Of a stretch of 30,073 nt of DNA, positions 1 through 30,073 are shown piece after piece (position 1 is the stretch's first letter; each line of letters begins with the position of its first letter). The notes below the pieces were generated by a model. That model was not told the origin of the DNA and ran no database searches. It saw only the letters and a list, made by a program, of their open reading frames with translations. The position numbers were made by a program, and so were the translations under genes. Source of the DNA: a virus; the IMG/VR virus record IMGVR_UViG_3300030090_005861, positions 1-30,073 of that record; one strand, given 5' to 3'.

Positions 1-198
1 ACCGCAACACCAAGCGTAAGCTTTGTCACTTTGCAGGGTAATGCTATGTATGATGTAGTAGTGCGTGAACTACGCGAGAACCAAGTGTACACTTTCACAG
101 GTGTACACATTCCAGACACAGAAGATGATCCTATAGAATGGCTAGAAGATGAATTTTCTGGGTGTGAAATATTAGGATATACGGAGACACAACAATGA
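1..198 (+). CDS. Hypothetical protein, 5' end outside window
   Basis: Frame 1 is open from the first base of the window to a TGA at 196-198, giving 65 visible codons that contain RELRENQVYTF and the acidic stretch DTEDDPIEWLEDE. The true start may lie upstream; an internal ATG sits at 46. The protein ends in ETQQ because its last codons form the repeated ribosome-binding/start cassette shared with the next two genes, and its stop overlaps the next start (ATGA). The word RELR with the same DNA (gtgaactacgc) recurs near the start of the gene at 508. I recognise no family. Confidence 0.55.
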   Translation, partial: TATPSVSFVTLQGNAMYDVVVRELRENQVYTFTGVHIPDTEDDPIEWLEDEFSGCEILGYTETQQ

Positions 199-365
199 CA
201 ACCCACGAAGATAGACTTGAAATGGCTGTAATAAAATACGTTGACAGTCTTCCGTTGGACACTCTTGTAGAGTGGGTCACTAATGATATGTGGCAATACT
301 ATAGAAAAAGTGCAGACAACGAAGAAGTATTGACATTTATACAAGAGATGGAGACACAACAATGA
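195..365 (+). CDS. Small hypothetical protein (56 aa)
   Basis: A 56-codon frame starts MTTHEDRLEMAVIKYVDSLP and ends in ETQQ. It is rich in acidic and aromatic residues and has no predicted membrane segment. The start is supported by GGAG at 183-186, 8 nt upstream of the ATG, and by a 4-nt ATGA overlap with the preceding stop. It begins MTT like the two genes after it. Only the packing and the ribosome-binding site support it as a gene; I do not recognise a family. Confidence 0.55.
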   Translation: MTTHEDRLEMAVIKYVDSLPLDTLVEWVTNDMWQYYRKSADNEEVLTFIQEMETQQ

Positions 366-511
366 CCACGGTTGAAGAAATATTAGACTTTGTAAATGAT
401 CATTGGGATCATTTTGGTTGCTATCCGATGGAAGTGGAAACATCTACAGAGGGTATCTTAACATGGGATCAATATTGGTCATATATTGATGCAAAGGAGA
501 CACAACAATGA
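362..511 (+). CDS. Small hypothetical protein (49 aa)
   Basis: A 49-codon frame starts MTTVEEILDFVNDHWDHFG and ends in KETQQ. Its start is preceded by GGAG at 350-353 and overlaps the previous stop as ATGA; its own stop overlaps the next ATG at 508 in the same way. It is the third of four consecutive genes joined by the same junction sequence. It is acidic and tryptophan-rich (WDH, TWDQYW). The function is unknown. Confidence 0.55.
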   Translation: MTTVEEILDFVNDHWDHFGCYPMEVETSTEGILTWDQYWSYIDAKETQQ

Positions 512-888
512 CAACTTTTACAAAACCAGTACTGCGTGAACTACGCAACCAACTTAACACTGTGCTCAACAGCAACGGCATTGATGGATACACCTTTGAG
601 CTAGGCAACTGTAAATATGACGGAGGCGAAGCTACCTTTCAACTCAAGGTGCTTATCAAAGGTAGTAAGTCTAGACAAGAGAGAGATCTTGAAGACTTGG
701 CAAAACTCAGTGGCTTAGATACAGACAAGGTTGCATCTTTGCAAGGCATGATGGTATACCTTGTAGGGTACAACACAAAAGCCCGTAAGTTTCCTTGGAT
801 TGTAGCACAATCACCTAAAGGACAACGCTACGTGATTAATGATTACACAGCCAAGCGTTTGTTTGGCACAGTAGCAGAGGTATCATAA
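508..888 (+). CDS. Hypothetical phage protein (126 aa)
   Basis: A 126-aa frame begins MTTFTKPVLRELRNQL. It is soluble-looking and of mixed charge. A KGSKSRQERDLEDLAKL segment in the middle could be helical, and the C-terminal part reads VINDYTAKRLFG, the kind of short conserved block seen in widespread phage hypothetical proteins. Its start is the third copy of the GGAGACACAACAATG cassette. It lies directly ahead of the DNA methyltransferase (2-nt gap). I cannot assign a function. Confidence 0.8.
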   Translation: MTTFTKPVLRELRNQLNTVLNSNGIDGYTFELGNCKYDGGEATFQLKVLIKGSKSRQERDLEDLAKLSGLDTDKVASLQGMMVYLVGYNTKARKFPWIVAQSPKGQRYVINDYTAKRLFGTVAEVS

Positions 889-890
889 CT

Positions 891-1832
891 ATGAATGTAC
901 TATCACTATTTGACGGTATGTCATGTGGACAGCTTGCCCTACAAAGGGCTGGCATTCAAGTAGATAATTATTTCGCAGCGGAGATTGACAAGTATGTAAT
1001 CAAAGTAACACAAGCAAACTTTCCTAGCACTACTCAGCTTGGTGATGTGACAACTGTTGACCCTGACAAATTACCTAAGATTGATCTGCTTATAGGTGGC
1101 TCACCGTGTCAAGGCTTTAGCTTTGCAGGTAAGCAATTAAACTTTGATGATCCACGCAGTAAATTATTCTGGGAGTACGTGCGACTGCTCAAGGCACTCA
1201 AGCCTAAGTACTTCCTACTTGAGAACGTCAAGATGAAAAAAGAGAGCATGGACGTTATCACAAAAGCGCTGGGCGTAGAGCCTATCTTTATCAATAGCAG
1301 TCGTGTCTCTGCACAAAACAGACAGAGGTACTACTGGACAAACATACCTATGGAAAGTTTACCTGATGACAAAGGTATTGTACTTGCTGACATCTTAGAA
1401 GATGGACATGTTGACCGTGACAAGTCGCATTGCATTGACGCTAATTACTTCAAGGGTGGCAACCTCAAGTCATACTTTGAGAAGCATCGTAGACAACTCG
1501 TGTTTGGTGCAAGGGTTGTGAACCGTAGGTTAGATGAGCGTGGTAAACGACAAGATTATAATAGAGACATTCCCTTACAAGCACGACTAGAGCTACGCTC
1601 AGATGATAAGACTAATTGTATTACTACTGTTCATAAGGACAGTGTAGTTGCATATCAAGATGAAAATATCACATGGCGTAAGCTAACACCTCTAGAGTGT
1701 GAGCGTTTACAAACTGTTCCAGAAGGTTATACTGACCATGTGTCTAATACCCAGCGCTACAAAATGCTTGGCAATGGCTGGACAGTTGACGTAGTGTCAC
1801 ATATATTTGGAGGACTAACACAATGCACATAG
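891..1832 (+). CDS. DNA (cytosine-5) methyltransferase, DNMT3-like
   Basis: This 313-aa protein should transfer a methyl group from S-adenosylmethionine to C5 of cytosine in DNA. All core motifs are visible in order: motif I SLFDGMSCGQLAL at the N-terminus, motif IV GGSPCQGFSF with catalytic Cys73, motif VI LLENV with Glu111, motif VIII QNRQRYYW, and motifs IX-X TPLECERLQTVPEGY and MLGNGW at the C-terminus. The segment KLFWEYVRLL followed by NSSRVSAQNRQRYYWTNIP resembles vertebrate DNMT3A closely (from memory), so this is the DNMT3-like phage type and not the E. coli Dcm type. The target-recognition region between VIII and IX is short, about 110 residues. No restriction enzyme is next to it, so self-protection of phage DNA is the likely role. 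An AGAGG about 10 nt upstream supports the start. Confidence 0.95.
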   Translation: MNVLSLFDGMSCGQLALQRAGIQVDNYFAAEIDKYVIKVTQANFPSTTQLGDVTTVDPDKLPKIDLLIGGSPCQGFSFAGKQLNFDDPRSKLFWEYVRLLKALKPKYFLLENVKMKKESMDVITKALGVEPIFINSSRVSAQNRQRYYWTNIPMESLPDDKGIVLADILEDGHVDRDKSHCIDANYFKGGNLKSYFEKHRRQLVFGARVVNRRLDERGKRQDYNRDIPLQARLELRSDDKTNCITTVHKDSVVAYQDENITWRKLTPLECERLQTVPEGYTDHVSNTQRYKMLGNGWTVDVVSHIFGGLTQCT

Positions 1833-2023
1833 CTATCTGGAAACAGAAGTCAGATGACAAAGAACACTTGTCGATGGTCACTTTTAAAGACAGCAAAGAC
1901 TTGAGAGATAGACTATTCTCAGGTGAGCTACCTGATTTGCCTGACAATATCATAGTCACAAACTCTGAGGGCTTAGTTATCAGAGAATACGTAATCACAC
2001 TAGACGAGGTAGACATACCATGA
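1823..2023 (+). CDS. Hypothetical protein (66 aa)
   Basis: This 66-aa frame overlaps the methyltransferase end by 10 nt and overlaps the next start as ATGA. It begins MHIAIWKQKSDDKEHLSM and contains GELPDLPDNIIVTNSEGL. It is acidic, with alternating hydrophobic residues suggesting beta strands. Its close coupling on both sides is the main support. No family is recognised. Confidence 0.6.
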   Translation: MHIAIWKQKSDDKEHLSMVTFKDSKDLRDRLFSGELPDLPDNIIVTNSEGLVIREYVITLDEVDIP

Positions 2024-2355
2024 AACTTACGATCAACACAAAGGCTTTTCCTGATGTACCAGTAGAGCACCTTAAAGAAATGCTTGGCATATTACCTTAC
2101 TGGGTAGGTGAGTATACCTTGCTAGGCAAGGGCATGGACATAGTAAACTTTATGACTGAGCGCTATGGTTTTGGTAGCTTGTACCAATTCAAGGGTGACG
2201 TACAAGAGGACGGTACGTACACCACTACAGATGACCCTGACCTACCTTACATAGGAAAGATGAACACACCTAACGGCAACGTGTACTTCTATCAGTACGC
2301 TATGCTTGCACTACCGTTACCTAACGGTGAATACTTTGTAACAAGGATGGACTAA
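2020..2355 (+). CDS. Hypothetical protein (111 aa)
   Basis: A 111-aa protein starting MKLTINTKAFPDVPVEHLKE, with YGFGSLYQFKGDVQEDGTY in the middle and a C-terminus of beta-type alternation (NVYFYQYAMLALPLPNGEYF). It looks like a small soluble alpha/beta protein. It is joined to its upstream neighbour by ATGA overlap and is followed after one base by the 54-aa gene. I do not recognise a family. Confidence 0.65.
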   Translation: MKLTINTKAFPDVPVEHLKEMLGILPYWVGEYTLLGKGMDIVNFMTERYGFGSLYQFKGDVQEDGTYTTTDDPDLPYIGKMNTPNGNVYFYQYAMLALPLPNGEYFVTRMD

Positions 2356-2356
2356 A

Positions 2357-2521
2357 ATGTACGATGTAATACCTTTACAGCAATACAGCGTAGACTTGCA
2401 GCGTGAGATTGACGATGCAGAATGGCTTGGCGAGTTTGATCGTGCTGATGCAGACAAACGAGAGCTTGAGGATGTCAAGCGTATGATTGCCAATGGCGAA
2501 CTATGGTATCCGTTGTTTTAA
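2357..2521 (+). CDS. Small acidic hypothetical protein (54 aa)
   Basis: A 54-codon frame begins MYDVIPLQQYSVDLQREIDD and ends ELWYPLF. It is strongly acidic and probably helical in the centre (REIDDAEWLGEFDRADADKRELEDVKRMI). It starts one base after the preceding stop, which suggests translational coupling because no good Shine-Dalgarno is visible. The sequence has protein-like composition, but the function is unknown. Confidence 0.55.
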   Translation: MYDVIPLQQYSVDLQREIDDAEWLGEFDRADADKRELEDVKRMIANGELWYPLF

Positions 2522-2522
2522 C

Positions 2523-2615
2523 ATGGTAGCTGGATCACAAATAATCTTACCATTCTTGATAGCTTATGTAGGTGGCTTCATCTACTTCTACTTGAAAGGT
2601 AGTGACGAGGAATAA
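2523..2615 (+). CDS. Very small membrane peptide (30 aa)
   Basis: A 30-codon frame starts MVAGSQIILPFLIAYVGGFI and ends in the charged tail KGSDEE. A single hydrophobic helix of about 20 residues makes it a plausible inner-membrane peptide. It fills the space between the 54-aa and 69-aa genes exactly. There is no clear ribosome-binding site, so coupling to the gene upstream is assumed. It could also be a chance frame. Confidence 0.4.
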   Translation: MVAGSQIILPFLIAYVGGFIYFYLKGSDEE

Positions 2616-2618
2616 CTT

Positions 2619-2828
2619 ATGGCCTTGTACATCAAAAGAGTTCTTATCGCCTTCTCAGTATTAGTTAACGTAATGCTTGGCGGTATGAACAACCAAACGT
2701 TTAGCGCCAGGAATTGGCAATGGAAAAGAGAACGTAAGCCTAACTTGGTTTGGCTGATTGATCTCACAGTAGGGAAAGGACACTGTTCAGAATGTTGGGT
2801 TTACTGGAAGACACGCAGGAAATGGTAA
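2619..2828 (+). CDS. Small phage membrane protein with SARNW and GHC motifs (69 aa)
   Basis: A 69-aa protein with an N-terminal hydrophobic segment (VLIAFSVLVNVMLGG) followed by NNQTFSARNW, LVWLIDLTVGKGHC and a C-terminal WVYWKTRRKW. I recall similar small proteins of this N-terminal helix plus NQTFSARNW type in many T7-like and marine podoviruses, where their role is not established. GAGG at 2607-2610 is 8 nt upstream of the ATG. Its end overlaps the start of the integrase gene. Confidence 0.75.
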   Translation: MALYIKRVLIAFSVLVNVMLGGMNNQTFSARNWQWKRERKPNLVWLIDLTVGKGHCSECWVYWKTRRKW

Positions 2829-3712
2829 AGTCTAAGACGGTAAGTCAGCTAGTGTATGCATACTTAAAGTCAGATGCATTTCGCAAGCTAGGTCACGCTT
2901 CACAAAAAGACTACTCTGATTGCTTAAATATAATAGAAGATGGATTAGGACATATCAGTATCAAATCAGGTTTGACTGTACCTATCATGCAGAAACACTA
3001 CAACGCTTGGCTAAAACGTGGAGTGCATCGTGCAAACAAGATAGCTGCGATCATGTCTATACTTATTAATTGGGCTACGAAGAATAACTTACGTGTCTTC
3101 AACCCTATGCCGTACCTAGACAAGACACCTAACCCACCTCGCAAAGTTACGTGGGAGCCAAGCCAGGTCAAGCTGTTCTTGGATACAGCGTACAGCCAGT
3201 GGAAGTGGCGATCAGTAGGACTAATTGTACATATGGCTTACGAGTGGGGCCAACGTGTAGGTGATATGCGTATGCTGATGTGGGATGCTATAGACTTAGA
3301 CAAAGGACGCTGTGACTTTGAGCAAAGCAAAAGAGGTGAGGCAGTACACTTGCCTATCAGTGATGGCTTGATGCACGTACTGAGACAGCAACACGAAACG
3401 TTTAGCTTTCAAGTTTTGGTAGCTCCACAGATACAGCCTAGCGACGGAGCGTATAAGCCTTACTCAAAAGAAGGTCTTCACGTACACGTCAATGCAATAC
3501 TGGAAGAAGCTAGACTGCCAAGTCACCTGACAGCTATGGATATGCGCCGTACAGCTATCACTGAGATGGTTGAAGCTGGTGTAGATATAACACAGATCAA
3601 ACAAGTTAGTGGACACACTAGCATAAATAGCTTGACTCCGTATATCAAACACACGTATACTGGAGCCTCAGAAGCATTAGCCCAGCGCAATGCGTACAAG
3701 GATAGAGAGTGA
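2822..3712 (+). CDS. int: Tyrosine recombinase (phage integrase)
   Basis: This protein should cut and rejoin DNA through a covalent phosphotyrosine intermediate. Numbered from ATG 2822 (296 aa), the N-terminal 90 residues form a core-binding region, then come the catalytic residues: Arg145 in the YEWGQRVGDMRML box, Arg242 in MDMRRT, His265 in SGHTSIN and the nucleophile Tyr274 in YIKHT, with the usual 9-residue His-Tyr spacing. The normal first His of box II (HxxR) is Met239 here. An alternative in-frame ATG at 2792 would add ten residues lying inside the previous gene; 2822 gives the smaller overlap. There is no attachment site or tRNA gene nearby, so integration into the host chromosome cannot be confirmed and a role in genome resolution is possible. 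Confidence 0.92.
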   Translation: MVKSKTVSQLVYAYLKSDAFRKLGHASQKDYSDCLNIIEDGLGHISIKSGLTVPIMQKHYNAWLKRGVHRANKIAAIMSILINWATKNNLRVFNPMPYLDKTPNPPRKVTWEPSQVKLFLDTAYSQWKWRSVGLIVHMAYEWGQRVGDMRMLMWDAIDLDKGRCDFEQSKRGEAVHLPISDGLMHVLRQQHETFSFQVLVAPQIQPSDGAYKPYSKEGLHVHVNAILEEARLPSHLTAMDMRRTAITEMVEAGVDITQIKQVSGHTSINSLTPYIKHTYTGASEALAQRNAYKDRE

Positions 3713-4140
3713 TGCAGTATGATCTTTTTTACGAGGTGCAGAAAAACAAAGAGGAGGAGGATCACTTAAGGATTTGTGTAGGCTGTGGTAGTAAAAAAAA
3801 TTTAAAACATTTTAGGGTTTTAGTAAGAAGACTAGGAGATAGAAATACTTTGTCTTCTACATGTAGCGACTGTGATGATAGAGCATCCATAATAAAATCA
3901 ATATGGAAAAAAAATAATCCCCTACCTAAAAACTATGCTTGTCCTATCTGCGGTATGACACACAAAGATTATTTAAATATGGGAAAGTACAGAACACAGA
4001 GTCCTTTTTCTATAGATCACTGTCAAAAAAATATGGAAGTAAGGGGCTGGATATGTAACCCTTGTAATTCCGCTATGGGTTTAGCTAAACATGATATAAA
4101 TATATTGCGTAAAATGGTAAGGTACCTGACAGATGGATAA
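3712..4140 (+). CDS. Endonuclease VII-like HNH nuclease
   Basis: A 142-aa protein of the recombination endonuclease VII type (T4 gp49 family), which resolves branched DNA. It has an N-terminal zinc knuckle pair (CVGCG and CSDCD), a second pair formed by CPICG and CNPCN, and the His-Me finger core IDHCQKNMEVRGWICNPCNS, ending in AMGLAKHD. The start is either ATG 3712 or GTG 3709, both overlapping the integrase stop. Base composition is clearly more AT-rich than the flanking genes (runs such as gtaaaaaaaattt), with many AAA, TTT and ATA codons, which hints at separate acquisition; a homing-type HNH is an alternative. A T7-type resolvase is also present at 12490, so the phage seems to carry two junction nucleases. 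Confidence 0.85.
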   Translation: MQYDLFYEVQKNKEEEDHLRICVGCGSKKNLKHFRVLVRRLGDRNTLSSTCSDCDDRASIIKSIWKKNNPLPKNYACPICGMTHKDYLNMGKYRTQSPFSIDHCQKNMEVRGWICNPCNSAMGLAKHDINILRKMVRYLTDG

Positions 4141-4948
4141 CTATATAGAAGAGACACTGGACTTAACGGAAGGTGAGTCAGTGCGTAAGACTTGTCCTAA
4201 GTGTGGCAGTAAGAACACCTTCACTGCACGTAAGGTTGACGGTAGGATTATCTACAACTGTTACAAATTATCTTGTGATCTCAAGGGCATGGTGTCTACA
4301 GCTATGACTGCAGAAGAGATGGAGTCCTACTTTAGGATACCTCTAGTAGAAACATATAATAATAACAAAGAGTTATCTACCTTTGTTTATCCAGAGCACG
4401 TCATTAATGGTGAGGCTGCACAGGATGGACAACTAAAACGATTTATTATGCGCTGGCCTATACTTAACCATGAGAAGTTAATGTATGACGTTAAGGATAG
4501 ACGTGCTGTATTTCCTATCTACGAGGACGGTAGACTGATAGATGCAATAGGACGTGCGTTAGGTGGAGCTATACCAAAGTGGTATAGATACGGTGGTACA
4601 AGTAGCTACTACAAGAGATGTATAGGTGAACCCAACGGTGTATACGTTATAGTCGAAGATGTTATTAGTGCTATCACTGTAGCTAAACTTATGCCAAGAA
4701 CCACAGGTTTTGCTATACTTGGCACTAGCTTGACAGACGATCACCTAGCTGATATAAGTGACAATGCGTCAAGCTGTTTAGTTGCACTTGATCCTGACGC
4801 ACTAAGTAAAAGTATGGAGTTCAGTAAGAAGATACAACTTTGGACTGACTTACCTGCTTGGGTGTTACACGTTGAGGATGACATCAAGTATGAACGTGAG
4901 AAAGATATAACTAATTTAAGGATTCTGATAGATGGAGCGATTGAATAA
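4133..4948 (+). CDS. DNA primase with zinc-binding and TOPRIM domains
   Basis: This 271-aa protein resembles the primase half of T7 gp4 and should make RNA primers for the lagging strand. A zinc-binding domain lies at the N-terminus with Cys21, Cys24, Cys43 and Cys48. A TOPRIM fold follows: VYVIVEDVISAI with metal-binding Glu175, and LVALDPDAL with Asp220 and Asp222. No helicase domain is fused; the DnaB-type helicase is a separate gene at 7300, so the T7 primase-helicase is split here by about 2.3 kb of small genes. It overlaps the endonuclease VII gene by 8 nt. Confidence 0.88.
   Translation: MDNYIEETLDLTEGESVRKTCPKCGSKNTFTARKVDGRIIYNCYKLSCDLKGMVSTAMTAEEMESYFRIPLVETYNNNKELSTFVYPEHVINGEAAQDGQLKRFIMRWPILNHEKLMYDVKDRRAVFPIYEDGRLIDAIGRALGGAIPKWYRYGGTSSYYKRCIGEPNGVYVIVEDVISAITVAKLMPRTTGFAILGTSLTDDHLADISDNASSCLVALDPDALSKSMEFSKKIQLWTDLPAWVLHVEDDIKYEREKDITNLRILIDGAIE
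4730..4758 (+). promoter_or_regulatory. Possible sigma-70 promoter inside primase gene
   Basis: TTGACA at 4730-4735 and TATAAG at 4753-4758 are separated by 17 bp. The fit to the sigma-70 consensus is good, but the elements lie in conserved TOPRIM coding sequence, so coincidence is possible. If active it would drive the small genes from 4932 onward. Confidence 0.3.
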
Positions 4949-5069
4949 ACAGAACCCTATGGCTAAAGACTTGCGGCAACCTAAGTATAAGCAGCGAGTT
5001 ATACCTGATAAGAAGAAACCTAAACCAGTACGAAAACAAAAGCATAAAGGAAATAAGGATGATGGCTGA
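4932..5069 (+). CDS. Small basic peptide (45 aa)
   Basis: A 45-codon frame beginning MERLNKQNPMAKDLRQPKYK, then an extremely Lys/Arg/Pro-rich tail (KKKPKPVRKQKHKGNK). An internal ATG at 4959 (MAKDLRQPKYKQRV) is an alternative start and the more familiar one: short basic proteins of the form MAK-L-PKYRQRV next to replication genes are common in marine phages in my experience. Such a charge suggests nucleic-acid binding, but this is not shown. It overlaps the primase end by 17 nt and the next gene start by 11 nt. Confidence 0.6.
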   Translation: MERLNKQNPMAKDLRQPKYKQRVIPDKKKPKPVRKQKHKGNKDDG

Positions 5070-5550
5070 ACAAATAAATCCAAAGACAGGTAAAAAGCGT
5101 TATTACAAGGACAACCCTGAGACAAAACGCGAATATAATAATACAAAGAGGATGCATGTTAACGGTAACTACATTTCTATACATCACCCTTTACATAAAC
5201 CAGGAAAGTATAAATCTTTTGGTGACGCAGCTTTTACTGCACTACAAAAGGATGAACAAGTAAAAGAAGGATACGTCTACGCTATCTGCAACCCTGCTTG
5301 GCCTGAGTGGATCAAGATAGGCATGGCTATAGATGCACAAGATAGATTAAATGGTTATCAAACTAGCTCACCTATGCGTGACTACGTTCTAGTGTACGAC
5401 ATCTACTTTAAAGATAGACTAGAAGCAGAGCGTAAAGCACACAAGGTAGCAGAGCGTTACGGTAAACGACAAGGTGAGTGGTTTAAGATAACAAGAGAGG
5501 AAGCTATACTAGTATTAGCAGAAACAGACCTAGCTGTAAATGGAGAATAA
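5059..5550 (+). CDS. T5orf172 / GIY-YIG-like nuclease domain protein
   Basis: A 163-aa protein with a basic N-terminus (KTGKKRYYKDNPETKREYNN) and a C-terminal domain at about residues 70-155 of the T5orf172/MUG113 type. That domain shows EGYVYAICNPAWPEWIKIGM, then QDRLNGYQTSSP, then RLEAERKAHKVAERYGKRQGEWF. These are the strands and helices of the GIY-YIG fold, with Y-V-Y and I-K-I-G in the positions of the name-giving motifs and a conserved Glu in EAERKAH. The family contains DNA-cutting enzymes and many proteins of unknown role. ATG 5059 and ATG 5062 are adjacent; AAGGA at 5047-5051 fits either. Confidence 0.8.
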   Translation: MMAEQINPKTGKKRYYKDNPETKREYNNTKRMHVNGNYISIHHPLHKPGKYKSFGDAAFTALQKDEQVKEGYVYAICNPAWPEWIKIGMAIDAQDRLNGYQTSSPMRDYVLVYDIYFKDRLEAERKAHKVAERYGKRQGEWFKITREEAILVLAETDLAVNGE

Positions 5551-5551
5551 C

Positions 5552-5725
5552 ATGAGTGTTTGTGGTGAAATAGAAAACTTAGAAGATGAGATACGAAAGT
5601 ATCAACAAAAAATAAGACAAGCCTACAACAAGATAGATAGGCTCAAAGGCATACAACCTGCGTCTAAAAATAAAAAGCAAGATGACATATGGGAGTACGG
5701 AGATGGAGGTGAACTATATGAGTGA
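5552..5725 (+). CDS. Small coiled-coil protein (57 aa)
   Basis: A 57-aa protein starting MSVCGEIENLEDEIRKYQQK, with a strong heptad-like helix to about residue 36 (IRQAYNKIDRLKGI) and a charged tail. ATG 5552 is preferred over an in-frame ATG at 5540 because GGAG at 5542-5545 sits 6 nt before it. It starts the run of small, tightly coupled genes before the helicase. No function is recognised. Confidence 0.6.
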   Translation: MSVCGEIENLEDEIRKYQQKIRQAYNKIDRLKGIQPASKNKKQDDIWEYGDGGELYE

Positions 5726-5894
5726 TTGGCCTAGAGAACTACCACCCACTGATACACCGTCAGAGGAACAACAGTACCACATTAAGGGAGCGTTCCTTGC
5801 TTTCTTAATATGCGCCTTTCTAATCTTAGGTGTACCAGTAATACTTAACCTTTTATTTTGGCCTGATATAGGCGTTTGGAGTATGATACGATGA
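5718..5894 (+). CDS. Small single-pass membrane protein (58 aa)
   Basis: A 58-aa protein with a charged N-terminus (MSDWPRELPPTDTPSEEQQY) and one hydrophobic helix, AFLAFLICAFLILGVPVILN, near residues 25-46. The start at 5718 is fixed by a perfect GGAGGT at 5705-5710, 7 nt upstream; a longer reading from 5682 would lie inside the previous gene. It overlaps both neighbours. It is probably an inner-membrane protein of unknown role. Confidence 0.65.
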   Translation: MSDWPRELPPTDTPSEEQQYHIKGAFLAFLICAFLILGVPVILNLLFWPDIGVWSMIR

Positions 5895-6163
5895 AGTGGT
5901 TTGTGATGGTGTTCTTTCTGTCTTACAATGCAGACGGAACAAGAGATACGTTTGTATTTACAAATCCAGTGTACAATACAGAGCTTGAGTGTCGAGCTAC
6001 CTTGCTAGACAGAAAAGAGATAATGAATTATGTGCACGGTTTGATGACTGCATACAACGGTATGCTTCCTGGTGCAGTAGAGATGGTAAACTGTATAGAT
6101 GAAAATCAGTTTAATGAACTGCAAGGTTTGAAGAATAAACAGGAGGGTAAGGTTGACGCCTAG
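5891..6163 (+). CDS. Small exported protein with two cysteines (90 aa)
   Basis: A 90-aa protein with a short signal-like N-terminus (MKWFVMVFFLSYNADG), followed by a soluble part with two cysteines in LECRATLL and MVNCIDENQ, consistent with one periplasmic disulfide. The start is ATG 5891, overlapping the previous TGA. It appears to be a distant relative of the protein at 16077, which has the same MKW start, hydrophobic stretch and two-Cys layout. Function unknown. Confidence 0.65.
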   Translation: MKWFVMVFFLSYNADGTRDTFVFTNPVYNTELECRATLLDRKEIMNYVHGLMTAYNGMLPGAVEMVNCIDENQFNELQGLKNKQEGKVDA

Positions 6164-6368
6164 AGAAGCAGCACAAATAGAAGCAGAAAAAACTTTTGAC
6201 TTGTTTATTCTGTGGTCTAAAAGAGCTTTCATTTACAGCACTATATTTTTAATGATCGTTGTTTTTGGTTGCAATAGTGGTGTTGAAACAGGGCCAGACA
6301 AGTCAGGCTCTCAGTATAACGGTGAAGCGTATTCACCTATGAACTTAAACAAAAAGGATAACAAATGA
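6153..6368 (+). CDS. Membrane or lipoprotein-like protein with TTG start (71 aa)
   Basis: A 71-aa frame begins with TTG at 6153, supported by a strong AGGAGGG at 6141-6147 with 5-nt spacing; no ATG is suitably placed. About 30 mostly polar residues precede a hydrophobic helix (AFIYSTIFLMIVVFGCNSG), then a polar tail containing GPDKSGSQYNGEAYSPMN. The cysteine after the helix resembles a lipobox but the h-region is far from the N-terminus, so a simple single-pass anchor is equally likely. It overlaps both neighbours. Confidence 0.6.
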   Translation: MTPREAAQIEAEKTFDLFILWSKRAFIYSTIFLMIVVFGCNSGVETGPDKSGSQYNGEAYSPMNLNKKDNK

Positions 6369-6718
6369 GTAACAAATTAAAAATTGTTCCACTAAGTGTC
6401 GTTAGCATCTTTGATTTATTTAAAGAGGCGTGGAACAGCGTGATGACTATACAGGATTCTCCTTTACGTCACATCCAAAGGTTAGATCCAATGGCTGCAC
6501 ACGCAGTCTTCCAAATACTAGCGTACATGTGGAGTGCAATCTTCGCGTTGTGGATTGGTAATATGTTTTGGTTTGCTATCAGTGGCATGGGTCACTCTTT
6601 AATTATAGGTGGTGTATTCATTACTGCCATGACTTACAGAGAAGCTAACAAGCGTTCTAAAATTACACCTGCTGATAATATAACCAGTGGTAGGATGTTT
6701 GGAGGTGAGCATGAGTAA
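6365..6718 (+). CDS. Membrane protein, two predicted helices (117 aa)
   Basis: A 117-aa protein starting MSNKLKIVPLSVVSIFDLFK, with two adjacent membrane segments around residues 46-66 (VFQILAYMWSAIFALWIGNM) and 68-88 (FAISGMGHSLIIGGVFITAM), and a basic C-terminal tail. The short polar link between the helices suggests a hairpin in the inner membrane. It lies between a small anchored protein and the DoxX-like gene. I do not recognise a family; a role in altering the host membrane is a guess from context. Confidence 0.7.
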   Translation: MSNKLKIVPLSVVSIFDLFKEAWNSVMTIQDSPLRHIQRLDPMAAHAVFQILAYMWSAIFALWIGNMFWFAISGMGHSLIIGGVFITAMTYREANKRSKITPADNITSGRMFGGEHE

Positions 6719-7127
6719 AATTTTAAGTATGATACCTGAGTTCTGTCTATCTCACTGGTTGTTGAGAATACCTTTAGCTATCATATTTATACAGCAAGGC
6801 TTGTCTAAGTTACCTATAAGTGTTGATGATGCCGAGGCATTCGAATTACCGTACATAGTGTGGTGGTTTGCAGCTTACGGTGAGCTTGGTGCAGGTATAG
6901 GATTAATACTTGGAGGTCTACTAACTTTCTCGTACTTACATTTAGATAGGCCGTGGGTAGAAGACATGGTAACTAGGTTCAGTGGGTTAGTTATATGCTG
7001 TATTATGACAGGTGTTATATGGATAGGAGAACCTGATAGTTTAATGGATGTGTTGTTGTATGACAACTTACATGTTCTGCTTTGGGTAGGTGGTTTATTC
7101 TTTGCACTTAGAGGCTCAAGAGCGTAA
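6711..7127 (+). CDS. DoxX-like four-helix membrane protein
   Basis: A 138-aa inner-membrane protein with four hydrophobic segments and DoxX-family features: WLLRIPLAIIFIQQGLSKLP at the N-terminus and YGELGAGIGLILGGLLTF in the second helix, followed by FSGLVICCIMTGVIWIG and HVLLWVGGLFFAL. DoxX/DoxD proteins are associated with quinone or thiosulfate chemistry and with oxidative-stress membrane complexes in bacteria. In a phage this could be an auxiliary metabolic gene, but the substrate is unknown. ATG 6711 is chosen over an in-frame 6687 start because GGAGGTG lies at 6701-6707. Confidence 0.75.
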   Translation: MSKILSMIPEFCLSHWLLRIPLAIIFIQQGLSKLPISVDDAEAFELPYIVWWFAAYGELGAGIGLILGGLLTFSYLHLDRPWVEDMVTRFSGLVICCIMTGVIWIGEPDSLMDVLLYDNLHVLLWVGGLFFALRGSRA

Positions 7128-7300
7128 TGGAAAAGGATAGTTTTAAGAAAATCTTAAAAGATATACGTCCTATGACAAAAGAGGAGAGACAAAGAGCAAA
7201 GGAGAGAGAAGCGTACAACACAGTTGGCTTTAACTTATGCGTTAGCTGTGGTTGTCCTACACCTAATACGTGGTGTGAGTTTTGTTTGATGGAGGAATAA
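7127..7300 (+). CDS. Small zinc-ribbon-like protein (57 aa)
   Basis: A 57-aa protein with a highly charged helical N-terminus (KDIRPMTKEERQRAKEREAY) and a C-terminal cysteine cluster, LCVSCGC then WCEFC, that could bind one zinc ion. It overlaps the DoxX-like gene by one base, and its last codons supply the GGAGG ribosome-binding site of the helicase (7291-7295). The function is unknown; protein-protein or DNA contact at the replication machinery is possible. Confidence 0.65.
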   Translation: MEKDSFKKILKDIRPMTKEERQRAKEREAYNTVGFNLCVSCGCPTPNTWCEFCLMEE

Positions 7301-8520
7301 TGGAGTTAGCATTAATAAGAACCCTCATGGATAAAGAGTTCTATGAGAATAACAAAGGTATCAGAACACCTGATAACCTTTTCAGTAAAGACTTGCGTGG
7401 TATAAAAAGAACTCTTGACTACGCTATGGAGACATACGAGAGGAGCATAACACCAGCAGAACTAGAAGGCTTATTCTTCACACATAACGTCTTGACTACA
7501 GCTAACAAAGATTCTTACAGAGAGTTGTTCAAGAGGATAAACAGAGCAGAACCTATGTCACCTGACATTGCACAGGAAGTTATGGGTAATATGTTTCAGA
7601 AGTTAGTAGGAGAGGAGATAGCTAACTTAGGTGTTAAGTATGTCAACGGTGTAGAGAATACACTGGAGCCTGTGCGTAAGATAATAGAAGACTATCAGGA
7701 TGACTTCATGCCTAACTTGAAGATTGATTGGGGTGACATATCTATTGACACCTTACTAGAGAAGGCTGACATTCAAGCTAAGTGGAAGTTTAACATATCA
7801 TCTCTGCAAAGACGCATAGAAGGTGTGTCAGGTGGGCATTTAGTTTTGGTAGGTGCAAGACCAAATACAGGCAAGACATCCTTTCATGCTTCGATCATAG
7901 CCTCTGAAGATGGGTTTGCTAGACAGGGTGCTAAGTGTATAGTTTTATGTAACGAGGAATCCTATGATCGTGTAGGTGCAAGGTATCTAAGTGCTGCATC
8001 TAACATGTCTATGGATGAAGTTAAAGGTAACTATGCACTAGCTGCAACACGTTACAAACCTGTGCACGATAACATCAAGATCAAGGATAGCACAGGTAAA
8101 GATATGCGCTGGGTTGAGGCTGTAGTTAAAGCATACCAGCCTGACATCTTAGTGCTAGACATGGGTGACAAGTTTGCCAGTAAAGGTAGTGCTGACTCTC
8201 ATGTGTACCTCAAAGACGCAGCGATACACGCACGTAACATAGCGAAGCAGTACGACTGTGCTATCATCTGGATGTCACAACTGTCTGCTGATGCTGAAGG
8301 TAAAGTCTACGTGGATCAATCTATGATGGAGGGTAGCAAGACAGGTAAGGCAGCAGAGTGTGACTTGATGATCTTGATTTCCAAGAACCCACAAGTAGAA
8401 GGCCAGGATGAACAAGATTCACAGAGACACTTGAACATAGCTAAAAACAAACTACGTGGTGGATGGCATGGTGTTGTACACTGTGAGTTAGATGGTGATA
8501 GATCAAGGTACACAGCATGA
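7300..8520 (+). CDS. Replicative DNA helicase, DnaB type
   Basis: A 406-aa hexameric-type (RecA-fold) helicase that should unwind DNA at the phage fork. The C-terminal half shows Walker A GARPNTGKTS with Lys192, Walker B DILVLDMGD with Asp287, the sensor block IIWMSQLSADAEG, and NKLRGGWHG near the end. The N-terminal half is helical and probably binds primase or helps form the ring. The start is ATG 7300, 4 nt after GGAGG; the in-frame ATG at 7282 lies before that site. The stop overlaps polA as ATGA, which couples helicase and polymerase synthesis. Confidence 0.93.
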   Translation: MELALIRTLMDKEFYENNKGIRTPDNLFSKDLRGIKRTLDYAMETYERSITPAELEGLFFTHNVLTTANKDSYRELFKRINRAEPMSPDIAQEVMGNMFQKLVGEEIANLGVKYVNGVENTLEPVRKIIEDYQDDFMPNLKIDWGDISIDTLLEKADIQAKWKFNISSLQRRIEGVSGGHLVLVGARPNTGKTSFHASIIASEDGFARQGAKCIVLCNEESYDRVGARYLSAASNMSMDEVKGNYALAATRYKPVHDNIKIKDSTGKDMRWVEAVVKAYQPDILVLDMGDKFASKGSADSHVYLKDAAIHARNIAKQYDCAIIWMSQLSADAEGKVYVDQSMMEGSKTGKAAECDLMILISKNPQVEGQDEQDSQRHLNIAKNKLRGGWHGVVHCELDGDRSRYTA

Positions 8521-10559
8521 GAAGAGTTCTTGATGTAGAAAACTCTATCACTTTACGTGATGGCAAGATACACAACGATCCATTTGAACCTAGCAATACG
8601 CTTACACAAGTGGGTGTGCTGTGTCTTGACACACAACAGAAGTCTCTGCTTTGCTTTGACCATCAAGAAAGAAACGACACGAAAGACAACAAGTGCAGAC
8701 TACAAAGATGGCTTGACTCTACAACTCTACTGATAGGACACAACTTACAGTACGATCTGTCTTGGTTGTGGTCTAGTGGGTTTACTTACGATGGTGATAT
8801 CTACGACACTATGCTTGCTGAGTATTTACTGCAACGTGGACAGAAACAACCACTAAGTTTAGAGCAGTGCGCCCAGCGCAGACAGTTAGAATATCAAAAA
8901 GATGATACGCTGAAGTCATACTACAAGAAAGGATACAACACAAATGAAATTCCCTTGGGTGAACTTAGCCATTATCTTTCTTGCGATCTTCATAGTACTG
9001 GCGAGTTGTACAAAGCAATCGAAGAAGACTACCAAGATCCTGCCTCAACTTCCTTACATAACGTTAGAGACATTACCTTCCGCACCTGCAAGTCCCTCGC
9101 AAAAATGTACATGCGTGGATTCAGGGTGGATACTACCGCCCTCGAACATGTCCGTGATGAGTTCCAACGAGAGCGTAACGAAATCGAATACAGGTTGCAA
9201 AAAAAGGTGCGAAAACTAATGGGTGACACACCCATAAATCTAAACTCTCCAGAACAACTGTCGCAAGTAATCTTTGGTAGAAGAGTACACAACAAAAAAG
9301 AGTGGGCTAACTTGTTTGAACACGTAAGTACACCAGAGGAGTTTAAAGATACAGTAGAAAAGAACAGTGACATGATACTCAAGACATACGCTGTCATATG
9401 TTCTAGCTGCACAGGTAAGGGGAAAGTGTTTAAAGTAAGGAAAGATGGCACAAAGTATGCCAAACCTACTAAATGTAAAGAGTGTGACGGTAAAGGATAC
9501 CATCTACGTGAACTATCACACGCTGCAGGATTACAGTTTAGAGCACCAAACAAGTCTTGGATTAGTGCTAATGGTTTTAGCACAGGTAAAGATAGACTAG
9601 ATATGATCAACCACGTTGCAAAGAAAGGTGAAATGAAAGATGCAGAAGAATTTATCACAGGGGTTAAAAGGCTGTCTGCTGTTAGTAGTTATCTCAGTAG
9701 TTTTGTCGATGGTATTTCCACCTACACTAAGCAAGATGGATTCCTCCATGTCGGTCTTACCCAGCATATCACCAGTACAGGTAGATTTTCTGGACGAAAG
9801 CCCAACATGCAAAACATGCCAAGAGGAGGAACCTTTCCTGTAAAGCGTGTGTTTATCTCTCGTTGGACTGACGGTCACATTTTAGAGGCTGACTTTGCCC
9901 AGCTTGAGTTTCGTACAGCAGCATTCCTTGCACAAGACGAGACAGCTATGCAAGAAATAGACACAGGGTTTGACGTGCACAGTTACACAGCAAAGATCAT
10001 CACTGATGCAGGTCAGCCTACAACTAGGCAAGAAGCCAAGGCTCACACGTTTGCACCTCTCTTTGGGGCTACAGGGTACGGCAGAAGCAATGCAGAGGCA
10101 GCATACTACAAGCACTTCGTAGAGAAGTACAAAGGCATAGCTAAGTGGCACACAGATCTAGGCAACGAGGCGTTACGCTTTCAAAAGATAACTAACGTAA
10201 GTGGTAGGCAGTACGCTTTTCCTGACGTTACACGTAGAGCAAACGGTAGTGTGTCTCACTTCACTATGATAAAGAACTATCCTGTTCAAGGTTTCGCTAC
10301 AGGTGATGTAGTACCGCTTGTCTTAATAGAACTAGATGCTAGACTAGAGAAGCTACAGTCAGGTATAGTTAACAGCGTACACGATTCTGTGGTAGTAGAT
10401 GTACACCCAAACGAAAAAGACTACGTGATTGCAATGATAGATACATTAAACGATGATCTTAATAGTATAGTGGAGGAAGCGTATGGAATAAAAATAAACG
10501 TTCCGTTGTTATTAGAAGCTAAAATAGGTAAGAATTGGCTTGACATTAAGGACGTTTAG
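8517..10559 (+). CDS. polA: Family A DNA polymerase with DnaJ-like zinc-finger insertion
   Basis: A 680-aa replicative polymerase. The 3'-5' proofreading domain comes first: VLDVENS (Exo I), GHNLQYDLSWL (Exo II) and HYLSCDLHST (Exo III). Polymerase motifs follow: A with Asp459 in EADFAQLEFR, B with Lys508 and Phe512 in RQEAKAHTFAPLFGATGYG, and C with Asp623 in VNSVHDSVVVD. Between exonuclease and polymerase parts, residues 295-330 hold two CxxCxGxG units (Cys295/298 and Cys320/323), the zinc-finger signature of DnaJ central domains. I recall this fusion from the SAR116 phage HMO-2011. The residue matching E. coli Phe762 is Phe, that matching Tyr766 is Phe, and the acidic residue after the motif C Asp (E. 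coli Glu883) is Ser624. Confidence 0.96.
   Translation: MRRVLDVENSITLRDGKIHNDPFEPSNTLTQVGVLCLDTQQKSLLCFDHQERNDTKDNKCRLQRWLDSTTLLIGHNLQYDLSWLWSSGFTYDGDIYDTMLAEYLLQRGQKQPLSLEQCAQRRQLEYQKDDTLKSYYKKGYNTNEIPLGELSHYLSCDLHSTGELYKAIEEDYQDPASTSLHNVRDITFRTCKSLAKMYMRGFRVDTTALEHVRDEFQRERNEIEYRLQKKVRKLMGDTPINLNSPEQLSQVIFGRRVHNKKEWANLFEHVSTPEEFKDTVEKNSDMILKTYAVICSSCTGKGKVFKVRKDGTKYAKPTKCKECDGKGYHLRELSHAAGLQFRAPNKSWISANGFSTGKDRLDMINHVAKKGEMKDAEEFITGVKRLSAVSSYLSSFVDGISTYTKQDGFLHVGLTQHITSTGRFSGRKPNMQNMPRGGTFPVKRVFISRWTDGHILEADFAQLEFRTAAFLAQDETAMQEIDTGFDVHSYTAKIITDAGQPTTRQEAKAHTFAPLFGATGYGRSNAEAAYYKHFVEKYKGIAKWHTDLGNEALRFQKITNVSGRQYAFPDVTRRANGSVSHFTMIKNYPVQGFATGDVVPLVLIELDARLEKLQSGIVNSVHDSVVVDVHPNEKDYVIAMIDTLNDDLNSIVEEAYGIKINVPLLLEAKIGKNWLDIKDV
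8944..9219 (+). CDS. Candidate embedded lipoprotein gene, +1 frame inside polA
   Basis: A 91-codon frame lies wholly inside polA in another frame. Its product would start MKFPWVNLAIIFLAIFIVLA, followed by Ser-Cys: a positively charged N-terminus, a hydrophobic core and a textbook lipobox L-A-S-C at Cys22, with Thr at +2. The mature part is polar and Pro-rich (LPQLPYITLETLPSAPASP), as in outer-membrane spanins of the Rz1 type, which are often embedded in other genes. AAAGGA precedes the ATG by about 10 nt. Codons of polA in 9030-9190 are unusually C-ending, but so are patches elsewhere, and this frame crosses the conserved Exo III motif. It may be chance. Confidence 0.22.
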   Translation: MKFPWVNLAIIFLAIFIVLASCTKQSKKTTKILPQLPYITLETLPSAPASPSQKCTCVDSGWILPPSNMSVMSSNESVTKSNTGCKKRCEN

Positions 10560-10568
10560 TGGTATAAC
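10540..10568 (+). promoter_or_regulatory. Near-consensus sigma-70 promoter before the SSB/recombination genes
   Basis: A perfect TTGACA at 10540-10545 is followed, after 17 bp, by TATAAC at 10563-10568, one mismatch from TATAAT. The -35 box lies in the last codons of polA and the -10 box in the 41-bp gap before the next gene. Transcription would begin near 10575, leaving a leader of about 25 nt with AAAGGA at 10588-10593 before the ATG at 10601. This is the longest gap between plus-strand genes in this stretch. Confidence 0.65.
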
Positions 10569-10600
10569 TAAGACTCTTTTAATATTGAAAGGAAAACAAT

Positions 10601-11443
10601 ATGAGTATGGAAGTTGCACTGAGTGTAGACAACATGAACCTGGCTGACGCTATGGGTTTTGGCAGCACTGCAGAGGGCAGTGGAGGTAGTTCTAATTTAT
10701 ACAGGATTACAGCGACTGTTATTCAAGAGGCTGTTGATGGTAAAGTAGCAAACTCACCAGTGTTTAAGATTAAAAGAGATGAAGAGGTATTCTATTCTCG
10801 TGAGATAGAGTTGCGTATCTTTACGCAAAGACAGCGATGGCAGAAGTGGGACAGTGAAAACAGTATGTTTCACAGAACTGTAATGTCAACTAATCTAAAT
10901 GCAGACTTAAAAGATACTTTGGGTACGTTTAATTTAGGTAGACCTACAGGCTACATCAAAGACTTCAACGGTTTACCTGAAGCTACAAAAGATATTATAC
11001 GTAGCGTCAATCGTGTTAAAGTTTACATGGGTATGGCTTGCTTCTCTGAGCCTTTTGTGGAGGGTGGTGAGCCAGTAGTAGGATACGAAGGTGAAGTTCC
11101 CTTTATAGCTGACATAAAAAATCGTGAAAGCTTACAGTCTATTGACGGTGTAATAAAAAAGTTACAAACTAAACGTATACTTCCAGTTGAGCACCTTATA
11201 AAAGTTAAAGGTGACGTTAGAGCTATGCCTAACGGCAGTAAGTATGCAGTCTTCCAAGCCTCACTAGGTGAGATGGTTGATCTTACAGAATCAGACAATG
11301 AAGCACTAAAAGATTTTGTGTCTTACGTTGAGAATCAAAACGACTACATCTTAAACAAATGGGATGAAACACACGTAGAAAAGCTTGACAAGGAGTCATC
11401 TAAGATCGTATCTAACATCGTAGACTTGGAGGACTTTGAATAA
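10601..11443 (+). CDS. Putative single-stranded DNA-binding protein (280 aa)
   Basis: A 280-aa protein with no motif I can name directly. The N-terminus has a Gly/Ser linker (TAEGSGGSSNLYRI), and the centre is mixed beta-type (FYSREIELRIFTQRQRWQKW, with several aromatic and basic residues). It ends in a short acidic tail with a terminal aromatic, VDLEDFE. Such tails are typical of phage SSBs such as T7 gp2.5, which use them to contact polymerase and helicase. Its place between polA and a recombination exonuclease supports this role. The assignment is an inference. It starts 41 bp after polA behind its own likely promoter and AAAGGA site. Confidence 0.55.
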   Translation: MSMEVALSVDNMNLADAMGFGSTAEGSGGSSNLYRITATVIQEAVDGKVANSPVFKIKRDEEVFYSREIELRIFTQRQRWQKWDSENSMFHRTVMSTNLNADLKDTLGTFNLGRPTGYIKDFNGLPEATKDIIRSVNRVKVYMGMACFSEPFVEGGEPVVGYEGEVPFIADIKNRESLQSIDGVIKKLQTKRILPVEHLIKVKGDVRAMPNGSKYAVFQASLGEMVDLTESDNEALKDFVSYVENQNDYILNKWDETHVEKLDKESSKIVSNIVDLEDFE

Positions 11444-12300
11444 TGCAACACCCTGCTGAACTATCTGTGCACTCTTACCTGAGAAAATCTATTGATGGTA
11501 AAGCAGGGATGTCACAGGAAGTTATTGACAAGGTAGCTGACGATATTAAAGAAGCCCTGCATAAACAGTTTAACTCTGAGAAACGAAAGTTCAAAGTTAG
11601 AATGTCAAATGTAGGGCGTCCTAAGTGTCAGCTATGGTTTGATAAGAACAAACCTGAGAACGCAGAGCCTCTACCTGCATCATTTAAGATTAACATGATC
11701 ATAGGCGATATAGTTGAGGCTGTGTTTAAAGGATTGCTTAGAGCGTCAGGCACAGAGTTTGAAGATAACGATAACGTAACACTTAAGCTGTCAAATAAAG
11801 CAGAGATATCTGGTGAGTACGACATGGTGCTTGACGGTAAAGTAGATGATGTAAAGTCTGCATCACCTTGGTCATTTCAAAATAAGTTTGAAGACTTCCA
11901 CAGCTTAAACAAAGGTGACTCGTTTGGTTACGTGTCACAGCTTGTAGGGTACGCTACTGCTGCAGGTAAAGACGTAGGTGGCTGGTGGGTAGTTAACAAA
12001 GGCAACGGTGACTTCAAGTACGTGTCAGCTTCTGAGGCAGACAAAAAAGAAGTGTTAAAAAAGATAGAGGATACCTATGATTACTTAGATAAAGATGAAC
12101 CCTTTGAGCGTTGCTTTGACTCAGAGCCAGAAACTTATCGTGGCAAAGCCAGTGGCAACCGCAAACTAGCAAAGGTGTGTAGCTTCTGCTCACACAAAAA
12201 GAAATGTTGGCCTACACTTAGAGCATTACCTTCTCAGGTCTACAGTGGAAAGCTAACACCACCAACAGTAGAATATGTCAGTTTATGGAGTGATAGATAA
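11443..12300 (+). CDS. PD-(D/E)XK exonuclease with Cas4/AddB-like Fe-S cluster
   Basis: A 285-aa nuclease that should process DNA ends during phage recombination or host DNA degradation. Nuclease residues are visible as IGDIVEAVF (His position taken by Asp/Glu), GEYDMVL with Asp127 and VDDVKSA with Asp136 and Lys138, then the helix SQLVGYATAAG. Four cysteines are placed as in Fe-S cluster nucleases: Cys62 in GRPKCQLW before the core and Cys246, Cys249 and Cys255 (CSFCSHKKKC) at the C-terminus. This is the Cas4/AddB pattern, though no CRISPR array or cas gene is present. It overlaps its neighbours by one base on each side. Confidence 0.85.
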   Translation: MQHPAELSVHSYLRKSIDGKAGMSQEVIDKVADDIKEALHKQFNSEKRKFKVRMSNVGRPKCQLWFDKNKPENAEPLPASFKINMIIGDIVEAVFKGLLRASGTEFEDNDNVTLKLSNKAEISGEYDMVLDGKVDDVKSASPWSFQNKFEDFHSLNKGDSFGYVSQLVGYATAAGKDVGGWWVVNKGNGDFKYVSASEADKKEVLKKIEDTYDYLDKDEPFERCFDSEPETYRGKASGNRKLAKVCSFCSHKKKCWPTLRALPSQVYSGKLTPPTVEYVSLWSDR

Positions 12301-12512
12301 TGACAAAAGTAGTAATTGATGAAGTAGAGTACGATACAGAAGACTTTACAGAAGACCAAAACAATGTGGTAGCAGAGTTGCAATACAATTCAAACATACA
12401 ACGCCAGCTTACCTATCAGTTAAACACAGTTAAAACAGTAGGTGAGGTCGTATTATCTCGTTTGAAACAATCCTTAACAGAGAACGAGGATGTCACAGAA
12501 GAGGCGTCATAA
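12300..12512 (+). CDS. Small helical protein, DUF6447-like (70 aa)
   Basis: A 70-aa acidic protein starting MTKVVIDEVEYDTEDFTEDQ and followed by one long helix with AELQYNSNIQRQLTYQLNTV. The layout of a short beta-hairpin (VVIDEVEYD) followed by a coiled coil is that of small phage proteins I know as DUF6447. The function is unknown. Its end overlaps the endonuclease I gene by 23 nt. Confidence 0.65.
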   Translation: MTKVVIDEVEYDTEDFTEDQNNVVAELQYNSNIQRQLTYQLNTVKTVGEVVLSRLKQSLTENEDVTEEAS

Positions 12513-12933
12513 CTCCAGAAGGTATCGCAGTGGGCTAGAACGTGAAGTCGCTGCGTTCCTGAAAGATAATCAAACTAGAGTCAGGTATGAGGTTCTAAAG
12601 ATAGAGTGGGAAGACCTACGGTACAGAACTTACACACCTGACTTTATTTTGGACAACGGTATAATAATAGAAACCAAAGGTATCTTTGATAGCGAGGACA
12701 GACGAAAGCACATGGAGATACGTAAGCAACACCCTGAGTTAGACATACGGTTTGTGTTCAGTAACTCTATGGCAAAGCTGTACAAAGGTGCTAAGTCAAG
12801 ATACTACAACTGGTGTGATAAGAACGAGTTTCTTTGGGCGCATCGTGTTATACCTGAAGCCTGGTTAAAAGAAAAGGGAAGACCAACAAGAAAGAAGTAC
12901 ATAGAATTTAAAGGTAAAAAAAGGAATATGTAA
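12490..12933 (+). CDS. Holliday junction resolvase, T7 endonuclease I-like
   Basis: A 147-aa protein similar to T7 gp3, which cuts four-way and branched DNA and helps break down host DNA. The PD-(D/E)XK catalytic residues are clear: Glu17 in SGLEREVAAFL, Asp51 in YTPDFIL and Glu61/Lys63 in IIIETKG. The Asp-Glu and Glu-Lys spacings (10 and 2) equal those of T7 Asp55, Glu65 and Lys67. The C-terminal part FVFSNSMAKLYKGAKSRYYN followed by WCDKNEF and VIPEAWL also matches the family. The N-terminus is basic (SQKRRHNSRRYR). It overlaps the preceding gene and shares a base with the next. Confidence 0.93.
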   Translation: MSQKRRHNSRRYRSGLEREVAAFLKDNQTRVRYEVLKIEWEDLRYRTYTPDFILDNGIIIETKGIFDSEDRRKHMEIRKQHPELDIRFVFSNSMAKLYKGAKSRYYNWCDKNEFLWAHRVIPEAWLKEKGRPTRKKYIEFKGKKRNM

Positions 12934-13277
12934 TGCCTTACGTTGTGAAAGATGACGAAGTAGCAATGATTCTTAGACCTGCAAGCTTCGATGAAAACGG
13001 GGAGTGGACAGGAGAGTTAGAAACAGGCTTGGCTTGTGGTGCGATGTCACAGACAGATATAGAAACTATGTCTTACTTAGTTCATCTGGCTACATTGATG
13101 GGTACGTTTTTGGCAATGGCTCAAGAGGATGAGGGTTTGTATGAAGCAGTAGCAGACAGAAGAGATTATCTAGTAAGCCTTGAAAAACAAAACGAACCTC
13201 TATATGAAAAGGTAGAAGGTACTAATGGTAAAGTTGTTAGACTCACTAGGTGGACTAAAACGGAAGGTAATGCATGA
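12933..13277 (+). CDS. Hypothetical phage protein (114 aa)
   Basis: A 114-aa acidic protein beginning MPYVVKDDEVAMILRPASFD, with ENGEWTGELETGL, then a hydrophobic helix (MSYLVHLATLMGTFLAMAQ) that could be a buried core rather than a membrane segment. Proteins with the N-terminal pattern MPY...LRP..FDENGEWTGE are common in marine podovirus replication modules, but I know no function. AAGGA at 12921-12925 supports the start. Confidence 0.7.
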   Translation: MPYVVKDDEVAMILRPASFDENGEWTGELETGLACGAMSQTDIETMSYLVHLATLMGTFLAMAQEDEGLYEAVADRRDYLVSLEKQNEPLYEKVEGTNGKVVRLTRWTKTEGNA

Positions 13278-13507
13278 CTAATGTTGATCCAGTAAACAAA
13301 CCTATACACTATAACCAAGCAGGTATAGAGTGCATAGATGCAATAGAAGCCATGACAGAAAATATGTCAGGCTATATAGCACCACAAGCAGCTAACGTAT
13401 TAAAGTATATGTGGCGTTGCGAATACAAAAACGGACTAGAAGATATAGACAAGGCGATATGGTATTTACAAAGGATGAGAAAACGTTGGATGGAGTTTCA
13501 CAAATGA
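13274..13507 (+). CDS. DUF3310 protein (77 aa)
   Basis: A 77-aa protein with the full DUF3310 signature: DPVNKPIHYNQAGIECIDAI, then IAPQAANVLKYMWRCEYKNG, then EDIDKAIWYLQRM. The family is widespread in phages; T7 gp1.7, a nucleotide kinase, carries a related domain, so a part in nucleotide metabolism is plausible. It sits next to MazG and the ribonucleotide reductase, which fits that idea. It overlaps its neighbours by four bases. Confidence 0.9.
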   Translation: MTNVDPVNKPIHYNQAGIECIDAIEAMTENMSGYIAPQAANVLKYMWRCEYKNGLEDIDKAIWYLQRMRKRWMEFHK

Positions 13508-13677
13508 TGCAGAAAAAGTTTAGCGTCACGTTTGTATTGAAGGTAGACGAAGATAACAATATATTTTCTTCTGTAGAAGAGGCACACGAGGACGATGTAT
13601 ACGACTTGGTTCGCAATACCTTTCACGATATTGACGATATAAAACTAGATAATCTAAATGTAAAGGAGAGATGGTAA
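13504..13677 (+). CDS. Small acidic hypothetical protein (57 aa)
   Basis: A 57-aa protein starting at ATG 13504 or the adjacent ATG 13507, overlapping the DUF3310 stop. It begins MMQKKFSVTFVLKVDEDNN and is rich in Asp/Glu with VYDLVRNTFHDIDDIKLDNL. The N-terminal strand and following helix suggest a small alpha/beta fold. A longer reading from 13411 would overlap the DUF3310 gene and is rejected. Function unknown. Confidence 0.6.
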   Translation: MMQKKFSVTFVLKVDEDNNIFSSVEEAHEDDVYDLVRNTFHDIDDIKLDNLNVKERW

Positions 13678-13678
13678 G

Positions 13679-14041
13679 ATGATTAGTCAAGAAGATATTG
13701 ATGCTTTTAAAAGATTCAACGATGCAGATTATCTCATGAACGAATATCAAGACATGGCAGCATCCACTGCTATCTATGGGGCAAAGCACCAAGTAATTTA
13801 CCCAGCGCTGGGTCTAGCTGCTGAAGCAGGGGAGGTAGCTAACAAAGTAAAGAAGATCTTACGTGATGGTAACTTTGATCGTGAGGCTATTGCAGATGAG
13901 GTAGGGGATTGCCTTTGGTACATTGCAGCATTGTGCCGTGATTTAAATGTAGATCTAGGAAAAGTAGCAAATAACAATCTAAGAAAGTTACGTGATCGTG
14001 AGAAAAGAGGAACACTAAAGGGAAGCGGAGACAAACGATAA
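13679..14041 (+). CDS. mazG: MazG-like nucleotide pyrophosphohydrolase
   Basis: A 120-aa all-helical protein of the MazG/dUTPase-2-like group, which hydrolyses nucleoside triphosphates to monophosphates. The metal-binding pattern is visible as GLAAEAGEVANKVKK followed by DEVGDCLWYIAALC, that is E-x2-E then E-x2-D. Marine phages often carry such genes next to nucleotide synthesis enzymes, as here between DUF3310 and nrdJ; lowering of host ppGpp has been proposed in cyanophages but is uncertain. The 12-bp palindrome CCCAGCGCTGGG lies within this gene at 13801-13812. AAGGAG precedes the start. Confidence 0.9.
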   Translation: MISQEDIDAFKRFNDADYLMNEYQDMAASTAIYGAKHQVIYPALGLAAEAGEVANKVKKILRDGNFDREAIADEVGDCLWYIAALCRDLNVDLGKVANNNLRKLRDREKRGTLKGSGDKR

Positions 14042-15939
14042 TGGATAACTATTTACCTACGGACTATCAGTCCTTTATACATAAGTCACGATACGCTAAA
14101 TACTTTGATGGCAAAGGGCGTGAGTCTTGGAGCGACACAGTAGAACGCTACATGGATAACGTAGTGCGTCCCAAGCTAGGTGACGATAGCTACGTAAACA
14201 ACATACGAGATGCTATTCTTAACTTAGAAGTCATGCCATCCATGAGAGCTATGATGACTGCTGGCCCAGCGCTAGAGCGTGACAATACTGCAGGGTACAA
14301 CTGTAGCTATCTAACCGTAGATGACCCTAAGTCCTTCGATGAGGCTATGTTCATCCTCCTCTGTGGCACTGGTGTTGGGTTCAGTGTTGAGAGGCAGTAT
14401 ATCAGTAAGCTCCCTGAAGTCCCTACTCTCTTCGAGAGCGATACTACTATCGTTGTAAGGGACAGCAAGGAGGGATGGGCTAAGGCGTTCAGACAATTGT
14501 TGGCACTCCTTTGGGCTGGTGAGATACCTAAGTGGGATATCTCTCGTGTACGTCCTGCAGGTGCAAGACTTAAAACTTTTGGTGGCAGGGCATCAGGGCC
14601 AGGACCACTAGTAGAACTGTTTAACTTTGCAGTACAGACATTTAAGAACGCACAGGGACGCAAGCTGTCTAGCATAGAGTGTCACGATCTTATGTGCTTT
14701 GTAGGACAGATAGTAGTTGTAGGTGGTGTACGCCGTAGTGCAATGATATCTCTGTCTAACCTAAGTGATGATCGTATGCGTCACGCTAAGTCAGGACAGT
14801 GGTGGGAGACTGCAGCACATCGTGCGTTAGCTAACAACTCTGTATGCTACACAGAGAAGCCTGACATGGAAACGTTTATGCGTGAGTGGCTAGCATTAGT
14901 TGAAAGTAAATCAGGAGAGAGAGGGATATTTAATCGTGAGGCATCCAGAAAACAAGCAGCCAAAAACGACAGGCGTGATCCTTACCAAGATTTTGGGACT
15001 AATCCATGCAGCGAAATTATATTGCTTCCTTATCAGTTCTGCAACCTTACAGAAGTTGTTGTACGTGCTACAGATACTATTGAGGATCTTGAACGCAAAG
15101 TCCGTATGGCAACAATTCTGGGAACTATCCAGTCTACATACACTAAGTTCCCCTACTTGCGGAAAGTGTGGCAGAGAAATACTGAAGAGGAAAGGTTGTT
15201 GGGAGTGTCGCTGACAGGTATTATGGATAACCGTCTAATGACACACAAGAACCAAGGTCTAGATAAAACACTGGAGCACTTAAAAAATGTCGCCATTTCT
15301 ACTAACGATGAACTTGCTAGGCGTCTTGATGTACCGCCCTCTGCTGCAATTAGCTGCGTCAAACCGTCAGGGACAGTCTCCCAATTGGTTGACTCCGCAA
15401 GTGGTATACATGCTCGCCACTCTCCATATTACATCCGTACTGTACGTGGTGATAACAAAGATCCCCTCACCCAGTTTATGAAAGATCAAGGCATACCCAG
15501 CGAGCCTTGTGTATTCAAAGGTGACACAACTACAGTGTTTAGTTTTCCTGTGAAGTCACCCAACGGTGCAGTAACTAGAGATGACATGACAGCTATAGAA
15601 CAGTTAGACTTGTGGCTTACATATCAACGGCACTGGTGTGAGCACAAACCTAGTGTAACTATCACAGTGCGTGACGAAGAGTGGATGGCAGTAGGTGCGT
15701 TTGTGTACGAGCACTTCGATGAAATGTCAGGTGTATCTTTTTTGCCACACTCAGATCATACTTATCAGCAAGCCCCATATCAGGACTGTGGTAAGCATGA
15801 CTACGAAACATTAAAATCCCTCATGCCAAAGAAGATAGATTGGTCTAAGCTTTCTGAGTATGAACAAGAAGACAACACTCTAGCAATGCAAACGATGGCT
15901 TGCTCTGGTGATGTGTGTGAAGTAGTAGACATAACATAA
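14041..15939 (+). CDS. nrdJ: Adenosylcobalamin-dependent ribonucleotide reductase, class II monomeric
   Basis: A 632-aa enzyme that reduces ribonucleotides to deoxyribonucleotides using coenzyme B12. Active-site residues match Lactobacillus RTPR: Cys88 (NCSYL) and Cys334 (YQFCNL) as the redox pair, Cys323 (NPCSEI) as the thiyl radical site with Glu325 beside it, and C-terminal relay cysteines Cys621 and Cys626. Distances 323-334 (11) and 621-626 (5) equal those of RTPR 408-419 and 731-736. The protein is about 100 residues shorter than the 739-aa RTPR, with about half of the loss between the first cysteine and the radical site. Other markers are CGTGVGFSVE and KPSGTVSQLVDSASG. It needs cobalamin from host or environment. 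Confidence 0.95.
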   Translation: MDNYLPTDYQSFIHKSRYAKYFDGKGRESWSDTVERYMDNVVRPKLGDDSYVNNIRDAILNLEVMPSMRAMMTAGPALERDNTAGYNCSYLTVDDPKSFDEAMFILLCGTGVGFSVERQYISKLPEVPTLFESDTTIVVRDSKEGWAKAFRQLLALLWAGEIPKWDISRVRPAGARLKTFGGRASGPGPLVELFNFAVQTFKNAQGRKLSSIECHDLMCFVGQIVVVGGVRRSAMISLSNLSDDRMRHAKSGQWWETAAHRALANNSVCYTEKPDMETFMREWLALVESKSGERGIFNREASRKQAAKNDRRDPYQDFGTNPCSEIILLPYQFCNLTEVVVRATDTIEDLERKVRMATILGTIQSTYTKFPYLRKVWQRNTEEERLLGVSLTGIMDNRLMTHKNQGLDKTLEHLKNVAISTNDELARRLDVPPSAAISCVKPSGTVSQLVDSASGIHARHSPYYIRTVRGDNKDPLTQFMKDQGIPSEPCVFKGDTTTVFSFPVKSPNGAVTRDDMTAIEQLDLWLTYQRHWCEHKPSVTITVRDEEWMAVGAFVYEHFDEMSGVSFLPHSDHTYQQAPYQDCGKHDYETLKSLMPKKIDWSKLSEYEQEDNTLAMQTMACSGDVCEVVDIT

Positions 15940-15951
15940 AGGAGAAAGTCT

Positions 15952-16080
15952 ATGATAGAAGTTTTAGCGTTTGTAATTGGTGTAGGTGTAGTAGAGGAAG
16001 TACTTGTACCTACCTACGAAGCGGGAAAGCAGGTAGTAGCAGAGCATGTAGTAGAGTATTTTAAGGCTATGAAACCTTGA
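15952..16080 (+). CDS. Very small protein (42 aa)
   Basis: A 42-codon frame starting MIEVLAFVIGVGVVEEVLVP and ending VVEYFKAMKP. The N-terminal third is hydrophobic but interrupted by two Glu residues, so it may be peripheral or a short membrane helix. A good GGAG at 15941-15944 lies 7 nt before the ATG, and the stop overlaps the TTG of the next gene. Function unknown. Confidence 0.6.
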   Translation: MIEVLAFVIGVGVVEEVLVPTYEAGKQVVAEHVVEYFKAMKP

Positions 16081-16268
16081 AATGGATACTGATCTTTGTA
16101 TTGTTTAACGAAGGTGTTCACTACGCTCAAAGTCAACCTCAGATGTACAGCAACTATGATGCTTGTAAAGAAGCCTCTGTTGAAGTAAAGAAAAATCTAG
16201 AGGGTACTAAGCCTAACGAGTCTGCATACGTTATGTCTTTCTGCGTAGCTTTACCAAGAAATGCGTAA
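16077..16268 (+). CDS. Small exported protein with two cysteines, TTG start (63 aa)
   Basis: A 63-aa protein read from TTG 16077, which overlaps the previous TGA. It starts MKWILIFVLFNEGVHYAQSQ, a short signal-like stretch, and has cysteines in YDACKEAS and MSFCVALP. The gene at 5891 encodes the same plan (MKW, hydrophobic run, two spaced cysteines), so both likely belong to one family of periplasmic proteins. There is no ATG in a better position. Function unknown. Confidence 0.6.
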   Translation: MKWILIFVLFNEGVHYAQSQPQMYSNYDACKEASVEVKKNLEGTKPNESAYVMSFCVALPRNA

Positions 16269-16401
16269 AACAAACTTAGAGGAGGAGGCAAAAAAGTTTC
16301 TTGATCTGCGAAAGAGAGAAGCTGAACCAGAGGAGTTGCGTAAAGAGCTAATAGCTATATTAGAACGTTTTATAGATGAACTAAAAAAGAAGGGGCTGTA
16401 A
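16261..16401 (+). CDS. Very small charged helical protein (46 aa)
   Basis: A 46-codon frame beginning MRKTNLEEEAKKFLDLRKRE and ending ERFIDELKKKGL. Nearly every residue is compatible with a single charged helix. It overlaps the previous gene by 8 nt and is the last plus-strand gene; its stop lies in the loop of the terminator hairpin. The ribosome-binding site is weak, so expression depends on coupling. It could be non-coding. Confidence 0.5.
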   Translation: MRKTNLEEEAKKFLDLRKREAEPEELRKELIAILERFIDELKKKGL

Positions 16402-16414
16402 TGGCCCCTCTTTT
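16384..16414. terminator. Bidirectional intrinsic terminator between convergent operons
   Basis: The stem AGGGGC (16391-16396) pairs with GCCCCT (16404-16409) around a 7-nt loop. TTTT follows at 16411-16414 for the plus strand, and AAAAAA at 16383-16388 supplies a U-tract for minus-strand transcripts. It sits exactly where the last plus gene (stop 16401) meets the end of the minus operon (stop 16413), so one hairpin can end both. Confidence 0.85.
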
Positions 16415-19400
16415 AATTACCTTTCCCTATGTACACTAAATGATCTATGTATGAGTTATACATGTTTAACTCTCTATAGTTAAAATCTTTTACTTCTCCT
16501 GATACACCATTGCGATTCATGTACCTCATCGCCTCTGCCTGTTGTTCTTTTGTTCCTTTAACAGAAGCCTTATACCGTAACCTGTCCATATAGTTTGGGC
16601 TTTCATGGTAGTCTAACATTTCTCGTGTTTCTTTTTTAGCTTCGTTTAATACGTTTCTTACTCTATCTCTACGATACTGTAATAAGCTACGTCCCTCAGG
16701 CAGCCCTTCCCCTTTTGTAAATCTTTTGTCTGTTAGAAGCCTAGACATTTTAGGCTCTAGCAGAGGTGCTAATGCCTCATTAAATATCCTATCGTACATG
16801 GGCATTTTGCTACGTTGATCTGCTTTCCATGTCTGTAGTTCTGCCATAGAGTATACTTTTTCTGCAGGTGTTCTACCTTGTTTTACATTAATGCCTAATA
16901 TTCTAGCCAGTGGATTTGCGTCATAGATATCTCCTTGACGTGTTGCTATTCGTAATTTTTCTCCAGTGATATTATCTGTTTCTCCAATCAACACCTCTAA
17001 TATATTATCAAAGTACTTAGTTGCACTTTGAGTAAGCACCGCACCACCCTTTGCTTGCCTTACATCTTTAGCTATATCCGTATCAGTTAAGAAGCCGACC
17101 ATCCTATTAGCTGCATCAAGAGGTCTAGTAAAACCAGCAAGTACGTTACCTGTTGATTTAGCTAAAGCATTAATGGCATTACCTCGCTTTGAATCATTTT
17201 CAGAAAAGACATCAAGAATATTAAACAAATCGTTAGCAAACTGTGCATCCCTTGCTACTTGTCCAATAGCAAGCTGATTTAGCATCTCTTCTTTAAGTTC
17301 TCTAGGTATAGGTTCGTTCTTAATTAAAAAACTTCCGTACCTACCTGCAACTAAAAAAGCAGACAAAGGAAAAACATTACGCACATCTACTATATTACCA
17401 CCGCTTGTTTTTATTAAATTAGGAGCTAAACCTTGTTCCTCCTGTTGCTGTGAATAGTTTATGGCTAAACCAAGTGCTGTTGTACCAACCATAGCACGAG
17501 ACATAGCCTCTACTGATTGGACATCTCCTTTCACAGCTATACGTGCTGCTGCAGGTAATAAGGATAAAAAACTCCACTGATAAGCGGTTGCTACAACGTT
17601 GTTCATAAATCTACCAAATGGTAAAATAAGACCAATACCAGGTGTGTTAGATGCTTTCTCTACAACTTTAGCTACAACACCCAGCAACTGATCTTTATCA
17701 AAACTATCTGTTGTGTAGTCTTTGGAGAACACAGATCTAAGCGTAGTGTCCACAGCAGCGCCAATGATATCATCATCAAGCTCTTCTATTTTATTTTCTT
17801 TTAGCACTTTCTCTAGAGTCAGATCTTTCTTTTTTAAACGTAAATATTTATCTAACTCAGTCATAAACATCTGCGATTTTGTAAATGTATCTTGAATACG
17901 AACACCAGTAATATTCATAGAGGCATTCGTTAAATTCTCAAAAAGTTTAAAAACATTACCATCAGGGTCCATGTTGTATCTTTTAGCACTACGCTCAACA
18001 CCACCTGCTACAGTTTCAAACAATAAACCTTGTACATCAGACTTACCTTTTTCATCCTTTATTTGTTGCATAAGTTTCATGTAGGCATCGTGTGTTGTAA
18101 ATGGATCAACAAAATTTTTCATCTTCTGTGATTGTATTTGTGTATATACTTTAGCTTGTCTTACAAGTTCATTTGCTCCTTTAAAATCTCCAATACCTAC
18201 TTTAGCTGCTGCACCTGTCAACAATAAACCACCTGAAAATATATCAGCTACCACTTGACCACTATAGAACTGACCAAAGCCCATGACGTTTGCTGCTGTT
18301 GTAGCAGGAGAAGAAACAAGTAAACGTTTCCACACGTTCTGCGTATAACTCAAAGCCTTTGGTGTCTTTTTAGTTATATCAACATAGCCTCCTGCCTCTT
18401 CAAGAGTATCTCTAACGTCTTTTGATTGTACCATGTTTGCAAGTATTTCATTACCTGCTACAACACCATGATCTATTGTGCGTCTAACTTGAGACATAAC
18501 TGCAAGTTTCTTACCAGCTTTAGATACATCTGCTGCAATAATCTCACCTATCTCAATACCAAGATCTGCAGTCTCTCCTAAAGTTATTCCTACACGCTCT
18601 CTAAATAAGTTTGATATCTCCTGTAGATCATCCTCTGGCATAAACCTTACAAGGTTTGTCATTATGTCAGAAACTTTTGTATCTCTACGTAGCTTCATAC
18701 CACGTTCCCTAAAGATAGCAGCAACACCTCCTTTGTTTCCATCGCCTAGCATAATTTGTTTTAACAATACTTCAGGTATAGCCACTGCTTCTTGAGCTAT
18801 ATCATCTGCTGTATAACCCTCAGTCAGATACTCTCCTGATTTTACTTTTTCGTCCCATCTTTTAATACCATCTTTAATAGCTTGACTAGCACGTTCCTGA
18901 TCTTTAACATCAGGCAATAAGGGTTTACCTATAAGTTCTCTTTTAAGCTTACGCTTTTGTGCTTTAAGTTGATTTATCTTTCTGGTCTTTACTATTTTTT
19001 GACCTTTAGTTTTAGCTGGCATTGCCTCTGCTGCTTCTATATCTTTTTCTATAGATTTAATCTTAGTTCTTTCTACTAGCTCAGATGCTTTGTCTGCTCT
19101 TCCTGCAATCTCAACTTCTTTTATAGCGTCAGCTAAACCAGACACACCATCGAACTTACCAAAGGCATAATGTAGACCACCTCCTACACCACCTAAAGCT
19201 AGAGAGAAACCTGTTTGTAGTTGACTGTATTCATCTTGTGCACCTACATCTAAGTAAATGCTTTGTATTGCGTTATCTTGAATACCTGCAAGTAAAGAAT
19301 CAATAGCTGTAGTTTGTAACACAGCCCTTTTTGCTTTTTTCTTAAACTCTTCTTTAGCTACACCTGATGCTGCCCTTTGTGCTGCAGACAAACGAGCCTG

Positions 19401-20123
19401 TGCTCGTGCAGCTTTAGCGGCTCTACGAGATGCAGCAGCTACCTCTTTACTTGAAGCGCTTTTAGCTATCATGCGCTGGGCCATAAGCATACCTGCTTCT
19501 ATACCTGCGTTCTCTGCAGCCTCTCTTGTAGCACCACTTGTAGCCGCCCTTTTTGCAGCCTCACTGGTAGCTTTACGTATGGCAATCTTACCACTCTGAG
19601 AAAGACCCAGCGCTGCTGCCTTACCATAACCACCAGTTAGCACACCTATGTAGTTTGTAGGATCACTAGCTGCAGCAAACACGTAATCTTTTACACCGTC
19701 TACTGCACCGTAGAAACCATCATTAACAAAAACATTTCCTAAGCTGTCATACAAGTTGTAAGCTTTAGCAGCCATAGCTTTTGTATTATCATCTGCTTTA
19801 CTTATAAAACGCACTTCGCCTGCAGTTTTTAAAGTGTTAGTATTAAAGTACCTCATGTGATCTACAAAATCTTCTACTAATGTTTCTTGATCCATGTCTA
19901 CATAATCAGCGCCTTTGTTTGCTGACATGTAGTCACGAATTGTATTTATATTTTCATATCTATAAAGATCTTTTTTCTTTAGCTTTTGTCCCTCAGGAAT
20001 AGGACTTTCAAATATTTCTTCTTCATTATCTAGCACAATAGTATTCTTAGGGCGCAACTGCTCCCTCTCTGACTTATCAAAGTTTAAACCGTACTCCTTA
20101 AAAAAATTATACTCTTGAGTCAT
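16413..20123 (-). CDS. Very large putative internal virion (ejection) protein, 1236 aa
   Basis: A 1236-aa protein starting MTQEYNFFKEYGLNFDKSER. Residues about 135-260 include a hydrophobic patch (DYVFAAASDPTNYIGVLTGG) and an Ala/Arg-rich helical region; about 355-395 is strongly basic. Later come amphipathic or hydrophobic stretches (DIFSGGLLLTGAAAKVGIGD; GIGLILPFGRFMNNVVATAY, then SLLPAAARIAVKG and ALGLAINYSQQQ). Large helical proteins with a few membrane-active segments next to a transglycosylase are the pattern of podovirus ejection proteins such as T7 gp16. No enzymatic motif is seen. It is last in the virion operon, overlapping the transglycosylase gene as ATGA and ending against the terminator. 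Confidence 0.75.
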   Translation of the reverse strand: MTQEYNFFKEYGLNFDKSEREQLRPKNTIVLDNEEEIFESPIPEGQKLKKKDLYRYENINTIRDYMSANKGADYVDMDQETLVEDFVDHMRYFNTNTLKTAGEVRFISKADDNTKAMAAKAYNLYDSLGNVFVNDGFYGAVDGVKDYVFAAASDPTNYIGVLTGGYGKAAALGLSQSGKIAIRKATSEAAKRAATSGATREAAENAGIEAGMLMAQRMIAKSASSKEVAAASRRAAKAARAQARLSAAQRAASGVAKEEFKKKAKRAVLQTTAIDSLLAGIQDNAIQSIYLDVGAQDEYSQLQTGFSLALGGVGGGLHYAFGKFDGVSGLADAIKEVEIAGRADKASELVERTKIKSIEKDIEAAEAMPAKTKGQKIVKTRKINQLKAQKRKLKRELIGKPLLPDVKDQERASQAIKDGIKRWDEKVKSGEYLTEGYTADDIAQEAVAIPEVLLKQIMLGDGNKGGVAAIFRERGMKLRRDTKVSDIMTNLVRFMPEDDLQEISNLFRERVGITLGETADLGIEIGEIIAADVSKAGKKLAVMSQVRRTIDHGVVAGNEILANMVQSKDVRDTLEEAGGYVDITKKTPKALSYTQNVWKRLLVSSPATTAANVMGFGQFYSGQVVADIFSGGLLLTGAAAKVGIGDFKGANELVRQAKVYTQIQSQKMKNFVDPFTTHDAYMKLMQQIKDEKGKSDVQGLLFETVAGGVERSAKRYNMDPDGNVFKLFENLTNASMNITGVRIQDTFTKSQMFMTELDKYLRLKKKDLTLEKVLKENKIEELDDDIIGAAVDTTLRSVFSKDYTTDSFDKDQLLGVVAKVVEKASNTPGIGLILPFGRFMNNVVATAYQWSFLSLLPAAARIAVKGDVQSVEAMSRAMVGTTALGLAINYSQQQEEQGLAPNLIKTSGGNIVDVRNVFPLSAFLVAGRYGSFLIKNEPIPRELKEEMLNQLAIGQVARDAQFANDLFNILDVFSENDSKRGNAINALAKSTGNVLAGFTRPLDAANRMVGFLTDTDIAKDVRQAKGGAVLTQSATKYFDNILEVLIGETDNITGEKLRIATRQGDIYDANPLARILGINVKQGRTPAEKVYSMAELQTWKADQRSKMPMYDRIFNEALAPLLEPKMSRLLTDKRFTKGEGLPEGRSLLQYRRDRVRNVLNEAKKETREMLDYHESPNYMDRLRYKASVKGTKEQQAEAMRYMNRNGVSGEVKDFNYRELNMYNSYIDHLVYIGKGN

Positions 20124-20698
20124 TTAAGTGCGTCCTTAATAGCATTAGAATATTTAGTCCCTCTAGTTCCAAATGCGTCACTGCCCACCTTACCACTCTT
20201 CAACCAACTACTTGCACCTGACCAGCCTTGATTGTGGGCATATCCTAGTGCAGAGAGCTTATCTTTTAATGAAAGACTTCTATATTTTTTTGATTTAGCC
20301 ATAAGATAATCATGGTTTTTAACTGTAAAAGCAGCAAAAGCTTCCTCTTGTTTTACTTTATCGTTTCTAAAAGCCTCTCTTGATTTAGAATCATGCTTAA
20401 GAGAGTAGCCTAATAGAGTAGCTGCATCTGTCTTAGCCGCCCTACCCATCTGATATCTTCCATCATAGTGGTTGTTGTAGCCTCCTTTAACAGAGTAATC
20501 ACCTGCTGATTCTATCTTAGCTATTTCTTCTCTATATGTATTCCACATAGACTGATCTGCACCAATATTATCAGACACAAGTGTGTAAGCTACACTAGAT
20601 ACATTTTGAGGTTTTTGTACACTGCTATCTGGAACAGCAGCATATTTTGCATAATTGCCCATAGTTTCTTTTCTAGCGTATTGTGAATAGTTACCCAT
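20120..20698 (-). CDS. Lysozyme-like transglycosylase, likely virion-associated
   Basis: A 192-aa protein from ATG 20698. It opens with a near-repeat (GNYSQYARKET and GNYAKYAAV), then a lysozyme-fold domain: YREEIAKIESAGDYSVKGGY with likely catalytic Glu63, NNHYDGRYQMGR, and the later AHNQGWSGASSWL. It should cut peptidoglycan glycan strands. A longer reading to 20794 adds an apparent signal peptide, but those bases encode the C-terminus of the preceding gene in another frame and lie 104 nt inside it, so 20698 (8-nt overlap) is preferred. Its position before the 1236-aa gene suggests local wall opening during DNA entry rather than final lysis. Confidence 0.82.
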   Translation of the reverse strand: MGNYSQYARKETMGNYAKYAAVPDSSVQKPQNVSSVAYTLVSDNIGADQSMWNTYREEIAKIESAGDYSVKGGYNNHYDGRYQMGRAAKTDAATLLGYSLKHDSKSREAFRNDKVKQEEAFAAFTVKNHDYLMAKSKKYRSLSLKDKLSALGYAHNQGWSGASSWLKSGKVGSDAFGTRGTKYSNAIKDALK

Positions 20699-22280
20699 TT
20701 CTTTCTCTACCTTTTGGAAATGGGCCGCTTCCATCATCATCATAGTAAAGACTACCAATAGGAAGAGCATCAAACGCTGCATCTTTTTCCTCAACAGTTT
20801 TATAGTTTCTAAGGTCTAGTATACCAGATTCTACAGGTTTGTCAACAATCTCTTGTTGTGCTGTACCTGCTTTAGGAGAACCGTCAGGGTTGTGTGTGTC
20901 TCCAAACAACTCATCCCACTCATCTACGCGCAGCCCTTTTTCTGGTATTGCCATTTCACCACTAAGTATTTTTTGTCTTGCATCATAGTCTAAGGAAACA
21001 CCTGTGATCCTGCTCATAAACGCACTTGGTCTAGGAGGTACGCCTTTTACAACTTTACCATCTTCAATATACTCTACTGTACCAAGCGCACTTGGTGTTG
21101 CATCTTCTCCACCAAGAGGAAAACCTTTTCTAGAAAAGCTGGCTTCGCTTAGTAGTCCTTCTTTATACAACTCTGATAGTGCTTCATCATGTCTGTCTTC
21201 AGGTACTTTTTTATTATCTACTGTTATTTGACTAACAGTCTTTTTATCAGGACCAATTGTAATCTCTACAACTCGTTGATCATTATCTACAATTTTTATA
21301 GGTGTACCAACAGAGGTGTTTTCCATATCTAACATTTTTTCTACAAAAAATTCTTTAAGATCTTCTTCACTTGCGTACTCTTCAAGTTTAGCTAGATAAG
21401 CTTTTTCTCCCATAATAGATTTTAAATCAATACCAGGGTCTGTTAAAAATTGATCTCTGTACTGAGATGTATAGGACTCAATTACACCGTTTTGTCTACG
21501 TTCTATAATACGTTTTGTTTCATTTGCTATCAACTTTGCTTCATTAGGATCTCCTTCAAATTGACGTATTATAGAAGACCTAACAGATTGAGGCAAATCT
21601 GCTGCATCTGCCATCTGTTCTAAAAACGCTGGCCCTATTCTTGTTGGATCATAATCTTTTGTTGGCCTAAACGAAAAGTATGTTCCTGGGTCCATGCTTT
21701 CGTAAGCCTCCTGTCTAGCTATCTCGTTAATATCCATAACTGAATAGCCCTCGTAGTATGCATCCTTATCCAGCCTAGCTCTAGTTGCGTCTTTAAGACC
21801 TATACCCAGCGCTGTTTTTAAAAGACCTTGCCTTTTAGCTTGATAACTCCCTATTGAAGGTTCAGCTAAACCTATAGAGTTAGCGTAATGCTCTGCTGGG
21901 TCCATTGATTCTACTGCAAATTCATCAGGCATTTCGATGAGTGCATCTAGTTCACTTTCGCTAAACGTTACGTTGCCACCAGAGCTAGGTCTTTTTTGTG
22001 CTTCTCTTTGAAGCGACTGTGAAAACTCAAACAAAACCTTTGGACCTGCTGCAATGGCTGCATTAATATGCCTATCTTTTGCGCCCATCTTTTTAAGTAA
22101 ATTTATTTCTGTCTTAGCTAAGTTAACTAACGCCCTGCGCTTACCTACTAGAGTTTTATTACGCTCTGCTTCCTCGCGCTTCTGATCTTCATAATCCTCT
22201 GCATCTTGTATACGTTTTTGGATAGCTCTAGCTTGATCATCCATAAACGCTGTAGCAAACGCTTTAAAATTAAACGCCAT
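20691..22280 (-). CDS. Putative internal virion protein, 529 aa
   Basis: A 529-aa soluble-looking protein beginning MAFNFKAFATAFMDDQARAI, with a charged coiled-coil region at about residues 15-50, a helical middle and a Pro/Gly-rich C-terminal third. The C-terminus carries KDAAFDALPIGSLYYDDDG, a short block (FDALP-G--Y-D) that I have seen near the ends of marine phage structural proteins. Position and size resemble T7 gp15, between a short gp14-like gene and the transglycosylase/large protein pair. No catalytic motif is visible. The assignment is by context. Confidence 0.65.
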   Translation of the reverse strand: MAFNFKAFATAFMDDQARAIQKRIQDAEDYEDQKREEAERNKTLVGKRRALVNLAKTEINLLKKMGAKDRHINAAIAAGPKVLFEFSQSLQREAQKRPSSGGNVTFSESELDALIEMPDEFAVESMDPAEHYANSIGLAEPSIGSYQAKRQGLLKTALGIGLKDATRARLDKDAYYEGYSVMDINEIARQEAYESMDPGTYFSFRPTKDYDPTRIGPAFLEQMADAADLPQSVRSSIIRQFEGDPNEAKLIANETKRIIERRQNGVIESYTSQYRDQFLTDPGIDLKSIMGEKAYLAKLEEYASEEDLKEFFVEKMLDMENTSVGTPIKIVDNDQRVVEITIGPDKKTVSQITVDNKKVPEDRHDEALSELYKEGLLSEASFSRKGFPLGGEDATPSALGTVEYIEDGKVVKGVPPRPSAFMSRITGVSLDYDARQKILSGEMAIPEKGLRVDEWDELFGDTHNPDGSPKAGTAQQEIVDKPVESGILDLRNYKTVEEKDAAFDALPIGSLYYDDDGSGPFPKGRERNG

Positions 22281-22282
22281 AA

Positions 22283-22891
22283 TTATTCACCTCTCGCCAT
22301 AAGACCTGCACCTTCAGGTGGCATTGGCTCTTCAGCAGGTTCTGTTACTTGTTGTATCTCTTCAGCTTCAGGTGGCTGTTCTTCTGGTACTTGTTCCTCT
22401 ACTTGCTCTGCATCTTTATCTGCTATAATATAATCAGCCATAGCTTGAAGCATAGACGTACCTTCATCTTGAGTTTTAGCTTCACGCACAGCAGCCTGTA
22501 GTAGCATAGCAATTTTAGCTTCTTCTTTTTCTCTTCTTTCTTTTTTATAATCTTTATTAGATAGTTTATAATTTATATCGTAGCTACGTGCTACTGCAGC
22601 AAAATATTCTGTTAATGCTGGAGCAATAAGAATACCTATGTCTAAGCTGTGCACACCATTCATAACGTTAGAGAGATATAGAGTTTTTACTAAAGGTACA
22701 ATTGCAACACCCGACTCTATGGCTACCATGAAATCATCAATAATCTCTTCATCAGATAATCTCTGCATGTAAAACTTTAACGCTTCCTCAACAGAAGCTA
22801 TTTCAGGAGGTCTTTCCCACTGACGCTCACCTATTTTGTGAGATGTTAAAGATGAGCCTGGAATAGGTTTATTATACTCTAATACTGCCAT
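22283..22891 (-). CDS. Putative virion protein, 202 aa
   Basis: A 202-aa protein beginning MAVLEYNKPIPGSSLTSHKI, with GERQWERPPEIASVEEALKF, then LYLSNVMNGVHSLDIGILIA, a coiled-coil stretch (KDYKKERREKEEAKIAMLLQ), and a C-terminal tail of Glu/Pro/Gln repeats (VEEQVPEEQPPEAEEIQQV). A block of the type W-RPPE...DALE and MNG-HS-D is common in structural regions of marine phages, but its role is unknown to me. The size is near that of T7 gp14 (196 aa), which suggests an internal protein. AGGA precedes the start. Confidence 0.65.
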   Translation of the reverse strand: MAVLEYNKPIPGSSLTSHKIGERQWERPPEIASVEEALKFYMQRLSDEEIIDDFMVAIESGVAIVPLVKTLYLSNVMNGVHSLDIGILIAPALTEYFAAVARSYDINYKLSNKDYKKERREKEEAKIAMLLQAAVREAKTQDEGTSMLQAMADYIIADKDAEQVEEQVPEEQPPEAEEIQQVTEPAEEPMPPEGAGLMARGE

Positions 22892-22900
22892 TTCATTTTC

Positions 22901-23344
22901 CTACTTAGTAAACCCTGCACCAAAGTACAGCCCTACAATAGCTGATACTATATGTGTATCTAGTGGTGTTATTACAAAGCCTTGTGCCATCTTCCACTGT
23001 ATTGCTTCCTCTGGTCCAAACAACCAGTTAAATAAACCACCTGTTGCTTCTGTGTAACCTACGTAAACACTGACATCAGGATACCACACTGCGACTAGCT
23101 TTGGCAAGACAATAATGCTAAACACTGCAGATAAAGCTATAAGTCTACGTGTCCAAGCGAAGTGACTGTCGTTTTTACCTGCCTCTCTTGCTGTGTTGAC
23201 TTGCTCTGCTCTAAACTGTGCAGTCTGTAGCATCATCTTGTTCTGCTCTTGGCGGTTCTTCATGCTCTGACCCCAGATGGACATCACTCCACCTAGTATC
23301 GTAGAAAAGAGCATTGTTATAAGTTCTAGTGGTAAGCCTAACAT
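22901..23344 (-). CDS. Holin-like membrane protein (147 aa)
   Basis: A 147-aa protein with three likely membrane helices: LELITMLFSTILGGVMSIWG at the N-terminus, RLIALSAVFSIIVLPKLVAV in the middle and THIVSAIVGLYFGAGF at the C-terminus. A charged helix (MKNRQEQNKMMLQTAQFRAE) lies between the first two. The layout resembles three-helix holins, including the GTA holin type, which form the lesion that releases the endolysin. It directly follows the peptidoglycan hydrolase gene with one-base overlap. A structural membrane role is the alternative. Confidence 0.65.
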   Translation of the reverse strand: MLGLPLELITMLFSTILGGVMSIWGQSMKNRQEQNKMMLQTAQFRAEQVNTAREAGKNDSHFAWTRRLIALSAVFSIIVLPKLVAVWYPDVSVYVGYTEATGGLFNWLFGPEEAIQWKMAQGFVITPLDTHIVSAIVGLYFGAGFTK

Positions 23345-25023
23345 TATAAAATTGGTTTCCCTACATCTTCAGGTACGATCCTACGTATGCTAATTATATA
23401 GTTTTCTTTAAATGCTGACAAACTTACAGAGTCTTTTTGATTGCCACCAAGTATGCTTACAGTTCCTGTTTTATCATCTATACTTTCTATAAAGCCAACA
23501 TGATAGCCTGGAGCTATTCTATATTTTTCTGTATCTTTTCTGTATTTACTATCTAAATCTTCTCTTGATAAAGTGTTAGTAATTACCTCTCCTGTAAGCT
23601 TATCATAAACTATGTCTCTACTGTGTATTACGGCTATGTCTCCACGTTTTGCTGCGTTTATATTTTCTACTGCATCACCGTAGTTTTCATATGCTTTTGC
23701 TCTAAGTCTATCGTACTTGTCATCTGTCTCAAGTCTTTTTACGCCTAGTTCGTTTAGTATATGATCTACAAAAGTAGCACACCAAGCTGTTTTCATAGGA
23801 TTTTTAAACTCACCTATAGCATCCATAAACATTTGTGCTATTGTGTCGTTATTATCTTTTTCGTTTAATAAAGACTCATAACGTGATTTTTTCTTCCTAG
23901 TAGAAACATTTCTGTCTTTTATATAACCAAGTTTAATAACGGCGTCAATAGGATTGGTTATGCCCTCAAGAAGATTAACAACCTCAGACGTAACAGGAAC
24001 TGCATCATTAGGTCTAGATCTAGGACGAACCATAATTCCTGTAGGTATAGACTCTACATCATCAGGTCTAGCTCTAGGGCGTAGCACTATTTCTTTAGCT
24101 TCTATAGAATCCTGTTCATACTGATCTTGTAAATCTTCATCCTCTGTTGTTAAAAAATCTTCTACTTTTTTTACAGTTCCTTTAAGTGGATCAAGTGTTT
24201 TTATGCCTGGTCTTTTTGCAAGACCCTCTGATAAAGGTGCACTAGGTGTTTCTTCTTTAATTGGAGGAAGCTCTTCTTTAGTAATAGGTAATTTTTCTTT
24301 AGTTACTTGTGGATTTTTTTCTATAAATGCTGCAAGTGTTTTTGGACCAAACTTACCATCAACATCTCTTCCTGTAAAACCTGCATCTTTTTGAAACGCT
24401 TTTACAGCAGCTTGGGTCAACGATCCATCAATACCATCTATCTTACCTACATTATATCCTGCAGAATCTAACATAATTTGAGTATCTCTTATGGTTGGTG
24501 TATAACTTTTACCTTTTACAGGTATCACTCCTAAAGCCATAGCTGAAGATGCTACATCTATATCCTTTACACTTTTAGGTCTAGCTCTAGGTTTTAAAGT
24601 TGGTGTACTATCTAGTATCATCTTTATTTCACTAGTAAGCTCATCTACCTCTGTATCTGGTATTAGTTTAGCAACTTTTACTTTTGAACTTGTGCTTGGG
24701 ATACCTTTATTAAGTCTATAAAATTGTGCAGCAGAAGTTTGATATCTTCCCTCCATGTCTCTTGCGTTTATTTTTAACTCATTTAAAGGTATCTCTACAC
24801 CCTCTTCAGGTGTATCTTCATTATCACCAATTAACTTTGTAAACTTAGATGTAGACTCACTAGCGCTGGGTTGAATAGGTTCATCAGGTTCTGGCCTAGC
24901 TTGTGGTCTAAGGCTAGACATTAATCCCTCTGGCCTAGCTCTAGGGCGTGTGACTTGTTGCTGTTCTTCTTCAGCAAAAATGTCAGCTAATATGTCTCTT
25001 ATTACTTTATCAAAGCTAGACAT
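23344..25023 (-). CDS. Multidomain peptidoglycan hydrolase: PG-binding and NlpC/P60-CHAP-type peptidase
   Basis: A 559-aa protein. A peptidoglycan-binding domain lies at about residues 174-236 (TQIMLDSAGYNVGKIDGIDG, then TQAAVKAFQKDAG and GKFGPKTLAAF). The C-terminal domain, about 395-550, is a papain-fold amidase/endopeptidase with Cys415 in TAWCATFVDHIL, His508 in GYHVGFIES and a following ILGGNQKDSVSLS. It should cut peptide links in the wall. Five copies of a short RPRARP-type motif (about residues 24, 38, 148, 318 and 335) separate the parts. At 559 aa it is far longer than a typical endolysin, so a virion-attached hydrolase is possible, though the holin-like gene next door favours lysis. 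Confidence 0.82.
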   Translation of the reverse strand: MSSFDKVIRDILADIFAEEEQQQVTRPRARPEGLMSSLRPQARPEPDEPIQPSASESTSKFTKLIGDNEDTPEEGVEIPLNELKINARDMEGRYQTSAAQFYRLNKGIPSTSSKVKVAKLIPDTEVDELTSEIKMILDSTPTLKPRARPKSVKDIDVASSAMALGVIPVKGKSYTPTIRDTQIMLDSAGYNVGKIDGIDGSLTQAAVKAFQKDAGFTGRDVDGKFGPKTLAAFIEKNPQVTKEKLPITKEELPPIKEETPSAPLSEGLAKRPGIKTLDPLKGTVKKVEDFLTTEDEDLQDQYEQDSIEAKEIVLRPRARPDDVESIPTGIMVRPRSRPNDAVPVTSEVVNLLEGITNPIDAVIKLGYIKDRNVSTRKKKSRYESLLNEKDNNDTIAQMFMDAIGEFKNPMKTAWCATFVDHILNELGVKRLETDDKYDRLRAKAYENYGDAVENINAAKRGDIAVIHSRDIVYDKLTGEVITNTLSREDLDSKYRKDTEKYRIAPGYHVGFIESIDDKTGTVSILGGNQKDSVSLSAFKENYIISIRRIVPEDVGKPIL

Positions 25024-28000
25024 TATCCACCACCTCCTGCTACAACATTAACTGTTTTTGGTGTACCTCTCATTATAAATGCTGATACAACACTAGATAA
25101 AAAACTACCTGCAGCAGAACTGTAAGATGCATCCTCAGAGGCATCTGCTTGTATGTTAGCTTTAGCTAGTTCATGGTCACGGTCCATTTGTTTTTCAGAG
25201 CTAGTCCAGGCAAAATCCATTAAATCTCTTTCTTGTTGCCACAACTCCGCTAAACCTTGCATAGTCATATTGTTAGCCGCCATAACTTCTGCCATGTTAG
25301 CCTCGTTAAGTGCCGCAGTGTTAGCTGTAGCCACAGACTGTCGCCACACAGTATTAGCTTGTGCTATTACCAGTTCGTTCTGTGCATTAAACAAATCACG
25401 CTGGTTGTCTAGTTCAGCTTGAAATTTAGTCATAGAGTTTTCTTCACCTGCGTTAAACTGTTCCATAGCATTTGCTTGTGCTATATTAAACTGATTAACT
25501 TGTGTAGATAAACTATCAAAGAACTGATTGACTTGGTTAATACTCTCAGCGTTAAACTGTAGCTGTGCATTTTCTGCAGCTTGATCAGAGAACACACTCT
25601 GTACTAGGGACTGTGCCTCAAACATAACAGCTTGTTGTTCGTTATCTAAGTTAGCCATGTCCATCTGCAGGAACGCCTGTGCTTGTTGTGCTGCAGCTTG
25701 TTGTCTGTTATTTAAGTTAGCCATATCTACGTCTGTAAGTGCTGCACAGTCAGCCATAAGTTTAGCTTGTTCGTTTGACAAGTTAGCTAAGTCTACAGAG
25801 AGAGCCATCTCAGATTGTCTAAGAGCACGAGTCTGCTGTTCTGTAAAGTTCATGTTAGCTACTTCAGCTATACGCTCTGCTTTTATTACAGCTACTTGTT
25901 GTTTGTTAGTTAGCTCCTGACCTTTCATGGCTGCTTCTATCTGAGCGTTAGCTAGTGCAGTTTGTTGTCTACCTGACATCTCCTCTAAACCAATAGTCAA
26001 CTTATTACTCATGTTGAAGATAGCAGTTTGTTGTTCGTTGTTTAACTCTATCTCTCTTTCAGCTACAGCATTAGCTACATTAAACAAAGCAGTTTGTTGC
26101 TTATTGTCTAACACACGCCCTTCCATAGCTGCACTAGCTACGGCATCTTGTATAAACGCTTGTTGCTTACGTGTAGCGTCACCCATATTAGCTTCAAATG
26201 CTTGTGTGCTTTCTAGCACTGCCATCTGTTGTTCGTTAGTTAGGTCTTGACCCATCATGGCAGCTTTAACTTGTAAGTTAGATAGTGCTGTCTGTTGTGC
26301 ATTAGACAGGTTAGCCATCTCAACTTCTAAGTTTTGCGTTGAGCGTAGTATAGACGTTTGTTGTCTGTTTGTCAAGTTAATATCGTTGACTGCAGCGTAA
26401 CGTGCAGCATTAGCTATAGCTACATTAGAGCTAATACTTAACTCTTGTCCTTGCAAAGATGCCTTAAACTGAGCCATAGCTAAAACAGCCTCTTGCTCGT
26501 TTGACAAGTTTTTAAGCTGTAAGTTAGAGTTGTTCATGGAGTTCTGCAAGTTTGTAGCTTGTCTGTTTGACAAGTTAGCTAACTCAAAGTTCTGTGCTGC
26601 AGCAGCATTAGCTAGAGCTACAGCTTGCTCGTTCCGCACGTTCTCCATGTCCATAGCTTGAAAGGTAGCTGCATCAGATTGTGCTATAGGTATTGCACTT
26701 TCCATAGCCGCCTGTATCATAGCCGCACTAGCCATAGAACTACCACCCATGCCACGAGCGTTCATAGCTGCAGTTACCCTACGTAACGCACCAGCCGCCC
26801 ATGCAGGTGTACCATCGTTAAACTGATCCATTAAGTTTGCTAGTTGACCTTGGACAGTGGATGCAGCACTTACTGTACCTTTTACAGCTTTAGCTTCTAA
26901 TTGTTGTGTAAATGACGCAGATTGTGCTTCTGCAACAGCATCACCATTTAATGCTTCTAAAGTTTTAGCGGCTACAACTACCTCTTCACTGTTGAGTATT
27001 TTATTTACATCAACTATTTCATCCGCACCCACAATAGTTTCTTCTGCAGTTACATCAGGCTCAAACTCAGATTTTTTCTCTGGTGCAGTAGCGTATTCAT
27101 CAAACTGAGCAGCGTCTTTTATTTTGTTTTCTTTTTGCTCTGCTACCTGTGTCGGCGGTAAGTTGTAGTCTACTTCAGGCTCTGCTCTAGGTGTTTCTGT
27201 TTCAAACTTAGCGGCATCAACGTCTTCTACATCACCTTCAAACTCCTGTTCTTCTGATTCAGTGTATTCATCAAATAGTGCGGCTGTAGGTGTTTCACCT
27301 TCTTGAAGGGTACGTTTAACTTCTGGTATCTGACGTATTGTGTCTAGCGTAGCTGGGTCTAAATCTAGCTGTGATAATTCTTCAGGGTCCATAGTTTCAG
27401 CTTTCATCAGAGCGTCTTCTGATGGTGTGCCTGTAGCTGCAGCAAAGTCTTCTAATGCAGTCTTAACTTTCTCTTGTGACATAACTGCTTCGTATGTCTC
27501 TGCTGAATCTTTTTTAGAGTCTTGTTCTATCTGTGCTTGACGTTGCTCTAGTTTAGCGAGATATTCTTCATGTTGATCGTATGCTTCTCTAGAAAACGTA
27601 GTAGCCTTTGCCCTTTCTCCTGCTGCAACTATAGGAGATATAGGAGTGGGTAAAGGATATTTTTCTTGTAGCTCTTCGTCACTAAACTTGTTAAGGTACG
27701 CTAGTGTAGCTTTAACAGCAGGGTCATCAGCTTTACCTGCGTCTTGTGCTTGCTTAACTAAGAGTGTAGCTGCAGTTGCTACTTGTCCCGTGTCACTATC
27801 TATAAGCTGATCGTCTTGTACTTCTAAGCCATATACTGTAGGCTCTTGTAAAATAGAGCTAGGGTTAGTTATAGCTTTACCCAGCGCTTCACTAGTAGAT
27901 GGTATGTCTGTAGTCTCCATCTGTTTTTGTGCTGTAGATACGTCTGCTTGTGTTTGTGTAACTAAAAGTTCAGCATCCTCTACATCTTTTACTAGCTGAT

Positions 28001-29414
28001 TATATACATTTGCTTCTTCCTGAAAACCAGAGTAATCTTCACTTTGTTTAAGCTCTTCTAATTTAGGCACTATTTTACCAAGCTGTTGCTGTATTCTTTC
28101 TGTAGTCTTTTGATTACTTTTTACTTCTGTGCCATCAGCAAAGGTTATAGTAAAATCTTGATATGATCCTGTAATAGTGTAGTCACTTAAATCAGCAGGT
28201 AGCTTACCTTCTCCTGCAAGACTTTTAAATGTTTCTTCTTCTGATCCTCCAGCAAAAGGTAAGCCTGTAGATAAATCTAAATCACTAGTGTCAAAGGTAG
28301 GTTGTTCTTTTCCACTAAGTTCTTTTTGTGCGTCTGAAAGCGTACCCATAGCGTCACTATAGGATTGCTGTGCATCATCTAATTTAGTTTGTGCTTCAGT
28401 TATCTCTGGTGTAGGTGTACCAGGTTGTAGAACTTGTGAACCCTCTGGTGCTTGTGTGGATTGTACAAATGTTTGATATGCAGGATCACCCTCTACTGCA
28501 GTGCTTGCATCTCTTGCAGCTTTTTCTGCTTCTTCTTTAGCTGCTTTAAACTCAGGGTTGTTTTCTATGAAAGCCCTCATCTCTTCTCCTACTTCAGGGG
28601 TCATAGGTCTTCTACCTGAAGGGTGTGTACCTGAATACATTTGAGTGGCATAAAACTCTTTTGTAAGTCTACTACTTATGTCACCTGCTTCTTTAGATTT
28701 AGCTTCTGAAGCAGTAATTAAATCTTGTGTAGCTGTTGATAAATTATCTGGATTAAATGTAGTTTTTGCTTTCTTCATTGCTTCTTGTATTTTAGGGGAT
28801 AGACGCTCTAAAGGATTAACTTGTTGTGGTTCTTCTGTAGGTGGGTCTTGTTCTGTCCCTAAAGCAGAACGCATTATATCTTGGAACGATGCCTTTTCCT
28901 CTGCAGTGCCTTGTCTAGCAGTTGGTGCAAGCTCTTGTAATGTACCTGATCTATCTGATATTGGTCCTGTGTAGTCAGGATTACGTACACCTCCACCTAG
29001 ACCTACTAAAAACTCTTGGTTTGGATCAAAGCCTGTTCTGGCAGTTGGTGTATCAGTTATCCTAGATACGGGTGCATAAGTTGTAAACAAATCCTTGTTA
29101 TTGTCAGCCATTACACCTGCTGCACCTGTTGGACGTCCACCCCTTGATAGCATAGAATCTAAAATTTGTTCATTAAGGCGTTCTCTTTGTTCTGTGTTAG
29201 CTATGTTACCACCAGCTTGCATACCTATGCCAGACAAAGGCCCACCCTCTACACGTTGCCTAGCTATATCAGCATACCTGCCTAGCTGAGAGGCAGCACG
29301 AGGACTAGACGCAAGAAACGCATCCATGTCATCCTTTTGCGCTGGGCCTGTGTAGCCAAACTCTTTAAGGAGTTGATGCGTTTGATCGTTACTAAAACCT
29401 TTAAATCTTTTCAT
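25023..29414 (-). CDS. Giant helical-repeat virion protein, 1463 aa
   Basis: A 1463-aa protein. Residues 1-200 are Gly/Pro-rich and weakly structured (MKRFKGFSNDQTHQLLKEFG). Residues 200-850 are acidic, Glu/Pro/Thr-rich and partly coiled-coil. Residues 921-1272 are sixteen consecutive 22-residue repeats, followed by six phenylalanines spaced exactly 11 residues (1287 to 1342). The end has a hydrophobic segment (GSFLSSVVSAFIMRGTP) and a Gly tail. The repeats predict a very long, regular helix rich in Ala, Gln, Asn and Met. No enzyme motif is seen. Its place among virion genes suggests a structural, tail or ejected protein. It follows the 153-aa gene with no gap and overlaps the hydrolase gene by one base. 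Confidence 0.75.
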   Translation of the reverse strand: MKRFKGFSNDQTHQLLKEFGYTGPAQKDDMDAFLASSPRAASQLGRYADIARQRVEGGPLSGIGMQAGGNIANTEQRERLNEQILDSMLSRGGRPTGAAGVMADNNKDLFTTYAPVSRITDTPTARTGFDPNQEFLVGLGGGVRNPDYTGPISDRSGTLQELAPTARQGTAEEKASFQDIMRSALGTEQDPPTEEPQQVNPLERLSPKIQEAMKKAKTTFNPDNLSTATQDLITASEAKSKEAGDISSRLTKEFYATQMYSGTHPSGRRPMTPEVGEEMRAFIENNPEFKAAKEEAEKAARDASTAVEGDPAYQTFVQSTQAPEGSQVLQPGTPTPEITEAQTKLDDAQQSYSDAMGTLSDAQKELSGKEQPTFDTSDLDLSTGLPFAGGSEEETFKSLAGEGKLPADLSDYTITGSYQDFTITFADGTEVKSNQKTTERIQQQLGKIVPKLEELKQSEDYSGFQEEANVYNQLVKDVEDAELLVTQTQADVSTAQKQMETTDIPSTSEALGKAITNPSSILQEPTVYGLEVQDDQLIDSDTGQVATAATLLVKQAQDAGKADDPAVKATLAYLNKFSDEELQEKYPLPTPISPIVAAGERAKATTFSREAYDQHEEYLAKLEQRQAQIEQDSKKDSAETYEAVMSQEKVKTALEDFAAATGTPSEDALMKAETMDPEELSQLDLDPATLDTIRQIPEVKRTLQEGETPTAALFDEYTESEEQEFEGDVEDVDAAKFETETPRAEPEVDYNLPPTQVAEQKENKIKDAAQFDEYATAPEKKSEFEPDVTAEETIVGADEIVDVNKILNSEEVVVAAKTLEALNGDAVAEAQSASFTQQLEAKAVKGTVSAASTVQGQLANLMDQFNDGTPAWAAGALRRVTAAMNARGMGGSSMASAAMIQAAMESAIPIAQSDAATFQAMDMENVRNEQAVALANAAAAQNFELANLSNRQATNLQNSMNNSNLQLKNLSNEQEAVLAMAQFKASLQGQELSISSNVAIANAARYAAVNDINLTNRQQTSILRSTQNLEVEMANLSNAQQTALSNLQVKAAMMGQDLTNEQQMAVLESTQAFEANMGDATRKQQAFIQDAVASAAMEGRVLDNKQQTALFNVANAVAEREIELNNEQQTAIFNMSNKLTIGLEEMSGRQQTALANAQIEAAMKGQELTNKQQVAVIKAERIAEVANMNFTEQQTRALRQSEMALSVDLANLSNEQAKLMADCAALTDVDMANLNNRQQAAAQQAQAFLQMDMANLDNEQQAVMFEAQSLVQSVFSDQAAENAQLQFNAESINQVNQFFDSLSTQVNQFNIAQANAMEQFNAGEENSMTKFQAELDNQRDLFNAQNELVIAQANTVWRQSVATANTAALNEANMAEVMAANNMTMQGLAELWQQERDLMDFAWTSSEKQMDRDHELAKANIQADASEDASYSSAAGSFLSSVVSAFIMRGTPKTVNVVAGGGG
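25599..26654 (-). repeat. Sixteen tandem 66-bp units encoding 22-residue repeats
   Basis: From residue 921 to 1272 of the 1463-aa protein, sixteen 22-residue units follow one another without a single insertion or deletion. The best conserved positions are 3-14, for example MANLSNAQQTAL, MANLNNRQQAAA and MANLDNEQQAVM: hydrophobic 3, Asn5, Leu6, Asn8, Gln10, Gln11, Ala13 and Leu/Val/Ile14. At DNA level the units are diverged, so this is an old duplication kept by selection on the protein. The phase of the unit boundary is my choice. Confidence 0.9.
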
Positions 29415-29876
29415 CTATCTAGTTCCTAACCATACAAAGCCGAAGATAGCGCCAAGGCCCACAATGAATACAGTAATCCCTGTTGTCCACTCAAGGATTG
29501 CTTGTTTAATTTCCATTTGTCTGTGTTCGTGTTCACGTTTTTGTTTCCTCAAGTCAGCCTCAATCGCCAATATTTCCTGCCACTTACTAGGGCCATACAT
29601 GACGGATATGTACTCTTTTAGCTCCTGTCTCATGGAAGCGGCCTTCTGCTTTGCAGCAAAGATTTCCATAGCTTGAGCTTGTACACCACCACCTAGTGTT
29701 TGATACCATGCTGGTTTCTGGTTTTGCTTTTCAGCAAAGTCAAGGTCAGCTACAGCACCTGCCCACTTAGACAGTTGACCACCCATGTCTTGTAAGTCTT
29801 TCCCGACTGCAATCCCCTTCTTAAGCATCTGAAATGCTGCAGAAGCGCCAGCCAAGGCGGTTACTGGGTCAATCAT
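29415..29876 (-). CDS. Tail-anchored phage structural-type protein (153 aa)
   Basis: A 153-aa protein starting MIDPVTALAGASAAFQMLKK, with GKDLQDMGGQLSKWAGAVAD, a long charged helix (QAMEIFAAKQKAASMRQELK; LRKQKREHEHRQMEIKQAIL) and one C-terminal membrane helix (TTGITVFIVGLGAIFGFVWL). Proteins of this plan, with the same MIDP-TALAGASAAF opening and a YGP-W-E block before the helix, occur in many marine cyanophages and pelagiphages in my memory and are found among virion genes; the precise role is unknown. Its start overlaps the stop of the preceding gene (ATGA). Confidence 0.75.
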   Translation of the reverse strand: MIDPVTALAGASAAFQMLKKGIAVGKDLQDMGGQLSKWAGAVADLDFAEKQNQKPAWYQTLGGGVQAQAMEIFAAKQKAASMRQELKEYISVMYGPSKWQEILAIEADLRKQKREHEHRQMEIKQAILEWTTGITVFIVGLGAIFGFVWLGTR

Positions 29877-30073
29877 CTGCGCTCTATGATTCTATCTAGC
29901 TTTGCGTCTAGAGCCTCCAGCCTATCTATTATCCTATTCATGTCGCCGTTTGCCTCCACCTTAGTCATGTAGTCACGAGCCATCTCCTCTCGCGTCTTAT
30001 TTAGTAGGACTTGCATACGTTGTGTTTCTGCGTGTTGACTACGGATAACCCAGCCTACTATACCAAGTAGGCC
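29873..30073 (-). CDS. Membrane-anchored coiled-coil protein, 5' part outside window
   Basis: The minus strand is open from the window edge to a TGA at 29873-29875, giving 66 codons. They read GLLGIVGWVIRSQHAETQRM at the edge, then QVLLNKTREEMARDYMTKVE, and end LEALDAKLDRIIERR. This is the end of a hydrophobic helix followed by a long coiled coil, a layout seen in inner-membrane spanins and other small phage membrane proteins. The start codon is not in the window. It overlaps the next gene as ATGA. Confidence 0.7.
   Translation of the reverse strand, partial: GLLGIVGWVIRSQHAETQRMQVLLNKTREEMARDYMTKVEANGDMNRIIDRLEALDAKLDRIIERR

Follow-up and report, generated by a model that had tools for sequence, protein, structure and literature searches.

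In this stretch of viral DNA, one gene encodes a protein of 1463 residues whose C-terminal half probably contains a single continuous hendecad (11/3) helix of ~480 residues, as judged from its periodicity and from the way its relatives vary in length. The helix lies between two conserved tryptophans, and the distance between them changes across the family almost exclusively in steps of 11 residues, over a 3.7-fold range. This amounts to a natural experiment in which register has been strictly selected and total length has not; the combination is unusual and makes the structure directly testable. The protein previously had neither a family name nor a function, and we regard it as a strong candidate part of the DNA delivery machinery of HMO-2011-type phages.

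The window (the whole stretch analyzed here, a 30,073-base virus record, IMGVR_UViG_3300030090_005861) is a 30-kb fragment of a marine podovirus of the HMO-2011 type. The assignment follows from its polymerase, reductase and structural-gene matches: it encodes a B12-dependent ribonucleotide reductase and a family A DNA polymerase that carries a DnaJ-type insertion, and its structural genes match those of HMO-2011, Roseobacter CRP and related phages. The polymerase (8517-10559, + strand) carries a partial DnaJ zinc-binding segment between its exonuclease and polymerase domains, a trait described for HMO-2011-type phages. These phages are reported to rank with the most abundant ocean virus groups (PMC9038755). 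The repeat protein has homologs in 26 phage records; a first scan of IMG/VR yielded 29 loci, and the IMG/VR contigs with a homolog number more than 150 in all. At default thresholds the protein had no match in Pfam, PHROGs or NCBIfam, the scan of family members against PHROGs gave scattered sub-threshold matches, and searches of PDB sequences with the protein and five profiles returned nothing credible. When Foldseek was run against a viral library, it retrieved just family members or matches of unrelated length; against the PDB nothing was significant, and the similarity to tape measure proteins was weak and not significant.

The gene and the parts of its product, from N- to C-terminus, are as follows.

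25023..29414, - strand: repeat protein gene, 1463 aa, defined by its open reading frame and homologs
29217..29414, - strand: small conserved N-terminal module, residues 1-66 (FKGFxNxQTHQLL...GYxGPAQ...), boundary placed by eye
26865..29216, - strand: variable region, residues 67-850, probably largely disordered, judging from length variation and Pro content
26655..26864, - strand: conserved hairpin signature, residues 851-920, with the first anchor Trp872 (PAWAAGALR...NARGMGGSSMASAAM...AIPIAQ), from alignments
25599..26654, - strand: sixteen 22-residue repeats of two hendecads each, residues 921-1272, from the translation and relatives
25347..25598, - strand: Phe ladder, one Phe per 11 residues, residues 1273-1356, from the translation, helical wheel and permutation
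25155..25346, - strand: second anchor Trp1357 and conserved C-terminal helical segment (LWQQERD...), residues 1357-1420, from homolog comparison
25071..25115, - strand: hydrophobic Ala/Gly/Ser tail AAGSFLSSVVSAFIM, residues 1434-1448, a possible membrane-inserting segment, from hydropathy

The module at residues 1-66 provides the same start in most close relatives and is recognizable in the HMO-2011 class. The stretch between it and the helix is far less constant: what precedes the helix ranges from about 560 to 1016 residues among members with a 485-residue helix, and no recognizable domain was found in the N-terminal half of ten relatives. Proline makes up 5.6% of residues 67-850 of the window protein vs none of its helix. 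In several clades the N-terminus is basic, with a mean net charge of +8 to +12 over the first 40 residues (276, 463 and 573 classes), which would suit contact with packaged DNA. Members of the 276-, 408-, 463- and 573-residue classes (L051, L054, L055, L057, L059, L060, L065, L068, L070 and L071) have a start rich in Lys/Arg, after which comes a GG(R/K)V-type motif; the start of the window protein, by contrast, is acidic or neutral. At the other end, the 15-residue hydropathy maximum of the C-terminal tail is 1.73 in the window protein and exceeds 1.0 in 59% of the 169 homologs.

The sequence-only reading had described sixteen 22-residue repeats followed by a Phe every 11 residues, and translation, shuffles and permutations bear this out. 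Residues 921-1272 are sixteen gapless 22-mers with the rough consensus (M/V)DLxNLSNxQQxALxNAxxxAx, and their lag-22 autocorrelation is 0.28, vs a maximum of 0.16 over 500 shuffles (lags 5-59). The ladder Phe lie at residues 1287, 1298, 1309, 1320, 1331 and 1342; six Phe spaced by 11 occurred in none of 200,000 permutations (eight Phe, residues 1273-1346). The span first given for the two elements, 25446-26654, stops at residue 1323, so that Phe1331 (25424-25422) and Phe1342 (25391-25389) have to be added to it. A one-residue shift had also been placed before the ladder, and there is none: the Phe occupy 22-mer positions 15 and 4 (hendecad position 4) in an unbroken frame. This 11-residue frame runs uninterrupted from the 22-mers via the ladder to Trp1357, and a conserved Asn at hendecad position 5 continues throughout. 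It is the large hydrophobic residue that changes place by one, from position 3 in the repeats to position 4 in the ladder. The 22-residue spacing is also present in close relatives, and since repeat k is ~70% or more identical to repeat k of these relatives and ~26% identical to other repeats, the units are old and individually conserved.

Evidence for the helix comes from how its length varies. We took this length as the distance between the flanking tryptophans, Trp872 in PAWAAG and Trp1357 in AQANTVWRQ, located with strict motifs in 169 homologs. For the window and every close relative this gives 485 (44 x 11 + 1), and the distance equals 11n+1 in 165/169 homologs, with observed values of 155, 199, 210, 221, 254, 265, 276, 309, 353 (including L154, by the strict motifs), 408, 463, 485 and 573. 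Three further values, 187 (phiM6 and RHph_N3_19), 197 (CRP-3) and 354 (L185), depart from the rule and bring the total to 16; ctYwJ313 has lost the second Trp, and its length of 375 is likewise 11n+1. After redundancy was removed, 12 of 14 length classes (155-573 residues) fitted 11n+1, for which the nominal binomial p of ~2e-11 is indicative, as the classes share ancestry and are not fully independent. Among moduli 5 to 15, none other than 11 holds more than five classes. Quantization holds separately for the ladder and for the segment preceding it, and odd multiples of 11 occur, so the quantum is 11 and not 22: the W1-to-junction segment has 15 and 27 hendecads plus 6 besides even numbers, and CRP-9 and CRP-207 have 11 residues fewer than the 265 class. 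Insertions of non-integer length in relatives had been named as the observation that would count against the helix, and all but four of the homologs differ by whole hendecads alone.

Length is constant within clades while the N-terminal half varies. Over the full 155-573 residues it bears no relation to genome size (53-69 kb in isolates) or to host strain, and two phages of the same host strain, FZCC0040, have helices of 197 (CRP-3) and 254 (CRP-207). The idea that genome size or host sets the length of the helix was accordingly rejected.

Composition and periodicity agree with this picture. Proline is absent from the Trp-Trp stretch in all 169 proteins (0/47,935 residues) and in the non-redundant set (0/9,632), vs 6.4% in the N-terminal regions. 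In the window repeats the hydrophobicity power is 8.1 at 98.18 degrees per residue vs 0.5 at the heptad angle (102.9), the 99th percentile of shuffles being 4.2, and across the family the peak falls at 98.0-98.5 degrees per residue; in the ladder by itself, which is short, hendecad periodicity is not significant (p 0.22). Both the lag-22 autocorrelation and the signal at the hendecad angle thus confirm the 11/22-residue periodicity that the sequence-only reading had expected. It is the 11n+1 lengths, the lack of Pro and the 98-degree periodicity together that support a continuous hendecad helix, and the earlier proposal of a helix exceeding 400 residues is supported by them. Projection of 37 non-redundant homologs onto an 11/3 wheel gave two hydrophobic seams, one formed by positions 6 and 3, which flank Gln at 10, the other by positions 4 and 1, which flank Asn at 8. 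The strip separating the seams (positions 7 and 11) consists of Gln, Ser, Thr or Asn and carries little charge; the most charged positions, 9 and 2, lie on the opposite side. The net charge of the helix is negative.

Structure prediction was less clear. A single-chain AlphaFold2 model from a 16-sequence alignment (mean pLDDT 53.7) splits the 22-mers into helices of ~16 residues, separated by short loops close to xxNL(S/T)N, whereas a 73-sequence alignment of the HMO-2011 class (mean pLDDT 61.3) makes the last repeat and the ladder into one 123-residue helix, with pLDDT up to ~82 in the ladder and uncertain breaks before that helix. These monomer models are of low confidence and settle neither helix continuity nor oligomeric state. 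Because they also disagree with each other, the case for continuity within the 22-mers rests on the evolutionary evidence.

The context of the gene points toward a role in DNA delivery. Its neighbors, in order along the - strand, are listed here.

29415..29876, - strand: upstream gene, 153 aa, PHROG match to phrog_32327 (no assigned function)
23344..25023, - strand: downstream gene, probable peptidoglycan hydrolase, 559 aa, with PG_binding_1 and a TIGR02594-like region (TIGR02594 match below its cut-off)
22901..23344, - strand: 147-aa protein with hydrophobic segments, judged by eye a possible holin or membrane protein; phrog_38283 (no assigned function)
22283..22891, - strand: 202-aa protein, by synteny the most conserved cassette neighbor
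20691..22280, - strand: 529-aa cassette protein, gp15-like in size, no sequence match to T7, P22 or P-SSP7
20120..20794, - strand: 224-aa open reading frame, endolysin-type PHROG match (phrog_5867, E 8.8e-46)
16413..20123, - strand: 1236-aa cassette protein, gp16-like in size, no family match

In every locus holding both (148/148), the 202-aa gene shares the strand of the repeat gene and lies downstream of it; the 202-aa gene was found in 16/16 isolates tested and is missing in 2/137 loci with enough sequence. Its product, which belongs to no known family, begins with a conserved PIPGxSLT and often ends in GLMxRR. The 1236-aa gene is likewise downstream on the same strand (87/87 loci), and the 559-aa hydrolase gene adjoins the repeat gene in 18/19 loci having it. 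The 147-aa hydrophobic protein occurs in just 27 loci, which excludes it as the cassette's general membrane component. The 224-aa frame was seen in five loci alone; it is flanked by the 529- and 1236-aa genes and shares ~100 bases with the 529-aa one.

Downstream of the repeat gene the sizes thus run 202, 529 and 1236 aa, and this synteny is kept in relatives. In many podophages, size and synteny are what identifies the equivalents of gp14-gp15-gp16 (PMC8954989), and the three proteins fall in the size ranges taken for a T7-type cassette (about 200, 400-1000 and 600-1340 aa). The resemblance to T7 extends to an operon ending the late genes, with proteins of ~200, 530 and 1236 aa here, and to a peptidoglycan hydrolase function (PMC8954989). 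The cassettes differ in that an extra large repeat protein precedes the three, the hydrolase is a separate gene and there is no sequence similarity: hhalign profile comparison with ejection, needle and portal proteins of T7, P22 and P-SSP7 gave probabilities below 4% and detected no similarity to T7 gp14/gp15/gp16 or P22 gp7/gp20/gp16. A likeness of the hairpin to P22 gp7 and T7 gp14, noticed by eye, was kept as just a lead when profile comparison found nothing. The gp72/gp73/gp71 ejectosome of the N4-like phage DEV is comparable in being a small cassette that forms a helical tube and is recognized by position and not by sequence (PMC10925440); in contrast to our protein, no hendecad array is described for it, and a search of all PDB chains with the repeat protein gave no match. 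It is fairly likely that the repeat gene belongs to an ejection cassette.

A structural precedent is offered by the pilot protein H of phiX174, a decameric DNA-translocating tube in which an amide strip of hendecads lines the path of the DNA (PMC7354561). Both proteins have Gln-rich hendecads with a charged outer strip, hydrophobic seams and an uncharged amide strip between the seams. The three hendecads of H show the same order of strips as the repeat protein, a resemblance of pattern and not homology. The differences are also plain, since H has 3 hendecads followed by heptads in a 17-nm tube and the repeat protein family up to 52 hendecads, and phiX174 is an ssDNA microvirus whereas the repeat protein comes from a tailed phage.

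We therefore propose a working model, in which the continuity of the helix in three dimensions, its oligomerization, location in the virion, ejection and contact with DNA are all inferred. The repeat protein would be a virion protein, carried as the first product of the ejection cassette, with a C-terminal half made of a helical hairpin, a very long, near-unbroken hendecad helix and a hydrophobic tail. Side by side, several copies might associate through their seams (hendecad positions 3/6 and 1/4) to build a helical bundle or barrel, with the uncharged Gln/Ser/Thr strip (positions 7 and 11) facing the lumen and the charged strip (9 and 2) outside, like the phiX174 H tube. On infection it would be expelled along with the 202-, 529- and 1236-aa proteins and the peptidoglycan hydrolase, and together these may help to build a DNA conduit across the envelope. 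Each hendecad would act as an interchangeable axial unit that holds the seams in register, so that evolution would gain or lose whole hendecads. Cassette synteny, the gp14-gp15-gp16-like size order, the neighboring hydrolase, the hydrophobic tail and the phiX174 H-like faces all support this reading, and the earlier suggestion of an ejected, channel-lining protein is plausible. We put the chances of the combined statement, an ejected conduit or core protein of HMO-2011-type podoviruses with the oligomer left as bundle or barrel, at about even; a barrel lining the DNA path is the best single mechanism, held more tentatively. Were it right in its boldest form, this unnamed ejected family would be the longest known hendecad barrel, a Gln-lined DNA conduit of 14 to 52 interchangeable units that evolve freely while register is kept, a picture we consider doubtful as a whole. 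A survey of the literature found no virion proteomics placing the repeat protein in a particle.

The main difficulty for a conduit is size. At ~0.15 nm per residue, 485 residues would span ~73 nm, which far exceeds the 17 nm of the phiX174 tube and probably also the width of the periplasm, and a 3.7-fold range of lengths without a link to host strain or genome size is odd for a fixed gap. The searches detected no sequence similarity to the ejection proteins of T7, P22 or P-SSP7, nor to a solved structure, any helix packed in a bundle or solenoid would also be expected to have two seams, and the hydrophobic tail is absent or weak in some isolates (HTVC115P and CRP-13). The ~73-nm length and the differences within one host are why a tail needle or fiber outside the virion remains the main rival, in which a narrow parallel coiled coil, dimeric or trimeric, would serve as spacer or envelope probe. 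A straight 73-nm rod is too long for a ~55-nm head (our own estimate of head size), large variation by whole repeats suits a spacer, and the repeat gene adjoins tail-fiber genes in relatives and precedes the ejection genes, as the needle gene 26 does in P22. Yet the conserved end of the protein is the C-terminal one while the N-terminal region varies and is basic at its start in several clades, no receptor-binding domain is recognized, most members have the hydrophobic tail, and two seams with an uncharged strip are a better match for an assembly of more than three helices than for a dimer or trimer. Overall we judge a needle or fiber unlikely. Profile comparison gave no sequence similarity between the repeat protein and the P22 gp26 needle, a trimeric coiled coil with an N-terminal tail plug and a C-terminal tip.

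The shallow AlphaFold2 model raises another arrangement, an internal head or portal-core protein folded as a zigzag of 16-residue helices, one per 22-mer, joined by short turns and ending in the long ladder helix. That model shows the zigzag for the 22-mers at pLDDT 70-77, every such helix would have two hydrophobic faces, and 212/220 repeats have Ser, Thr, Asn or Asp at position 7, a helix N-cap preference, while position 3 is often Gly. Against this, the quantum is 11 and not 22, as the 15 and 27 hendecads plus 6 and the 11-residue deficit of CRP-9 and CRP-207 show, no Pro occupies any putative turn in 47,935 residues, and regular breaks are no longer supported with the deeper alignment, which leaves the zigzag improbable. 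An amphipathic helix on a membrane surface, which the sequence-only reading had likened to apolipoprotein and synuclein repeats, would account for the 11/22-residue periodicity and the hydrophobic tail. Apolipoprotein 22-mers, however, have a single lipid-facing side with Pro punctuation, whereas the repeat protein has two seams instead of one broad face, no Pro and a net negative charge; such a helix is very improbable. Least credible is a protein that measures the length of head, tail or envelope, as a tape measure does; the sequence-only reading had also suggested a length ruler. An exact quantized length, constant in clades while the N-terminal half varies, and the weak, non-significant Foldseek similarity to tape measure proteins are in its favor, but these are short-tailed phages, the lengths of 187-353 in isolates are unrelated to genome size, and helices of 197 and 254 occur on one host strain.

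HMO-2011 gp25 and the 'hypothetical proteins' of Roseobacter CRP phages are true homologs: they share the hairpin, the hendecads, the Phe ladder and both Trp anchors, and differ in having 24 or 23 hendecads between the anchors vs 44 in the window. In CRP-2 (L038:5490-7397) and CRP-9 (L046:3487-5430) the N-terminal half of the protein has been replaced or extended, and in CRP-2 the GYTGP-type module is now internal. The ctYwJ313 homolog (L043:8681-11272) is annotated as 'huntingtin', certainly a misannotation, and a tail-region gene of CHOED and Slicky01 annotated as 'dimodular nonribosomal peptide synthetase' is probably another.
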